This document shows positions 1 through 64,000 of a stretch of DNA of 64,000 bases, one piece after another. The notes under the pieces are model-generated. The model saw only the letters and a list, made by a program, of their open reading frames with translations, did no database searches and had not been told where the DNA came from. The translations under genes were made by a program, and so were the position numbers. Each line of letters starts with the position of its first letter. Position 1 is the stretch's first letter. The stretch is from Prolixibacteraceae bacterium (GTDB lineage: Bacteria; Bacteroidota; Bacteroidia; Bacteroidales; Prolixibacteraceae), in assembly GCA_030602265.1 (NCBI GenBank), contig JAUWAB010000007.1, positions 44,795-108,794 of the forward strand, given 5' to 3'.

Positions 1-786
1 AGGCCTTGAAGACTGAATTACCTCAGCCGATTTACCCATAGAAAATCCCTGCGACAACACCAGGCCCTGTCCCGTCCGGACAGAATAATCGCCGGCTATT
101 ATCCCCGGAACACGATCATTGATCCTGAAAGCCAGATGGAAGGAATAGAAATCAAACCCATAGGGATTGGTTCCCCTGAAAAAAGGCTCACCCGGATCAT
201 TTTCGCCGGTAATGCCAGCCTGAAGACTCTTACCCTTCTGAAAAAGATATCTGGCGTAAAGTTTTTGTGGACCACCCTGAAAAGCAGGAGGTTTATCACC
301 CTTCGGATAATAGCCTGCAGGTTTCGGAAAAGACTGCCAGCCTTTCAGCAGCACCTGCTGACGTGCATAATCCCGTCCGCCGGTTTTTAAATAATCCCGA
401 TTCCCGGGGAAAGCAATAATGGTAAACGCAGAAATTTTCCCGGCCAGTTCCCTGCCGATTCCTTTGACCGAGGTAAGCTCTGACATAGTCTGAAACAATC
501 CCGCCTTCTGCCGGTATTCCACAATATTTCCGGCAGTAACCTCATCCAGAAAAGGAATCCGGAGAAGTTCTTCTACAGATGCCGAATTGATATCCAGCGG
601 ATTCTCCGATAAAAGAACCAGTTCTTCGAGCCAATGACTAATATCAGACTCTTCCTCCATCTCCTCGGATAACCATTCGATAAACCGTTCTGCATTAAAG
701 GTGCTGTTTTCCTGACCACCCGTCTCAGCCCTGCAGAAGAGAACGAGCCAGCCGATGAGTGCAAATGGTAACAGAGGACTTTTCAT
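1..786 (-). CDS. Helix-hairpin-helix envelope protein, 3' end cut by window edge
   Basis: This gene is absent from the ORF track because it has no stop inside the window; I translated it by hand and it stays open for all 262 codons to base 1. The product starts MKSPLLPFALIGWLVLFC, a signal peptide. Residues about 60-125 contain a helix-hairpin-helix pair (LDINSASVEELLRIP, then LTSVKGIGRELAGKI), the DNA-binding or structural fold of ComEA and competence proteins. The rest (from about residue 150) looks like beta strands typical of the large Bacteroidota 'HhH domain-containing protein' family with a C-terminal barrel. Its ATG overlaps the TGA of the upstream barrel gene by four bases (ATGA), so translation is probably coupled. 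Precise function is unknown; a role in DNA uptake is only suggested by the HhH domain. Confidence 0.8.
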   Translation of the reverse strand, partial: MKSPLLPFALIGWLVLFCRAETGGQENSTFNAERFIEWLSEEMEEESDISHWLEELVLLSENPLDINSASVEELLRIPFLDEVTAGNIVEYRQKAGLFQTMSELTSVKGIGRELAGKISAFTIIAFPGNRDYLKTGGRDYARQQVLLKGWQSFPKPAGYYPKGDKPPAFQGGPQKLYARYLFQKGKSLQAGITGENDPGEPFFRGTNPYGFDFYSFHLAFRINDRVPGIIAGDYSVRTGQGLVLSQGFSMGKSAEVIQSSRP

Positions 787-1619
787 AGGGTAAATTTTAT
801 ACCTGCTGCAGGTGTAAAACCGAGAACATGCTGATAGGAGTAGGCAATATCGAAGACATATTTTCCTATTTGGAAACCGGCGCCCCCCGATGGGCTGAAT
901 GGCCATCCCGACGCACCTGCCCTGATAAAGACCCCGTTGGCAGGCATCCATTCCATTGCCGTGCGGAACAGCCAGGGCCTGTGACGGTTTTTTTCAAGCT
1001 CCGACATCCACTGCAGGCCGTCACTGATATGCCAGACCTCCCCGATGCTGAACATGCGTCGGGGATGAAATGCCAGGCCAGCTCCTTCAATCCTTCCCCA
1101 ATATGGCTCAACATAACGTATCCCTATTGTAAGCGCAGCAGAGATTGCATAAAGTACCCCGGTCTCAGCCATAAATCCGGTGCGTGACCGGATTCTCTCC
1201 GGAAAGGTCACTGAAATGGCTTCGAACTTCAATCCGGCCATAAAGTTCGGTCCGAATGGACGTGCAAAGGAGAGTCCTGTGCAGCGTTCCCGGTAAATTC
1301 CGGAACCAAACTGTCTGTATACACCGCCCCAGACTCCCTTACCACCGGGGATCGCGACGCCTGCCATTAATGTTGAGTACTCTCTGATCAGAAATCTCGA
1401 TTCATGGCCTGCGTAGAGGGAGACCTTCCTGTCGGCAGCCAATCCGGCCGGATTTCCGAAAAGTGCCTCCGGACCAGACAACGCAGAAGAAAATCCGGCC
1501 AATGAAATTGATCTTGCACCTGAGGCTGGGCCATAACCTGCCGTCAGACAATCTGTAACAACCAAAATAAATAGTAATGCAAACAGCCACTTGCTGTACT
1601 GAGGGTAAAAAGATTCCAT
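783..1619 (-). CDS. Outer-membrane beta-barrel protein, PorV/PorQ-like
   Basis: The 278-residue product has an N-terminal signal peptide (hydrophobic residues 11-25) followed by GARSISLAGFSSAL and ALFGNPAGLAA, the opening pattern of PorV/PorQ-like and FadL-like outer-membrane proteins in Bacteroidota. The remainder alternates short amphipathic strands and glycine turns and ends in FTL, which suits insertion by the BAM complex. It is the first gene of a two-gene unit with the HhH protein, with a four-base overlap. PorV and PorQ serve type IX secretion, but this protein is short and I cannot assign it to that system; it may simply be an uncharacterised small barrel. Confidence 0.65.
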   Translation of the reverse strand: MESFYPQYSKWLFALLFILVVTDCLTAGYGPASGARSISLAGFSSALSGPEALFGNPAGLAADRKVSLYAGHESRFLIREYSTLMAGVAIPGGKGVWGGVYRQFGSGIYRERCTGLSFARPFGPNFMAGLKFEAISVTFPERIRSRTGFMAETGVLYAISAALTIGIRYVEPYWGRIEGAGLAFHPRRMFSIGEVWHISDGLQWMSELEKNRHRPWLFRTAMEWMPANGVFIRAGASGWPFSPSGGAGFQIGKYVFDIAYSYQHVLGFTPAAGIKFTL

Positions 1620-1666
1620 GTTCAGGGTATTAACTAATAATTGGTGCAGGGAGCTGGCTAAGAATT

Positions 1667-1719
1667 ACAATAAAAACAAAAAAAATCAGACTGTCCCGGA
1701 TAATTGAGTCAGCCTGATT
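1667..1719 (-). terminator. Probable intrinsic terminator of purE
   Basis: Read on the minus strand, AATCAGGCTG and CAGTCTGATT can pair with one mismatch around a 16-base loop, followed by a T-rich tract (complement of aaaaacaaaaaaaa). It lies 90 bases past the purE stop and before the barrel gene start, so it separates the two transcripts. Confidence 0.55.
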
Positions 1720-1808
1720 ATTCATATGCCTCTATCAGAGACTGTTTGCAAATATTACATACCCAGGGCGATTAACTCCCCTGTGAGACAACCTCGCATT
1801 CGCTCCAC

Positions 1809-2315
1809 CTAATTGGTTTTAAACTTGAATTTCACTTCGGAAAGATCCTGGTTGGCCTTGATAATCTTTCCCTTAAGGTTCTCCTTGTACGAAACAAATT
1901 TTTCCATCAGTTCCTCGTCACCGGAAGCCATAATTTGAACGGCCAGCAGTGCGGCGTTCATGGCACCGTTCACTGCCACGGTAGCCACAGGGATTCCGGG
2001 AGGCATCTGCACAATGGACAACAAAGCATCCAGTCCGTCGAAACTGGATTTAACAGGCACCCCGATAACCGGCAGCGGAGTCATTGCCGCTACTACTCCC
2101 GGCAAATGGGCAGCCATACCGGCAGCAGCAATGATTACTTTGATTCCGCGTTCACGTGCTGACCGTGCAAACTTCTCCACCACATCAGGCGTTCTGTGGG
2201 CAGACAAAGCATTGATCTCAAACGGGATCCCGAACTCATCCAGAATCCTTGCAGCCGCTTCCATTACTCCCATATCCGAAGTGCTGCCCATAATGATACT
2301 AACTTTTGGTGTCAT
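1809..2315 (-). CDS. purE: N5-carboxyaminoimidazole ribonucleotide mutase
   Basis: PurE moves the carboxyl group of N5-CAIR to carbon 4 to give CAIR in de novo purine synthesis in the cytosol. The 168-residue length is normal for the bacterial class I mutase. Diagnostic motifs are GSTSDM at residues 10-15, SAHRTPD near 38-44 (the catalytic His) and AAGMAAHLPGVVAA near 64-77. The C-terminal NAALLAVQIMA helix is also standard. It is monocistronic here and transcribed away from hpt, another purine gene, with a shared 115-base intergenic region. purD lies 46 kb away in the same window, so the pathway genes are scattered. Confidence 0.97.
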   Translation of the reverse strand: MTPKVSIIMGSTSDMGVMEAAARILDEFGIPFEINALSAHRTPDVVEKFARSARERGIKVIIAAAGMAAHLPGVVAAMTPLPVIGVPVKSSFDGLDALLSIVQMPPGIPVATVAVNGAMNAALLAVQIMASGDEELMEKFVSYKENLKGKIIKANQDLSEVKFKFKTN

Positions 2316-2343
2316 GTTACGAATTTATTTTTAAGTATTTAAA

Positions 2344-2351
2344 TAGTTTTG
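2344..2351 (+). promoter_or_regulatory. -7 box of the hpt operon promoter
   Basis: TAGTTTTG matches the Bacteroidota housekeeping -7 pattern TAnnTTTG. No clear TTTG is seen at the expected upstream spacing. It would give a leader of roughly 75 bases before hpt. Confidence 0.45.
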
Positions 2352-2430
2352 TTTCTTTGTGATTCCTTTGGCGAAAATAAGGTAAATTCATTTATCCCAA
2401 AGAATCTGATCAGGTTGTAATACGTTTATC

Positions 2431-2970
2431 ATGAAAAAAATAAAGTTACTCGACAAAGAGTTCCAACTCTACATTCCTTATGAGAAAATCAGGTCAGTGA
2501 TCGAAAAGATCGCTCAAGATATGAACCGTGACCTGGAAGGTGCCTCTCCGCTGTTTGTGTGTGTCCTGAACGGAGCCTTCATGTTCGCGGCAGATTTATT
2601 TAAACGGATTGAAATCCCGGGTGCTGAAATTACCTTTGTTAAAATGGCATCCTATCATGGAATCCACTCGTCAGGGACCATCAGGCAGCTCATCGGGCTC
2701 AACGAGGCGATCGAGGGAAGAACGGTTGTGGTCATAGAGGATATAGTTGACTCCGGCTCAACGGTCGAGGAAATCCTTGCACAGTTAGCTATTCTGAAAC
2801 CTCAGGAAGTTAAAATTGCCACGCTGTTATCAAAACCGGATGCCATGATCAAGAAAGTTAACCTCGACTATGTAGGCCTGGAAATCCCGAACGACTTTAT
2901 CGTTGGCTACGGGCTTGATTACGACGGACAGGGCAGAAACCTGATCGACATATACTCAATTGTACAATAA
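2431..2970 (+). CDS. hpt: Hypoxanthine phosphoribosyltransferase
   Basis: The enzyme salvages hypoxanthine (and usually guanine) with PRPP to give IMP or GMP. The 179-residue protein carries the PRPP-binding loop VVVIEDIVDSGSTV near residues 98-111 and the FVCVLNGAFMFAADL segment near 42-56. The C-terminal part DFIVGYGLDYDGQGRNL is the purine-binding/closing region of the family. It heads a tight same-strand run with adk (14-base gap), obg and a PAP2 phosphatase, an arrangement common in Bacteroidota. Start is the only good ATG after the promoter. Confidence 0.96.
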   Translation: MKKIKLLDKEFQLYIPYEKIRSVIEKIAQDMNRDLEGASPLFVCVLNGAFMFAADLFKRIEIPGAEITFVKMASYHGIHSSGTIRQLIGLNEAIEGRTVVVIEDIVDSGSTVEEILAQLAILKPQEVKIATLLSKPDAMIKKVNLDYVGLEIPNDFIVGYGLDYDGQGRNLIDIYSIVQ

Positions 2971-2984
2971 TACAACCGAAACGC

Positions 2985-3560
2985 ATGCTAAATCTGGTAC
3001 TATTCGGCCCTCCCGGCGCGGGTAAGGGTACTCAGGCGGAATACCTGATAAAAAACTACAACCTGATCCATTTATCCACCGGGGATCTTTTGAGGAGTGA
3101 AATTGCTTTACAGTCCGTTTTGGGACTTGAGGCCAAAATGTTCATGGACCGGGGAGAGCTGGTCCCCGACAAAACCGTAATCGGGATGATCAGGAACAAA
3201 ATCAGTACAAACAGTACGGCGAATGGCTTTATTTTCGATGGATTTCCAAGAACCGTCGAACAGGCTGTCGCCCTCGATGAGTTGCTGAATGATCTTGGGA
3301 AACCCATTTCCGGGATGTTGTCGCTGGAGGTTGATCAACAAGAGTTGATTGACCGGTTGATGAAAAGAGGACAGATTTCCGGGCGTTCTGACGACCAGGA
3401 CCTTAGCGTTATCAAAAACCGGATAGATGTATACTGGAACAAGACTGCCCCGCTGGTTGATTATTACAACAAGCAGAACAAACATCACAGGATAGATGGT
3501 ATGGGCAGTATCGAAGAGATTGCCGTCCGGTTGAACGATACCATCCGGAAGCTTCAATAA
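2985..3560 (+). CDS. adk: Adenylate kinase, short-lid form
   Basis: Adenylate kinase balances ATP, ADP and AMP. The P-loop [10 protein letters not shown] lies at residues 8-17, the NMP-binding part STGDLLRSE near 31-39, and [11 protein letters not shown] near 84-94. The LID is short ([12 protein letters not shown]) and lacks the Zn-binding cysteines, which is the usual 190-residue variant in this phylum. It sits between hpt and obg with gaps of 14 and 13 bases, so it is almost certainly co-transcribed with them. Confidence 0.97.
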
Positions 3561-3573
3561 TCTAAAATATAAA

Positions 3574-4566
3574 ATGTCGGAAAACAACTTTGTTGATTAC
3601 GTAAAAATCTTTTGCCAGTCGGGTAACGGAGGTGCCGGATCGGCTCACCTCCGGAGAGAAAAATTTGTCCCCAAAGGGGGCCCAGACGGAGGAGACGGAG
3701 GCAGAGGCGGTCATATTATCCTGAAGGGGAATTCACACATGTGGACCCTTCTGCACCTGAAGTACAAACGCCATATCAAAGCGGGCCATGGCGAATCAGG
3801 AGGTAAACAATGCAGCTTCGGTGCCAGCGGGGAGGATAAAATCATAGAAGTGCCCCTGGGAACAGTAGTCAGGGATTCAGAAACCGGAGAATTCATAACG
3901 GAAATCACGCACGATGGCGAAACGAGGGTACTGTTTCAGGGAGGGCGTGGCGGACTTGGAAATACACATTTCAAATCTGCAACGAACCAGACTCCTCGTT
4001 ATGCACAACCCGGTGAACCGGGCATAGAAGGCTGGGTGATTATGGAACTGAAGGTACTTGCCGATGTTGGTCTGGTCGGATTTCCAAACGCCGGAAAATC
4101 GACCCTCCTTGCTGCCGTTTCGGCTGCAAAACCTAAAATTGCCGACTACGCCTTCACTACCCTCACACCCAACCTTGGAATAGTAAGCTACAGGGACCGG
4201 CAATCGTTCGTGATGGCCGATATCCCGGGAATCATTGAAGGCGCACACCAGGGGAAAGGATTGGGACTCAGATTCCTCAGACATATTGAAAGAAATTCCA
4301 TGTTATTGTTTCTCGTGCCCGCTGATGCAAAAGACTACCGCGCAGAATATAACATCCTGCTTAACGAGCTTGAGAAATTCAATCCCGAACTGTTAGACAA
4401 GGAACGATTCCTCGCCATCAGCAAGGCCGATATGTTAGACGAAGAGCTTATGAAGGAAATCAGCTCCATGTTAAAGGATATACCGCACCTGTTCTTTTCT
4501 TCAGTTACGGGCCTTAATATCATCCAGCTGAAAGACCGGATCTGGTCTGTTCTGAACAAAGTTTAA
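3574..4566 (+). CDS. obg: Obg-family GTPase
   Basis: Obg (ObgE/CgtA) is an essential GTPase that binds the large ribosomal subunit and links ribosome assembly to stringent response and growth. Residues 1-160 form the glycine-rich Obg fold ([37 protein letters not shown]). The G domain follows with Walker [14 protein letters not shown] near 168-180, switch [19 protein letters not shown] near 214-230 and the guanine motif SKAD near 283. The 330-residue length lacks the extra C-terminal TGS-like tail found in some Obg proteins. Confidence 0.97.
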
Positions 4567-4575
4567 TCAATTGGA

Positions 4576-5259
4576 ATGGATTCCATCCTGCAATTCGACC
4601 GTGACCTTTTCCTCCTGCTCAATGGCATGCATACGCCATGGTGGGATACGGTAATGCTTTTTATTACCCGGAAGGAGACCTGGCTGTTCCTTTACCTGAT
4701 GCTGATATATGTAATTGCCAGGAATTATGAGAAAAAATCCTGGATAATCCTGCTCGTCCTGTTAGCCGGATTTGCCGTCAGCGACCAGTTTTCGACCCTG
4801 ATCAAGGAATTAACGCAGCGTTACCGTCCAGGCCATGAACCCGCCCTGGAAGGACTGGTCCACATTGTGCTGAGGAAAGGCAGTACCTATGGATTTGTCT
4901 CCTCTCACGCGTCCAATACATTTTTTGTACTGGCTTTTACCGCTCCGCTTTTTCGCAACCGGATAAGTTTTTTATCTCTGCTCACCTGGGCAATGCTCGT
5001 TTCTTACAGCAGAATATACAATGGCAACCACTATCCGTTGGATGTGATTTCCGGCGGTATATTGGGAATCGCATTAGGTATTCTGTTTTATAAAATACTG
5101 ATCTTTATCGAAACCCGGTTTTTTATTACAAAAACGCCGAGATTCGAAAAAACAGGACTAAGGGAAAGCAATGCAGGATTGATCCTGCTGACCGTATCCA
5201 CGATCCTGGGGACCATGCTGATGGCGGTTTATATCCTTCACAAATACAACTACCTCTGA
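4576..5259 (+). CDS. PAP2-family membrane phosphatase
   Basis: This integral membrane protein of 227 residues has the three PAP2 motifs: KELTQRYRPG (motif 1, KxxxxxxRP), GFVSSHASNTF (motif 2, xSxH with the catalytic His) and SRIYNGNHYPLDV (motif 3, SRxxxxxHxxxD). It has about six hydrophobic segments, including one after motif 3. Members dephosphorylate undecaprenyl diphosphate, phosphatidylglycerophosphate or lipid A; the substrate cannot be told from sequence. It follows obg after nine bases and probably ends the hpt operon because a separate promoter precedes parE. Confidence 0.9.
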   Translation: MDSILQFDRDLFLLLNGMHTPWWDTVMLFITRKETWLFLYLMLIYVIARNYEKKSWIILLVLLAGFAVSDQFSTLIKELTQRYRPGHEPALEGLVHIVLRKGSTYGFVSSHASNTFFVLAFTAPLFRNRISFLSLLTWAMLVSYSRIYNGNHYPLDVISGGILGIALGILFYKILIFIETRFFITKTPRFEKTGLRESNAGLILLTVSTILGTMLMAVYILHKYNYL

Positions 5260-5369
5260 AGAAATTTTACATTTTTAAAGCTTCTAACTCATTATTTATC
5301 ATGCACTTTTCAACCGGAGCCTGTTAGTTAATGGGTAAGGGGCCACAATCAAAACCTCCATGTTTTCCT

Positions 5370-5377
5370 TATATTTG
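5370..5377 (+). promoter_or_regulatory. -7 box of the parE promoter
   Basis: TATATTTG is a full match to TAnnTTTG. It ends 19 bases before the ATG at 5397, giving a leader of about 15 bases. The upstream ORF start at 5331 would lie before the transcription start, so it is unlikely to be used. Confidence 0.6.
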
Positions 5378-5396
5378 CATCAAATTTATCAGCAAT

Positions 5397-7232
5397 ATGA
5401 CAGCTCAGTACGACGAAGGTACGATTAAGACACTTGAGTGGCAGGAACATATCCGTAAAAGACCGGGGATGTATATAGGCAAGCTAGGCGACGGCTCTGC
5501 GGCTGACGATGGCATATATGTGCTGCTCAAGGAAGTGTTGGACAATTCCATTGACGAATTCATGATGGGTTTTGGCAAGAAAATCGAAATCAAAATCGAC
5601 CAGGAGCGGGTTTTTGTCAGGGATTACGGAAGAGGGATACCATTAGGCAAGCTGAACGACGTTGTCAGTAAAATGAACACAGGCGCCAAGTACGACTCCA
5701 AGGTGTTTAAAAAATCCGTAGGCCTCAACGGTGTGGGCATCAAGGCGGTAAACGCCTTGTCGGCAGATTTCAGCATACGTGCCGTCAGAGAAGGCCAGGT
5801 AAAGGAGATCCGGTTCAGTCAGGGTGTACAGACCGAGGAACGCCCGCTGGAACCTACCGACGAGCCAAACGGCACCAGCGTTGAATTCAAACCTGATGAA
5901 TCCATTTTCAGGAATTACCGGTTTATCAGTGACTATGTGGTCAATATGATCAAGAATTACACGTTCCTGAATGCCGGACTGATCATTGAATACAATGGCC
6001 ATAAGTATTTCTCCAGAAACGGATTGAGGGACCTTTTGGAAGAGAATCTCGAAGGCGATCCGCTCTATCCGATAATCCATCTACGGGGTGAAGATATTGA
6101 AATTGCCCTGACCCACGGAAACCAATACGGCGAAGATTACTATTCGTTCGTCAACGGGCAGCATACATCCATGGGGGGTACACACCTTCAGGCTTACCGT
6201 GAGGTCCTGGTTAAAACCATCAGGGATTTTTACAAGAAGGATTTCGAACCAAGCGACATCCGTGCATCCATAGTTGCTGCAATCAGCATAAAGGTAGAGG
6301 AGCCGGTATTTGAGTCACAGACCAAAACCAAACTGGGCTCGCGTGATATGGGTCCCGACGGACCTACCGTAAGGACCCATGTGACCAATTTTGTCCAGAA
6401 AGAACTGGACAACTACCTGCACAAAAACCAGGAAACGGCAGAAGTCCTGCTGAGAAGGATCCAGGAATCGGAACGAGAGCGAAAAGCGATTTCCGGCATA
6501 AAAAAACTGGCCAAGGCCCGGGCGAAAAAAGTCAGCCTGCACAACCGTAAACTCAGGGATTGCAGGATCCATTTCAACGACAACGACGAAAAAAAGGAAG
6601 ACACCTGCATTTTCATCACCGAAGGGGATTCGGCCAGCGGATCCATCACCAAATCCAGGGATGTGGACACCCAGGCGGTTTTCAGCCTGAAAGGCAAGCC
6701 GCTCAACACATTCGGGCTAACCAAGAAGGTAGTTTATGAGAATGAGGAATTTAACCTGCTGCAGGCGGCCCTGAATATCGAAGACAGCATCGAAGACCTC
6801 AGGTACAACAAGGTAATTATTGCCACAGATGCCGACGTCGACGGAATGCACATCCGGCTGCTGCTTATCACTTTCTTCCTGCAGTTTTTCCCTGAACTGA
6901 TCCGTAAGGGCCATGTATTCATATTACAGACACCCCTTTTCAGGGTCAGGAACAAAAAACAAACTTACTACTGCTATTCCGAAGAAGAAAAAATGGCCGC
7001 AGTAAACCTGCTTAAAGGAAATCCGGAAATTACACGTTTTAAAGGACTTGGGGAGATATCCCCTGATGAATTCAAAAATTTTATCGGCGATAACATCAGG
7101 CTGGATCCGGTTCAGATGAAAAAACATGAATCGATGACCCAGATGCTGGAATTTTATATGGGCAAGAATACACCCGAACGTCAGGATTTCATCATCGACA
7201 ACCTTTATGTTGAAAAGGATGAAGTAGCCTGA
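5397..7232 (+). CDS. parE: DNA topoisomerase IV subunit B
   Basis: ParE is the ATPase subunit of topoisomerase IV, which decatenates daughter chromosomes. I place the start at 5397 ([20 protein letters not shown]) because a promoter -7 box lies just upstream and the 22 extra residues of the ORF-track version are unrelated to the family. The 611-residue product has the GHKL ATPase site ([31 protein letters not shown]), the transducer domain, and a TOPRIM domain with EGDSASGSI and the metal-binding [10 protein letters not shown]. It is followed by parC after 22 bases. The absence of the GyrB-type insert and the pairing with this parC support topo IV over gyrase. Confidence 0.94.
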
Positions 7233-7254
7233 ACCATCAAACATTGTTAGCATT

Positions 7255-9882
7255 ATGTCGGAAGAAAAAATACAGCCACAGGATATTAAACCGGATGGCG
7301 GCAAGGAAGAGGTTACTTACCTGTCGGGGATGTACCGGGAGTGGTTTCTGGATTACGCATCCTATGTAATCCTTGAGCGTGCGGTGCCCTATGTGATTGA
7401 CGGCCTAAAGCCTGTTCAGCGGAGGATTCTTCATGCCATGCGGGAGATGGATGACGGAAGGTACAATAAGGTGGCCAATATCATCGGCCAGACCATGCAA
7501 TACCATCCCCACGGGGATGCCTCCATCGGCGATGCGCTAGTTCAGTTAGGACAGAAGGATCTGCTGGTCGACACCCAGGGAAACTGGGGCAACGTGCTTA
7601 CCGGCGACGGAGCCGCTGCTCCGCGTTATATTGAAGCACGGCTTTCCAAATTAGCCCACGAGGTCTTGTTTAATCCTAAAACCACCGTGTGGAAACTTTC
7701 CTACGACGGAAGGAAGAAAGAACCAGTGACCCTGCCGGCCAAATTCCCGCTCCTGCTGGCACAAGGCGTCGATGGGATCGCAGTGGGATTAGCCTCGAAA
7801 ATTTTTCCGCACAATTTTAACGAACTGCTTGACGCAGCCGTCGCTTACCTGAAAAATGAAGATTTTATCCTCTACCCCGATTTCCCGACCGGAGGATCGG
7901 TAGACGTAGCCAAATACAATGACGGCCTGCGGGGCGGGGTGATTAAGGTAAGGGCTAAAATCGAGAAACGCGACAGCAAAACCCTGGTCATCACCGAAAC
8001 TCCTTTCGGAAAAACGACTTCGTCATTAATTGAATCCATCATTAAGGCAAACGAAAAAGGCAAGATTAAGATCAGGAAAATCGACGACAACACGGCAGCC
8101 AATGTGGAAATCCTGGTCCACCTGGCTCAAGGGGTTTCGTCAGATAAAACCATCGACGCCCTGTATGCCTTCACCGACTGTGAAATCTCCCTCAGTCCGA
8201 ATGCCTGTATCATTGAAAATGACAAACCGGCCTTCATAGGCGTTTCCGAGATCCTCAGAAAGTCGGTCGACTCTACCCTGCAGTTGCTGAAACTGGAGCT
8301 GGAGATCAGGAAAAATGAGCTGGAGGAAGCCTGGCACAATGCCTCCCTGGAAAAAATTTTCATCGAAGAGAGAATCTATAAGGATAAGGGTTTTGAGGAG
8401 GCCGAGAACATGGATGCCGCCATTTCGCATATCGACAAACGGCTTGAACCCTGGAAACCCCGGCTCAGAAGAGAGGTTACCCGTGACGATATCCTCAGGC
8501 TTATGGAGATCAAAATGGCCCGAATCCTGAAATTCAACGCCTTCAAGGCAACCGACTATCTTCTGGGTATTGAGGAAGAAATTGCACAGGTGTTGGAGAA
8601 CATCAAAAATATTGTTCCTTATACCATTGACTGGTTTGTAAGGCTGAAATCCAAATACGGCAAGGGCAAGGAACGTAAGACTGAAATCAGGAATTTTGAA
8701 AACATCGTTGCCGCCAAGGTAGTGGTCGCCAATGAGAAACTGTATATCGACCGGGCAGAAGGCTTCATGGGTACCGGACTGAAAAAGGCGGAATATGTAT
8801 GCGACTGTTCAGATATCGACGACGTTATCGTATTCAGGCGGGACGGTACCTATTTTGTGACTAGGGTGAGCGAAAAGGCATTTGTCGGCAAGAATGTCAT
8901 CCATGCCGATGTTTTCAGAAAAGATGACGACCGTACCATATACAACGTGGTCTACCGTGACGGGAAAACCGGATTCTCCTATATGAAAAGGTTTGCCGTT
9001 ACAGGGGTAACCCGCGACAAAGAGTATGACGTCACCATGGGCACAAAAGGTTCCAAAATAGTATATTTCTCCAATAATCCCAACGGTGAGGCAGAAGTGC
9101 TGCGGGTAATCCTCAAACCTAAGCCCAGGATTAAAAAACTGGTGTTCGAGGTGGATATGGGTGAACTGGCGATCAAAGGACGTCAATCGATGGGCAATAT
9201 ACTTACTAAATATGAAGTCCACAAAATAACCCTCCATGAACGCGGGATATCCACCTTAGGCGGGTTAAAAATATGGTTCGACCCCGACGTACAGAGACTG
9301 AATGCAGATAAACGGGGCAAGTACCTGGGTGAATTTATGGGCGAGGATAAGATCCTGGTAATATACAAGAGCGGAGAATACCAGCTATATAACTATGACC
9401 TGGGGACACACTTCGGGAACAATATATTAGCCATCGAAAAGTTTGATCCGGGGAAAATACTGTCTGTTGTCTATTACGATGGAGAACAGGAATTTTATTA
9501 TGTCAAGCGTTTCGAAATAGAAGAGACACTCAACAAGCTGATTTGCTTTATAGGTGAACCGGACAAGAACAAACTGGTGAGTGTAACCTGGGTACGGTAT
9601 CCGCGTTTTGAACTGGAATTCGGCGGAAAAAACAGTGACCGGGAGAATGAAATCATAGAAGTTGCGGAATTTATAGGCATTAAAAGCTGGAAGGCTAAGG
9701 GGAAACGACTCACCAACTACTATGTCGAGAATATTAAAGAACTGGAGCCGGTCATCAGGGATGAGCATGAGACCGGCACAGAAGAAGCTGAACAGGATAA
9801 GGGGACTATCGGAACAGACGACATTCCTTTTGAAGTTCAGCGGCCTGGTGACGAAGATGCCAATCAAATGACTCTCTTCTGA
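7255..9882 (+). CDS. parC: DNA topoisomerase IV subunit A
   Basis: ParC is the DNA-cleaving subunit of topoisomerase IV. The 875-residue protein has the winged-helix region (LKPVQRRILHAMRE near 51-64, YHPHGDAS near 83-90) and the catalytic tyrosine in APRYIEARLS at about residue 125. A coiled-coil with LEIRKNELEEAWHN near 345 follows, then a degenerate C-terminal beta-propeller-like domain (FRRDGTYFVTRVSEKAF, IYNVVYRDGKTGFSYMKRF) typical of Bacteroidota ParC. The acidic tail after about 840 (HETGTEEAEQDKG) looks disordered. It is co-transcribed with parE and overlaps closely with aroK (two-base gap). Confidence 0.94.
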   Translation: MSEEKIQPQDIKPDGGKEEVTYLSGMYREWFLDYASYVILERAVPYVIDGLKPVQRRILHAMREMDDGRYNKVANIIGQTMQYHPHGDASIGDALVQLGQKDLLVDTQGNWGNVLTGDGAAAPRYIEARLSKLAHEVLFNPKTTVWKLSYDGRKKEPVTLPAKFPLLLAQGVDGIAVGLASKIFPHNFNELLDAAVAYLKNEDFILYPDFPTGGSVDVAKYNDGLRGGVIKVRAKIEKRDSKTLVITETPFGKTTSSLIESIIKANEKGKIKIRKIDDNTAANVEILVHLAQGVSSDKTIDALYAFTDCEISLSPNACIIENDKPAFIGVSEILRKSVDSTLQLLKLELEIRKNELEEAWHNASLEKIFIEERIYKDKGFEEAENMDAAISHIDKRLEPWKPRLRREVTRDDILRLMEIKMARILKFNAFKATDYLLGIEEEIAQVLENIKNIVPYTIDWFVRLKSKYGKGKERKTEIRNFENIVAAKVVVANEKLYIDRAEGFMGTGLKKAEYVCDCSDIDDVIVFRRDGTYFVTRVSEKAFVGKNVIHADVFRKDDDRTIYNVVYRDGKTGFSYMKRFAVTGVTRDKEYDVTMGTKGSKIVYFSNNPNGEAEVLRVILKPKPRIKKLVFEVDMGELAIKGRQSMGNILTKYEVHKITLHERGISTLGGLKIWFDPDVQRLNADKRGKYLGEFMGEDKILVIYKSGEYQLYNYDLGTHFGNNILAIEKFDPGKILSVVYYDGEQEFYYVKRFEIEETLNKLICFIGEPDKNKLVSVTWVRYPRFELEFGGKNSDRENEIIEVAEFIGIKSWKAKGKRLTNYYVENIKELEPVIRDEHETGTEEAEQDKGTIGTDDIPFEVQRPGDEDANQMTLF

Positions 9883-9884
9883 CC

Positions 9885-10391
9885 ATGCGTATATACCTGA
9901 TCGGATATATGGGATGCGGTAAATCGACTTTGGGTTTGAAACTTGCCGGAGAACTGGATCTGACCTTTATCGATCTGGATAAATTCCTTGAAGAGAGGAA
10001 TTACAAAACCGTGCCCCAGATATTCAGTGAATTCGGAGAAGAAGGATTCAGGCTCAGGGAGAGGCGGGCTTTAGAGGAAGTTTCTGAATTTACGGATGTC
10101 GTTGTAGCCACCGGAGGTGGTGCGCCATGCTTTTACGACAATATGGAATTGATGAACCGGACAGGAATTACCGTTTTTTTAGATATCGAAACCTCAATTA
10201 TTGCAGAAAGACTGATAAAATCAAAGACTGAGCGTCCGCTCATTGCAGGAAAGTCAAAAGCAGAACTGGTCCGTTTTATTCAGGAATCACTGAAAAAGCG
10301 AAAACCATTCTATGAACAGGCACAATTAAGAATCAGTAAACCAGATGGTGCATTAAACGAAATAATTGCAGAAATCCGCCAAAAAAAGTAA
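9885..10391 (+). CDS. aroK: Shikimate kinase
   Basis: The enzyme phosphorylates shikimate to shikimate 3-phosphate in chorismate synthesis. The 168-residue protein has the P-loop GYMGCGKSTLG near residues 7-17, the shikimate-binding DLDKFLEE near 32-39 and GGGAPC near 79-84, then the lid-side KTERPL near 116. It starts two bases after the parC stop, so it is the last gene of the parE-parC-aroK unit, a recurrent arrangement in the phylum. A separate strong promoter for a small RNA begins only about 20 bases after its stop. Confidence 0.95.
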   Translation: MRIYLIGYMGCGKSTLGLKLAGELDLTFIDLDKFLEERNYKTVPQIFSEFGEEGFRLRERRALEEVSEFTDVVVATGGGAPCFYDNMELMNRTGITVFLDIETSIIAERLIKSKTERPLIAGKSKAELVRFIQESLKKRKPFYEQAQLRISKPDGALNEIIAEIRQKK

Positions 10392-10409
10392 AAAAAAACT
10401 TACTATTTA

Positions 10410-10440
10410 TTTGCAGAATAAAAAATCAGCATTACCTTTG
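10410..10440 (+). promoter_or_regulatory. Full -33/-7 promoter of the candidate small RNA
   Basis: TTTG at 10410-10413 and TACCTTTG at 10433-10440 are separated by 19 bases, which is the textbook spacing for the Bacteroidota housekeeping sigma factor. It is one of the two most complete promoters in the window and there is no credible protein gene after it. Confidence 0.7.
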
Positions 10441-10445
10441 TTGTA

Positions 10446-10525
10446 CTTCACGTCAGATATAGATCTGACATTGTGTGTTTGGGGGTTAACATTTGAAAAG
10501 GGGAGCTATAGAGCTCCCTTTTTTT
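10446..10525 (+). ncRNA. Candidate small RNA of about 80 nucleotides with twin hairpins
   Basis: The transcript predicted from the promoter at 10410-10440 ends in a strong intrinsic terminator at 10501-10525. It begins with a perfect hairpin, GTCAGAT-ATAG-ATCTGAC (10452-10469), and ends with GGGAGCT-ATAG-AGCTCCC followed by seven T. Both stems are seven pairs long and carry the same tetraloop with the same closing pair. The single-stranded linker includes a G-rich run (GGGGG). I do not recognise it as 6S, SRP, tmRNA, RNase P or any riboswitch. The small ORFs drawn over this area show no homology-like features. It may act as a trans-acting RNA, but that is inference. Confidence 0.55.
10496..10525 (+). 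terminator. Intrinsic terminator of the small RNA
   Basis: GGGAGCT-ATAG-AGCTCCC is followed by TTTTTTT. The preceding AAAAG can extend the stem against the T run. Confidence 0.8.
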
Positions 10526-10658
10526 ATTATAATCTGCTCCGGACTTTATAAAAAAAATGAAATATTCTTCAACCCCGTTAATCCTTTTAGCAAATCGAAA
10601 GTCATATTACTCACAAAGAGATGTTGATCTCTTCATAAGTTTGTTTAGTTTGGTTAGT
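10526..10658. other. Intergenic stretch without recognised gene
   Basis: It holds a perfect 7-bp hairpin (AAGAGAT-GTTG-ATCTCTT at 10616-10633) and an isolated TAAGTTTG match at 10636-10643. The ORF 10557-10787 runs through the terminator and into the antisense of the next gene, so I do not accept it as coding. Confidence 0.4.
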
Positions 10659-10692
10659 AAAAATGCCATCTTTTCTGATGGCATTTTTTTTT
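10659..10692. terminator. Bidirectional intrinsic terminator
   Basis: AAAAATGCCATC and GATGGCATTTTT form a perfect 12-bp stem around TTTTCT, with T runs on both strands. It ends the minus-strand catabolic operon and anything transcribed rightward. Confidence 0.8.
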
Positions 10693-11968
10693 ATTCTATT
10701 CCGGGAGCATGCTCAAGCAGAAACTCCTCTGCCTCAACAGACCACAATCCCCTGGTCTTATCAGTTATTCGCGCCAGTTCGGCGTAAAAGGGATCACTTG
10801 CACCCAATTGTGCAAAATCGCTGATCGCAGTTAGGGGAAGGTCTTTGTGCGTATAAATCAATTTTTTACCTCCCTGAATTTCCGGCAGCTTCAGTGTGGT
10901 TTCGATAACGGCATTCAAACCTCCGATATGGGTTATCAGTCCGGCCGGATCCAAACCCTTTGACATACAGTCCAGTGCTTCCACCAAATCGTCGTTATTG
11001 CCGCCTGAAGTTCCCACGATATGGGTAGAGGCATAGTGTACGTTATAGAAATTCATTTTAGCCGAGAATTTTGGATCTGACGGGCCGGCAAAGAAGTTGA
11101 GACATCCGTCGGGGGCTAATATGGCATCCCCCTGTTCGATTACCGAAGGTACCGGGGCAAAAACAAATACATCATGGTACCCTTCGCCTCCTGATATACT
11201 CTTCAGTAGACCGACCGGATCTGAAACATTTCCGGTATTCATATAGACCAGTTCAATTCCGTTTTCTTTGGCCCAACCGACCGGGAAGATGGTTGCTGCC
11301 CTGTCGAGTCGGCTTTGGTCAATATCCGTAATCACCAAAAGAGAAGGTTTGCGGTCGCGGCGGTTAATCACATAATTAATGGCAGCCAGACCCATCGGCC
11401 CCACTCCGGCAAGTATAGCCATCTTTCCGCCCTGTACGATTTCCATTTCGTGAACATATGAACCCGGCCGGGTATGATAGTTGGCATGCATCGCGCCGAT
11501 GACACAGGAGAGCGGTTCAGCCAGCGATGCCGGATAATACCCTTGTCCGTCGTATGGCAGCAGACAATCCTGAACCAGCACATCCTTCGGGATAATTACA
11601 TAGGTGGCATTACCGCCAATATAGGGGTAGCTGTATCCGGGAGCACTCAATATCCCTACAGGTCCTTCAGGATAATAGATCGCAGGCTGAATGGAATACT
11701 TCTGTCCCGGATGGAACTTATGCTTCCAGTTTGCGCCGACTTCAATAATCTCACCGCTGAACTCATGGCCGATAATCACCGGATTATTATGCACATCGTC
11801 AGGAATTCTTTTATGGTCCGGCCCCTGATGCGCGGCTTTGTATGAAGACATACAAATACTGTCTGAGACCACCTTCGCCAGGATCTCGTCATCTGTGATC
11901 GCCGGAAGCTCAAAGGATTCGAGTCGCAGGTCATTCCTGCCATATAATCTGATTGCTGTTGTTCTCAT
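10691..11968 (-). CDS. Zinc-type alcohol dehydrogenase, L-sorbose-1-phosphate reductase-like
   Basis: The 425-residue protein belongs to the medium-chain dehydrogenase family: a GroES-like N-terminal domain with GHEFSGEIIEVG near residues 67-78 and a Rossmann NAD(P) domain with ILAGVGPMGLAA near 190-201. The N-terminal wording (LRLESFELPAITDDEILAKVVSDSICMSSYKA) resembles the SorE group that reduces L-sorbose 1-phosphate. The usual catalytic zinc Cys is present near residue 38 (SICMSS). It is the last gene of a minus-strand operon, 67 bases after the aldolase/SDR fusion. The natural substrate is unknown; a keto-sugar phosphate or a polyol is likely from context. Confidence 0.75.
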   Translation of the reverse strand: MRTTAIRLYGRNDLRLESFELPAITDDEILAKVVSDSICMSSYKAAHQGPDHKRIPDDVHNNPVIIGHEFSGEIIEVGANWKHKFHPGQKYSIQPAIYYPEGPVGILSAPGYSYPYIGGNATYVIIPKDVLVQDCLLPYDGQGYYPASLAEPLSCVIGAMHANYHTRPGSYVHEMEIVQGGKMAILAGVGPMGLAAINYVINRRDRKPSLLVITDIDQSRLDRAATIFPVGWAKENGIELVYMNTGNVSDPVGLLKSISGGEGYHDVFVFAPVPSVIEQGDAILAPDGCLNFFAGPSDPKFSAKMNFYNVHYASTHIVGTSGGNNDDLVEALDCMSKGLDPAGLITHIGGLNAVIETTLKLPEIQGGKKLIYTHKDLPLTAISDFAQLGASDPFYAELARITDKTRGLWSVEAEEFLLEHAPGIE

Positions 11969-12035
11969 GTTATTAAAGATTTAAATTCTGATCAACCGGT
12001 TATTGCCGGCATAAAACTGCCTTGGTTATATGATG

Positions 12036-14009
12036 CTAACTCAGCATTTCCTGTCCCCCGGTCACAGGAACTGCCTGTCCGGTCTCATACTCCTGCTCCG
12101 TCACATAAAGGATAGCCTTCACCACATCGGCCGGTGTGCAACCTCTTCCTGCCGGAACCTGCATTTCATAATGCCGTTTTACGTCTTCAACGGTCCTGGC
12201 TCCTGGTATCTTTCCAGCCTTCAGGTATTGAATAAACAAACCGTTTTCAGGATCTGACCATAATGGTCCGTCGAAATAATTTCCGGGGCATATGGAATTT
12301 ACCTTGATCCTGTAAGGCATCAGTTCAAGTGCAAAGGATTGTGTGAGCCCGATTCCCCCGAACTTGCCACCAGCATAGGCAAAGTTTTTATTGCTCCCCT
12401 TAAGTCCCGATTTGGAATTGATCTGGATGATATCCATAAAATGGTCCGGATGGAATCTGTTCTGAATTTTCATCACTGCGGAAGCATATTTGGCACAGTG
12501 AAAATATCCGGTATAATTCACCCGGGTCATCAACCCGAAGGTCTCCGGGGTCATCTCATCCAGTCCGCCAGCCTTCAGTATCCCTGCATTGGAGATCATC
12601 ACATCCAGCCCGCCGAAAAAGAGAACGCTGTCCCTGACCATAAGGTTCACAGAACCGGCATCGGCAACATTGACAGGGACAAAGAGCGCCTTGTTCATTT
12701 TCCCCAATCCATTGAGCCGACCGGCAAAAGCCCTGCCCTTCTCCTCGTTCAGGTCGGCAATGACAATCGAGGCCCCCTCTCCATAAAGCATTTCAGCGAT
12801 ACCGGCCCCAAAACCCTGGGCAGCTCCTGTAATAACCACCACCTTGTTGTCTAACCGGCCGTACCGGACTGAACCGCGGGCAATATTCTTTCGGTAATTT
12901 TCCACTTCCCAGTTTTCGATAAAACGGATCTGGTCGGTGGTCATGGGGTGCGAACCGCCAAAATTCCTGGAAAGCACTGAGATCTGGCAGAAATCAAGGA
13001 CCAGGTCGTGCAGATAATCCAGAGCACCGGCAGAATCGTCTGCTACGATAACCCCCAGGTTCCTGATGAAGATAACCTTAGGCATTACCCCGTTACGTTC
13101 CAGGTATTCCGTTGCTTTTTGCCTGATCTCCCGGGTAATGGCATCAGTACTTCCGGTTTGTCCGACATACAGATATTCGGAAAGGCAATACACCACCTGA
13201 TCGGGAGTAAATGGCACTGAAACGGAGGCGAAGGATCCCGGATCTGCAGTTATCGACCTGATCATCGGGTTGCTGAAAAACCTTGCCAATTTAAGCCTGT
13301 CATCTGAGAGTATCATCCTGACAGCCGGGAGAATTTCGGTCATCATTTCGGGTGCCTCATCAGGAGAGAGGTCAGGCAGCTCTGCAAAGCAGGACTTAAT
13401 TCCTGAAATTATCCCGGCATAGATACCCCGGATCTCATCCACAGAATCGGCGGCAACAAATATGCCGTGGTTCTGAATAAATACCACCTGTGGATCAAGG
13501 CCTTTGCTGGCCCTGTAAGCGGCAATCTTTTCCCTGACAAAAGAAAAAAGAATAAAGCCGGGGTCGGTATAAGGAATGAAAAGGGCTTTATCGCCGAAAA
13601 GCCTGACCGTTACCTGCTCTGCTTCCCTGCTGCACATCAGGGCGTTTACCACGGTGGGATGGGTATGAACCACAAAACGGTAGCCGAACAGATTGTGCAG
13701 AGAGGTTTCTACGGAAGGACGCAGCCCCGACTCCGGATTAATCCTGCAATTCAGCAGGGCATTCTTGACCTCCTCCTCCCTTAAAACGGGGTCTTCAGAA
13801 AAATGCATTCCTGAAATGGCTTCCAGCCGACTGCGATCCATCACGCAAAAGCCGGATTCCGTTATATCTGAAAGTGCCACCCCGCTGGCTTTAATATATA
13901 ACTGACTGTCGCTTTTCCACGAGGTATTGCCTCCTCCGGCAATTACAAACTCTTTCTTTTTTCCATAAAACTGAGATATTTCAACCAGTTCGTCAATAGG
14001 CGTATGCAT
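12036..14009 (-). CDS. Bifunctional class II aldolase / short-chain dehydrogenase
   Basis: The 657-residue product fuses two enzymes. Residues 1-about 350 are a class II aldolase/adducin domain with the metal-binding VVHTHPTVVNAL and the second His in IQNHGIFVAAD. Residues about 385-657 are a short-chain dehydrogenase with the nucleotide motif TGAAQGFGAG, the NAG segment ISNAGIL and the YxxxK catalytic pair in YAGGKFGG. This architecture is that of RhaEW/YuxG proteins, which cleave L-rhamnulose 1-phosphate and oxidise the lactaldehyde formed; related fusions act on other deoxy-sugar phosphates. It starts two bases after the PHP gene. No isomerase, kinase or transporter of a rhamnose pathway lies nearby, so the substrate stays open. 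Confidence 0.85.
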   Translation of the reverse strand: MHTPIDELVEISQFYGKKKEFVIAGGGNTSWKSDSQLYIKASGVALSDITESGFCVMDRSRLEAISGMHFSEDPVLREEEVKNALLNCRINPESGLRPSVETSLHNLFGYRFVVHTHPTVVNALMCSREAEQVTVRLFGDKALFIPYTDPGFILFSFVREKIAAYRASKGLDPQVVFIQNHGIFVAADSVDEIRGIYAGIISGIKSCFAELPDLSPDEAPEMMTEILPAVRMILSDDRLKLARFFSNPMIRSITADPGSFASVSVPFTPDQVVYCLSEYLYVGQTGSTDAITREIRQKATEYLERNGVMPKVIFIRNLGVIVADDSAGALDYLHDLVLDFCQISVLSRNFGGSHPMTTDQIRFIENWEVENYRKNIARGSVRYGRLDNKVVVITGAAQGFGAGIAEMLYGEGASIVIADLNEEKGRAFAGRLNGLGKMNKALFVPVNVADAGSVNLMVRDSVLFFGGLDVMISNAGILKAGGLDEMTPETFGLMTRVNYTGYFHCAKYASAVMKIQNRFHPDHFMDIIQINSKSGLKGSNKNFAYAGGKFGGIGLTQSFALELMPYRIKVNSICPGNYFDGPLWSDPENGLFIQYLKAGKIPGARTVEDVKRHYEMQVPAGRGCTPADVVKAILYVTEQEYETGQAVPVTGGQEMLS

Positions 14010-14011
14010 AA

Positions 14012-15241
14012 TTATTCACGGATAAAATTTAAAACAATCTCTTTGCCCCATCCGGCCAGATCCTCCAGAATCGCTGAAGAGGGGAACTGATCTGTCGGGA
14101 ACCCGGAAAGTCCGCGGGCTGTCAGATACTGATGGGCAGCGATGATCGCCGCTCCGCGGAAGTTGATCCGCTCAAGCTCTTCTCCCATTTCTGTATTTCC
14201 ACGACAGGTTAAGGTCAGCGGATCAAGCTGAGGCGTATTGTGCTCAGAGCCAAAGGTAACGACAAAGCCTTGCTGGTCAAAGAACCTTACAAAATCCAGC
14301 AAAACGGACCGCTCATTCCGGCCAGGTATCAGCTCGATCATATAAATACCCTTACTTTTCAGGGTATCAGCCATTGACTGGTAGTCAGCCTCGAACTCAG
14401 TGAATCTTCCCTGCGGGTCATCCAGAAGAACCGGATAACATGGAATGCCACCCGCGTCGACAATCAACGAAACCACCTCGTCGAGTGAGAGAAAAGCCTT
14501 ATCATCCTCAGGCACGAATGCAGGACCACCAGATTTCAACAGGTTATTACGGATCTCATTCTCAAGCGCGGCGAAATTTGTCAGGTCAGATTTAGGCGCC
14601 TTCCCTGAAAAGATTTCAGTAAGGGCAGCAATCCGCATTTCATCTGCAGAAAACTTTTCGAAAACGGCTATTCTTACCGCGGCAGCGATATGTCTTTCCC
14701 TGAAAAGGTTTCGTGCCAGTCGTCGCTGAAGTTCAGCCGCATCGAAACGGATTCCGGTGGAGGTTTTTTCCAGAAACCGATTGAGCAGCCCGACCATGGT
14801 ATAAGTCTGCCGGTTACTTTCTGCCTGCAATGTCCGGATGCTCTCCAGACTTGATGTACTCATGGATACGGGGTAGCGCAACCCCTTGCCGCTGAGATAT
14901 ACTCTTCCAGGATTCTGAGGATCGTTGATCCTGACGCCTGAATTCTGGGCATCTTTCTGCAGAGACATAAATTCTATATTGAAGAGCGGAAATACCTTGC
15001 TGGCTTTGGCTAACGACGCGAATTCCGCATATCCGTCGGTGGTGTAAAAATCATTGATACCCAGAATGGAGAGCCCCTCTTCCCGCGCCATCTTAAAAGG
15101 CTGCTCCATGTCCTCAAATGCGCTGAATGAATAGGGAGTATGTATGTGCCCGTTAACCTTTGGCAAAAATTCTCTATCGCCTGTATTTATTAAGGATCCT
15201 TGTGATTCAGGCTTAACTGTTTCCGGATAATAATCAGTCAT
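14012..15241 (-). CDS. PHP-domain metal-dependent hydrolase
   Basis: The 409-residue protein carries the PHP-domain motif NGHIHTPYSFSAFED near residues 30-44, LGINDFYTTDGY near 60-71 and FGSEHNTPQLDP near 325-336, positions that supply the metal-binding His, Asp and Glu residues. PHP domains hydrolyse phosphoesters or act on DNA-polymerase-linked substrates; a stand-alone protein in a sugar operon suggests a phosphatase or a lactonase-like role. It is the first gene of the three-gene unit. A helical insertion between about residues 130 and 230 (RRLARNLFRERHIAAAVRIAV) separates the two halves of the barrel. Confidence 0.7.
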   Translation of the reverse strand: MTDYYPETVKPESQGSLINTGDREFLPKVNGHIHTPYSFSAFEDMEQPFKMAREEGLSILGINDFYTTDGYAEFASLAKASKVFPLFNIEFMSLQKDAQNSGVRINDPQNPGRVYLSGKGLRYPVSMSTSSLESIRTLQAESNRQTYTMVGLLNRFLEKTSTGIRFDAAELQRRLARNLFRERHIAAAVRIAVFEKFSADEMRIAALTEIFSGKAPKSDLTNFAALENEIRNNLLKSGGPAFVPEDDKAFLSLDEVVSLIVDAGGIPCYPVLLDDPQGRFTEFEADYQSMADTLKSKGIYMIELIPGRNERSVLLDFVRFFDQQGFVVTFGSEHNTPQLDPLTLTCRGNTEMGEELERINFRGAAIIAAHQYLTARGLSGFPTDQFPSSAILEDLAGWGKEIVLNFIRE

Positions 15242-15330
15242 ATTTCTTTATTTCTTAATTATGCTCCAAATTAAGAAAATAAAAGCAATATGCCCATCCT
15301 TTGGTATCCTGAATGGAAGCCGTATTTTTT

Positions 15331-15363
15331 TTTGGAAAAAATATTTTTTATTATATATTTTTG
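15331..15363 (+). promoter_or_regulatory. Promoter of the M23/LysM peptidase gene
   Basis: TTTG at 15331-15334 and TATTTTTG at 15356-15363 are 21 bases apart. The leader would be about 60 bases. Confidence 0.6.
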
Positions 15364-15428
15364 CAGTCTGAGGATTAAGGCTGAAAATCAAAATTAAATC
15401 AGCGAATTATTAACCAGATTTCAGGATA

Positions 15429-16271
15429 GTGAATTTTATTGATCTGAGGAAAACAGCATTATTTTTAACAGGCTTGTTGTTGATAGCCAGGACATTAACG
15501 GCAGCGGCATCAGTCCGGGTGGATTCGTTACACATTTATGTACTCGACGCTGAACTTTATACAGACACACTGGATATTGGCCCGGAGTTCGATGTACCCG
15601 ACGACGCTTTGTTATTCGATGAGGAGGCATTGCCATCCTTTGCCGACATGCTGGACCAGTTTGTTGTCCCCTTTAACGGTAAGGTAATCAGTAAATATGG
15701 AATGCGGCGAGGTCGGATGCATACGGGTACCGACATCAAGCTTTTATTAGGGGATACAGTGGTGGCGGCCTACCAGGGCGTTGTCACAAGGGCCCAAACC
15801 TACTACGGATATGGCAAACTTGTTGTAATCAACCACAACCATGGCATTGAGACTTATTATGCCCATCTTTCCAACATACTGGTAAGAACCGGTGATACGG
15901 TCAGTACGGGACAGATAATCGGGCTTGGGGGCAGGACCGGAAGAGCAACCGGTACGCACCTTCATTTTGAAATCCGCGAGAATGGGAAAGCCTATAACCC
16001 GGAGCTGGTTTTTGATTTTGAAAACCAATCCATCAAACAGGAGATTCAGGGGAAGGAGATGCTGGCTGAACTGGTAAAAAAACCAAGGGTAACTGAAAAA
16101 CAACATGTTATTGAAATGGGTGACACACCCTCAGAATATATAGTAAGGTCCGGAGATTCCTTATGGCTTATTGCCCGCAGGTTCCAGGTAACCGTAAATG
16201 AACTTTGCAGGCTCAACAACCTCACCACACAATCGGTATTAAGAATCGGTTCAGTTTTACGTATATACTGA
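15429..16271 (+). CDS. M23-family peptidase with C-terminal LysM domain
   Basis: The 280-residue exported protein has a signal peptide (residues 1-26). The M23 domain spans about 70-200 with the zinc motif HTGTDIKL (HxxxD) and HLHFEIRENGKAYNP, plus the intervening YYAHLSN. A LysM peptidoglycan-binding domain closes the protein (YIVRSGDSLWLIARRF... LNNLTTQSVLRIGSVLRIY). Such proteins cut stem-peptide cross-links or activate amidases in the periplasm; the presence of both zinc His motifs argues for an active enzyme. It stands alone behind its own promoter. Confidence 0.92.
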   Translation: MNFIDLRKTALFLTGLLLIARTLTAAASVRVDSLHIYVLDAELYTDTLDIGPEFDVPDDALLFDEEALPSFADMLDQFVVPFNGKVISKYGMRRGRMHTGTDIKLLLGDTVVAAYQGVVTRAQTYYGYGKLVVINHNHGIETYYAHLSNILVRTGDTVSTGQIIGLGGRTGRATGTHLHFEIRENGKAYNPELVFDFENQSIKQEIQGKEMLAELVKKPRVTEKQHVIEMGDTPSEYIVRSGDSLWLIARRFQVTVNELCRLNNLTTQSVLRIGSVLRIY

Positions 16272-16460
16272 TCCAGGTGAATTCCTGAAGAATATTTTGT
16301 TGCCCCGGATAAACGGCATATAACCCACTGTTTTTCTCCATAAAATGAATGAGATCAGGTATCTTGAATGCCATATGAACTTTTTTACAGGAAGCACATC
16401 GCAGAAAAGCAGGATTTTATATTTTTAGGGCATTAAACCACTACCAAAAAATTGCCTGTA

Positions 16461-18281
16461 ATGAAAAAAATCAGCACATTCCTGCTTCTATTCCTTTTCA
16501 GCCTAGTTTTAATTGCACAACCTTCTGGTGGTCCCTACGGACCGACACAAAGGTACTACGAGCTGCCCATTGTTCCGGGGACCATATATTACGTTTCCCC
16601 CGGAGGAAAACCCGAATCAAAGGGATTAAGCCCTGACCAGCCCACTGTGATTGAGGCAGCGGTCGAAAAAGCCGTATCGGGCGATGCGATTGTCATGAGG
16701 GGAGGGATCTATCGGACAGGAAACCTTACCTTCAACCAGCAAATTGTCATTCAACCATACCGGGATGAGCTCCCTGTTCTGAAAGGGACCAGGATTGCAG
16801 AAATCTGGAAGAAAGCTGGCGAAAACCTTTGGGTAACCAGCTGGTCTGCCCTATTCCCCGGAAAACCGGAGAGTTGGTGGAGGCAGGGCCGAGAAGAGCG
16901 TTTCACCCCCCTGCACCGGTTTAACAACGACGCGGTATTCATAAACGGACAATACCTGCAGTCGGCCGGAAATACAGGAGAAGTTAATGAAGGCACCTTC
17001 TTTGTGGATTATGAAGCCGGAAATATATACATCGGTTCAGATCCGGATGGCAAGCTGGTGGAAATTACGGCTTTCAGGAAAGCACTTGTCAGACCGGATG
17101 CTGATGTCCGGGGTATGAAACCTTCAAAAAGGGGTCCAATAATCCGCGGACTGGAATTTACCCAGTATCCCGATACCATGGTTCACATTGGAGGAGACGT
17201 ACTGGCGATTGACCAGCACGGAAAGGATATTGTGGGAACTCGCTTCGAGGACTGTACCTTCTCCAATTGTTTCAGGATAGGCGTATTTGTGATCAGCGAC
17301 AGCCTGGTTGTCCGAAACTGTACTTTCACCCATACCAATACCGAAGGGCTTTATGTGGTGGCTTCTTCGGATATCCTGTTAGAGAAGAATATTTTCGGCA
17401 GGAACAATATTGAACGCTGGACAGGCTTTTACCCGGCAGCCGTAAAAATCTTCAATCAGTGCAAACGGGCGGAGGTCCGGGATAATCTGGTTACCGACAA
17501 TCCGGATTCACACGGAGTCTGGTACGACGTGGGCAATACCGACGGCATTTTCGTGAATAATTGGGTTAGGAATATCGGCACTCGCACCACTCCTTTCCGT
17601 CCGAATACCATCTGGCACGGCCAGAGTGGCTTCTTCTTCGAGATCTCCAAGGGAGTGGTCTGTGCAGGAAATGTTTTTGAGGAATGCGACAATGGGATCC
17701 TGATTCTGAACAGCTCCAACGCAAAAGTATACCAGAATACCTTTATCAACAGCCAGGCAGTTTTTGGACGTGATGAGCGAAGTGCCCAGGGTGACCATTT
17801 CGGGTGGCATCCAAGAACCGGTCCCGATGTTGACGAGCGTGTAGGGCATGAATTTGTGAATAACCTTTGTTACGGGAATGGGTCTTTTCAGCGTCCGTTA
17901 CTGCACATCTGGCAACCCAATTCGCTCTGCCAGAAACTTACTGAGCCTGCATTAAAGAAATTGGACAACAACGCCTTTGTCAACACATCAGATCCGGGAC
18001 CTGTCATTATGTACAGTCAGGAATTGAACGGAAACTGCCAGTTACCTTTCCATACACCTGAAGAGATGAATAAGGCTACCGGCATCTATTGTCTGAAAAG
18101 CATCAGCCTTAAAAACTACCGTGGCCCGCTTTTCAAGGGGCTGCACCTGGGTAATTATGTCCCGCTGTATGAATTTCCGGGAAACGGAACAGCAACTTCA
18201 TTACCGGATTATATTAGCCGTCATAAAGTATCCACCGGACTTACAACCTATGTCGGGGCTTATGCTCCCTTATCGGAATAA
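16461..18281 (+). CDS. Secreted right-handed parallel beta-helix protein
   Basis: The ORF-track start at 16452 is a TTG; the ATG at 16461 (MKKISTFLLLFLFSLVLIAQ) gives a clean signal peptide and is preferred. The 606-residue mature protein opens with YYVSPGGKPESKGLSPDQP and a 'sgdaivmrgGiYr' segment, the start of Pectate_lyase_3/DUF1565-like beta-helices. From about residue 220 it shows stacked helix rungs (VVRNCTFTHTNTEGLYVVASS, ILLEKNIFGRNN, VYQNTFINSQAVFG). This fold binds or cleaves polysaccharides, often uronates. No catalytic residues can be assigned with confidence. Expected location is periplasm or outer surface. Confidence 0.8.
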   Translation: MKKISTFLLLFLFSLVLIAQPSGGPYGPTQRYYELPIVPGTIYYVSPGGKPESKGLSPDQPTVIEAAVEKAVSGDAIVMRGGIYRTGNLTFNQQIVIQPYRDELPVLKGTRIAEIWKKAGENLWVTSWSALFPGKPESWWRQGREERFTPLHRFNNDAVFINGQYLQSAGNTGEVNEGTFFVDYEAGNIYIGSDPDGKLVEITAFRKALVRPDADVRGMKPSKRGPIIRGLEFTQYPDTMVHIGGDVLAIDQHGKDIVGTRFEDCTFSNCFRIGVFVISDSLVVRNCTFTHTNTEGLYVVASSDILLEKNIFGRNNIERWTGFYPAAVKIFNQCKRAEVRDNLVTDNPDSHGVWYDVGNTDGIFVNNWVRNIGTRTTPFRPNTIWHGQSGFFFEISKGVVCAGNVFEECDNGILILNSSNAKVYQNTFINSQAVFGRDERSAQGDHFGWHPRTGPDVDERVGHEFVNNLCYGNGSFQRPLLHIWQPNSLCQKLTEPALKKLDNNAFVNTSDPGPVIMYSQELNGNCQLPFHTPEEMNKATGIYCLKSISLKNYRGPLFKGLHLGNYVPLYEFPGNGTATSLPDYISRHKVSTGLTTYVGAYAPLSE

Positions 18282-18656
18282 GTCGTTGTATTCGGCAATC
18301 GTGAAAGGGCAACGCCTTCAGGTGAAATTTCCATGATTGCAGAAATACAGACCGTTATGAAAGCACCATGATTAGCCAATCACCAGGTGGCAGGCCCGCC
18401 TGGACATAATGGCTGGATCGGATGAGCATTCAGCCAGGCCCGCATGAACTTTCGGGCAGGCTGGCCTTATTTTCAGGGCTATCCGGTTCAACCTTGTAGA
18501 AGGAACTCATTACTGATCAGGCAGCATTTCGACACTTCCTTAAACAAGGAACTCGTTCCTGCGCAGGAAGTTAGCCCGGCGGCACCTGGCCAAAGACACT
18601 CATTCCCGTGCAGGATTGAATCCGGTAATGCGTAAGTTCCTGATCACGAAAGCGTC
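18282..18656. other. 375-base intergenic region between convergent genes
   Basis: No convincing gene, tRNA or classic terminator is seen. It is relatively GC-rich for an intergenic region, contains the 14-base palindrome TTCCTGCGCAGGAA at 18556-18569 and two similar GC-rich segments (GGCAGGCCCGCC near 18390, CAGCCAGGCCCGC near 18430). The 63-codon ORF 18444-18635 has no recognisable features. It may be a decayed gene. Confidence 0.4.
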
Positions 18657-21125
18657 TCAGACTCCCCTTGCATTCCTGTCAAGTTGTCCGGCCTCCGAAA
18701 AATCATTCGTTACCGTATGTCCGTCGAGCGGAAGGATTCTCTGGTGGATCGCATCAATAATCCAGGAGGCCTGAGGGAAGAAATACTCTTCGAGTTCATA
18801 GGCAGGCGTTATCCAGTTGCGGGAACCGACCACAACCGGCGGAGCATCGAGATAGTCGAATGCCAGTTCGGTGATGTTGGATGCCAGATCCCGGAGAAAA
18901 GAACCCCGTGCGGAAGCATCTCCGGAGATGACTATTTTCCCGGTCTTCTTCAGTGACCCGATGACCGGCTGATAGTTAAACGGAACAAGAGAGCGCGCAT
19001 CAATCACTTCGGCCGATAATCCATATTTGTCTGCCAGGATATCCGCCGCCTCCAGTGCCCGGTAAAGGGTAGCTCCAATGGTCAGTATGGTGATATCCGA
19101 TCCTTCCCGTTTAACATCAGGCTCTCCGATAGGGATTTCATAATAACCTTCCGGTACGCCATCCTTATGAAACATCTCACCAATATCGTACACCCGCTGG
19201 CTCTCGAAGAAGATGACCGGATCGGTCCCTTGCAGGGCACTGTTCATAAGGCCTTTTGCGTCATAAGGGGTGACAGGGAAAACTACCTTAAGTCCGGGGA
19301 TATGGGCCGCCAGGGCTGTCCAGTCCTGTGAATGCTGAGCGCCATATTTGGAACCCACTGAGACACGCAGGACTACGGGCATAGTCAACACATTTCCACT
19401 CATGGCCTGCCATTTGGGCAATTGGTTGAATACTTCGTCTCCGGCCCGTCCCAGGAAATCACAATACATGATCTCCGGAATCACACGGCCCCCGCACATG
19501 GCATACCCGATGGCTGTTCCCACAATCGCCGCCTCCGAAATGGGAGAATTGAACAGCCTGTGGTATGGCAACGCTTCAGTAAGTCCGCGGTAAACGGCAA
19601 ATGCCCCGCCCCAGTCACGGTTCTCCTCTCCGTAGGCAATAAGCGTGGGATCTTTATAAAAGCGGTCAATAATTGCCTCGAAAAGGCCATCACGCAATAC
19701 ATAATTCCTGATTTTGGAGTGAGGCTTTCCGTTCTCATCATACGCATACCGCTCTTTGGTTTTCAATTGTTTCACCCGTGGATTCTCCTCCAGAGGCATG
19801 CTTACTTCAGGTTGACGGTCTTCCATACGGTCTTTCGACTGGCCCGAGAACATCATTGATCCGATAAGGTCCGGATTTTCTGTGAGGTTCATATGAGGGG
19901 AAACCTTCGGATCGATAGCCAGTTTCAACGTTTGGGTTACCAGATCAGTAATTTCATTTCTGACCTGCTCCAGTTGGCTTTCATCGGCAATACCTTCCTT
20001 TACCAGTTCCTTGCCGAACCATAAAATGGAATCGGCATTTTCCCATGCCTCCACTTCCTCTTTGGAACGGTACGACGATGCATCCGAGGGTGAATGGCCG
20101 CTGTAACGGTATGTTAGGACATCCAGCAGGACGGGGCCCCGTTTCTCTTCAATGATCTTTCTCTTGCGCCGGTAAGCATCTATAACCGCCAAAGGATTAT
20201 AACCATCAACACGCTCGGCATGCATCTGGTCTTCGTTCACTCCAGCCCCGATACGGGCAGCAATCCCGTAACCCATGGTCTCTCCGCAGGTTTGGCCTCC
20301 CATGCCGTACTGGTTATTCATGATATTGATGATCAGGGGCAGACCGCCTTTCATATCATCATCCCACAGCTCGGTAAACTGGTCCATGGTAGCGAAGGAT
20401 ATGCCTTCCCACACAGGACCGCAAGCCATTGAAGCATCCCCGATATTGGCTACCACGATGCCCTTTTTGCGGTTTACCTTTTTGAAAAGAGCGGCACCAA
20501 CGGCAATATCCCCCGATCCGCCCACAATGGCATTATTGGGGTATACGCCGAAAGGTGTGAAAAAGGCGTGCATGGAGCCGCCAAGGCCTTTGTTAAAACC
20601 GGTTTCCCTGGCAAAAATCTCAGCGAGTGTCCCATAAAGCAGGAACTTAACCGCCAGGTCCTTTAGCGTGCCAGTATGACCGGCTTTAACCGGACTGAGA
20701 GTGGCCCCGCCAAAATGGGTGTCCATAATTTTCTCCAGGGTAGTATCATCCAACTGGTGTATGGCCGACAAGCCTTTGGCAAGAATCTCACCATGGCTAC
20801 GGTGTGAGCCAAAAATAAAATCATCAACTGAAAGGGTATAGGCCATTCCGACAGCCGCAGCCTCCTGCCCGATAGACAGGTGGGCGGGCCCGGGGTGGTT
20901 ATAGGGTATGCCCTGATATTCGCCTCTGATCTTAATCAGGTTGAGCATTGTCTCAAACTCCCTGATTACCACCATATCGCGATATATTCTCAACAGATCC
21001 TGGTTGCTGAAGTTTGCCCGTTCATCGGCAATACTTCTTGCATACTGGTTAACTGGAACAGGCTTAAACTCAATGAAACCGGCCTTTCTAACCTCTTCCG
21101 GATTTATAAACTGACTCTTAGGCAT
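18657..21125 (-). CDS. 2-oxoacid dehydrogenase E1, fused alpha and beta subunits
   Basis: The 822-residue protein joins E1 alpha (about 1-420) and E1 beta (about 480-800) in one chain. The alpha part has the thiamine diphosphate motif [13 protein letters not shown] ending in [12 protein letters not shown], and the phosphorylation-loop-like [15 protein letters not shown]. The beta part has [26 protein letters not shown] and YGAQHSQDW typical of PdhB/BkdAB beta chains. The complex decarboxylates a 2-oxoacid (pyruvate, branched-chain or acetoin) and passes the acyl group to E2. It lies 58 bases after the E2 gene in the same operon. No E3 (lipoamide dehydrogenase) gene is present in the window, so E3 must be supplied elsewhere. 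Confidence 0.9.
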
Positions 21126-21183
21126 ATATTTCTTTTTTTCTGATTACGCTTAATACAACTATGAAACATTCCTGCTGCATCAT

Positions 21184-22464
21184 TCAAAACGGAATATTCT
21201 CGATTTCCCTGGCTATTTCCGCAAGGAAACGGGTAGCCTCGCCCCCGTCTAATGCCCTGTGGTCGTAAGTCAGCGAAAGACCAATCACCGGAACAAACGC
21301 ATAGACTCCGTCACCAAGATCCTTAGGCCTGGGCGTGATGGTACATACGCCCAGGATGGCAGTCTGGGGAAGATTGATCACCGGCGTGAACATCTCCACA
21401 CCGTAATTGCCAAGGTTCGAAACTGTGAAAGATGCAGCCTCCGGACTCAGCAAATCGGGATTTATATTACCCTTGCGGCAACCTTCGGCCAATGTGCGGA
21501 GCTGGCTGGACAGGCCGGTAACCGACAGGTCGTCGGCATTCCGGAGAGCAGGAACCATAAGGCCGCGATCGGTATCCACGGCCAAACCCAGGTTGACCTT
21601 TCTGAAAAACTTCAGCTGGTCACCCAACAGATGAGTATTTACCTGGGGAAATTTTTTCAACGCCCGGATGACGGCAAAACAAACCAGATCATTAACGGTC
21701 ACATTATCGGCAACTATGCCTGCCTCATACTCCTTTTTGAATTTTTTCCGTGCGGCCAGCAGTGCCCTGGCATCGGCACTCAGATGGTGAGTAAGCTGTG
21801 CCGAGTTCTGCAGCGATTGGTGCATAGCCCTGGCAATCAACTTTCGCATATTGGATAGTGGTTTTACCTGAAAATCCTCTCCGGAAGATAAAACCGGAGA
21901 CTCCTTTGGAGCAGGTGTTGCGGCAACTGGCACAGCTTCCGCGTGGGGAGATGCAGCGGAAGGTTTCGCAGTGCGTGAGGTAGCCATCCAGGCTTCTATG
22001 TCTCTGGAAATTATTCGTCCCATCGGACCTGTTCCCTGAATTTGGGCATAATCTACCCCCAAGCCTGAGGCCATCTTCCTGGCCAGCGGAGAAATGCGTA
22101 TCCGGCTGGCGACGCCCTCTTTGACAACGGTTTCCATGGACGTTATAACTGCCGGTTCAGCGCTGGAGTGAGAAACAGTCTCTCCGGCCGCTTCAATTGT
22201 TCCGGCAAACTCACTGATATCTTCGCCTGAAACTCCGATTACGGCAACATTAGCCAGGACCGGCACCTCATCACCCTCCTCAAAAAACCGCACCAGGAGA
22301 ATTCCGTCGGCCTTGGCTTCTTCATCAAAGGCCGCCTTGTCGGTTTCATAAGAAAAGAGAATGTCTCCCGTCTTAACCGGATCCCCGGTCGATTTGTACC
22401 ACTGCCCCAGGATACAGGTTTCAACGGACTGCCCCTGACGGGGCATAATCACTGCTACTGCCAT
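21184..22464 (-). CDS. Dihydrolipoamide acyltransferase E2 component
   Basis: The 426-residue protein has an N-terminal lipoyl domain with the lipoylated lysine in ETDKAAFDEEA near residue 44, a linker, an E3/E1-binding domain (RISPLARKMASGLGVDYAQIQGTGPMGRIISRDI near 120-155), an Ala/Pro-rich hinge and the catalytic domain ending in YDHRALDGGEATRFL with the active-site His and Asp. It is the first gene of the E2-E1 operon. An operator-like palindrome for the divergent GntR gene lies about 120 bases upstream. Acyl specificity (acetyl, isobutyryl or other) is not readable from the sequence. Confidence 0.93.
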   Translation of the reverse strand: MAVAVIMPRQGQSVETCILGQWYKSTGDPVKTGDILFSYETDKAAFDEEAKADGILLVRFFEEGDEVPVLANVAVIGVSGEDISEFAGTIEAAGETVSHSSAEPAVITSMETVVKEGVASRIRISPLARKMASGLGVDYAQIQGTGPMGRIISRDIEAWMATSRTAKPSAASPHAEAVPVAATPAPKESPVLSSGEDFQVKPLSNMRKLIARAMHQSLQNSAQLTHHLSADARALLAARKKFKKEYEAGIVADNVTVNDLVCFAVIRALKKFPQVNTHLLGDQLKFFRKVNLGLAVDTDRGLMVPALRNADDLSVTGLSSQLRTLAEGCRKGNINPDLLSPEAASFTVSNLGNYGVEMFTPVINLPQTAILGVCTITPRPKDLGDGVYAFVPVIGLSLTYDHRALDGGEATRFLAEIAREIENIPF

Positions 22465-22565
22465 AATACGATTCCAATTAACTTATATTGACAATTCAAA
22501 AAACGCTTAACAAACACAATCATCTGAATTACAGCACATATAATTCAAGATGAATTATTTCGATG

Positions 22566-22573
22566 TAAAAGTA
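22566..22573 (-). promoter_or_regulatory. Weak -7 box for the E2-E1 operon
   Basis: TACTTTTA on the minus strand matches seven of eight positions of TAnnTTTG. The GntR operator begins ten bases upstream of it. Confidence 0.3.
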
Positions 22574-22582
22574 AATATTTTT

Positions 22583-22598
22583 ACTTGTCTATACAAGT
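22583..22598. promoter_or_regulatory. GntR-type operator palindrome
   Basis: ACTTGT-CTAT-ACAAGT has perfect 6-bp half sites and resembles the ...GTCTAnAC... sites of the HutC/UTRA branch of GntR. It lies between the divergent E2-E1 operon and the gntR gene and would overlap the upstream promoter elements of both. Confidence 0.65.
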
Positions 22599-22624
22599 TA
22601 TAACGCGGTTATTTAAAATATCAT

Positions 22625-22632
22625 TAACTTTG
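22625..22632 (+). promoter_or_regulatory. -7 box directly before the GntR gene
   Basis: TAACTTTG is a full match to TAnnTTTG and ends only five bases before the ATG at 22638, so the message would be nearly leaderless. Confidence 0.45.
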
Positions 22633-22637
22633 GGATC

Positions 22638-23345
22638 ATGAATACGATGCCACAGTACCGGAAGCTCTATGAAATCTTAAGAAGGCATATCCTATCGGGA
22701 GTCTATGAAGAGGGCAGCCTGCTGCCTTCGGAAAATGAGTTGTGTGCCCTGCACGGCCTTACCCGCCCTACCGTGCGGCAGGCCTTGGAGTCACTGGTCA
22801 AAGATGGCCTGATTGCCAAACGGCAGGGCAAAGGAAGTATTGTCAGAAAACCTCCTCAGAGCATTGGCATATTATCCATAGAAGGTACGGCATCGGCAAT
22901 CGGGGATAAATACCTGAAGACTGTCATCCTGCAAAAACCCGTAATCCGGAAATGGGAAGAAAATTTTCCGTTTGAACTGAGTGAAATTGAACGGGAATCA
23001 GGTGCCATATACCTGGAGAGGTTAAGGTATGTTGATGGAAAACCGGTCTTTTATGACATCAACCATCTGCCCAATATCAATCTGCCCAGGTTTACCAGCC
23101 GGTCACTGGAAAACCGCTCCCTGTTCGAAACCCTCCGCAGCCATTACCAGATCAGGATAAACGGAGGGGAACAGCGGATCCAGGCCATCCGTTGTCCCGA
23201 GGATATTGCCGCACTGCTGAAAATAAAGAAGGGAGATCCAGTACTTTACCTGCAAAGAAAAATGGCAACCAACCGGGAAGGTTTCAACATTTACTCCGTC
23301 ATCTGGTTCAATTCAGCCAGCCACACCATTTTCGGAAGATTCTGA
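22638..23345 (+). CDS. GntR-family regulator with UTRA ligand domain
   Basis: The 235-residue protein has an N-terminal winged helix (YRKLYEILRRHILSGVYEEGSLLPSENELCALHGLTRPTVRQALESLVKDGLIAKRQGKGSIVR, residues 7-71) and a UTRA-type C-terminal domain (EREGAIYLERLRYVDGKPVFYDINHLP). That places it in the HutC subfamily, whose members release DNA on binding a small carboxylate or sugar-phosphate ligand. It is divergent from the 2-oxoacid dehydrogenase operon and the palindrome between them is the probable operator, so it likely represses that operon and itself. Confidence 0.9.
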   Translation: MNTMPQYRKLYEILRRHILSGVYEEGSLLPSENELCALHGLTRPTVRQALESLVKDGLIAKRQGKGSIVRKPPQSIGILSIEGTASAIGDKYLKTVILQKPVIRKWEENFPFELSEIERESGAIYLERLRYVDGKPVFYDINHLPNINLPRFTSRSLENRSLFETLRSHYQIRINGGEQRIQAIRCPEDIAALLKIKKGDPVLYLQRKMATNREGFNIYSVIWFNSASHTIFGRF

Positions 23346-23487
23346 AAAAACAAGCACTAAAAACATCCAAAGTGTTATGAATTAGTTTAAAATTCAGGCA
23401 TTTTGAAGTTTTTTTATTCATTTTTTCTGATTTTTTACAGTTAAATAGTTTTTTTTCCATATTTGCGGCATCAATAAAATTACTATC

Positions 23488-24804
23488 ATGAAGGTTTTAA
23501 AATTTGGCGGAACATCTGTCGGATCCCCTGAGAATATGCGTATGGTGATGAAAATCATTACCGACGGAGAACAAAAACTGGTCGTTCTGTCTGCCATGTC
23601 GGGCACTACGAATAGCCTGGTCGAAATTTCGAAACATCTTTACAATAAGGATGCCCAGGCTGCCCGTTCGGTAATCAAAGCACTCAGGGACAAATACGAT
23701 AAGGTTGTGGATGAGTTATATTCTGCAGACCATTATAAACAGAAAGGAGCTGCCGTCATAGCTGAAGTATTCGGGCTTCTGGAAGGTCTGACCAGCAAGG
23801 AATTTAACGAGTGGGATGAAAAAGTGGCCCTTGCGCAGGGAGAATTGATTTCCACCCGGCTTTTTACCCTTTTAATGGAAGAAAACGGCCATCGTACAGA
23901 ACTTCTTCCGGCACTCGACTTTATGAGAGTTGATGAAGAACGCGCTGCCGACATGGAGGCAATCGAGACCCTTCTGTCAGAGATTATGGCCGGTACGCCC
24001 AAAGTCAAATATTATATAACCCAAGGCTTCATCTGCCGAGATGCTGAAGGCAGGATCGACAACCTGGAAAGGGGCGGAAGCGATTACACTGCCTCATTAG
24101 TGGGAGCTGCACTTGATGCTGATGAGATCCAGATCTGGACGGACATTGACGGATTTCACAATAACGACCCCCGTTTTGTAGCCAATACGAGAAAGATTGA
24201 CCAGCTTTCCTTTAATGAAGCAGCTGAGCTTGCTTACTTCGGTGCAAAAATCCTGCACCCTCAGACCATCTCTCCGGCCAGGGTGAAAAACATTCCGGTA
24301 AGACTGAAAAACACAATGAATCCAGGCGACGGCGGCACCCTGATTACCACGGTTTCTGACGGAACAGGTATAAAGGCAGTAGCTGCCAAAGATGGAATTA
24401 CGGCCATCAAAATACGGTCAGGACGAATGTTCATGGCGTATGGTTTCCTGAAAAGGGTATTTGAGGTTTTTGAAACGTTCAAAACCCCGATCGATATGAT
24501 TACCACCTCTGAGGTGGCCGTATCGCTCACCATTGACAATACAAAATACCTGAAAGAAATCGGCAGCCAGTTGCTGCAGTTCGGAGAGGTGGAGATCGAC
24601 CAGGATATGAGTATCATTTGTATCGTGGGCGACATCATCAGGGAAGAAACCGGATTTGCATCCAGGGTTTTTAATGCTTTAGATGGAATACCGATCCGGA
24701 TGATCTCATACGGAGGAAGCCGTTACAATATTTCCGTACTGGTTCCTACCAGCCATAAGCAGACAACGCTGCAAACACTGAGTGATAAGCTGCTCAACGA
24801 ATAA
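23488..24804 (+). CDS. lysC: Aspartate kinase
   Basis: The 438-residue enzyme phosphorylates aspartate, the first step toward lysine, threonine, methionine and diaminopimelate. The family signature KFGGTSVGSPENM lies at residues 4-16, ERGGSDYTASLVGAAL near 191-206 is the ATP/aspartate region, and two ACT domains follow (TAIKIRSGRMFMAYGFLKRVFEVFE, ICIVGDIIREETGFASRVFNALDGIPIRMISYGGS). The ACT domains imply feedback control by an amino acid, probably lysine or threonine. It is a stand-alone gene with its own terminator and is separate from the fused kinase-homoserine dehydrogenase that many relatives also have. Confidence 0.95.
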   Translation: MKVLKFGGTSVGSPENMRMVMKIITDGEQKLVVLSAMSGTTNSLVEISKHLYNKDAQAARSVIKALRDKYDKVVDELYSADHYKQKGAAVIAEVFGLLEGLTSKEFNEWDEKVALAQGELISTRLFTLLMEENGHRTELLPALDFMRVDEERAADMEAIETLLSEIMAGTPKVKYYITQGFICRDAEGRIDNLERGGSDYTASLVGAALDADEIQIWTDIDGFHNNDPRFVANTRKIDQLSFNEAAELAYFGAKILHPQTISPARVKNIPVRLKNTMNPGDGGTLITTVSDGTGIKAVAAKDGITAIKIRSGRMFMAYGFLKRVFEVFETFKTPIDMITTSEVAVSLTIDNTKYLKEIGSQLLQFGEVEIDQDMSIICIVGDIIREETGFASRVFNALDGIPIRMISYGGSRYNISVLVPTSHKQTTLQTLSDKLLNE

Positions 24805-24806
24805 AT

Positions 24807-24873
24807 AAAAAGCCCGCTGTAATCATCTCTGGTGCAAACCACCTGTTAAAGACTAAATTACAACGGGCTTTTT
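24807..24873. terminator. Bidirectional terminator with long paired loop
   Basis: AAAAAGCCCG-C-TGTAAT pairs with ATTACA-A-CGGGCTTTTT across a 33-base loop that can hold a small GGTG/CACC hairpin. T runs follow on both strands. It separates lysC from the convergent lipoprotein gene. Confidence 0.75.
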
Positions 24874-24888
24874 TCATGGTCCGACCGG

Positions 24889-26172
24889 TCACTTTTTCAC
24901 CGGAATCTGTCCCTTCAGTACAATATTCTGGATATTTGAATAATCATACAGATAGAAACCATCGCTCCCGATCATAAACAAAAGGCCATTCACCGGGATG
25001 ACATCGTAGGTTTTAATATTGGGGAAAGAGGCAATTTGGTTGTTACCTACCCTGGTTTTGTCGGATGCATTAAATACCTTTAATCCTGCATCACCGTCGC
25101 ACACAAACAGGATATCCCCGTCAATACCAAGACCATAGGGACTATTCATATTAAACGACCCCACCAACAGGTTGCTTTTATAACCTGCCCCAAGCTGAAT
25201 GACATCCAGCCGGTTGGTGGTACTCCTGCACACCTGTCCGCCCCTCAGGGTCACATAGGCATAGCCGTCGGAAACCACTACCGGGTCACAACTGGTCACA
25301 TGCCAGAAGTTGGAAACATATTTGGGTGCCAGAGGCACTTCCAGGCTGAGGATTATCATACCCGACATGGTGCCCAGAAACATATGGTTATCATAGATGA
25401 ACATGGTTTCCACGTCCCAGCCAACGTTTTGTTTGCCGGCGTTAACCGGAGAGGCAGGCAACCTGACATCAAACATATAGCAGTTGCTGTTGTCGACAGC
25501 ATAGAGGTAGTCACCATACAGTCCGAACCGGGCCATAGAACCACCTATACCGGAAGCAGATCCTGAAGATCCCCCTACCCCACCTGACGAATTGGAATAG
25601 GAAGCGTCCAGTTGCATTCTTCCTCCCCACATGGGATAGACCGGGTAATAACGGTATTCCATTTCCTGCCTGACCTTTTTGATTTCCCAGTCAATGACCA
25701 CTCCCTTATCCTTGTCCACTTCGGCCATCCGGAAGTTGTTATCAGCTGGAGGCACGAGGTAAGGAAGGACATCCTTCAGCCTGGCCACTTCACGGATATT
25801 GTTCAGATCAGAGACATCGATGGCCACCAGGTCAATATAGCTGTCGGCATACAAGGTACTTTGCCGGATGGCGATATCCACGCAACCGGGGACTTCGATG
25901 AACCCCCTTTTCTGCGGACTGGAGGGATTCTGCAGGTCGATGATATGGACACCTTTACGGTCTTCGACCACGAAAATATAGTTATCCTTAAAATAGATCT
26001 TTCCGGGCTTCTCCAGATCACGCGCAGCGGTGGACTTAACAGCCAGGCGGAGATCCTCATAACTCATGTAAACCGGGGAATTAGCCGTAAACACTTCGGT
26101 ATAGGTATCCATACAGGCTGAAAAGACCACTGTCAGTGCGATAAATGCAAACAAACGATATATGATTTTCAT
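24889..26172 (-). CDS. LVIVD-repeat lipoprotein
   Basis: The 427-residue protein has a lipoprotein signal with lipobox FSAC at Cys20. Repeats that resemble LVIVD beta-propeller blades recur (YFKDNYIFVVEDRKGVHIIDLQNPSSP, LYADSYIDLVAIDVSDLNNI, LYGDYLYAVDNSNCYMFDVRLPASP, LFVCDGDAGLKVFNASD). A Gly/Ser stretch (SNSSGGVGGSSGSASGIGGS) interrupts the propeller near residues 195-215. Function is unknown; propellers of this type are surface or periplasmic scaffolds. It follows the small barrel gene by seven bases and would be transcribed from the ECF-type promoter at 27011-27036. Confidence 0.85.
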   Translation of the reverse strand: MKIIYRLFAFIALTVVFSACMDTYTEVFTANSPVYMSYEDLRLAVKSTAARDLEKPGKIYFKDNYIFVVEDRKGVHIIDLQNPSSPQKRGFIEVPGCVDIAIRQSTLYADSYIDLVAIDVSDLNNIREVARLKDVLPYLVPPADNNFRMAEVDKDKGVVIDWEIKKVRQEMEYRYYPVYPMWGGRMQLDASYSNSSGGVGGSSGSASGIGGSMARFGLYGDYLYAVDNSNCYMFDVRLPASPVNAGKQNVGWDVETMFIYDNHMFLGTMSGMIILSLEVPLAPKYVSNFWHVTSCDPVVVSDGYAYVTLRGGQVCRSTTNRLDVIQLGAGYKSNLLVGSFNMNSPYGLGIDGDILFVCDGDAGLKVFNASDKTRVGNNQIASFPNIKTYDVIPVNGLLFMIGSDGFYLYDYSNIQNIVLKGQIPVKK

Positions 26173-26179
26173 AGCTTTC

Positions 26180-26989
26180 TTAATTTATGATAAGACCAAA
26201 CTTAACAGACAGGCGGTTGAAATCCACATCCAGGTTATACTCGTTATCTCCGCTGTAACGAAGCCTGTGAAAACGGTAACCGACCGCAAACGTGAAGCCG
26301 TAACCAGTCCGGGACTGACTGATAAATCCGACCGCCGGATTCAGTAAAAAACCGCCCTTAGCCTTTAACGCGCTCTGGTTTATGGGCATAGGCCCCGGCC
26401 AAATGACGCTTGAATAAACGCTCTCCGGCACGATATTGTAGTAAAGCGTTCTTGAGTTTTCGGCAGGTACCTGATAACCCGCCTGCAGAACAGCATATGG
26501 TGAAAACCGGGTATCGCGCAACCGGTACAACAGGTTTGCAGACAAAGGCAGATAGGTCTCTTTCAGGAATTCCACCCCAACACCGGCACCCGCCGAAAGG
26601 TTATTCCAGAAGGTGTAATTCAGGGATGTCCCTACGCTGAGCGGAGCCGACTGGCTGTTATCCGGATTCCCTGCAAGTACGCCGATCTCCGATAAACTGA
26701 ACCAGCGTGAAGGCTGGATAAAGCCTTCATTGAACTCAGGATCCGGGGCATACTGCCTTGCCGGTCGCTGGCTTGTAACCAGCTCAACTTCAGAGGTATT
26801 GAATATCCAGGTATTCCGGCCGGATACTACCCTAAGTTTTTCAAGGTCATTGGAATAGAGGTACCTTCCCTTGATAACCACGCCATCTTTGAGATGAATG
26901 TACCCCCTTTCATAAACGCCATAGGGTGCTTGCCCATGGCTTACCATTGCGAACAGTAACGCAAAAACAAAAGTCAGTAGTTTATACAT
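26180..26989 (-). CDS. Exported beta-rich, probably outer-membrane, protein
   Basis: The 269-residue protein has a signal peptide (MYKLLTFVFALLFAMVSHGQA). An N-terminal segment near 25-70 (GYIHLKDGVVIKGRYLYSNDLEKLRVVSGRNTWIFNTSEVE) looks like a small beta domain found before barrels in this phylum. From about residue 95 it consists of alternating strands (GTSLNYTFWNNLSAGAGVGVEFL, FAVGYRFHRLRYS) ending LSVKFGLIIN, consistent with an eight-strand barrel. It starts 22 bases from an ECF-type promoter and precedes the LVIVD lipoprotein, so the two form an operon next to the sigma/anti-sigma operon. No name can be given. Confidence 0.65.
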   Translation of the reverse strand: MYKLLTFVFALLFAMVSHGQAPYGVYERGYIHLKDGVVIKGRYLYSNDLEKLRVVSGRNTWIFNTSEVELVTSQRPARQYAPDPEFNEGFIQPSRWFSLSEIGVLAGNPDNSQSAPLSVGTSLNYTFWNNLSAGAGVGVEFLKETYLPLSANLLYRLRDTRFSPYAVLQAGYQVPAENSRTLYYNIVPESVYSSVIWPGPMPINQSALKAKGGFLLNPAVGFISQSRTGYGFTFAVGYRFHRLRYSGDNEYNLDVDFNRLSVKFGLIIN

Positions 26990-27010
26990 GTCAGTTACGG
27001 TTTTTCTTTA

Positions 27011-27036
27011 GATGGGATAACTTTGCGGAAGGTTGC
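27011..27036 (-). promoter_or_regulatory. ECF-type promoter for the OMP/LVIVD operon
   Basis: On the minus strand GCAACC is followed by 16 bases and then CATCTAA. The -35-like GCAACCTT and the CATCTAA box are the same as in the promoter of the sigma gene at 29100-29125, at the same spacing. Confidence 0.7.
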
Positions 27037-27050
27037 GTCCAGGATATTAA

Positions 27051-28445
27051 TCAGAATTCATAACTGATCCCTGTGAATACGCCAACCCTCCATGGTTTAA
27101 AATTCACATCCCCGCTGTGGTTGATCGAATTAAGATAGTAGCTCAGTCGAGGCTCTACAGACAGGGAGAGATTCCTGCCCATGGCGTATATCAGTCCGAC
27201 CCCTGCATTTCCGGAGAAATTTACGGTAGAAATATCCCTGGTGCTGCCAACCAGTTGCCTGTCACCGTTATTATCCATAAAAACATGGTTTCCGACGACG
27301 AAGCTGGTACTTAAACCCCCTACGAGTTCAACATCCAGCTTTGAATCGACCACCTGATACCGGGCAAACAAAGGGACTTCGACAAAATCAAAAACCTGGG
27401 AAAACTCGCCGGGTGTCAGCATTGCCGTGGACAATCCGAAGGAAGTCTCCGGCATGGAAACCAGTTCCACATTGGCAGGAGTATGGCTGAAGGCAATCAC
27501 CCCGGCGGTGCTGTTCATGGCCATCTGCCCGCGGTTCACTGATACACCGGTATTGAAGTACTTTTCTGCAGCTCCCGGTGCACTTACATAATCATATTGG
27601 GCACGGTTGCCTGAAAACATGGGGGAGTTTGAGGAGTTACCCCCGTTTCGGGAGTAGTACATCCCACTTTCAACCCTCCATCGCGAAGCTGTTTTGTATT
27701 GAAGAGAAAAACCACCGCCCATATTTGCCCGAGCATCGGCATCGGAGTAGGTCATATTTCTTGCGTATACCTGACTATGGCTTGCCGAATGGGAGGAGTA
27801 GCCCGGAGAAAGATGAACCCCGACTTTCCAGGCCGCATTAATGTCGGATTCACCAGATGCGGTTATCGCCATGTTGCCGGCAATAATCAGCTTATCGGCT
27901 TCACTTAGTTTATCCGCGGAAATGGTTTCAGATTTCACACCGGGCATTGATTCCTCCCTGAATGAATCATAGGCAATATAGGCTTTGATGGCTGACATTA
28001 GGGACATGCTCTCTTTTTCGGGCCGGGTAACATTGGGAAATCCTGCCGGCCGGGAGCCAGAAGCGTCGGGATATCCGGATGGGACCTCAGATGAAATCGA
28101 AGACCCCGGAAGCTTACCGGTAATTTCTGTGGCTGCAGGAGAGGCTTCAGTATCTGTAATGGAAGAAGTAGCGGAAGGCAATACAGAAGGCTCAGCCGGT
28201 TGTACCCTTTCAGCCAGTCCTCTATGACCGGGGCCCGACCAGTCAGGCACAAGCACGCCCGCCATAACGGCAAGCAGCAGGACTGCAGCCGCAGCCAGCC
28301 TGCGGAGGTATATAATCCTTTTATGCCCGCGTACGGCGTTCATCTCTGACCGGATGCCCTGCCAAATACGCTCAGGCGGTTCGGCAGAAAAATTCTCCAG
28401 CCTTCCGCGAAGCAATTCATCCCATCTCTCTTCTCCGTTTCTCAT
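27051..28445 (-). CDS. Anti-sigma factor fused to outer-membrane barrel-like domain (Dma type)
   Basis: The 464-residue protein has a short cytosolic part (RWDELLRGRLENFSAEPPERIWQGIRSEM, residues 7-35) like the anti-sigma helices of FecR/Dma proteins, one transmembrane helix near 49-67 (LAAAAVLLLAVMAGVLVP), a Ser/Pro/Glu-rich periplasmic linker to about 190, and a C-terminal beta-rich domain (VGVHLSPGYSSHSAS, FSLQYKTASRWRVESGMYYSRN, LSLSVEPRLSYYLNSI) ending in the aromatic residue F, as expected of a barrel. It overlaps the sigma gene by four bases (ATGA). Such proteins are thought to span both membranes and to release the sigma factor on an envelope signal. The barrel assignment rests on pattern only. 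Confidence 0.75.
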   Translation of the reverse strand: MRNGEERWDELLRGRLENFSAEPPERIWQGIRSEMNAVRGHKRIIYLRRLAAAAVLLLAVMAGVLVPDWSGPGHRGLAERVQPAEPSVLPSATSSITDTEASPAATEITGKLPGSSISSEVPSGYPDASGSRPAGFPNVTRPEKESMSLMSAIKAYIAYDSFREESMPGVKSETISADKLSEADKLIIAGNMAITASGESDINAAWKVGVHLSPGYSSHSASHSQVYARNMTYSDADARANMGGGFSLQYKTASRWRVESGMYYSRNGGNSSNSPMFSGNRAQYDYVSAPGAAEKYFNTGVSVNRGQMAMNSTAGVIAFSHTPANVELVSMPETSFGLSTAMLTPGEFSQVFDFVEVPLFARYQVVDSKLDVELVGGLSTSFVVGNHVFMDNNGDRQLVGSTRDISTVNFSGNAGVGLIYAMGRNLSLSVEPRLSYYLNSINHSGDVNFKPWRVGVFTGISYEF

Positions 28446-29002
28446 ATAGAGTACTTCCTGTTTTTTTTCATTTCACCATAATGGATTTCCACCTTATGCC
28501 TTAATAATTCTCTGGCCCGCGAAAGGTTAGACTTCGAGGTTCCTTCAGAGATTCCGAGTTCCTTACCGATCTCCTGATGACTGTATCCCTCCATGACGTA
28601 TAAGTTGAATACCAGGCGATACTGGGGAGGCAATTCCCGGATCAGGCCCACCAGGTCTTCAAGCGGGAGCCCGGCCATCGCTTCATCCGGATTTGTCGCC
28701 ATGTCATGCTTCCCGATTTCATCCACATACAACACTGGCTGGTTTTTCCGGTACCGGTCAAGGGCCGTATTGACCATGATCCGCCTTACCCATCCCTCAA
28801 AAGAACCCTCGTGCCTGAAATCCTTCAGCTTTGTAAAGACCGTGATGAAACCATCCTGCAGATTATCTTCAGCCTCAGCGGTATCTCTGGCGTACCGCAG
28901 ACAAACCCCAAACATTTTTGGCGCCAGCATGCGGTATAACTTTTCGTGGGCCCGGTGATCCCCCGAAACGCAGGCATCAATTATTTTCCTGATGTCTTCC
29001 AA
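28442..29002 (-). CDS. ECF-type RNA polymerase sigma factor
   Basis: The 186-residue protein has sigma region 2 (AEDNLQDGFITVFTKLKDFRHEGSFEGWVRRIMVNTALDRYR, about 45-86) and region 4 with a helix-turn-helix (LPPQYRLVFNLYVMEGYSHQEIGKELGISEGTSKSNLSRARELLR, about 123-167). No region 3 is present, so it is a group IV (ECF) factor. It overlaps the anti-sigma gene behind it, the usual arrangement for a cognate pair. Its own promoter at 29100-29125 has the same elements as two neighbouring promoters, so it probably autoregulates. Confidence 0.95.
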   Translation of the reverse strand: MEDIRKIIDACVSGDHRAHEKLYRMLAPKMFGVCLRYARDTAEAEDNLQDGFITVFTKLKDFRHEGSFEGWVRRIMVNTALDRYRKNQPVLYVDEIGKHDMATNPDEAMAGLPLEDLVGLIRELPPQYRLVFNLYVMEGYSHQEIGKELGISEGTSKSNLSRARELLRHKVEIHYGEMKKNRKYSI

Positions 29003-29099
29003 GCTAAGTTTCCAATTTTTCTCAAAAATACGGATAATTACCGGCTATTATCCACACAATATGCCGTTGCCGTCATTTCAATCGCACAGTTTACCCTTA

Positions 29100-29125
29100 G
29101 ATGAATTCCACCTGAAAAAGGTTGC
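29100..29125 (-). promoter_or_regulatory. ECF-type promoter of the sigma/anti-sigma operon
   Basis: Minus strand: GCAACCTT begins the -35 element and CATCTAA lies 16 bases after CAACC. It would give a leader of about 90 bases before the sigma ATG. Confidence 0.7.
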
Positions 29126-29159
29126 GTGACCAAAAAATATTCAGCACAGGCGCAACCTT
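29118..29159. repeat. 9-bp inverted repeat made by two divergent -35 elements
   Basis: AAGGTTGCG at 29118-29126 and CGCAACCTT at 29151-29159 are perfect reverse complements, 24 bases apart. They form the -35 elements of the minus-strand sigma promoter and the plus-strand serpin promoter. Confidence 0.8.
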
Positions 29160-29177
29160 ACAGTTTCTGTTTACGTC
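29152..29177 (+). promoter_or_regulatory. ECF-type promoter of the serpin genes
   Basis: GCAACCTT is followed by CGTC 16 bases after CAACC. The -10 box differs from CATC in the two minus-strand copies by one base. The leader to the first serpin ATG would be about 135 bases. The rest of 29003-29320 shows no gene. Confidence 0.65.
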
Positions 29178-29320
29178 AATTCTAATATCCTGAACTTCTT
29201 TGTTTTGGACTGAAACCTTCCGGGAAGCCAAGGGAAGACGGGTCAAGTCACGGCAAACCGGTGACGGATGTGGGTTCCGCGGAAAACGGCCAGGAACGCA
29301 ATAACAAGGATGTTTACAAA

Positions 29321-30574
29321 ATGAAAAAGGTTATGAGAAAAAGCGCTAAATTCATTCTGATCTTAACGGCACTCCTGACAGTGACCATACCAGGCTGCAA
29401 CCTGAGCGACCCTGCTGATACACCCGATTTTGAAGTAAGTGAAAAATCTGCCCGCCTGATTGATGCCAATAACCAGTTTGGATTTGAACTTTTTCAGCAG
29501 GTATATGCCTGGGAAGAAGAAGCCGAAAACATTATGGTTTCTCCGTTAAGCCTGGCTTTGGCACTGGCCATGACTTACAACGGGGCTGAAGGGACAACGA
29601 AGGTTGCGATGGAAAAAACGCTGAGACTAAACGGGTTAAGCACATCCGAAATAAACGAATCATACCAGTCGCTGGTAAAAAACCTCCAATCGGTTGATCC
29701 CAAGGTACTTCTTGAAATCGCCAATGCCATATTCTACCGGAAAGACTTCGAGGTGGAAAACAATTTTGTACAGGTAAACCAGACTCATTACAACGCTGAA
29801 ATTTCCGCTCTGGATTTTGACAGCCCTCTGGCACTTCAGACCATTAACGGCTGGGTAAACGACAAAACCCGGGGCAAGATCCCGTTCATCCTGGACCAGA
29901 TCACCCCTTCGCATGTGATGTTCCTTCTCAACGCCATTTATTTCAAAGGCACCTGGACAAAAGAATTCAATCCTAAAAACACTGTTAAACAAGACTTTAC
30001 AACAGGACAGGGAACTTCTGCAGAAACAAACCTGATGCACCGTGTCGACACCCTGGATTACCTGCGGAATGACCTTTTCAGTGCCATACGTCTTTCCTAT
30101 GGAAAAGAAAATTACAACATGTACGTACTTCTTCCGGAACCCGACAAAAAAGTGGAGGATATCATTGCCAGGCTCAATAAGGAAAACTGGACAACCTGGA
30201 TGAAACAATTTAAAAAGACCAATACGGTCGACATCATGCTACCACGGTTTAAATTTCCTTATGAAATCAAACTGAATGATGTGCTTACCGACATGGGGAT
30301 GGGTATCGCCTTTGGCTCAGCCGCAGATTTCACGGGAATCAACCGGGGAGGCGAGCTCAATATTGATTACGTAAAACAGAAGACTTTTGTCGAGGTTAAT
30401 GAAGAGGGCACTGAAGCCGCTGCGGTGACAGTGGTTGCCATTGAGCGGACAAGCATTGGGCCTTCGAAGACCTATTTTCACGTAACCCGGCCCTTCCTGT
30501 TTGCCATTACCGAGAAAACTACCGGGGCCGTGATGTTTATCGGAACCGTAAAAAACCCGGCAGCTGGTTCCTGA
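29321..30574 (+). CDS. Serpin-family protease inhibitor, lipoprotein
   Basis: The ORF track starts at 29261, but ATG 29321 gives MKKVMRKSAKF..., a signal peptide ending in a lipobox-like IPGC (Cys26), so I use it; the product is 417 residues. Serpin landmarks are all present: NIMVSPLSLALALAMTYNGAEGTT, VMFLLNAIYFKGTW, FKFPYEIKL, and the reactive-centre hinge VNEEGTEAAAVTVVAIE followed by VTRPFLFAI and GAVMFIGTVKNP. The small residues of the hinge suggest an inhibitory serpin. Counting from the hinge places P1 near Arg-Thr (ERTS), which favours trypsin-like proteases. It sits downstream of the ECF-type promoter at 29152 and is followed 86 bases later by a paralogue. Confidence 0.94.
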   Translation: MKKVMRKSAKFILILTALLTVTIPGCNLSDPADTPDFEVSEKSARLIDANNQFGFELFQQVYAWEEEAENIMVSPLSLALALAMTYNGAEGTTKVAMEKTLRLNGLSTSEINESYQSLVKNLQSVDPKVLLEIANAIFYRKDFEVENNFVQVNQTHYNAEISALDFDSPLALQTINGWVNDKTRGKIPFILDQITPSHVMFLLNAIYFKGTWTKEFNPKNTVKQDFTTGQGTSAETNLMHRVDTLDYLRNDLFSAIRLSYGKENYNMYVLLPEPDKKVEDIIARLNKENWTTWMKQFKKTNTVDIMLPRFKFPYEIKLNDVLTDMGMGIAFGSAADFTGINRGGELNIDYVKQKTFVEVNEEGTEAAAVTVVAIERTSIGPSKTYFHVTRPFLFAITEKTTGAVMFIGTVKNPAAGS

Positions 30575-30660
30575 CCAGAAAGAAAGGAAATCTGCCGTTA
30601 ATCTTTCAGGAATGATTTTTGTATAATAACCTTCTGTATAACCATCAAAAAACTACAGCC

Positions 30661-31902
30661 ATGAAGACGATATTCACCCTGATAATCCTCCTTTCCTTTG
30701 GGATAACTTCGTGCAATAAGCAGGAAGCAAATCCTGAAGGCCTTTTTAACCTGCCCGAAAAGTCGGCCCAGCTGATCGAGGCCGACAACCAGTTTGGCCT
30801 GGAGCTTTTCCGGAAAGTAGCTGCAGAAGCCAATCCCAATGACAATACACTGATCTCGCCGCTAAGTGTTGCCCTGGCGCTGGGTATGACCTACAACGGG
30901 GCATCGGGCGATACCCGGACCGAAATGGAGAAGACGCTTAAGGTACACGGCCTTACCATGGAACAGATCAACCAGGCCCATAAGGCGTTGCTGGAAGCAT
31001 TGAAGGCAGCCGATCCAGACGTAATGCTGGAAATCGCCAATGCCATATATTACCGGCAAGGCGCAACTGTATTGGAAAGCTTTAAAAACCTGAACCGGGA
31101 GTATTATGATGCCGAAATCAATGCCCTTAGCTTCAACAACCCTGAAGAGGCGCTTCAAATCATTAACAGCTGGGTTTCAAACAAAACCAGGGAAAAAATA
31201 CCGACGATCCTGGATCAGATTGAACCAGACCTGATCATGGTCCTGCTCAATGCCATTTATTTCAACGGCATCTGGAAATATAAATTCGATGAGGATAAAA
31301 CCCACGAACTGCCCTTCCTCCAAGGCAACGGACAATGGAAGGACGTGGAAACCATGAACCAGGAAACATCGCTTGAATATACCAAAAACAACCTGTTCTC
31401 TGCGATCCATCTGCCATATGGCAAGGAACAGTTCAGAATGACGGTAATCCTGCCTGAATCCAATAAGTCAACAGGAGATGTAATGGCAGCCATGAATCTC
31501 GACAACTGGAAAAACTGGATGAAATCCTTCAAAAAAGAAGACAAGGTGGTGGTTACCATGCCGAGGTTCAAATTTTCCTGGCAGACAGAACTGAAGGACA
31601 TCCTCTCCGCCATGGGTATGACCAAGGCATTCACCCCTTATGTGGCCGATTTCTCAGGCATCAATGGAGCGAAAGACCTCTTTATTGGTTACGTAAAGCA
31701 TAAAACCTTTATTGACGTAAACGAAAACGGTACTGAAGCGGCAGCTGTGACTGCTGTCGGGATGTTCACCACCAGTATGCCGGTAGATCCGCCCAATAAG
31801 GTTTATTTTAAAGTGGACAGGCCATTTATATTTGCCATTACGGAAAAGTCGACCGGCGTAATCCTGTTTATCGGCGAAATACGGGCTCCGGAATACAACT
31901 AA
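30661..31902 (+). CDS. Second serpin-family protease inhibitor, lipoprotein
   Basis: The ORF-track start at 30619 is a TTG; ATG 30661 gives MKTIFTLIILLSFGITSC with a lipobox at Cys18, so the product is 413 residues. It is a tandem paralogue of the preceding serpin, sharing KSAQLIEADNQFGLELF, LISPLSVALALGMTYNGASG, VLLNAIYFNGIW and the hinge VNENGTEAAAVTAVGM. The reactive loop is different: after the hinge comes GMFTTSMPVDPPN, with hydrophobic and Thr/Ser residues instead of Arg, so the target protease is probably chymotrypsin- or subtilisin-like. No promoter is evident in the 86-base gap, so it is probably co-transcribed with the first gene. Confidence 0.94.
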   Translation: MKTIFTLIILLSFGITSCNKQEANPEGLFNLPEKSAQLIEADNQFGLELFRKVAAEANPNDNTLISPLSVALALGMTYNGASGDTRTEMEKTLKVHGLTMEQINQAHKALLEALKAADPDVMLEIANAIYYRQGATVLESFKNLNREYYDAEINALSFNNPEEALQIINSWVSNKTREKIPTILDQIEPDLIMVLLNAIYFNGIWKYKFDEDKTHELPFLQGNGQWKDVETMNQETSLEYTKNNLFSAIHLPYGKEQFRMTVILPESNKSTGDVMAAMNLDNWKNWMKSFKKEDKVVVTMPRFKFSWQTELKDILSAMGMTKAFTPYVADFSGINGAKDLFIGYVKHKTFIDVNENGTEAAAVTAVGMFTTSMPVDPPNKVYFKVDRPFIFAITEKSTGVILFIGEIRAPEYN

Positions 31903-31915
31903 CGCAGGATAAGGC

Positions 31916-32542
31916 TTACCTTCCCATACTTCTTTCGAAATCCACCCGGTTGATTAACGATCTTCCCAGGGTTACCTCGTCGGTGTATTCCAGGTCATCG
32001 CCCACCGAGATTCCCCTGGCGAGGGTTGTAACGGTTATTTCAAATGGTTTCAGTTTCCTGTAGATATAGAAATTGGTAGTGTCGCCTTCCATAGTGGTAG
32101 GCAGGGCAAGAATAACCTCAGCGACTCCGCCTGCCTCCACGCGTTTCACCAGTGAGTCGATTTCCAGGCTGGATGGAGATATGCCGTCGACAGGCGATAT
32201 TATCCCCCCTAATACATGATATAATCCGTTGAATTGGTGCGTATTTTCAACCGACATAACGTCGCGGATATTTTCAACCACACAGATAACGGACTGGTTT
32301 CGTGAGGCATTTGAACAGATGGCACACACCTCCGTATCGGAGATATTATGGCAAATCCGGCAATTTACGATCTCATTGCGCAGTCTGACAATGGTTTCGC
32401 CGAACCGGCCTACCGCCTCCTTGTCCTGCCGCAGCAGGTGAAGCACAAGCCTCAGGGCCGTTTTACGTCCTATTCCGGGCAGTCGGGCAAATTCACTTAC
32501 TGCGCTCTCTAACAAACGGGATGAAAAATTTTCGGCAATCAT
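31916..32542 (-). CDS. recR: Recombination mediator RecR
   Basis: RecR with RecO loads RecA at gaps in DNA. The 208-residue protein has the N-terminal helix-hairpin-helix ([17 protein letters not shown] near 20-36), a C4 zinc finger ([16 protein letters not shown] near 56-71), and a TOPRIM domain ([15 protein letters not shown] then [15 protein letters not shown]). The Walker-like tail [13 protein letters not shown] is also typical. It is followed on the same strand by a deoxynucleoside kinase upstream (eight-base gap), so recR is the second gene of that pair. It is convergent with the serpin gene with only 13 bases between stops. Confidence 0.97.
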
Positions 32543-32550
32543 GATCTGAA

Positions 32551-33165
32551 CTAAAACAAACCGTGAATCTGTGCATCGATCTTGTTGATCACATTACTCA
32601 GATCCTCTTTACTGGTGGCAAAATTAAGTTCATCAACATTTACGATCAATAATTTACCAAGGCTATATTTTTTTATCCATGATTCGTAGCGGTCATTCAG
32701 CTGCCGAAGATAATCGAGCCGGATGGAGTTTTCATATTCCCGGCCTCTTTTTTCAATCTGGCTGACCAGGGTAGAAATTGACGCACGGAGGTAGATCAGC
32801 AGATCGGGTGGTTGCACCAGGCTGGTCATCAGGTCAAATAAAGTTTTGTAATTGTTGAAATCCCGGGTGCTCATTAATCCCATCGCATGAAGATTAGGGG
32901 CAAAAATCTCCGCATCCTCATAAATGGTACGGTCCTGGATGATGGTTTTCCCTGACTTCCTGATCTCAAGGATCTGGTTGAACCTGGAATTCAGGAAGTA
33001 TATCTGCAAGTTAAAAGACCATCTTTGCATATCATTGTAAAAATCGTTGAGGTACGGATTATCGTCCACATCCTCATAATTAGGCAACCACCCGTAATGT
33101 CTGGACAATAGTTCGGTGAGGGTGGTTTTTCCTGCACCGATGTTCCCGGCTACTGCAATATGCAT
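32551..33165 (-). CDS. Deoxynucleoside kinase
   Basis: The 204-residue kinase has the P-loop [10 protein letters not shown] at residues 7-16 and the [11 protein letters not shown] segment (DR-box with the acidic residue) near 78-88, then [23 protein letters not shown], the lid with the arginine. These features place it in the dNK/dCK/dGK family rather than thymidylate kinase. It supplies dNMPs from deoxyadenosine or deoxycytidine. The pair dNK-recR is transcribed after the GH3 gene with a 35-base gap. Confidence 0.9.
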
Positions 33166-33200
33166 ATATTAAGCTTTATATTTACCGACAAATGTAATCT

Positions 33201-34718
33201 CTATTTTTTATTCAGCAATTCCAGAAGCTGATCAAGGTACTGGCGATCGTTGGAAAGTCGTGGGATTTTGTTTTGTCCGCCGATTTTTCCCCGCTGTTTC
33301 ATCCAGTTATAAAAGGTACCCCTTGGAGCACTTACCAGATATGGCATTTCCAGGGTAAGGTTTTTATGTCGCTTGGCTTCATAATCCGAATTCAGCATTT
33401 TCAGGGCATTGTCGAGGCAGGAGACAAACTGCTCAGGGGAGGAAGGTTCCTTTTCAAATTCGATGATCCATTGATGGGCACCTTTATTTCCCAGTCCCAT
33501 AAATACCGGTCCGGCTGTATACTCGTGGACCACAGCCCCGGTCCGTTCACATGCGACTTTCAGGGCCTGATCGGCATTGTCTACAATCACCTCCTCTCCA
33601 AAGGCATTGATAAAATGCCGGGTACGGCCTGTAATCTTTATTTTGTATGGGTATTTAGATGTAAATTTTACGGTATCCCCGATAATATATCGCCAAAGGC
33701 CTCCATTGGTGCTGATAATCATGGCATAGTTCTCATCCACCTCTACATCGGCCAGGGTAAGTACTTTCGGATTGGCAGATCCCCATTCCGTCATCGGGAT
33801 AAACTCATAAAAAACGCCTATGTCCAGCATAAGGAGCATATCCTGGGTACTGGGATTGTCCTGGATGGCAAAAAAACCTTCAGAAGCGTTGTAAGTCTCC
33901 ATATAATGCATGGCTGGCGAAGGAATCAGCTTCCTGAATTGCTCCCGGTATGGATCAAAATTTACGCCTCCGTGAATAAACAGCTCCAGGTTAGGCCATA
34001 TCTCCAGGAGGTTTGATTTTCCGGTTTTCTCCAGCACCTTTTTAATCAGGACGAGATACCAGGAAGGCACTCCGGCCATACTGGTAACATTTTCATTTAC
34101 AGAAGCATCTATGATTTTTTCAATTTTCTCCTCAAACTCTTCTATCAAGGCAATATCTGAAGGGGGGATCCGGATGAACTCGGTCCAGAAAGGAATATTT
34201 TCGATTAATATGGCAGAAAGGTCACCGTAGTACGATTTATTGCTGAAATTGTTGATCCGGGTACTACCCCCTAAAGTAAGTGATTTTCCCCAGATGAAAT
34301 TTGTTTCGGGATGGTTTCTTACATACAGGGCAAGGACATCCTTCCCGCCCCTGAAGTGACATTCTTCCAGTGCTTCATTGGTGACAGGGATATACTTACT
34401 TTTATCACTGGTCGTTCCGGAGGATTTTGCAAACCATTTGACCTCTCCGGGCCAAAGCACATCTTTCTCCCCGTCGCGAAGCCTGTCGACCCAGGGCTTG
34501 ACCTCCTCATAGGATTGTAAAGGGACTGTATCCTGAAACTGCCGGATTGAACTCATCCCATCAAACTTAAATTTTCTGCCCCAGACCGTATCGGCGGCTC
34601 GCGATATCAGTCCAGAGAATACTTCCTGCTGAATTTCATGGGGATACTTCCCAAACAGGTCGATCTGGTAAATTCTTTTTATGTTGAGCAAGTTAATAAC
34701 TGAATTCAGTAATGGCAT
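33201..34718 (-). CDS. GH3-family acyl-acid amido synthetase-like protein
   Basis: The 505-residue protein matches the GH3 family of plants and bacteria: an adenylate-forming fold with the early motif KWFAKSSGTTSDKSKYIPVT (phosphate loop) near 93-112 and the later YNASEGFFAIQ and GGLWRYIIGDTVKF segments near 290 and 335. Plant GH3 enzymes adenylate auxin or jasmonate and join them to amino acids; the bacterial substrate is not known. A TAAATTTG box precedes its ATG. It is first in a GH3-dNK-recR run. Confidence 0.9.
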   Translation of the reverse strand: MPLLNSVINLLNIKRIYQIDLFGKYPHEIQQEVFSGLISRAADTVWGRKFKFDGMSSIRQFQDTVPLQSYEEVKPWVDRLRDGEKDVLWPGEVKWFAKSSGTTSDKSKYIPVTNEALEECHFRGGKDVLALYVRNHPETNFIWGKSLTLGGSTRINNFSNKSYYGDLSAILIENIPFWTEFIRIPPSDIALIEEFEEKIEKIIDASVNENVTSMAGVPSWYLVLIKKVLEKTGKSNLLEIWPNLELFIHGGVNFDPYREQFRKLIPSPAMHYMETYNASEGFFAIQDNPSTQDMLLMLDIGVFYEFIPMTEWGSANPKVLTLADVEVDENYAMIISTNGGLWRYIIGDTVKFTSKYPYKIKITGRTRHFINAFGEEVIVDNADQALKVACERTGAVVHEYTAGPVFMGLGNKGAHQWIIEFEKEPSSPEQFVSCLDNALKMLNSDYEAKRHKNLTLEMPYLVSAPRGTFYNWMKQRGKIGGQNKIPRLSNDRQYLDQLLELLNKK

Positions 34719-34734
34719 GTTCCGATTTTTTGTT

Positions 34735-34742
34735 CAAATTTA
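34735..34742 (-). promoter_or_regulatory. -7 box of the GH3 gene promoter
   Basis: TAAATTTG on the minus strand fully matches TAnnTTTG and ends 16 bases before the ATG at 34718. Confidence 0.5.
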
Positions 34743-34822
34743 GGAAAATATAATCTACCCGTGAGCTGGCAAAAAAAATTTGTACCTTTAGCCAACAAAT
34801 TAAGCATACTGATCCGGACAAA

Positions 34823-35344
34823 ATGAACTACATTGATATTATTCTGCTGGTCCTGCTGTTACTTTCAGCATTTAACGGCCTCCACAAAGGTTTTGTCGAA
34901 GAGCTTTCCGGGCTGGTGGCCCTAATTTTAGGCATCTGGGCAGCCCTGCATTTTTCGGGGATAGTAGCCAGGCTGCTTACAGAGAATTTTGATTTACAGG
35001 GGAAATATCTTTCCATAATTGCTTTTGCCAGCACTTTCATCCTGGTCATCATTCTGGTTAACCTTGTCGGGAGTGCGGTAAACAATCTGGTAAAGGCCGT
35101 TCACCTGGGGCTTCTGAACAGGCTTGCAGGCTTCGTTTTCGGAGTTATTAAAGGGGCATTGATTTTAAGTGTTTTTCTGGTAATTTTCAACAAGCTCGAC
35201 CAGGATGTACACCTCATCCCCAGGGAAGCCAAATCGGGATCGAGAATGTATGAACCTGTAAGAAACTTTGCACCATCAGTATTTCCGTTTCTCGATTTCT
35301 GGGGCGAGCATAAGGAAGAAAGAACCGGTGAACGACTTTTCTGA
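34823..35344 (+). CDS. CvpA-family membrane protein
   Basis: The 173-residue protein has four predicted membrane helices (IDIILLVLLLLSAFNGLHKGF, LSGLVALILGIWAALHFSG, YLSIIAFASTFILVIILVNLVG, LLNRLAGFVFGVIKGALILSVFLVIF) and the CvpA pattern of Gly residues in helices one and two. Relatives support colicin V export and envelope integrity; the role is poorly known. It lies six bases before the next gene and is divergent from the GH3 gene. Confidence 0.85.
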   Translation: MNYIDIILLVLLLLSAFNGLHKGFVEELSGLVALILGIWAALHFSGIVARLLTENFDLQGKYLSIIAFASTFILVIILVNLVGSAVNNLVKAVHLGLLNRLAGFVFGVIKGALILSVFLVIFNKLDQDVHLIPREAKSGSRMYEPVRNFAPSVFPFLDFWGEHKEERTGERLF

Positions 35345-35349
35345 CCTCC

Positions 35350-36588
35350 ATGTATCTCCCTGATTTATATTACCATAACCCCACCTGCGATTTTGCCATA
35401 GCCAATGGAACTGTATCCTGGCAACCCAACCGGTTGCTTCAGCTTATGGAAAGAGACACCGGCAACCTTCCCCAATACCTGTGCCATCCAAGGGATATTG
35501 TTCTGGTAAGACAGCTTCCGTCCGAAAGGCTTAGGCAAGTTATTTCGGACTCTGGGCTCAATCTTCCGGAATTCAGGTTAATACACGAGGCCGCTGAGGA
35601 TCCGGATTTTTTAAGTCAAGCCAGGGGCTCTATCCGCCCATGGGGATGGAGCCCTTCGGCCCATGCAGCATTAGAGCCATTTAAAATCTCCTGTTCTGCT
35701 GATTTCCTGAACTCGCCGGTGGCATACTGGCAACATGGTTTCCGGCCTCTTTACAGCAGGTTGACAGCCAGGGACATTCTTGTAAAAATCCTTCAGGAAG
35801 ATGAATTACCGGAACTTGCCGACCCAGGTACTATTCCTGAAATTTGCTGTACCCTCCGCGAAATAGAAATCCTGGTTGAGAATCGGGGACCGATGATGGT
35901 AAAAATGCCATGGAGCAGTTCCGGCAGAGGGTTGCAACCCATAACGACCTACCCCATAAGCAGATCTGTCAGTCAACGCCTTTCGGGAATGTTGCGTGAC
36001 CAGGGATTTGTTCTTGCCGAAAGGCTGCTGACGAAAATCTGCGACCTCGGATTTCTTTATGAGATAACATCCGGGGAAATCAGGTTCGTTGGGCATTCAA
36101 GGTTTTTTACCAATGAAAAGGGACAGTACCGGGGAAATTACCTGAACGGATACCCAAACGGGAAAAGTCGGGAGGAACAGGAATTTATAAGGCATGCCGG
36201 GAAGTCTCTGCCCCCGATACAGACAAGGGCACTGGAAAAATCTGGTATCACCAGTTTATACGAAGGCCCCTGCGGCATAGACACTCTTATATATCGTGAT
36301 TCTTCCGGAAAGCTAAGGATACAGCCCTGTCTTGAGATCAACCTGAGGTACACCATGGGACATGTGGCTGCAAGACTTGAAAAGCACCTGGCACCGGGAT
36401 CAAAAGGGATATTCAGCATGTATTACCAAAAGGAGAAAACTTTTGCTGATTATGTATCAACAAATTACCAGAAGAAACCGGATCTGGACTCCGGAGGCCG
36501 CATTGTATCGGGATTTCTGCCACTTACGGAGTTTGGACTGAACAACGTTTTCGGGGCATATCTGAGTATCGCCCAATCTGCAACCTGA
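35350..36588 (+). CDS. ATP-grasp-like protein of unknown function
   Basis: The 412-residue protein is not one I can name. Segments fit an ATP-grasp fold: MMVKMPWSSSGRGLQPI (glycine-rich phosphate loop) near 190, GFVLAERLLTKICDLGFLYEITSGEI near 218-243, and the late GPCGIDTLIYRDSSGKLRIQPCLEINLRYTMG near 305-336 with the acidic and asparagine metal ligands EIN. N-terminal residues 1-110 are unlike any family I recognise and start with YYHNPTCDFAIANG. It follows cvpA by six bases, so it is probably in the same transcript. The enzyme would join a carboxylate to an amine, but the substrate is unknown. Confidence 0.6.
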   Translation: MYLPDLYYHNPTCDFAIANGTVSWQPNRLLQLMERDTGNLPQYLCHPRDIVLVRQLPSERLRQVISDSGLNLPEFRLIHEAAEDPDFLSQARGSIRPWGWSPSAHAALEPFKISCSADFLNSPVAYWQHGFRPLYSRLTARDILVKILQEDELPELADPGTIPEICCTLREIEILVENRGPMMVKMPWSSSGRGLQPITTYPISRSVSQRLSGMLRDQGFVLAERLLTKICDLGFLYEITSGEIRFVGHSRFFTNEKGQYRGNYLNGYPNGKSREEQEFIRHAGKSLPPIQTRALEKSGITSLYEGPCGIDTLIYRDSSGKLRIQPCLEINLRYTMGHVAARLEKHLAPGSKGIFSMYYQKEKTFADYVSTNYQKKPDLDSGGRIVSGFLPLTEFGLNNVFGAYLSIAQSAT

Positions 36589-36649
36589 TCCCGGCCATCA
36601 TTACCGGAGACCACCTTAAATTCTCACAGGAAAGAGTATTATCCCTTTT

Positions 36650-37576
36650 TCAGTTATCCCTGGTTTCGGTCATTTTGAACAGATGGGTAGCCTGATCCGA
36701 AAGAAAACCGGAGAAGATCTTTTCACCCTCATCCGATATAACAAATCCTCTTTCCGTAAATTCATAGTAGGCATATGTCCACTCCAGCTCCTCGATTTCA
36801 CCGGCTTCGTTCCTTAACCGGACCCTTTCCTTAACAGCCTGCGTGGCGGATTGCCTCAGGATACTGCCTTTGGCCCCCTCGATTTCAGGTTTCATGGGAA
36901 TTCCTGCCTGAGCCAGGGCGATGCAGGTAGATTCCAGATCCGGCCATTCAGGGACATGCTGAAGATTAATATTAGCAGCGAAATGGTTTACTGCGTTACC
37001 GTGAAGGAGAGTCCAGGCCGCATATTGAGATACATCGTTGATCTTGAGAAGGTCTTCTCTTACCGGCAACCGCCATGGCCTTCGAAAATAGCCTGTAAGT
37101 TCCTCTGTAAGGATCTCGGCCGCCTCAGTGGTTATTTCCCCCTGAGCACCAAGAATATTGGTCAGTTCTATGGCCTCATCAGAGAGGAGATAAGGTGTGT
37201 CTGCAACACATGAACGGATGATCTGCCTGGCCCATTCGGGCAATTCTTCCACTTCGAGCTGGCTTACAAAGATTTTGGGCAGAAGGGGGTCCGGATGTTC
37301 ATAATGTACTGCTGTAGCCATCATTTTCGGAAACTTGTACTTTCCGGCCTTCCGGTAATTGAGAATTTCAAGCAGATGGCCCATCGCCCTTATTCCTGAA
37401 GGCTGTTCCCCGGTATGGGTATTAAACGTCCTGAACGCGATATGGTCATGTACGGTTTTCCCTCCCTGATCAGTCACCATGGAATGATAGGTCCGGGCAT
37501 AGGGAACCCTGCGCAGATATTGTTGCCAGAGGTTCTCAACCAATCCTTTAATTAGTTTTACAGATGTAGTCTTCAT
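36650..37576 (-). CDS. DUF1338 family protein, 2-oxoadipate dioxygenase/decarboxylase-like
   Basis: The 308-residue protein matches the DUF1338/HglS family: metal-binding HDHIAFRTFNT near 43-53, YRKAGKYKFPKMMATAVHYEHP near 75-95, and EWTYAYYEFTERGFVISDEG near 262-281 with the Glu ligand. HglS converts 2-oxoadipate to D-2-hydroxyglutarate in lysine breakdown; some members are only predicted. It is monocistronic behind a 98-base gap after the isomerase gene. No other lysine catabolic gene is nearby, so the function is a family-level inference. Confidence 0.8.
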   Translation of the reverse strand: MKTTSVKLIKGLVENLWQQYLRRVPYARTYHSMVTDQGGKTVHDHIAFRTFNTHTGEQPSGIRAMGHLLEILNYRKAGKYKFPKMMATAVHYEHPDPLLPKIFVSQLEVEELPEWARQIIRSCVADTPYLLSDEAIELTNILGAQGEITTEAAEILTEELTGYFRRPWRLPVREDLLKINDVSQYAAWTLLHGNAVNHFAANINLQHVPEWPDLESTCIALAQAGIPMKPEIEGAKGSILRQSATQAVKERVRLRNEAGEIEELEWTYAYYEFTERGFVISDEGEKIFSGFLSDQATHLFKMTETRDN

Positions 37577-37674
37577 AAAAAACCGGTTTTCCTGATTTAA
37601 CTGAAAAACCCCTCTTCGGGTTACTAAAAAACCTATGTTTTATAATATATAACCCCGAAATCTTTGCAAAAGAC

Positions 37675-38532
37675 CTATACACGAATACGCTGAAGATATT
37701 GCGCACTTCCCCTGAGACAGTTTATTCCGTCTTTCTCATTATCGCGTTCTACGATAAAATGCCGGACGCCCTGGTTCATTGCCTCCTGAAATACAGGGGC
37801 AAAATCAATGATTCCAGCCCCGGGGCAGGCGAAGTCCTTTTCTGCTTCGTTATTCATATCCTTGACATGAAGAATCGTGTATCTGCCCGGATATTTCTTC
37901 AGAAGCTTCAAAGAATCGGAACCTCCCTTCTTTGCCCAGTATATATCCAGCTCGACAGAAACCAGCTCAGGATCGGTGTATTCCATAAGCAGGTCAAAGG
38001 GCAGTCCTTCGCCGGTATCCCTTAGGAATTCCTTATCGTGATTATGCCAGCAAAACCGTAGTCCGGCCTTTCGGCAGGTTTCACCTAAGCGGTTGAGGGT
38101 TTCGGCCGACTTTTTACACTGATCAGCAGTAATATGGTCGGCTCCGTCCAGCCAGGGCCAGTAACAAACCAGAAATTCATTTTCACATTTAAGGGCAGTT
38201 TCAATATGTTTTCCGGTGTCCTTCAACATATCAGACAAACCCATACCTCCGGCAAAAGGATTAATCCCCAATCCCTTACAAAAATCGACCATCTCTTTGG
38301 GTGACTGCCCGAGGTTCCAACCGCCTTCCATCTCTGCGTATCCCATTGCTGCCAGTGAGGTAAGTGTACCTTTCCAATCCTCTTTTAGGAAGTTGCTTAC
38401 AATGCCCGAAATAAATCCGATGGCGGGTAGTTTTCGTTGCTGAGCCTGGGTTAACAGGGGGAAAGCGGTTAACATCCCCGCGGAAGCCATGGCTGTCCGC
38501 AGGAAAAAATCACGTCGGTTCATAGGTTTCAT
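37675..38532 (-). CDS. Tat-exported sugar phosphate isomerase/epimerase-like TIM barrel
   Basis: The 285-residue protein begins MKPMNRRDFFLRTAMASAGM, a twin-arginine signal, and continues as a xylose-isomerase-like TIM barrel (LAAMGYAEMEGGWNLG, RFCWHNHDKEFL, SVELDIYWAKKGGSD, YTILHVKDMN). Such exported barrels occur with Gfo/Idh/MocA oxidoreductases in Bacteroidota, where some are hydratases acting on 3-keto-glycosides. The oxidoreductase gene is directly upstream on the same strand (46 bases). Location is periplasm, probably after Tat export. Confidence 0.8.
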   Translation of the reverse strand: MKPMNRRDFFLRTAMASAGMLTAFPLLTQAQQRKLPAIGFISGIVSNFLKEDWKGTLTSLAAMGYAEMEGGWNLGQSPKEMVDFCKGLGINPFAGGMGLSDMLKDTGKHIETALKCENEFLVCYWPWLDGADHITADQCKKSAETLNRLGETCRKAGLRFCWHNHDKEFLRDTGEGLPFDLLMEYTDPELVSVELDIYWAKKGGSDSLKLLKKYPGRYTILHVKDMNNEAEKDFACPGAGIIDFAPVFQEAMNQGVRHFIVERDNEKDGINCLRGSAQYLQRIRV

Positions 38533-38578
38533 AAGGATATTTTTTTTCGATTAAGGTTTTCAGCTTATACCAGGCAGT

Positions 38579-39901
38579 TTATATGACCGGCAGGGTCCAG
38601 GGATTCCGGTAAACCGGTACCACCATTTGATTGGCTTTTTCTGAATTGGAGAACCGGCTTGACTTTTCATCCCAGATCAGTTTATTCTCGCCGGTCCTGA
38701 CCGCAATATTTGCGGCATGAGCAGCCACTGCCACTGCCCTGCCTTTCTCGGGCGTGCAAGCCGGAGTCTTTCTGCTTTTAACGCAGTCGATAAAATCAGC
38801 GACATGTTCCCCATGGTTTTCTCCGCGCATAGCCACTTCCAGAGGTTCGGCCTTATTCTCTTTCTTATTTCCGTCCCATTCAGGAATAACCTTATATCCT
38901 TCACGGTTTACCACCACCGTGGCAAGATCGCCGATGAAGGCCAGGCCGTAATTTTTATTCCAGGGTCCACTTTGTGTTCCGGCGGTATGCTCCCAGGTAA
39001 CCATAAAATCTTTATGTTGCCAGATGACCGACATGGTATCGAAGGTTTCGTGGTCATTATTTTCGAAAGAAAGGTTTCCTCCAGAGGCCATGGTTATCTC
39101 AGGAGGTACGACCAGGTCTTTTGCCCAGAAAGCCATATCGATAAGATGAACGCCCCAGTCGGTCACCAGACCACCTCCATGATCCCAGAACATCCTCCAG
39201 CTTCCGTGGAATCGAGCGGGATTAAACGGTCTTAATGGTGCCGGGCCCAGCCACATGTCGAAATCGACACCTTCTGGCACAGACTGGTCAGGTTGTTTCG
39301 GCTGTCCTACACCGTAGTTGAAATTACCCCAGATATTTACTTTCCGCAGTTTACCGATTTTCCCTTCCCTGATTATACGGTTTACCGCCTGCCAGCCAGC
39401 TCCGCTCCTTTGCTGCTGACCAACCTGAACGATCCGGTTGTATTTTTTTGCTGCCCTGACCATGATATCACACTCGGCAATCGAGTTGGCCATAGGTTTT
39501 TCGACATAAACATCCTTGCCTGCTTCACAGGCATAGACGGTCTGAAGACAGTGCCAGTGGTCGGGAGTACCGATAATTACAGCATCCAGGTCCCTGTTTT
39601 CGAGGAGATTACGGAAATCACCATAAAGTTTGGGCTTCTGACCTGTTGCTTTCATGACATCTTGCCCTCTTTTTTCGAGAAGGTTTTTATCCACATCACA
39701 CAGTCCGATGCAGTTAACCTTACCGGTTTCCAGATGTCTTTCCAGTATGCCGAAGCCCATATTACGGACTCCGATCAGCGCCACATTCAGTTTGTCGGAT
39801 GGAGCTCCCATGAACGAGGAAGCTTTTAGCGGACCACTAATACCCATGGCGGTGGCGGCCAGCGAGGTGGTCCGGAGAAAATCCCTGCGGTTTGTTTTCA
39901 T
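38579..39901 (-). CDS. Tat-exported Gfo/Idh/MocA oxidoreductase
   Basis: The 440-residue protein starts MKTNRRDFLRTTSLAATAMGISG, a Tat signal, followed by a Rossmann fold (LNVALIGVRNMGFGIL) and the family motif DVYVEKPMANSIAECD near residue 130 with the catalytic-region lysine. The barrel-like C-terminal domain has DHGGGLVTDWGVHLIDMAFW with the usual His. The cofactor NAD(P) is normally bound before Tat transport. It precedes the isomerase-like gene, so the pair may oxidise a sugar and process the keto product in the periplasm. Confidence 0.88.
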   Translation of the reverse strand: MKTNRRDFLRTTSLAATAMGISGPLKASSFMGAPSDKLNVALIGVRNMGFGILERHLETGKVNCIGLCDVDKNLLEKRGQDVMKATGQKPKLYGDFRNLLENRDLDAVIIGTPDHWHCLQTVYACEAGKDVYVEKPMANSIAECDIMVRAAKKYNRIVQVGQQQRSGAGWQAVNRIIREGKIGKLRKVNIWGNFNYGVGQPKQPDQSVPEGVDFDMWLGPAPLRPFNPARFHGSWRMFWDHGGGLVTDWGVHLIDMAFWAKDLVVPPEITMASGGNLSFENNDHETFDTMSVIWQHKDFMVTWEHTAGTQSGPWNKNYGLAFIGDLATVVVNREGYKVIPEWDGNKKENKAEPLEVAMRGENHGEHVADFIDCVKSRKTPACTPEKGRAVAVAAHAANIAVRTGENKLIWDEKSSRFSNSEKANQMVVPVYRNPWTLPVI

Positions 39902-39940
39902 AATGTATACGTTGAACAGATAAGTCCTTAAAGATAGGAA

Positions 39941-40846
39941 TTATCGCCGTTCACCCGTTCGCATCAGCTCAGTAATTCTCTTTTTTGTTACCCATGAAGT
40001 AGCTCCATGTGTGGTTGCGGTTACTGCACCGGCAGCATTACCAAACCTTAAAGCCTCCTCAACATTTTTATTCTCCAGGAAAACATGCAGGAATCCTGCT
40101 GAAAAGGCTGAACCGGAACCGACTGTATCGACCATTTCGATCCGGTAGCCCGGATCTTCAAAATAATCTCCGCTCCTGGTGATCGCGCAGGCGCCCGATT
40201 TGCTTTTTGTCACCAGCACTATGCCGATATCGTATTCATTGATTACCTCCTGTGCCAGTGCTTTGGTTTCAAATTCAAACAATCCCAGATCACTTTTCAG
40301 CGTATAAAGTTCATTTTCCTTAACCCGGAGGATATCAGCTCCCCGGAGGCTGCTCTCCAGAATCTCACGGTTATAGCAATTTTTACGCAGCTTCAGGTCG
40401 AGATATTTAATCGGCTGAGGAGCCTCATTCAGTAATTCCCTCAAAGTGTTTTTGGAAATTCCGTAGCGTTGTACAAGGGTTCCATAAACGAGACAATCAG
40501 CATCCCTGACGATTTTAAGGGCTTCGGCGGTAAATTCGATATGGTCGAATGCCATATCCGGATCAATCACGTAATCGGCACGCCCTTCACTGCCTACTCT
40601 GACATGAGCGGTTCCTGTCGGGAAAACCGGATCGGTCTGGACATTCTCATCGGAAATTTCCAATTTCCTGAGCTGTGCAACCGCTTCGGCACCCAATTCA
40701 TCATTTCCTATCCGGGAAAGCAGAACCCCCTGGTCCCCGAACGAATTTACCCGGTAAACCAGATTTACTGGTGCACCGCCAAGCTGTTTGCCTTCCTGAA
40801 ACACATCCCAGACCAGTTCACCAAATGCAACTATTTTTTTGTTCAT
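39941..40846 (-). CDS. PfkB-family carbohydrate kinase with altered catalytic motif
   Basis: I place the start at ATG 40846 (MNKKIVAFGELVWDVF); a -7 box at 40869 gives a 15- to 20-base leader, and the ORF-track start at 40867 would lie at the transcription start. The 301-residue protein is fructokinase-like (LGGAPVNLVYRVNSFG, RIGNDELGAEAVAQLRKL). The PfkB signature normally reads DTxGxGD, where the last Asp is the catalytic base; here it is DTVGSGSAFSAGF, with Ser in that position. The codons are clearly read. The rest (GNAAGAVTATTHGATSW) is intact. It could be inactive, a binding protein, or an unusual kinase. Confidence 0.8.
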   Translation of the reverse strand: MNKKIVAFGELVWDVFQEGKQLGGAPVNLVYRVNSFGDQGVLLSRIGNDELGAEAVAQLRKLEISDENVQTDPVFPTGTAHVRVGSEGRADYVIDPDMAFDHIEFTAEALKIVRDADCLVYGTLVQRYGISKNTLRELLNEAPQPIKYLDLKLRKNCYNREILESSLRGADILRVKENELYTLKSDLGLFEFETKALAQEVINEYDIGIVLVTKSKSGACAITRSGDYFEDPGYRIEMVDTVGSGSAFSAGFLHVFLENKNVEEALRFGNAAGAVTATTHGATSWVTKKRITELMRTGERR

Positions 40847-40868
40847 CTCTTTTCTGCTTATGCACATG

Positions 40869-40876
40869 CAAAAATA
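40869..40876 (-). promoter_or_regulatory. -7 box of the PfkB kinase gene
   Basis: TATTTTTG on the minus strand fully matches TAnnTTTG and lies 22 bases before the ATG at 40846. Confidence 0.55.
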
Positions 40877-40959
40877 GCAAAATAGCTCTTAGGCAGCTGT
40901 TTTTTCCTCAGGGAAAAAAAGTGCCCGGCGAAGTGGCGGGGATTTAAGGTTTTAAAAAA

Positions 40960-42306
40960 CTACATCATCTTCAGGCCAAACTTCCCGACAAAGTCACCCA
41001 GGACATCATCGAGCCGTGGATAGCCGATCTCTTCCAGATCATAATACACCCTGGTTACCGGCTTGTTTATGCTGATCAGCCTTTGCAAATCGATTGGAGT
41101 GCCTATAATCACGGCATCACATTCCGTCCTGTTGATGGTGGTTTCGAGGTCTCTGACCTGCTCCTGGCTGTACCCCATAGCCGGCAGCAGGGTTCCGATA
41201 CCCGGATAGGTCCGGAAAGTGTCTTTCAGTTTACCGGAGAGGTAAGGCCTGGGATCGACCAGCAGGGAAGCGCCATACTTTTGTGCGGCCACCACTGCTG
41301 CACCGATTTTCATTTCGCCGTGGGTGAGTGTCGGGCCGTCTTCGACTGCCAACACACGCCGGCCGCGGATAAGGGAAACATCATCCACATGGATCGGACT
41401 GGCTGCATCAATTACCACGGCATCCGGGTTGATCATTCCGATGTTTTTTCTAACCGTGTCAATATTTTCAGGAGAAGCCGTATCAATTTTGTTAATGATC
41501 ACCACATCGGCAGTCCGTATATTCAGTTCGCTGGGGTAATAGAGAAGCTCAGCGCCGGCACGGTGCGGATCGGCCACCACGATGGAAAGGTCGGGTTTAT
41601 AGAACGGAAAATCATTGTTCCCGCCATCCCAAAGAATTACATCACAGCCACCGGGATCATTTTCGGCTGCCCTAAGAATGGCTTCGTAATCGACACCCGC
41701 ATAAATTACATTTCCCCTGACCACATGCGGTTCATATTCCTCAATCTCTTCGATGGTACATTTGTGTTTTGCCAGGTCTTCGATGGTCGCAAACCGCTGA
41801 ACTTTCTGTTCCGCAAGATTGCCGTAAGGCATGGGATGCCTTACCGCGACCACCCGGAGGCCCATTTTCATCAGCATCTGAACGATCTTCCGGCTGGTCT
41901 GGCTTTTGCCGGCACCCGTCCGGGTCGCGCATACCGAAATAACAGGTTTGGTACTTTTAAGTGCTGTCTGTCCGGGGCCAAGCAACATAAATATCGCCCC
42001 GCAGGCATTTACCTGTGCCGCAATCCGCATGACAAACTGATTGGTAACGTCGCTATAGGAAAAAACACAGATTTCAGCAAGATGTTCGCGGATCAACAAT
42101 GGCAGTTCATCCTGATGGTATATGGGTATACCAGACGGATAGAATTCGCCGGCCAACTCTGCAGGATAACGCCGGCCATGTATATCGGGAATCTGGGCCG
42201 CAGTAAAGGCAACCACCCGGTAATTGTCATTATTCCTGAAAAATGTGTTGAAATTATGAAAGTCGCGACCTGCAGCTCCGATGATTATAACTTTCTGTGG
42301 TTTCAT
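40960..42306 (-). CDS. Cyclic 2,3-diphosphoglycerate synthetase-like GTPase
   Basis: The ORF-track start at 42393 adds 29 residues unlike the family; ATG 42306 (MKPQKVIIIGAAGRDFHNF) gives the Rossmann start seen in relatives, for 448 residues. It has a P-loop-like CATRTGAGKSQTSRKIV near 154-170 and the nucleotide-site segments CDVILWDGGNNDFPFYKPDLSIVVADPHRAG and VIINKIDTA. This matches the CpgS-like family, in which the archaeal enzyme makes cyclic 2,3-diphosphoglycerate; the bacterial homologues are usually annotated only as GTPases. No other thermoadaptation gene is seen, so the bacterial role is unproven. Confidence 0.7.
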   Translation of the reverse strand: MKPQKVIIIGAAGRDFHNFNTFFRNNDNYRVVAFTAAQIPDIHGRRYPAELAGEFYPSGIPIYHQDELPLLIREHLAEICVFSYSDVTNQFVMRIAAQVNACGAIFMLLGPGQTALKSTKPVISVCATRTGAGKSQTSRKIVQMLMKMGLRVVAVRHPMPYGNLAEQKVQRFATIEDLAKHKCTIEEIEEYEPHVVRGNVIYAGVDYEAILRAAENDPGGCDVILWDGGNNDFPFYKPDLSIVVADPHRAGAELLYYPSELNIRTADVVIINKIDTASPENIDTVRKNIGMINPDAVVIDAASPIHVDDVSLIRGRRVLAVEDGPTLTHGEMKIGAAVVAAQKYGASLLVDPRPYLSGKLKDTFRTYPGIGTLLPAMGYSQEQVRDLETTINRTECDAVIIGTPIDLQRLISINKPVTRVYYDLEEIGYPRLDDVLGDFVGKFGLKMM

Positions 42307-42476
42307 AATGTCCGATTTGTATTTTTTACCAAATGATGACCGCAAAATATTGCAGATGAAGTTACACTCTTTCAGAAGCTGAAACCAAGACAAAACTCAT
42401 CCGGAAAAAACCGGAATTGTGTTAAAGAACATTTTTTAACCGGGGAATGTTTTAGGATCAGTAATTTCGCGTTACC

Positions 42477-43094
42477 ATGAATTTTCTTGCACATCTATAC
42501 CTTTCCGGAGATTCGGAAGACATTATGACCGGCAATTTTATCGGGGATTACGTCAAAGGTACAAAATTCGACCAGTACCAGGGCGACATCCGGAGAGGCA
42601 TACTTCTTCACCGGGCGATCGACGATTTCACCGACAGAAATATATATTTCCGTGAAGCCAGGAAACTTTTCGGTGATTATTACGGAAGGTATTCCGGAAT
42701 AGTTACGGATGTGGTTTTTGATCATTTCCTGGCAAACCAATGGCCTGTTTATTCGAAGGTACGGCTCCGGGATTTCACAAGGCTTGCCCATGCCGTTTTG
42801 CTTTCCAGATTCCTGAAACTGCCTTTCAGGGTTCAGCAGTTCCTGCCATTTATGATTCAGCACCGGAGACTTGAATCCTATGCAACACTTCAAGGAATGG
42901 AAAAGGCCCTCAGGATTATGTCGGATTACACTTCGCTCCCGCCCCGGAGCCATCAGGCATCAGAAGTAGTCAACATTCACCATGATATGCTACAGGAACT
43001 TTTTGGAAGGTTTATGGTTGAAATCACAGACTTTGTTGAACAAAACCATCAGATTTCCCTTGACCGGCCCGGCAACCAGGTTACCCGCAGCTGA
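42477..43094 (+). CDS. Acyl-carrier-protein phosphodiesterase family (AcpH) protein
   Basis: The 205-residue protein matches AcpH (DUF479): MNFLAHLYLSGDSEDIMTGNFIGDYVKG at the N-terminus, then RGILLHRAIDDFTDRNIYFREARKLF and YGRYSGIVTDVVFDHFLANQW. The conserved His and Asp residues of the metal site (HLYL, HRAIDDFTD, DHFL) are present. AcpH removes the 4'-phosphopantetheine from ACP. It is divergent from the CpgS-like gene and convergent with the ferredoxin-like gene, so it stands alone. Confidence 0.9.
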   Translation: MNFLAHLYLSGDSEDIMTGNFIGDYVKGTKFDQYQGDIRRGILLHRAIDDFTDRNIYFREARKLFGDYYGRYSGIVTDVVFDHFLANQWPVYSKVRLRDFTRLAHAVLLSRFLKLPFRVQQFLPFMIQHRRLESYATLQGMEKALRIMSDYTSLPPRSHQASEVVNIHHDMLQELFGRFMVEITDFVEQNHQISLDRPGNQVTRS

Positions 43095-43111
43095 AAGGCC
43101 GGCAGCCAGGC

Positions 43112-44005
43112 CTAAACCCACTCTTCCGACAAAACTTCTCCACGAATACTGATGGTGATTGCTTTGACCGGCACTTTGCGGTTTGCATTTTGGGCAGCGT
43201 ACCGAACCATCTGAATCAATCCTCCGCAACAGGGCACTTCCATGATTGCCACGGAAATGGTGTTCACCCTGGCATCATCGATCAGCCTTATAAACTTCTG
43301 AATATAAGTTTCTTTGCTCTGATCGAGTTTAGGACAGGCAATAACCAGTTTTCTCCCTCGGATGAAAGTCCTGTGGAAGTCACCGTGTGCAAATGCAGCA
43401 CAGTCGGCCGCAACCAGCAGGTCGGCATTATAAAAATAGGATGCGGCGGGATTGATAAGGTGCAGCTGGACGGGCCATTGCGCCAGTTCAGAAGAGGCCG
43501 TTTCCCGTTCAGGGGCAGGAGCGGCCATCCGGAATCCGGCCGCAGCGGAAAAAGCCTGAGGGGCAGAACCGGGACATCCGCCACCGGCAGCATGTCCACG
43601 GCTACCTGCATGATCATTATTGCCATGAAGCAGCTCGTGTACTTCGGATATGGAAAAAGGCAACGACTCACGGTTAGCCCTCAGCCAGGTGGTGGCTTCC
43701 CTCAGATATCCCGTCTCCCCATGTTCCTGAAGGTGTTTCAGATGAGCGAATACAGTGTTCTTTCCCTTCTTAACCATCTGCTCAATCACTACAGTCTCAT
43801 CATAGGCATCAGCCTCCCTCTCCTCGATGGTAATGGCACCCTCGGGGCAATGCCCGATGCAGGCGCCCAGTCCATCGCACATCAACTCGCTGATTAACCG
43901 TGCCTTTCCATCAATTATCTGCAGGGCACCTTCATGACAGTTGGGCACACACAAACCGCAGCCGTTGCATAAATCTTCGTCAATTTTTACTATTTCCCTG
44001 ATCAT
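43112..44005 (-). CDS. 4Fe-4S dicluster ferredoxin-like protein
   Basis: The 297-residue protein begins with two 4Fe-4S motifs: CNGCGLCVPNC (CxxCxxCxxxC) near residues 13-23 and CDGLGACIGHCPEGAI near 43-58. The middle section is Gly/Ala/His-rich and looks flexible (HAGSRGHAAGGGCPGS). The C-terminal half, from about 160, has further cysteines (AADCAAF, ACPKLDQ, VPCCGG) and is conserved in anaerobic Bacteroidota without a firm function. It is divergent from a Crp/Fnr regulator of the type that controls nitrosative-stress genes, and a palindrome sits where an activator would bind. Confidence 0.82.
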   Translation of the reverse strand: MIREIVKIDEDLCNGCGLCVPNCHEGALQIIDGKARLISELMCDGLGACIGHCPEGAITIEEREADAYDETVVIEQMVKKGKNTVFAHLKHLQEHGETGYLREATTWLRANRESLPFSISEVHELLHGNNDHAGSRGHAAGGGCPGSAPQAFSAAAGFRMAAPAPERETASSELAQWPVQLHLINPAASYFYNADLLVAADCAAFAHGDFHRTFIRGRKLVIACPKLDQSKETYIQKFIRLIDDARVNTISVAIMEVPCCGGLIQMVRYAAQNANRKVPVKAITISIRGEVLSEEWV

Positions 44006-44024
44006 TTTTCATTGTTTTGCACAA

Positions 44025-44032
44025 CAAAATTA
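44025..44032 (-). promoter_or_regulatory. -7 box of the ferredoxin-like gene
   Basis: TAATTTTG on the minus strand fully matches TAnnTTTG; no TTTG is present at the usual -33 position, where instead the palindrome of 44053-44070 lies. Confidence 0.55.
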
Positions 44033-44052
44033 ACGGTAACCGGTTTCTTGAG

Positions 44053-44070
44053 TTGTACCATTTGTTACAC
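44053..44070. promoter_or_regulatory. Crp/Fnr-type palindromic operator
   Basis: TTGTACCA-TT-TGTTACAC is a dyad whose half sites agree at six of eight positions (TTGTACCA against GTGTAACA). Its centre is about 40 bases upstream of the predicted start of the minus-strand ferredoxin message, close to the class II activator position. Confidence 0.6.
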
Positions 44071-44083
44071 TTTTCAGAAAACC

Positions 44084-44761
44084 ATGGTGAATTATCCGCT
44101 ACTGTCCCAGTCCCCGGTCTTTAAAGGCTTGTCGCCCGATAGGATTGAACAGCTTTTGAAATCTATCCGGTTTCAGATAAAAAAATATCCGAAAGACTAC
44201 CTGGTGGCCTCCATGGGCGATCCGGTCAGCCAACTTTACATCATCCAGAAAGGTTCTGTAAAAGGAGAAATGCTGGACTATTCGGGCAAAACCCTCAAAA
44301 TTGAGGACATCAATGCCCCCAGACCACTGGCCACAGCTTTCCTGTTTGGCAATAACACCACCTTCCCTGTTACGGTAACAACAACGGCCGATACGGAGAT
44401 CATGTTTATACCGGTCTCCGATTTTCTTTCTCTTATGCAACAGGAGAGGCAGGTTCTGGTGAATTTTCTTAACACCATTTCCTCCCGGACCCAATTCCTG
44501 TCGCATAAGCTACACTTTTTGAGTTTCCGGAGCATTAAAAGCAAGTTAGCCCACTTTCTGCTGCAGGAGGCAGGATCATGGCGCGATGCAGTGGAACTCA
44601 GGGAAACCCAGCAGCAGTTAGCTGATCTCTTTGGCGTTACGAGACCATCCCTGGCCAGGGTGATAGGAGAGATGCAGCGCGACGGGATAATCAGGGCAGA
44701 CCGACGGATTATCCACCTGGTCGACAGGGACAAACTCAACCACCTTCTGCACAATGAATAA
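44084..44761 (+). CDS. Crp/Fnr-family regulator, HcpR-like
   Basis: I use ATG 44084 (MVNYPLLSQSPVFKGLSPDRIEQLL), which fits the family; the ORF-track start at 44012 would pass through the operator. The 225-residue protein has a cyclic-nucleotide-binding-like sensor domain (KYPKDYLVASMGDPVSQLYIIQKGSVKGEMLDYSGKTLKIED) and a helix-turn-helix (ETQQQLADLFGVTRPSLARVIGEMQRDGII) near the C-terminus. There is no Fnr-type Cys cluster, as in HcpR proteins, which respond to nitric oxide and regulate hybrid-cluster and 4Fe-4S proteins in Bacteroidota. The divergent 4Fe-4S gene is a natural target. Confidence 0.88.
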   Translation: MVNYPLLSQSPVFKGLSPDRIEQLLKSIRFQIKKYPKDYLVASMGDPVSQLYIIQKGSVKGEMLDYSGKTLKIEDINAPRPLATAFLFGNNTTFPVTVTTTADTEIMFIPVSDFLSLMQQERQVLVNFLNTISSRTQFLSHKLHFLSFRSIKSKLAHFLLQEAGSWRDAVELRETQQQLADLFGVTRPSLARVIGEMQRDGIIRADRRIIHLVDRDKLNHLLHNE

Positions 44762-44897
44762 CAGGAGTTCAATGTTATCCTTTCTAAAACTGAAATTGTG
44801 TTAACAGGCTGTGAGATTATCCCAAAACCGCTATCTTCGCAACAAATTTTATCAAAAGCCTGATTTATCGGGATTTTGTTTGGAAACTATTAGTCAT

Positions 44898-47800
44898 ATG
44901 AAGCGATACAATCTGTATAATTTAGTGGTTGGCTGGACGACATTCCTGGTTTCAGCCGTTGTTTACCTGCTGACAATTGAGCCTACAACCAGTTTCTGGG
45001 ATTGCGGTGAATTTATCACCACTGCAGCCACCCTTCAGGTCGGACATCCTCCGGGCGCACCGGTGTTCATGGTAGTAGGAAGGCTTTTCACGCTGCTTGG
45101 GGGATCACCATCCAATGCGGCCGTTATGATCAACATTATGTCGGCTCTGGCCAGTGCATTCACCATACTCTTCCTTTTCTGGTCCATTACACACCTGGCC
45201 AAAAAATTGGTTGCCACCGACGATGAAATATCCACCGGGAGCCTGATTACCATTTTGGGTGCCGGACTCGTTGGGGCCCTGGGTTATGCTTTTACGGATA
45301 CCTTCTGGTTTTCGGCGGTTGAAGGGGAAGTATACGCCATGTCATCGTTTCTAACCGCTTTGGTTTTCTGGGCTATCCTGAAATGGGAAAACATAGCCGA
45401 TGAACCGCATGCCAACCGCTGGCTTATATTGATTGCCTACCTGATCGGACTCTCCATCGGGGTACATCTTCTTAACCTGCTTGCTATTCCGGCCATAGTA
45501 TTTGTCTATTATTTCAGGAAATATGAAGTGACCACCAAAGGAATTATCTATGCACTCCTTATATCAGTAGCCATACTTGGCGGGCTCATGTACGGGGTCA
45601 TTCCGGGTTTCGTTAAAATCGCCTCCTGGTTTGAACTTTTGTTTGTCAATACTTTCGGACTTCCGTTCCACTCAGGAGCTCTCTTTTATGTCATTGCGCT
45701 TACAGCACTCATGATATGGGCCATCAGATATACCGTCATCAGGAATCTCATTGTCTGGAATACCGTGGCAGTTGCCCTGACCGTAATCTTCATTGGTTAC
45801 TCCTCCTTTGCCCTGATCATTATCCGCTCAGCAGCAGGTCCTCCAATGGACCAGAACAGTCCAAACGACACCTTTTCACTGCTATCATACCTTAACCGCG
45901 AGCAGTATGGATCCCGCCCACTGGTATACGGGCAGTATTATAACTCGCCGCTCGACCCCCAGAACCGCTATACGCAGGGTTCACCCTATTATACCCAGCG
46001 CGACGGGAAGTATGTAATAACCGAATACCGGATAACACCGAATTATGACGATAAATTCAAAACTCTTTTCCCGCGCATGTGGAGTTCAATGGATCCGCAG
46101 CATGCTGCCGAATACGAGCAGTGGGCCCAGATCAAGGGAAGGCGGATCAGGCACCAGAATGAACGGGGAGAAACCGAGACCATCGTTAAGCCCACTATGG
46201 GTGAGAACCTGAAATTCTTCTTCAGGTACCAGGTAGGCCATATGTATATGCGATATTTTATGTGGAACTTTGCAGGTAGGCAGAATGACATACAGAGTCA
46301 CGGAGGCGTGCTGAACGGAAACTGGATCAGCGGCATAAATGTCGTAGACAATTTCAGGCTGGGCGACCAGAAAAACCTGCCGGAATCCCTGTCAGGCAAC
46401 AAAGCACGCAACAAATATTATTTCCTCCCCCTGATTTTCGGATTACTGGGCATTTTCTACCAGTTCAACAAGGGAAGGGAAGGCAGGCAGGGTTTATGGA
46501 TAGTTACCCTGCTGTTTATAATGACCGGACTGGCTATTGTGGTCTACCTTAACCAATATCCCCTTCAGCCCAGGGAACGGGACTATGCCTATGCCGGATC
46601 CTTTTATGCTTTTGCCATCTGGATAGGGCTGGGAATACCTGCACTTTATGAAGCATTCAGGAAAATGATTCCTGATAGCGTGAATGCTTCCCTGGTTACA
46701 TTTGTCGGATTGTTAGCAGTACCGGTTCTTTTATTGGCCGAAAACTACGACGATCATGACCGGTCGAACCGTTACACGGCACGCGACCTGGGGGCCAATT
46801 ACCTGAAAACCGTTGCAAATCAGGGAATTGTTTTTACCAATGGCGACAATGACACTTTCCCGCTCTGGTACAACCAGGATGTTGAGGGCGTACGCCGGGA
46901 TGTCAGGGTTTGCAACCTCAGTTATTTGCAGACAGACTGGTACATATCCCAGATGAAAAGAAAGATGTGGGATTCGGAACCGTTACCATTTTCACTGCGT
47001 GAGGAACAATATACCCAGGGAACCCGCGACCTGGTTTACCTTCTTGATGATCCCCGGATCAAAAGGGAGACGGTCGACCTCCGGGAAGCTGTATCCTTTG
47101 TGGGCAGCGAAGATCCGGCAACGAAACTCAGACAGGCCGGAAACGCTTCCTATATTCCCAAAAAGGTCATTTCATACCCAATCGACAAGGAGGCGGTTAT
47201 CCGCAATAATGTGGTCAGGCCCGAAGATTACGACAAAATTGTCGATACCATGTATATCGACCTGCGGCACAAGGACTATCTTCCCAAGGATGAATTCATG
47301 ATCCTTGACCTGATCGCCAACAATAACTGGGAAAGGCCGATATATTTTGCGATCACCATTGGCAGCAACAAGTTTATGAACCTTCAGGATTATTTCCAGT
47401 TAGAGGGTTTTGCCTACAGACTGGTCCCGATCAGAAAAGAGACCCCTTCGAATGAACGCATCAATTTTGGAAGCGTGGCATCTGACATCATGTACAACAA
47501 CCTGATGGAAGAGTTCAAATGGGGTAATATGAATAATCCGGACGTATACATTGATGAGAACAATGCCAGAATGATGACCAATATCCGTAATAATTTCAAC
47601 CGGCTGGCGCAGCAGCTGGTAAGCGAGGCATTTGAAACGGTCTCTACCGGCGAAACCCAGGTGGATATGCCATCCCCTGAAGAAAGGATCGTAAATGAAG
47701 ACAAGATCGAAAAAGCCATCCGGGTCGTTGAGCGGGGATTTGACCTGGTACCCACAAGGGTTGTTCCCCACGAATTCTTCTCACTCGATATGATCAATAC

Positions 47801-48062
47801 GTTGTACGAAGCCGGAGCCATTGAAAAGGCCAGGGAAAAAGCCATGGATGCCCACCATGCCTTTACCGATATGCTGGGCTATCTTTTCTCAATGAATCCC
47901 CGTTTCAGGAACTCAGGCGATGTAAACGACGAAATACAGAAAAACCTGTTCTACCTGCAGAAACTTGAGCGGATTGCGAGGGCAGCAGGCGACGAGGACA
48001 CAGCCGACAAGGCCGGAGGAAGTCTTGAGGAGTTTTATAACCGCTTCCTGGGCTCCATTTAA
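44898..48062 (+). CDS. DUF2723 family protein, O-mannosyltransferase-like
   Basis: The ORF track starts at 44811, but ATG 44898 (MKRYNLYNLVVGWTTFLVSAVVYLL) matches the family and places a TATCTTCG box upstream. The 1054-residue protein has about 13 membrane helices and the GT-C active-site pattern TTSFWDCGEFITTAATLQVGHPPGAPVF in its first loop, followed by a large periplasmic C-terminal region. In Bacteroidota this family is related to protein O-mannosyltransferases and transfers the first sugar of the general O-glycosylation system at DS/DT motifs; activity is inferred. It overlaps the deacetylase gene by one base (TAATG). Confidence 0.9.
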   Translation: MKRYNLYNLVVGWTTFLVSAVVYLLTIEPTTSFWDCGEFITTAATLQVGHPPGAPVFMVVGRLFTLLGGSPSNAAVMINIMSALASAFTILFLFWSITHLAKKLVATDDEISTGSLITILGAGLVGALGYAFTDTFWFSAVEGEVYAMSSFLTALVFWAILKWENIADEPHANRWLILIAYLIGLSIGVHLLNLLAIPAIVFVYYFRKYEVTTKGIIYALLISVAILGGLMYGVIPGFVKIASWFELLFVNTFGLPFHSGALFYVIALTALMIWAIRYTVIRNLIVWNTVAVALTVIFIGYSSFALIIIRSAAGPPMDQNSPNDTFSLLSYLNREQYGSRPLVYGQYYNSPLDPQNRYTQGSPYYTQRDGKYVITEYRITPNYDDKFKTLFPRMWSSMDPQHAAEYEQWAQIKGRRIRHQNERGETETIVKPTMGENLKFFFRYQVGHMYMRYFMWNFAGRQNDIQSHGGVLNGNWISGINVVDNFRLGDQKNLPESLSGNKARNKYYFLPLIFGLLGIFYQFNKGREGRQGLWIVTLLFIMTGLAIVVYLNQYPLQPRERDYAYAGSFYAFAIWIGLGIPALYEAFRKMIPDSVNASLVTFVGLLAVPVLLLAENYDDHDRSNRYTARDLGANYLKTVANQGIVFTNGDNDTFPLWYNQDVEGVRRDVRVCNLSYLQTDWYISQMKRKMWDSEPLPFSLREEQYTQGTRDLVYLLDDPRIKRETVDLREAVSFVGSEDPATKLRQAGNASYIPKKVISYPIDKEAVIRNNVVRPEDYDKIVDTMYIDLRHKDYLPKDEFMILDLIANNNWERPIYFAITIGSNKFMNLQDYFQLEGFAYRLVPIRKETPSNERINFGSVASDIMYNNLMEEFKWGNMNNPDVYIDENNARMMTNIRNNFNRLAQQLVSEAFETVSTGETQVDMPSPEERIVNEDKIEKAIRVVERGFDLVPTRVVPHEFFSLDMINTLYEAGAIEKAREKAMDAHHAFTDMLGYLFSMNPRFRNSGDVNDEIQKNLFYLQKLERIARAAGDEDTADKAGGSLEEFYNRFLGSI

Positions 48063-48748
48063 TGAGAATTCCAGATCCCCGGGTTCAGCCACCCGGGTTT
48101 ATCCGGGGCTTGTTCCCCGGCGCAACCTGGAGGTACTCCCCTGAAAATCCGGAGGTATATCTTACATTTGATGACGGACCGGTACCAGAAGCAACTCCAT
48201 GGGTATTAGAGATATTGGAAAAGGAGGATTGTAAGGCCACATTCTTCTGTGTCGGAGAAAACGTTGTCAGGCATAATACTATTTACCGCAGGATTATTGA
48301 AGAAGGTCACACGACCGGAAACCATACTTATAACCACCTTCAGGGTCTTAAAACTACCGAAAGGGAATATACCGCCAATGTTGAAAAGGCTTCAGAAGTC
48401 ATTGATTCAAGGCTATTCAGACCACCACACGGCTTAATGACCCTATCGCAGTACCGGCAACTGGAAACCAGATACAACATGGTATTATGGGATATCGTAT
48501 CAAGAGATTACCACCCGGAGGTTTCACCGGATAAAATCTGCCGGAATGTTATAGATTATATCAGGAATGGTTCAGTTATAACTTTTCATGATTCGGTTAA
48601 AACCATCCAAAAATTAAAAATTGCACTGCCCCTAATCATTAAAATGTTAAAAGATAGTGGTTATCTCCCGGTGGCTATTCCGGATATAAGGACCTCCTGC
48701 ATACCTTTGCATGCGGACAGACCGGTAAATTTGTCAGGAAAGGCCTGA
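48062..48748 (+). CDS. Polysaccharide deacetylase family protein
   Basis: The 228-residue protein has a NodB homology domain with TFDDGPVPE at residues 36-44 (motif 1) and GHTTGNHTYNHL near 80-91 (motif 2, metal His residues), then RPPHGLM near 121 and the catalytic DIVSRDYHP. There is no signal peptide. It overlaps the DUF2723 stop by one base, so translation is coupled; it may remove N-acetyl groups from a glycan or lipid-linked sugar made by the same system. The HSV-like motif ITFHDSVKT is present. Confidence 0.92.
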   Translation: MRIPDPRVQPPGFIRGLFPGATWRYSPENPEVYLTFDDGPVPEATPWVLEILEKEDCKATFFCVGENVVRHNTIYRRIIEEGHTTGNHTYNHLQGLKTTEREYTANVEKASEVIDSRLFRPPHGLMTLSQYRQLETRYNMVLWDIVSRDYHPEVSPDKICRNVIDYIRNGSVITFHDSVKTIQKLKIALPLIIKMLKDSGYLPVAIPDIRTSCIPLHADRPVNLSGKA

Positions 48749-48778
48749 TTTGCTGTTATCTATCCAATGATTATTTTA

Positions 48779-48786
48779 TAAATTTG
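48779..48786 (+). promoter_or_regulatory. -7 box of the purD promoter
   Basis: TAAATTTG is a full match to TAnnTTTG and ends 42 bases before the ATG at 48829. Confidence 0.5.
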
Positions 48787-48828
48787 AAATGTCTTCCGGG
48801 CATTTGGAAGAAAGAAATATAGAACATT

Positions 48829-50100
48829 ATGAATGTATTGATAGTTGGATCGGGAGGAAGGGAGCATGCATTAGGCTGGAAAATCAGACAAAGCCCGTTG
48901 CTTACCCATCTTTTCTTTGCCCCGGGAAATCCGGGAACGTCGGAACTCGGAATCAACCTGGCGGTTGATCCGGAAAACTTCAGTGACATTAAACGGGAGA
49001 TACTGGAAAACGAAATCGATATGATGATCATCGGCCCGGAGGCACCTCTGGTAGCCGGAATCCGGGATTTCTGCGAAAAAGACCCCGATCTCCAATACGT
49101 TAAAATCATTGGCCCGGGAAAAGCAGGAGCAAAGCTTGAGGGGAGCAAGGATTTTTCCAAACAGTTTATGGGACGGTACGGAATTCCTACGGCAGGTTAT
49201 GCCTCATTCAGGAAAGAGACAGCTGAGGAAGGCTTCCGGTACCTGAAAAGCATCAGGCCGCCTTTTGTACTTAAGGCCGACGGACTGGCTGCAGGAAAAG
49301 GTGTTCTGATCATCGACCAGCTTGAATATGCACAGGATGCCTTATGGGAAATGCTGGTCGGTAAATTCGGGGAAGCCAGCAAGACTGTTGTCATTGAGGA
49401 GTTCCTTAAAGGAACCGAACTTTCTGTATTTATCCTGACCGACGGAAGCAGTTACATACTCTTCCCCGAAGCCAAAGACTACAAGAGGATCGGTATTGGC
49501 GACACCGGGCTGAACACCGGAGGCATGGGGGCGGTCTCGCCGGTTCCTTTTGCGGATGCGGCATTTATGGAGAAGGTAAAGACCCGGATCATTGAACCCA
49601 CCCTGGAAGGTTTACGGACAGAGAAGATCGAATATACCGGTTTTATCTTTTTCGGGTTGATCAACTGTGACGGAGACCCCTTTGTAATTGAATACAATGC
49701 CCGTCTTGGTGATCCTGAGACCGAGGCTATCATGCTCCGTACCGAAGGTGATCTGCTTGAACTTCTGAATGCCGCGGCTGAAGGCCGTTTATCTGAAAAA
49801 CAAATGGGAATAAGTGATCATGCAGCTGCGACCATCATGCTGGTTTCGGGGGGATATCCCGGAGATTACGAAAAAGGGAAAATCATTTCCGGGTACGACC
49901 AGGCAGAAGACTGCACCCTGTTCCATTCAGGTACCAGGCTTGAATTCGGAAAACTAAAGACCAACGGAGGCAGGGTACTTGCAGTAAGTGCAACCGGAAA
50001 AGATATTCATGAAGCCCTTGAAAAGGCACGCAGTAATGCCATGAAGATCAGTTATGAAGGCAAATATTTCCGCGATGACATAGGATTTGACCTTTCCTGA
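48829..50100 (+). CDS. purD: Phosphoribosylamine-glycine ligase
   Basis: PurD joins phosphoribosylamine and glycine with ATP in the second step of purine synthesis. The 423-residue length and the N-terminal MNVLIVGSGGREHALGWKI are standard. The ATP-grasp core has FVLKADGLAAGKGVLI near 144-159 and the metal-binding FGLINCDGDPFVIEYNARLGDPETEAIM near 269-296. It shares its stop with the start of the next gene (TGATG), which suggests translational coupling with the membrane protein behind it. Confidence 0.97.
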   Translation: MNVLIVGSGGREHALGWKIRQSPLLTHLFFAPGNPGTSELGINLAVDPENFSDIKREILENEIDMMIIGPEAPLVAGIRDFCEKDPDLQYVKIIGPGKAGAKLEGSKDFSKQFMGRYGIPTAGYASFRKETAEEGFRYLKSIRPPFVLKADGLAAGKGVLIIDQLEYAQDALWEMLVGKFGEASKTVVIEEFLKGTELSVFILTDGSSYILFPEAKDYKRIGIGDTGLNTGGMGAVSPVPFADAAFMEKVKTRIIEPTLEGLRTEKIEYTGFIFFGLINCDGDPFVIEYNARLGDPETEAIMLRTEGDLLELLNAAAEGRLSEKQMGISDHAAATIMLVSGGYPGDYEKGKIISGYDQAEDCTLFHSGTRLEFGKLKTNGGRVLAVSATGKDIHEALEKARSNAMKISYEGKYFRDDIGFDLS

Positions 50101-51083
50101 TGATTTTCAGACTGATAAAACACAACTGGCTGGCAAGTTTTGTGCTGATGCCCCTGTTAGGGATAGCCGTCTGGAGTACCAGCCTGCTTTTCCCTCCTTC
50201 ATTTGATTTTTATCAAGGGGAAGACCGCATGTTGTTGTTTAGTCCGGTTGCCGGGCTTTTATCAGGAAAACCACATCTGACCGGAATTACAGCCTTCCTG
50301 CTCTACATGCTGGCGGCGGTTATCATCCAAAGAATCAGCGGGGAGTATGGGTTTATAAAAACCAGGACACTTCTTCCCGGAGCCATGTTCCTGCTGATCG
50401 CTGGCGGAATCAGGGAATACCAGACATTTCACCCGGTCTACCCTGCGGTTATCATGCTGCTGTTAGGGTTATTCAGGCTGTTTGGTGCCTTCGACAAGAG
50501 AAAACCCTACAGTCAGATTTTCGACGCTAACCTGATCCTAGGAATCGGGTCTTTGTTTTATCTTAACCTGGCTGTTTTGCTGCCTGCCTTTATTGCCGGA
50601 GGAAAAATTTTAGGCAGGGAAACCCGCTGGCGTGAAATAGTTGTTGCCTTAAGCGGATTTCTGACTCCCTGGATCTTTGCCTTTTCCTGGTTTTACCTTT
50701 CAGGAAGGACCGCAGAACTGCTTCAGGTACTGCATGATAATTTTCTGACCGAAAATGACCGGCTGACCGGCAACCTTCCGTTGCAGATATTTCTGGGATT
50801 AGCGGGTATCCTCACCCTGGCAGGCAGTTACCTGATCATCGCGCAGTACGACGAGAAAAAAGTCAGTATACGGCAGTATTACCTGGTATTTTTTCTGGTG
50901 TTTGTGTCGGCAGTTTCAGCATTTTTCCTGGTTCCATCGGCCTCTGCAGAGATCCTTCTGGTGGCTGGGGTCCCGGTAACCTTCCTGCTGACTAACCTGA
51001 TGCTGACATTCAGGCGTGTTATCTGGGGGGAAGTAGTCATTTACCTGTTAGCCGGCTATGCAGCAGGTATTCAATTCTTGTAA
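50100..51083 (+). CDS. DUF6427-like integral membrane protein
   Basis: The 327-residue protein has about ten hydrophobic segments (for example WLASFVLMPLLGIAVWSTSLLF, ITAFLLYMLAAVIIQRI, YQTFHPVYPAVIMLLLGLFRLFG, PLQIFLGLAGILTLAGSYLII) with the conserved FDANLILGIGSLFYL block near 145-160. It resembles the DUF6427 family, whose function is unknown and which may act in envelope or lipid chemistry. It overlaps purD by one base. Confidence 0.7.
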   Translation: MIFRLIKHNWLASFVLMPLLGIAVWSTSLLFPPSFDFYQGEDRMLLFSPVAGLLSGKPHLTGITAFLLYMLAAVIIQRISGEYGFIKTRTLLPGAMFLLIAGGIREYQTFHPVYPAVIMLLLGLFRLFGAFDKRKPYSQIFDANLILGIGSLFYLNLAVLLPAFIAGGKILGRETRWREIVVALSGFLTPWIFAFSWFYLSGRTAELLQVLHDNFLTENDRLTGNLPLQIFLGLAGILTLAGSYLIIAQYDEKKVSIRQYYLVFFLVFVSAVSAFFLVPSASAEILLVAGVPVTFLLTNLMLTFRRVIWGEVVIYLLAGYAAGIQFL

Positions 51084-51086
51084 CCG

Positions 51087-51392
51087 TCAGTCCTCGACAA
51101 TAATAAAAACATCTTCTCCGGGTTTTGACATATAAAACTGCTCTCTGGCATATTTTTCCAGATTTTCCTGACCCGAACGCAATTCCTCAATCTTCCGGTT
51201 ATCGGATTCAATCTTTTCACGGTAATATTCACTCTGAGCCTTAAGGGCGGCAAGGCGTTTTTTGTTTCTCCGGTGTGCCAGAAGATTGTTTTCGTCAAAG
51301 AACATGATCCATAACAGGAAAATCATCCCTGCAATGAAATACTTGTTTTTCAACAAATTAACACTATTTCTTCCGGATTCCTTACTTTCCAT
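51087..51392 (-). CDS. Septum formation initiator (DivIC/FtsB family)
   Basis: The 101-residue protein has one membrane helix (YFIAGMIFLLWIMFFDENNLL, about 18-38), then a coiled coil (RRNKKRLAALKAQSEYYREKIESDNRKIEELRSGQENLEKYAREQF) and a C-terminal YMSKPGEDVFII. This is the classic FtsB/DivIC layout; such proteins bridge FtsL and FtsQ at the division site. It is convergent with the membrane-protein gene (three bases between stops) and follows its own short leader on the minus strand. Confidence 0.85.
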   Translation of the reverse strand: MESKESGRNSVNLLKNKYFIAGMIFLLWIMFFDENNLLAHRRNKKRLAALKAQSEYYREKIESDNRKIEELRSGQENLEKYAREQFYMSKPGEDVFIIVED

Positions 51393-51421
51393 GGATAACT
51401 GGTTCTTACTCCGCTAAAATA

Positions 51422-51458
51422 CAAAAAAATACGGGAGGTTTCCATCTGATACCTCCCG
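51422..51458 (-). terminator. Intrinsic terminator of pruA
   Basis: On the minus strand CGGGAGGT and ACCTCCCG form a perfect 8-bp stem around an 11-base loop, followed by TATTTTTTTGT. It lies 20 bases after the pruA stop. Confidence 0.8.
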
Positions 51459-51478
51459 CATTATCAACAATCTTCAGT

Positions 51479-53116
51479 TCATTCCTTATCCGGGGCAAAG
51501 TTAGGATAGGTATACCGGTGCGGAGGGTTGAAATTTTCCTTGATGGTGCGGATATTGACCCAGCGCAACAGGTTAAAGACAGAACCCGCCTTGTCGTTGG
51601 TCCCTGAACCACGGGCACCCCCAAATGGTTGCTGACCAACAACTGCTCCGGTGGGTTTGTCATTGATATAGAAGTTTCCGGCAGCGTTTTCAAGTTTACG
51701 GGTAAACTTCTCAATATTATAGCGGTCCTGGGAGAAAATGGCTCCGGTCAGGGCATACATTGAAGTCTGGTCCAGAATGTCAAGGGTAGCATCCATTTCT
51801 TCATCATTATACACATAGACAGTCAGTACCGGTCCAAAAAGCTCTTCTTCCATGGTAATGTATTTGGGATCATACGCCTGTATCACGGTAGGTTCAATAA
51901 AGTAACCGACCGACTTGTCGCAATGGCCTCCAAAAATCACGTCCGCGTCTTTGTCCGTCCTCGCACGGTCAATAAAACCAGCCAGTTTGTCAAATGAGCT
52001 TTCGTCGATTACTGCATTGAAAAAGTTGGTAAAGTCTTCTGGCGGTCCCATTTTTACGGTGGCGAGTTCACGTCCCAGAATTTCCCTGATTTCGGGCCAG
52101 ATGGAAGCAGGAACATAGGCACGGGAAGCTGCAGAGCATTTCTGGCCCTGGTATTCGAATGCACCACGCACCATGGCGATTGCCAGGGCTTGCTTGTCAG
52201 CGGTGGCATCGGCGAAAATAAAGTCCTTGCCACCGGTTTCACCCACGATTCTCGGATAAGATTTATACTTATAAATGTTCTCCCCGATTTTCTTCCAAAC
52301 GGACTGGAAGACACCGGTTGAACCCGTAAAATGGATTCCGGCAAATTCGGGATGGTCCATAACAGTCTGGGCACCTACAGGCCCTGAAACAAATACCAGG
52401 TTGATGACCCCGTCGGGAACACCAGCCTCACGGAAGATCTCCATGATAACCCCTGCTGAATATACGGCAGTTTTAGAAGGTTTCCAGACCACTACGTTAC
52501 CCATCAGGGCAGGAGCAGCCGGAAGATTGCCGGCAATGGAAGTAAAATTGAAAGGAGTCAGGGCATATATGAATCCTTCGAGCGGTCTGAACTCATTGTA
52601 ATTCCAGATACCACGGGCCGATTCAGGCTGCATGGCATAAATCCGGGTCATCTCACGTACTCCGAACCTGAAAAAATCTGCGAGTTCGCATGCCGCATCG
52701 ATCTCAGCCTGGTATGCATTTTTAGACTGGCCCAGCATAGTGGCGGCATTGAGTTTTGCCCTGTAAGGTCCCGCCAGCAGATCGGCAGCCTTCAGAAAAA
52801 CAGATGCCCTGTGCTCCCATGAGAGCGAAGCCCATTTACTCCGGGCGGCAAGTGCGGCATCGATCGCCATTCGAACATGGCTTGCATCGCCCTGATGATA
52901 ATAACCCAGCGTATGTTTTATGTCATGAGGCGGGTGCATTCGCTCAAGTTTTCCCGACCTGACCTCCTTACCTCCGATGATCATCGGCAATTCCACTTCC
53001 CTGCTCCGCATTTCACGGAGGGTCTCCCGGAGTTCGGCTCTTTCAGCCGACCCCGGAGCATAACTCAAAACCGGTTCATTAACGGCAACCGGTACATTGA
53101 AGAATCCTTTAATCAT
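51479..53116 (-). CDS. pruA: L-glutamate gamma-semialdehyde dehydrogenase
   Basis: PruA oxidises the semialdehyde (1-pyrroline-5-carboxylate) to glutamate in proline breakdown. The ORF-track start at 53125 is a TTG; ATG 53116 (MIKGFFNVP) is preferred. The 545-residue protein has the aldehyde-dehydrogenase NAD fold with HFTGSTGVFQSVWKKIG, the general-base Glu in IVGETGGKDF near 285 and the catalytic Cys in GQKCSAASRAYVP near 320. The C-terminal PTGAVVGQQPFGGARGSGTNDKAG is a PruA signature. It stands alone; no proline dehydrogenase gene lies nearby in the window. Confidence 0.95.
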   Translation of the reverse strand: MIKGFFNVPVAVNEPVLSYAPGSAERAELRETLREMRSREVELPMIIGGKEVRSGKLERMHPPHDIKHTLGYYHQGDASHVRMAIDAALAARSKWASLSWEHRASVFLKAADLLAGPYRAKLNAATMLGQSKNAYQAEIDAACELADFFRFGVREMTRIYAMQPESARGIWNYNEFRPLEGFIYALTPFNFTSIAGNLPAAPALMGNVVVWKPSKTAVYSAGVIMEIFREAGVPDGVINLVFVSGPVGAQTVMDHPEFAGIHFTGSTGVFQSVWKKIGENIYKYKSYPRIVGETGGKDFIFADATADKQALAIAMVRGAFEYQGQKCSAASRAYVPASIWPEIREILGRELATVKMGPPEDFTNFFNAVIDESSFDKLAGFIDRARTDKDADVIFGGHCDKSVGYFIEPTVIQAYDPKYITMEEELFGPVLTVYVYNDEEMDATLDILDQTSMYALTGAIFSQDRYNIEKFTRKLENAAGNFYINDKPTGAVVGQQPFGGARGSGTNDKAGSVFNLLRWVNIRTIKENFNPPHRYTYPNFAPDKE

Positions 53117-53155
53117 TATGTGCAATATTTTATTTTATGAATATTTACCAGCATA

Positions 53156-53163
53156 CAAAGTTA
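53156..53163 (-). promoter_or_regulatory. -7 box of pruA
   Basis: TAACTTTG on the minus strand is a full match to TAnnTTTG, 40 bases before the pruA ATG. A TTTG lies 16 bases upstream, slightly closer than usual. Confidence 0.5.
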
Positions 53164-53449
53164 GGACATGCCAGAATAGCAAAGAATAACAAAAATCAGG
53201 ATTAAGAGAATTCCACGCACAGTGCATCTTCCTGTCTTTCTGCACCATAGGCCACAAGGTGACATTTATCAGTAATTTTTATCACCACGGCCAGAAAACG
53301 CCGGACATGGATAAGACACACAATTACCGGTTTTTTTCTTCAATAGCGTGCAACATCAATGAAATCCCTTATTTTTACAAAATGATATCCTGCGGGACCA
53401 TACCTGGAACAGACTTTTCTTTGATTAAATGAAGCAGAATTAATTTGGT
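53164..53449. other. Intergenic region before the sensor kinase
   Basis: With the pruA leader, this makes about 330 bases without a protein gene. I see no hairpin terminator and no RNA gene; a weak TATTTTTA (about 53371-53378) could serve as the -7 box of the kinase. Confidence 0.3.
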
Positions 53450-55504
53450 TTGAAATCAATAATTCAGGATACAAAATCTGAGGGAGATAATGTCATTCAT
53501 TTTCTGAAAACTACAGCCATTGCCGGATTGTTTTTTTCGGTATTGATGCTGCTATATGGACAAATCTTCAACTCCGGCACAGCCAGCCTGATTGCCGACG
53601 GGATAACCGTTATTCTATTTGGAGGTATGCTTACCGCAACCATATTCAGAAGGCCCCGTCTGGCCATTAGTATGGTTTTTTTAATCCCATTCCTGATTTA
53701 CCTCTATTACCTGTCGGAACTGAGCAATGCCCCGCCTCCGGCCGAAACCATTTCCAGCACGCTATGGTGGCTGATTTCAGGTACCTTGTTCCTGGTAATC
53801 TTTGCCGGCCTTGATTTCAGGTTTCTACTTTTCGTCATAAGCAGTTTTGCGACCTTGTTATTTCACCTCTCGGAAACAGACAGATTCAGCTCCTATTTTT
53901 CGGGGAATCAGGTCTGGACAGCCAACCCCCTTCTGATTTACCTGTTTACCCTTGGTCTGTCGGTTGCCCTCCGGTACATACTGGATTACCAGAATGCTTT
54001 GTATAACAGGAATAAAACGAGTTATGAAAGACGGCTGAACGAAACCTTTCAGTCGGTGAAACAACCAGCTGCCATAATAGAAGCCGTTCGCGATGCTAAC
54101 GGGGATATCATCCGTCTAATAGTCGGCAAGGTTAACCATGCATTTGAATCTCAGTTCCGGATGTCGATGCATGAAATCAACCAGCAGGAACTGAATTACA
54201 TTTTCAGGTATATTTTTAGGAATGAAACCAACTGGAACGACCTGCTGATCATAAATCCCAGGCAGCAGACCGAAATTTATTCTGCTCACATGGACCGCTG
54301 GTTCACGGTAAGTTTTTACTGGCTGGGCAGGGAAACCTGCATGGTTCTGTTCAGCGACATCAGCAGGGACAAGTCAGAGATCAGGTTATTGCAGGAAACC
54401 AAACGCCGGCATCTTGCCCTTCTGGAAGCCATACCCGATATTTTCTTTGTGATCGACCGGGATGGAACATACCAGGATATTGTATTCAAGGGAGATGCCT
54501 CATTGCATATGGAGGCCGGGGAAGTCATCGGCAGCACCATTTTTGATGTCGGATTTACAGAAAACATGGCCCGGAAGATTTATGAATGCATACAGCGTGC
54601 GATTATCAACGACACCATTGAAACGATAGAATACACCCTCCAGATGCAGGAAAAGAGCCTTTTATTTGAAATGAGGCTGGTCAGGCTGAATGAAAATTCA
54701 GTGGTTTCAATTGCCAGAGATATTACCCGGCGCAAGAAGGCCGAATTTGAACTGGAGAGGGCCAGGATAAGGGCCGAGGAAGCGGTTGCCCTCAAGTCAC
54801 GGTTCCTGGCTAACCTGTCGCATGATATAAGAACCCCGATGAGCATTATCATCAGCCTGACCAGAATGCTTGGGGAACCCGGTTTGACCGATTACGAGCG
54901 GGAAGAGTTTATCCAGGACATCAGCCAGCAGGGGAACCAGTTACTTAAAATGATCGACAACACCATCCAACTGTCGAAAATCGAAACCAACGCCATTGAG
55001 CTGAATTTCAGGTTTTGTCCTGTTAACCGTTTACTGAAGGAGCTGTACAACCAGTTTTACCCTATGCTTCCCGACAACCGCGACATCAGGTTGAAAACGG
55101 TAACAGATATCCGGCACGAGGAGGCAGGTTTTGAAACAGATCCTGAAATCCTGAAAGAAATATTAGAAGAGCTGACCGACAATGCCATAAGGTTTACGGA
55201 AGAAGGCCTGGTGCAGGTTGGCTACCGCTTTAAAAATCCGTCTTCGATTGAGTTTTTTGTTGAGGATACCGGCCCTGGTATCCCTGAGGAAGAGAGGGAA
55301 AATATTTTCCTGCGTTTTTACGTGATTGAAAAGGACCGAAGGGACCACAAGAGTGGGTCAGGCACGGGATTATCCATCGCACAGCATTTTGTGGCGCTTC
55401 TTGGCGGCGAGCTGCGGCTGGACACCAAGCCCGGAAAAGGATCCCGCTTCTGGTTTGAGTTGCCGTTGTTGAATCCAAGGGGTTTTATGCGAATCATCCA
55501 ATAA
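53450..55504 (+). CDS. Membrane sensor histidine kinase with PAS domains
   Basis: The 684-residue kinase has six membrane helices within residues 20-180, then two PAS-like segments (SVKQPAAIIEAVRDANGDI near 203, ALLEAIPDIFFVIDRDGTY near 320), a HisKA domain with the phosphoacceptor His in FLANLSHDIRTPM near 460 and an HATPase_c domain (EILEELTDNAIRFTEEGLV, VEDTGPGIPEEERENIF, GSGTGLSIAQHFVALLGG). The first codon is TTG at 53450 because no suitable ATG precedes the first helix. It has no receiver domain and no response-regulator gene next to it, so it is an orphan sensor. Confidence 0.9.
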   Translation: MKSIIQDTKSEGDNVIHFLKTTAIAGLFFSVLMLLYGQIFNSGTASLIADGITVILFGGMLTATIFRRPRLAISMVFLIPFLIYLYYLSELSNAPPPAETISSTLWWLISGTLFLVIFAGLDFRFLLFVISSFATLLFHLSETDRFSSYFSGNQVWTANPLLIYLFTLGLSVALRYILDYQNALYNRNKTSYERRLNETFQSVKQPAAIIEAVRDANGDIIRLIVGKVNHAFESQFRMSMHEINQQELNYIFRYIFRNETNWNDLLIINPRQQTEIYSAHMDRWFTVSFYWLGRETCMVLFSDISRDKSEIRLLQETKRRHLALLEAIPDIFFVIDRDGTYQDIVFKGDASLHMEAGEVIGSTIFDVGFTENMARKIYECIQRAIINDTIETIEYTLQMQEKSLLFEMRLVRLNENSVVSIARDITRRKKAEFELERARIRAEEAVALKSRFLANLSHDIRTPMSIIISLTRMLGEPGLTDYEREEFIQDISQQGNQLLKMIDNTIQLSKIETNAIELNFRFCPVNRLLKELYNQFYPMLPDNRDIRLKTVTDIRHEEAGFETDPEILKEILEELTDNAIRFTEEGLVQVGYRFKNPSSIEFFVEDTGPGIPEEERENIFLRFYVIEKDRRDHKSGSGTGLSIAQHFVALLGGELRLDTKPGKGSRFWFELPLLNPRGFMRIIQ

Positions 55505-55531
55505 CAGCCACTTCCTTGGAAAAGGCGATAA

Positions 55532-55565
55532 AAAATCCCGGACCGTATAACCAGTCCGGGATTTT
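55532..55565. terminator. Bidirectional terminator between kinase and valS
   Basis: AAAATCCCGGAC and GTCCGGGATTTT make a perfect 12-bp stem around a ten-base loop, with A and T flanks suited to both strands. Confidence 0.85.
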
Positions 55566-55583
55566 CAGAAGGGACACCTGTGA

Positions 55584-58220
55584 CTATTGTGACTTCAGGA
55601 CTGCGATCCGTCCCTCTAATGTTTTAATTTTTGCCTCGGCATCGGCCTGTTTGATCCGTTCCTTTTCCACCACTGCCTCAGGGGCACTGCTGACAAACTT
55701 CTCGTTTCCGAGTTTCTTCATCACCGAATTCAGGAATCCCCTGGTATAGTCAAGTTCCTGTTCCAGTTTCCGGAGTTCTTCTTCCGCATCAATATGTTCA
55801 CCCAAAAGGATATAGTAGTTGGTGGATTTCACCCGGAAGGAAGCAGCGCCTTTCACCTCACTGTTAACCACTTCCAGCTGACCGATATTTCCAAGCCTCA
55901 TAACTACCACATTTAGGGCTTCCTCATATCCTTTATCTCCGGGTTGGATAAACAGGTCGAGGCTTTCCTTATTGGGAACCGAATTTTCCAGCCTGATCTT
56001 ACGGATCCCGGATACGGCCTCCTTCACATTCTCAAATGCATCGATCAGAGCCTTGTCGAATGGCATGATCTCAGGCATCGGGGAAACCATGATACTTTCC
56101 CCCTCCTTACGATCGGTTAACATCTGCCAGATCTCCTCGGTAATAAACGGCATAAACGGGTGCATCAGCCTGAGCAGGCGGTCGAACAGGTCTGTCACGT
56201 CGGCATAGGTTTTTGCATCAATGGGTTGCTGATAGGCAGGCTTAACCGCCTCTAACAGCCAACCGGAGAATTCATCCCTTACCGTGGTATAGATCACCAT
56301 CAGGGCATCCGAGATCCTGAATTTCTCAAAGTGGTCGTTCAGGGTAGCGTTCACCTCGCTGAGTTTATGGTGAAACCAATCGAGGGCGAGGCGTGAGTGT
56401 TCCGGTTGCGGTATGTCCTCAGCCACTTCCCAGTTTTTCACCAATCTGAAGGCGTTCCATATTTTGGTGGCAAAACCGGCACCCTGCTGCGGCAGGCTTT
56501 CATCAAACAGCAGGTCGCCACCCGCCGGGGAGCAAAGCAGCATACCCACCCTAACGCCATCGGCGCCGTATTTTTCGATCAGCTCGAGCGGCTCAGGCGA
56601 GTTTCCCAATGACTTGGACATCTTCCGGCCCATTTTATCGCGCACCATTCCGGTGTAATACACATTTTTGAATGGGAAATCGTTCCGGTATTCATAGCCG
56701 GCGATAATCATACGGGCGACCCAGAAAAAGATAATGTCCGGAGCGGTAACCAGGTCGCTGGTAGGGTAATAATAATTAATTTCCTGATTATCGGGATGGT
56801 TTATGCCATCGAATACCGATATTGGCCAGAGCCAGGAGCTGAACCAGGTATCGAGAACATCCTCATCCTGCCGCAGGTCTTTGATCTCCAGCTGTGGATT
56901 TCCTGTTTTCTGACGGGCAAGTTCAAGAGCTTCCTCTGCGGTAGCTGCAACCACGAACTGGCCATCATGCATATAATAAACCGGAATGCGGTGGCCCCAC
57001 CAGAGCTGCCGGCTGATACACCAGTCCTTGATATTGCCCATCCAGTGCCGGTAGATGTTTTTAAACTTTGGCGGATAAAACCGGATATTGTCGTTCATCA
57101 CATTATCCAGGGCCGGGGTTACCAGATCCTCCATTTTCAGAAACCACTGGGCAGACAGCTTAGGCTCAATAACCACATCGGTACGTTCCGAATAACCGAC
57201 TTTATTGGTATAATCCTCGATCAGGGCAACATTTCCGGCCTTTTCGAGCTCGGGGATGATTTTATCCCTGACTGCAAAGCGGTCTTCGCCGACAAACAGG
57301 ATAGCCTGTTCGCTCAGGGTTCCGTCGTCGTTGAATATATCTACGGTATCCAGATTATGTTTCAGGCCGATCATGTAGTCATTGACATCATGGGCAGGGG
57401 TAATTTTCAGGCAGCCGGTACCAAATTCCATGTCCACGTATTCGTCCTGGATTACGGGGACCGGACGGTTAATGAGCGGAACCAGCACTTTTTTGCCCAC
57501 GAGGTGCCTGAAACGGTCATCTTCGGGGTGCACACAAACAGCGGTATCTCCCAATATGGTCTCCGGACGGGTGGTTGCTATGGTAACAAACTGATCTTCT
57601 GACCCTTCGACACGATATTTCAGGTAATACAATTTTGACTGTACCTCCTTGTAAATAACCTCTTCGTCGGAAAGAGCCGTTTTGGCCTGAGGGTCCCAGT
57701 TTACCATTCTGACCCCGCGGTATATATGTCCTTTATTGTACAGGTCAACAAACACCCTGATTACCGAATCGCTGCGCTGCTGGTCCATGGTAAAGCTTGT
57801 CCGGTCCCAGTCGCAGGAAGCCCCCAGTTTTTTGAGTTGCTCCAGGATAATTCCGCCGTGCTTGTGGGTCCACTCCCACGCATGTTCCAGAAACTCCTCC
57901 CTGGAAAGAGAATGCTTGTCGATTCCGGCATCACGCAGTTTGTTCACCACTTTGGCTTCAGTGGCGATGGAAGCGTGGTCGGTCCCCGGCACCCAGCAGG
58001 CATTTTTGCCGGTCATACGGGCCCTGCGCACCAGAATATCCTGGATGGTATTGTTGAGCATGTGTCCCATGTGCAACACTCCGGTTACGTTGGGTGGCGG
58101 GATTACGATGGTATAGGGTTCGCGCCCGTCAGGTTCCGAATGAAAAAGTTTGTTTTCCATCCAGAAGCTGTACCACTTCTTTTCCACAACAGCCGGATCA
58201 TATTTACTGGCAATTTCCAT
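55584..58220 (-). CDS. valS: Valyl-tRNA synthetase
   Basis: ValS charges tRNA-Val and edits Thr. The ORF-track start at 58229 is TTG; ATG 58220 ([20 protein letters not shown]) is preferred, giving 878 residues. The class I signatures are [16 protein letters not shown] near 40-55 (HIGH-type) and [13 protein letters not shown] near 530 (KMSKS). The editing domain and the C-terminal coiled coil ([43 protein letters not shown]) characteristic of ValS are present. A TATTTTTG promoter box lies 39 bases upstream. Confidence 0.97.
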
Positions 58221-58529
58221 GATATTCAATCTTTAACGGTTTTCAGAAAATTCAGGCACAAAAATAACGGTTTCAAAATGATTTAGCCTGTTGAATGGGT
58301 TAGTAGAATGATTTATAGTAGTTTTTTAATTTTCATTTGGCTGCGTTTTCCCCGGGCCCATCCCGGCAACGAAGACTGCAGGCAAATACCGGCTCCGGCC
58401 TTTACCGTTCCCATACGGGGAGCAGGCACGGTCAGGTTCCTGGCACAGGTATGGAATCCGGTGCCTGTACAGTTTCTTGACAGGGAGCAGGCAGGTGAAA
58501 CAGGTCTGCAGGATGCCGAACCTCCGGGG
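58221..58529. other. Intergenic region upstream of valS, with GC-rich part
   Basis: The valS promoter lies at its left end. The right half (about 58340-58529) is unusually GC-rich for an intergenic region and contains CCCCGGGCCC. The plus-strand ORF 58308-58826 that starts here is mostly antisense to the next gene, and I do not accept it. I see no terminator for that gene. Confidence 0.35.
58259..58266 (-). promoter_or_regulatory. -7 box of valS
   Basis: TATTTTTG on the minus strand is a full match to TAnnTTTG, 38 bases before the ATG. Confidence 0.55.
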
Positions 58530-59987
58530 TTAGCCGGTAATCTGAGCCGGGAGGCCTTTGACCAGGACCGGCTTATCCTTATGTGGTTTCGGCATGAAAA
58601 TATCGTTGGCCGTCAGGCCACACTCTTCGATCATTTGGAAGCAATATTCCAGACGGCCCAGATCGCGGCCGGTATTGTTGGTCCCAAAGGTGAACTTAAC
58701 ACCGGCAGCCTTGGCCATTCTGATCATTTCCGCGGAAGGCGTTTTATACCTTGCATTAATTTCCAGGGCAATGCCATTATCCGCCAGCACCCGGATCACC
58801 CTTGCCATCCTCTCCGGAGTCCATAATTGGGCATGTTCGGGCATCAGCTCATCGGGAAGTACCGTTGGGTTCACATAAATGTCGACTGGCTCCTGTGCCA
58901 TGATGGCTTCAATCTTTCCGACCATCTGGTCCATGAACTGCTGTTTATCATCCACCCAAACCTCCTCCTTAATCCAGATCCGGTTTCTGCGGCCCTTGTA
59001 ATCGGTGAAAGTCATGGCATCGGTAAACACATAATCAAATTTTGCCACTGCTTCGGGTGAGAAGAGGGTGATCCACTCCCTGCCTTCGGCCTGCATCCCC
59101 CTGAAGATAGGTTGCCCGCGGACCGTATCCATATAGGCAGCCAGGGAAACATCGTCGGTGACCGGGAAATGGAGACCACAATTCGGAGCCAGTCCGTAGT
59201 TGATTCCCAGGGTCAGCGAATTTTCCAGCACCTCCTCAAGGGTGAGCCCACCCTTCAGGTGGACATGATAATCCACGAGCGGCAATCCCTGTTCCATAAG
59301 CCGGGTAACCCGGGTATCCCATTCCAGATCCTCCTTAAGGGGTGTTTTCTCCCCTTCGGGCAGGCGCTTAACCTTAATTGACCGGAAGTATACCGTACTG
59401 TTGGGATCGTGGGCCTGAAGTGCGAAGGTCCCTTCTCCAAGGAGGCGGCCTTTAAAACCATCTCCTCTCGAAGGTTGGTCAGGCTGGAGATAATCGACTA
59501 CCGGCAATCCGTTCACAAAAACCTGAACACGGTTTTCCACAACAGTGGCGCGGATGGTGAACCATTCCCCATCGCCGGCCATATTGTAATATACATTTCT
59601 CACCGCATAAAGGCTTCCGGTCTTCCTTGTTTCACGATAGTTTCCCTCACCGGTGTGGGTATTGTTGACCTGGATTTCATAGCCTTTTGAAGGCCAGCCT
59701 TCATCCTGGAATTCGGTGTGGAAATAAATACCGGAATTCGCACCCGGCAGGGTTTTTACTTCCGCTTCCAGTTCAAAATTCTTAAATGGCCGGTCGGTTT
59801 CAAGGAACAGGTGCCCCCGTTCGCCCGAACATACCAGCAATCCGTCTTCCACTTTGAAGCTTTGAGGATTTTCACCGGCTTTCCAGCCAGTAAGATCTTT
59901 GCCATTGAACATCTCGACCCATTCTCCGGAATCACGGGAACAGGAAACTGCCAGCATAACAGCCAGTACTAATAGGATATTTCTCAT
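58530..59987 (-). CDS. Lipoprotein fusing a DUF1080 domain to a PHP-like domain
   Basis: The 485-residue protein has a lipoprotein signal ending in AVSC (Cys16). Residues about 20-215 are a DUF1080 domain (EWVEMFNGKDLTGWKAGENPQSF, GANSGIYFHTEFQDEGWPSKGYEIQVNNTHTGEG, YFRSIKVKRL), a jelly-roll often called a 3-keto-disaccharide hydrolase. From about 240 comes a PHP-like barrel (LPLVDYHVHLKGGLTLEEVL, LGINYGLAPNCGLHF, IALEINARYKTPSAEM, VKFTFGTNNTGRDLG) with HVH and other metal-ligand positions. I do not know this fusion as a named family. It is probably anchored in the outer membrane and acts on a carbohydrate. Confidence 0.8.
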   Translation of the reverse strand: MRNILLVLAVMLAVSCSRDSGEWVEMFNGKDLTGWKAGENPQSFKVEDGLLVCSGERGHLFLETDRPFKNFELEAEVKTLPGANSGIYFHTEFQDEGWPSKGYEIQVNNTHTGEGNYRETRKTGSLYAVRNVYYNMAGDGEWFTIRATVVENRVQVFVNGLPVVDYLQPDQPSRGDGFKGRLLGEGTFALQAHDPNSTVYFRSIKVKRLPEGEKTPLKEDLEWDTRVTRLMEQGLPLVDYHVHLKGGLTLEEVLENSLTLGINYGLAPNCGLHFPVTDDVSLAAYMDTVRGQPIFRGMQAEGREWITLFSPEAVAKFDYVFTDAMTFTDYKGRRNRIWIKEEVWVDDKQQFMDQMVGKIEAIMAQEPVDIYVNPTVLPDELMPEHAQLWTPERMARVIRVLADNGIALEINARYKTPSAEMIRMAKAAGVKFTFGTNNTGRDLGRLEYCFQMIEECGLTANDIFMPKPHKDKPVLVKGLPAQITG

Positions 59988-60063
59988 AATGAAGTGGTTT
60001 AATCTTTAAAACTTCAGCAAAGCTAACAATTTGTGGCCTTATTATCCTTACATCGAAGATATT

Positions 60064-61188
60064 TCAGGAAAGGTGATATCCCTGGCTGTTCATTTCCGAC
60101 GTTCTGAACCAGTTGTACTGATCATCCATAAACGGATAGTCCCAGCATCCCAGGCTGTGGAAGATATTTCCGCCGAAACCGGTCTTGAAGCGGTAAAGTC
60201 CGTACATGGGGTGCATCGGATCGGGATTGGGCGAGACTCCGAACATATCGTACTCGGTGCATCCCATCTGTTTGGATATCCGGATAGCTTCCCACTGAAG
60301 GGCATAAGGGGCCATAAGCTGACGGTGTGCAGAGGATGAAGCGCCGTACAGATAGGAGCCCCGGTTCCCGGTAACAATAAGGAACATGGCCGCCAGCGGG
60401 ATATTTTCGCATTCGGCAACCAAAAGGAACACACCGGCAGGATCTTCGGCGTCCAATTCACGGGCAGCCAGCACGGCCTCAAAGTATTTGAGGTCATGTA
60501 CATAAAGCCGGTTGCGGGCGGCAGTTTCCAGATAAAGTTCATACCAGACATGAATCTGGTCGATACCCAGGGTTTTTACATGAATGCCTTTTCTCACGGC
60601 CAGATGGATATTGTACCGGGTTTTGGGTTTCATGCTTAAAAGGATTTCCGGAAGGTCCCTCCGGAGGTCCACAAAAACCGTATTGGATGGCAGGATATTA
60701 TGATATGACTTGTGAAAATTCCAGTTGACGGTATTGAAGTTAAAGCGCATCTCACGGGCATACAGGTCAGGCTCACCCAGCCAGTTCCCGTCCACATCGA
60801 AGTCAGATTCCGACTTGGCCCAGTAAGACTCCCAGCACAAGTCATATCGGATCATTATGCAATCACTGGGAAGAAAAGACCTGATCGATTCAGAAAGTTC
60901 TTCCAGAAACCTACCCTGTTCTTCCTCTGCCGGTTCAAATTCGGGCCCATAAGGCACATAGGCAACCGAATGATACCGGTCGGGTTTACGCAAAGTAATC
61001 AACAGGTCCGATTCCACCCATCCCGATTGGGCTGAAGGCCCTGTAATAGCAGGATAGTCGGTTTTATAATTCAGGGCAAGCGTGGTATTGCCCAGGTTTT
61101 CCTTCACCTGCGACCAGAACGCCGTCTGCTGGACAATCGGTGTCCGGAAAAGCTGACCGGTGGGTTTGGGATGTACATCTGTTATCAT
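60064..61188 (-). CDS. FemAB-like aminoacyl/GNAT transferase
   Basis: The 374-residue protein resembles the FemX/FmhB lipid II:glycine glycyltransferase group: two GNAT-like domains, with IVQQTAFWSQVKENLG near 18, MKPKTRYNIHLAVRKGIHV near 190 and CENIPLAAMFLIVTGNRGSYLYGASSSAHRQLMAPYALQWEAIRISKQMGCTEYDMFGVSPN near 270-325. Members add amino acids to peptidoglycan or cross-bridges from aminoacyl-tRNA; the amino acid here is unknown. The gene is preceded by a leader with a terminator-like hairpin, which may control it. Confidence 0.8.
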   Translation of the reverse strand: MITDVHPKPTGQLFRTPIVQQTAFWSQVKENLGNTTLALNYKTDYPAITGPSAQSGWVESDLLITLRKPDRYHSVAYVPYGPEFEPAEEEQGRFLEELSESIRSFLPSDCIMIRYDLCWESYWAKSESDFDVDGNWLGEPDLYAREMRFNFNTVNWNFHKSYHNILPSNTVFVDLRRDLPEILLSMKPKTRYNIHLAVRKGIHVKTLGIDQIHVWYELYLETAARNRLYVHDLKYFEAVLAARELDAEDPAGVFLLVAECENIPLAAMFLIVTGNRGSYLYGASSSAHRQLMAPYALQWEAIRISKQMGCTEYDMFGVSPNPDPMHPMYGLYRFKTGFGGNIFHSLGCWDYPFMDDQYNWFRTSEMNSQGYHLS

Positions 61189-61223
61189 CTCATTAAACCA
61201 ATTAAATTCAAATTAATCAAAAA

Positions 61224-61264
61224 CTGTAAAAAAACAACAACCACCTCCGGGAGACCGGAAGTGG
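61224..61264 (-). terminator. Terminator-like hairpin in the FemAB-gene leader
   Basis: On the minus strand CCACTTCCGG-TCTC-CCGGAGGTGG forms a 10-bp stem with one mismatch, followed by TTGTTGTTTTTTTAC. It lies about 35 bases before the ATG at 61188 and after the -7 box at 61317, so it would terminate the transcript before the gene unless overcome. Confidence 0.6.
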
Positions 61265-61316
61265 CAGTTTATATCTTAAAGCTCAAGGCTAAATAGCTGA
61301 ATTTCATTCAGGCCGG

Positions 61317-61324
61317 CAAAAGTA
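61317..61324 (-). promoter_or_regulatory. -7 box of the FemAB leader transcript
   Basis: TACTTTTG on the minus strand fully matches TAnnTTTG. The leader would contain a CTGAAT/ATTCAG hairpin at its start and the terminator-like hairpin near its end. Confidence 0.45.
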
Positions 61325-61401
61325 TCCAATTTATATCAATAAAGGAAATATAATTCCATAGATTTGCAGGTAATTAGAGTAAACGGATAAAAACAGAGAT
61401 T

Positions 61402-62256
61402 ATGAGTATTAAAAATTACTTCCTGGGAGTATTGTTCCTGGCGTTTCTGCCCTTTTTTGCGTTTTCGCAGAATGAAACCGACAAGCCGGTTTTTGTACCT
61501 GAAGAGGGCATCGACGGGAAGGATGTAATCTGGTGGCCAACTCCTCCAACGCTAATCAAGTCAATGTTAGACATTGCAGGAGTGGGACCCGGCGATTTCG
61601 TGGTTGATCTCGGTTCGGGTGACGGGCGTATCGTCATAGAAGCGGCCAAACGGGGGGCCACGGCAGTGGGCATTGAATACAATCCCGACCTGGTAAAACT
61701 TTCGGAATACCGGGCAAAGCAGGAAGGCGTATCCGGCAAGGCTACCTTTTTGAATATGGACCTCTTTGAGTACGATTTATCGGGGGCTACCGTGATAACC
61801 ATGTATCTGCTGTCGGACCTCAATCTAAGACTGCGGCCTTCACTGCTGAAACTGAAACCGGGAACCCGGATCGTATCCAATACATTCGATCTTGGCGACT
61901 GGCAGGCAGATGAAAACATCACTGTAACGACTCCTTATCATTACCCCGACGGCTCATTCAGGCACAACGTAACCAACCGGGGCTATTACTGGATCGTACC
62001 TGCAGATGTGGCGGGTAGCTGGAGCCTCCTTGGCGGCCAGCTCAAACTTGAGCAGCATTACCAGAAGATTGAAGGCAGCTGGCAGAATGCCGGGAAATCT
62101 GTTCCGGTAACTTATGGCCGGATGACAGGAAACAGGATATCATTTACCATAGGCGACAGCGAGTATACAGGCACTTTAGAGAATGGCCGTATGCAAGGGA
62201 CCTTGAAGGTCTCCGGGGAAACCAGGAACTGGGAGGCTGACAGAATTGAAAACTAA
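61402..62256 (+). CDS. Exported class I SAM-dependent methyltransferase-like protein
   Basis: The 284-residue protein has a signal peptide ([23 protein letters not shown]), then a methyltransferase fold near 55-175: [47 protein letters not shown] (SAM-binding motif I and the acidic residue), [17 protein letters not shown] and [12 protein letters not shown]. The C-terminal part from about 200 is beta-rich and resembles a small lipid-binding or barrel domain ([21 protein letters not shown]). SAM is normally cytosolic, so an exported version is odd. It might act before export or be a binding protein. Confidence 0.8.
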
Positions 62257-62273
62257 ATCATGAATGCACCAGA

Positions 62274-64000
62274 TTACTCTTCAAGCAGGTATCTGAGCTG
62301 GTCAAGCATGATGGGCACATCATCGGTATCGATACCTTGCCCAAGCAGGTAAGGCAGGTCTTCACCAAATACTTCCATGAACTTTCCGAGGGTAAATCCC
62401 TCTGACGACACAGATAGCCGGTATTGGTCGAGCGCCGCCTGCCGGTTTCCCAGGCTCCATTGTACATGACCCATGTTCATTTGGTCATGGTGGGTAGGCC
62501 CCGCATCCAGCAATTTTTGGTAATAGCTACCTGCCTGTTCCGTCCGGCCGGTTAAAAATGAACACCAGGCTATTGGGCGCCAGACTTTAGGATTTCCGGG
62601 AGCAAGGTATTCCACCCGGAAATAGCTTTTCAGAGCTTCTTCAAATTCATTCAGCTCGAGCAGGCAGTGTCCGATGTTCAGGTGAGTATTCAGGTCTTCG
62701 GGATCAAGGTTCTCTGCCGCGCGGTAATACTCCAGTGCTTTGGCGGGCTGTTTAAGGTTCCGGTAGCAGAGGGCTATCTTTTTAAGGTTCCACACGTGGT
62801 TGATTTCGTAAAGCTCCGCTTTCAGGTAACCTTCGAGGGCTTCTTCAAAATCTCCGGTCTTTTGGTGGCAATAGGCAATTTTCTGGTAGAGCTCACCACT
62901 GTTTTCAGGGGTCAGGAGCCTGCTGAAGATTCCGGTGGCCTCAGTGTACTGGTTTTTCAGGAAGTAAAACTCGCCGATATTGCGCAGCACCCCGGGATCT
63001 TCGCCAAGCAGCTCGCCAAGTACCCCAAGGTTATGAAAATCGAAGCGCCAGCTGAAGATGTCTTCCAGCCCGTTTTTCCGGGGATACAATTTATAGAACC
63101 GGTACAGGTCCTGGATATACTGGTTGGAGATAAACCCAGCCCTCCGCCCGGGGTCGGTGATGCCTTCATCCTTTTCCAGCTCTTTCCACTGTTCCTCTTC
63201 GGCATCTAAGGCACGGGCCATGAACTCCCGGTTATCCTGCGGCAACATCCGGAGGCTGAAACAGAAGGAATACTTGTCGGAGTTGCACAGCACGGGCGTG
63301 TGGCTCAGTGCTTCGAGAAGGCGTACTTCGAGGTCATCACGCCCGCGGTCGATTTCGGGATTCCATGGGAAAAACGGGAGGAACCAGTTGCTGACCTCCT
63401 GGAAAAAAGGGAACGACTTGAGCATGGCAAAGGAGCCCATAAATACATCGGCGCCCTCCATCTGCAACTCGGAGAATTCCTCCATCTTACTGAGCAGTCC
63501 GGGCGAATCACTGAACAGCTCTTCCCAGTCGGGGTTTTTATCCTCCGGAAGTCCTTCTTCCATGAGGCTGTCGAGGTTGATTTTGTTGCGCAGGTTGGGA
63601 CTTATTCGGATCATTTCCGGGAGGATCTCATCGCGGATCCGCTGGATAAGCTTTTCAGTTTCTTTACTTCTGAGCAGCTGAATGATGATACGTTCCAGGT
63701 TCTGAAGGAACCCGTGTTCTTCGGCAAGCAGTTTCAGCCGGCCGGTGATTTCAGGATAGAATGGCAGGCGACTGTCGTACCGGTAGAGGCTGATGAGCAA
63801 TCCGACCAGCGCCCGTTGCCTGATTTCCTCCTCGTCCACGTTGCAGGCGTCGAACAGCAGGCTGAACTTGGCCTGGTCGAAGCAGCGCAACAGGCTGAGG
63901 GTGACGGCAGTGACCATGAAAGAACGGTAATGTACAGGCACCGGGTTATTCTGAAAAAAAATACGCATTGCCTCACTTTCGGAAGATGACAATTTGTCAC
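62274..64000 (-). CDS. TPR-repeat protein, 5' end beyond the window
   Basis: The reading frame stays open through the last full codon at 63998, and the apparent start at 63992 is a TTG inside a longer frame, so the N-terminus lies outside. Over 575 residues are visible. TPR repeats occur near the C-terminus (FEEALEGYLKAELYEINHVWNLKKIALCYRNLKQPAKALEYYRAAENLDPEDLNTHLNIGHCLLELNEFEEALKSYFRVEYLAPGNPKVW). The N-terminal half is helical with Leu-rich segments (TEKLIQRIRDEILPEMIRISPNLRNKI). Function is unknown; the family is widespread in Bacteroidota. Confidence 0.85.
   Translation of the reverse strand, partial: DKLSSSESEAMRIFFQNNPVPVHYRSFMVTAVTLSLLRCFDQAKFSLLFDACNVDEEEIRQRALVGLLISLYRYDSRLPFYPEITGRLKLLAEEHGFLQNLERIIIQLLRSKETEKLIQRIRDEILPEMIRISPNLRNKINLDSLMEEGLPEDKNPDWEELFSDSPGLLSKMEEFSELQMEGADVFMGSFAMLKSFPFFQEVSNWFLPFFPWNPEIDRGRDDLEVRLLEALSHTPVLCNSDKYSFCFSLRMLPQDNREFMARALDAEEEQWKELEKDEGITDPGRRAGFISNQYIQDLYRFYKLYPRKNGLEDIFSWRFDFHNLGVLGELLGEDPGVLRNIGEFYFLKNQYTEATGIFSRLLTPENSGELYQKIAYCHQKTGDFEEALEGYLKAELYEINHVWNLKKIALCYRNLKQPAKALEYYRAAENLDPEDLNTHLNIGHCLLELNEFEEALKSYFRVEYLAPGNPKVWRPIAWCSFLTGRTEQAGSYYQKLLDAGPTHHDQMNMGHVQWSLGNRQAALDQYRLSVSSEGFTLGKFMEVFGEDLPYLLGQGIDTDDVPIMLDQLRYLLEE

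Follow-up and report, generated by a model that had tools for sequence, protein, structure and literature searches.

Which genes answer to an anti-sigma factor that carries a barrel-like carboxy terminus, and what disturbs it? The question is raised by a locus in the window (the whole 64,000-nucleotide stretch of Prolixibacteraceae DNA that was analysed), where an original prediction, made without database searches, described an anti-sigma factor spanning both membranes, likened it to the Dma proteins, and took neighbouring serpin and LVIVD genes for a different output. By predicted anatomy and gene neighbourhood, set against the published Dma description, the locus is a member of the Dma/Reo kind. 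We infer that it encodes a sensor of outer-membrane stress, with NigD among the genes it turns on; in this lineage and scattered others, lipoprotein serpins resembling miropin would be turned on as well. The putative serpin output is what is new here relative to the papers searched, and a promoter motif shared by the sigma and serpin genes suggests it.

An anti-sigma factor with a predicted outer-membrane barrel

The open reading frame, on the minus strand, is real: it has homologues at 54 loci, each with an adjacent sigma gene, and a chance reading frame was rejected on account of this conservation. The parts of the protein and its neighbours are listed in Table 1.

Table 1. Features of the locus and their positions in the window
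Feature	Position	Strand	Evidence
LVIVD-repeat lipoprotein, 427 aa	24889..26172	-	PF08309, E 5.9e-8
Secreted protein, 269 aa (OMP269), probable outer-membrane barrel; first gene past the third promoter	26180..26989	-	
Predicted promoter of the OMP-LVIVD pair, GCAACC-N16-CATC	27011..27036	-	motif score 24.7
Dma/Reo-type anti-sigma factor, 464 aa	27051..28445	-	PF13568, AF2, Foldseek, homologue anatomy, conserved sigma neighbour
Predicted outer-membrane beta-barrel, residues 205-464, C-terminal Phe	27054..27833	-	PF13568, AF2, Foldseek
Long insertion between barrel strands 3 and 4, residues 274-346, conserved MNSTAG motif	27408..27626	-	AF2 strands, alignment
Periplasmic tether, residues 69-204, Ser/Pro/Ala-rich, mostly disordered	27834..28241	-	pLDDT <50 for 65-172
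Inner-membrane helix, residues 50-68	28242..28298	-	hydropathy peak 50-68 (Kyte-Doolittle 2.26 over 19 residues), AF2 helix 41-65
Cytosolic N-terminal part, residues 1-49, presumed sigma-binding	28299..28445	-	AF2 helices 5-16 and 25-38, conservation
Cognate ECF sigma factor (Das/EcfO-like), 186 aa, TTG start	28442..29002	-	PF04542 and PF08281, TIGR02937
Predicted promoter of the sigma-Dma operon, GCAACC-N16-CATC	29100..29125	-	motif score 29.3
Predicted promoter of serpin 1, GCAACC-N16-CGTC	29152..29177	+	motif score 17.6
Serpin 1, lipoprotein signal, hinge EEGTEAAAVT	29321..30574	+	PF00079, E 2e-112
Serpin 2, lipoprotein signal, hinge NENGTEAAAVT; ORF opens at 30619	30661..31902	+	PF00079, E 1.2e-113

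The Dma family is defined by an anti-sigma N-terminus, a transmembrane helix, a disordered tether, a C-terminal barrel and an adjacent ECF sigma gene (PMC13088901). Each anatomical feature in that description is present in the protein or consistent with it, and the AF2 model has the same order along the chain, i.e. helix, helix, transmembrane helix, disorder and barrel; the match to the published Dma/Reo architecture places the protein in a known kind. The two helices that precede the membrane are conserved, with D9, R13, a proline pair (P23-P24) and W28 standing out in the homologue alignment. A single transmembrane helix had been claimed near residue 58, where hydropathy and AF2 both place one, and it is clear in 52 of the 54 homologues. 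The linker, thought to be about 120 residues long, measures 136 from the end of the helix to the first strand and is mostly disordered (median 147 and minimum 129 in the 54 homologues). A fully extended chain of about 136 residues is enough to bridge a periplasm of 20-30 nm.

The expectation of a beta-rich C-terminus ending in an aromatic residue is borne out by residues 205-464: the last residue is F464, and phenylalanine is terminal in 48 of the 54 homologues. Pfam OMP_b-brl_2 (PF13568) matches residues 205-440 at 35.2 bits (cut-off 27). Modelled separately, residues 190-464 reach a pLDDT of 79.5 and a pTM of 0.73 and show eight long strands. Foldseek places barrels of the OmpA, Pla/OmpT, NspA and porin types first, at probability 1.00 and with a TM of up to 0.69 (to NspA). 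A structure-sequence search gave no sequence-related solved structure (best E 0.056). Could the domain be instead a periplasmic beta-rich sensor, in a protein that spans the inner membrane only? The whole-chain model has moderate confidence (pLDDT 64.8, pTM 0.51), which leaves some room for such a domain, but the top structural matches are outer-membrane barrels without exception, the Pfam match and the terminal phenylalanine agree with them, and the Reo/Dma relatives are described with an outer-membrane barrel (PMC9308784, PMC13088901); a periplasmic sensor is thus very unlikely. The protein appears to cross both membranes, with barrel closure and outer-membrane insertion as predictions of the model. 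Neither of the outcomes that the original prediction named as refuting, a soluble C-terminal fold or loss of the helix from close homologues, was seen. FecR-type and ordinary RsiW-like identities were rejected because those anti-sigma factors, to our knowledge, have no barrel.

Of interest is the long insertion between strands 3 and 4, in which M310, N311, A314 and G315 are invariant. Provided that the N-terminus of the barrel is periplasmic, the insertion should face the cell exterior, and it is a candidate sensing surface.

The sigma partner and its neighbours

The partner matches general ECF models of Pfam and NCBIfam, and the end of its gene overlaps the start of the anti-sigma gene by 4 bp. 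By its relatives the genome belongs in or near Prolixibacteraceae, Bacteroidota, and a homologue of the anti-sigma factor is present in 44 of 61 related genomes. Counted over 54 non-redundant homologous loci, the sigma gene adjoins the anti-sigma gene in every one, with the exact 4-bp overlap in 31.

The genes around the pair are less constant. The first gene divergent from sigma encodes a serpin in 35 of the 54 loci and a NigD-like lipoprotein in five, and a NigD-like gene is linked to the pair in 23; PF17415 matches at the same places support the NigD assignment. An adjacent serpin is absent from 19 loci, so that serpins would not be a universal output. On the downstream side, about a quarter of the loci carry the 269-aa gene (13/54) or the LVIVD gene (14/54), and the LVIVD gene follows the 269-aa gene in relatives as it does in the window. 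Neither Pfam nor NCBIfam has a match for the 269-aa protein; it represents an unnamed family conserved together with the LVIVD lipoprotein across genera. In relatives without this OMP-LVIVD pair, reading by eye finds genes for a TonB receptor, a DUF4249-like lipoprotein and a macroglobulin-like protein next in order (L031, L034, L051 and similar loci), and in some a convergent M14-like carboxypeptidase gene downstream of the anti-sigma gene.

A promoter motif shared by sigma, serpin and OMP-LVIVD genes

The sigma-serpin intergenic regions carry two copies of the motif GCAACC-N15-17-C[AG]TC, one per strand, each directed towards the gene on its side. Might so short a motif arise by chance? In the window there are six matches where 0.75 are expected, and a count of six was reached in 0 of 100 shuffles. 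Three of the six stand where promoters are expected, upstream of sigma, serpin 1 and the 269-aa gene (Table 1). The matches at 35462 and 53636, inside open reading frames, and that at 40677, with no open reading frame starting downstream, were treated as chance.

Across the loci the motif lies upstream of sigma in 46 of 54 (0.1 expected from dinucleotide shuffles), of the divergent serpin in 29 of 35, of OMP269 in 11 of 13, and of the divergent NigD-like lipoprotein in all five loci where this gene takes the place of the serpin. Eight of the 54 sigma genes and six of the 35 serpins are without an exact match, several of them having a near match. Tallied by site over the locus stretches, the motif precedes sigma 45 times, serpin 29, OMP269 11, NigD five and other genes five times, the last being three small lipoprotein and two TonB-receptor genes; three further sites are inside genes or precede none. 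Since the motif was first spotted in these same intergenic regions, the shuffles, the serpins unlinked to the locus and the genome-scale counts serve as the independent checks.

Two loci show a variation in arrangement. A lipoprotein of about 157 aa, preceded by the motif, is situated between serpin and sigma and is oriented like sigma (L055:2606-3076, L058:2250-2726). The sigma genes there have no motif copy of their own and so are probably co-transcribed with the lipoprotein gene.

The motif beyond the locus

In eight genomes the strict motif has 35 sites, compared with six for the reversed pattern, and most of the 35 precede serpin, LVIVD, OMP269, NigD or other lipoprotein and exported-protein genes. 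The NigD-like genes downstream of these genome-scale sites match PF17415 and PF12667 above cut-off. Four lipoprotein serpins that are unlinked to a Dma locus carry the motif (G050:C66, two in G043:C59, and G005:C1); in G005, which is of the same genus, the sole serpin has it, and the Dma locus is without an adjacent serpin. In an order-level sample the exact motif is found at 12 of 65 serpins, with near matches at several more, and serpins without a lipoprotein signal have no exact motif.

The genome from which the window comes adds further candidates, among them a propeller lipoprotein (Reg_prop, L098). A 144-aa lipoprotein with a GCAACC promoter (L118:1544-1978) matches the NigD1/NigD2 family model NF051862 weakly, below cut-off (E 0.001), and is possibly a shortened NigD. 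The NigD gene of the same genome (L195, G000:C83) has GCAACC with a variant -10 (AATC) at -69 and passes the relaxed model only. In the majority of the Prolixibacteraceae genomes searched, one or two NigD genes score strongly. GCAACC stands between -50 and -150 at most of these genes, and the -10 of several is a variant such as AATC or TATC in place of CATC. The variant -10 perhaps represents a weaker or differently timed promoter.

Are serpin and LVIVD genes a different output from that of known Dma proteins, as was first proposed? The proposal stands in so far as the one motif lies upstream of sigma, serpin and the OMP-LVIVD pair. The output is not wholly different, however, since NigD-like lipoproteins, a target of Dma1/EcfO, share the promoter in relatives and have a variant of it in the same genome as the window.

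The serpins could also be mere neighbours, read by another ECF sigma factor with a similar GCAACC promoter, with the pair controlling only itself and NigD-like lipoproteins. Bacteroidota genomes hold many ECF sigma factors, 50 in B. thetaiotaomicron (PMC12596196), and the motif occurs on serpins distant from any Dma gene. A divergent sigma relative is found at 10 serpin loci of the order-level sample, and at others the motif is present with no sigma gene within reach. A related ECF sigma could read the same motif. Against this reading, the identical motif that precedes sigma itself, as expected of autoregulation, is on the opposite strand upstream of the serpin, and by our count the 61 genomes hold about 64 serpin genes, of which about 39 lie no more than 10 kb from the gene of a Dma protein. 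Fortuitous neighbourhood is unlikely to be the explanation.

Proposed mechanism

The reading we prefer, and consider fairly probable, is that the Dma/Reo anti-sigma factor frees its ECF sigma on envelope disturbance and that GCAACC promoters then drive serpins, the OMP-LVIVD pair, NigD and other lipoproteins. At rest, the N-terminal segment would hold sigma at the inner membrane, with the tether crossing the periplasm and joining the inner-membrane helix to the outer-membrane barrel. Disturbance of the outer membrane, or failed assembly of the barrel, would free sigma directly or via proteolysis of the tether. Freed sigma would read GCAACC-N15-17-C[AG]TC promoters and so raise transcription of its own operon. 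The two lipoprotein serpins, at the surface or in the periplasm, would be expressed along with the barrel/LVIVD lipoprotein pair, the unlinked NigD-like lipoprotein and a small number of further lipoproteins. The role of the serpins would be to shield the damaged envelope against proteases. The computation itself shows the gene structure, the domain anatomy, the conservation of the pair, and the shared promoter with its specificity for these genes; binding, release, signal, the reading of the motif by this sigma and serpin benefit are modelled here on published relatives and on serpin biochemistry. Several points count against the scheme. In the window the serpin promoter scores 17.6, compared with 29.3 for the sigma promoter; the NigD site of this genome has a variant -10; some sigma genes and serpins are without the exact motif; and serpins are neither adjacent at every locus nor preceded by the exact motif in most of the order-level sample.

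What might the barrel respond to, if not envelope disturbance? A ligand such as a surface glycan has been speculated upon for Dma2 (PMC13088901), and the TonB receptor and partner lipoprotein genes downstream in some relatives would suit a receptor. Only five motif sites at the loci, however, fall outside the sigma, serpin, OMP269 and NigD genes, and just two of these belong to TonB-receptor genes, the other three to small lipoproteins. A ligand receptor has a small but appreciable chance of being the right description.

Comparison with known systems

The locus resembles Dma1/Das1 and Dma2/Das2 of B. thetaiotaomicron in the order of parts and in the directly adjacent ECF sigma gene. As with Dma1, whose target is nigD1, a NigD-like lipoprotein would be a target, as the promoter motif suggests. 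Loss of the anti-sigma factor in the Dma1/EcfO system reportedly increases vesicles. The neighbours differ from those of Dma1 and Dma2, as a serpin (or NigD) gene is divergent from sigma and the OMP-LVIVD pair lies downstream. The Dma2 operon consists instead of BT_1555-1557 (an enoyl-reductase-like protein, DUF4858 and DUF4943), and das2 is induced together with its operon when Dma2 is deleted (PMC13088901).

EcfO-Reo of Phocaeicola vulgatus and Bacteroides fragilis likewise has a barrel-bearing anti-sigma factor of the same kind; its inducers are toxins, gut and oxygen, and in P. vulgatus it is activated by envelope-acting antibacterial toxins (PMC9308784). Three nigD genes require EcfO-Reo, among them M0N98_03762, whose number adjoins that of the sigma gene 03761 (PMC13114119), an arrangement that resembles the NigD gene divergent from sigma in relatives of the present locus. 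PMC7366714 states that an EcfO motif was identified in B. fragilis, and a literature search for GCAACC gave nothing relevant. The GCAACC motif may itself already be known as the EcfO promoter. That promoter is presumably a 28-bp element, which would fit GCAACC-N16-CATCTA. As to the serpins, a search of the literature on serpin, sigma factor and Bacteroidetes for a serpin as a Dma/EcfO output gave unrelated papers only, and the word serpin does not occur in PMC9308784.

Bacterial serpins are biochemically well known, and their control is little described in the literature searched. The promoter described here, each base of which is open to mutation, would now connect lipoprotein serpins with one particular regulator of envelope stress. 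The Dma/EcfO-NigD link, hitherto described in gut Bacteroides and Phocaeicola, would hold in Prolixibacteraceae too, and in several further families of the order. With a regulon signature that can be computed, what Dma proteins sense can be put to the test in cultivated relatives.

The serpins and possible protease sensing

Both serpins are divergent from sigma and upstream of it. PF00079 scores above 376 bits for each, and the hinges, read from the sequence, are of the inhibitory type. The reading frame of serpin 1 opens at 29261, with ATG 29321 as its likely start. The closest solved structure to serpin 1 is that of miropin of Tannerella forsythia (5ncs, E 5e-83). The genome has two serpins in total, both at this locus.

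Does the anti-sigma factor then sense protease attack at the surface, an exposed loop or the tether being cut, sigma released and the serpins acting as negative feedback? That the linked outputs have inhibitory-type hinges, and that their nearest relative is the protease inhibitor miropin, is in keeping with this idea, as is an insertion (residues 274-346) that is both long and conserved. The known inducers of EcfO-Reo are nevertheless envelope-acting antibacterial toxins (PMC9308784), and many of the other outputs are non-inhibitors. Protease sensing is, on balance, rather unlikely. If true, it would constitute a bacterial antiprotease response wired from the surface to RNA polymerase through one protein.

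Two minor observations concern the serpin and protease content of relatives. At L127 / L160 (G034:C1:825888) the gene behind a GCAACC promoter encodes a lipoprotein that has a weak trypsin-like match below cut-off (PF13365, E 9e-5); the regulon may thus include a protease besides inhibitors. In G008:C62 and G029:C269, tandem arrays of four to five serpin genes are situated less than 10 kb from the anti-sigma gene.
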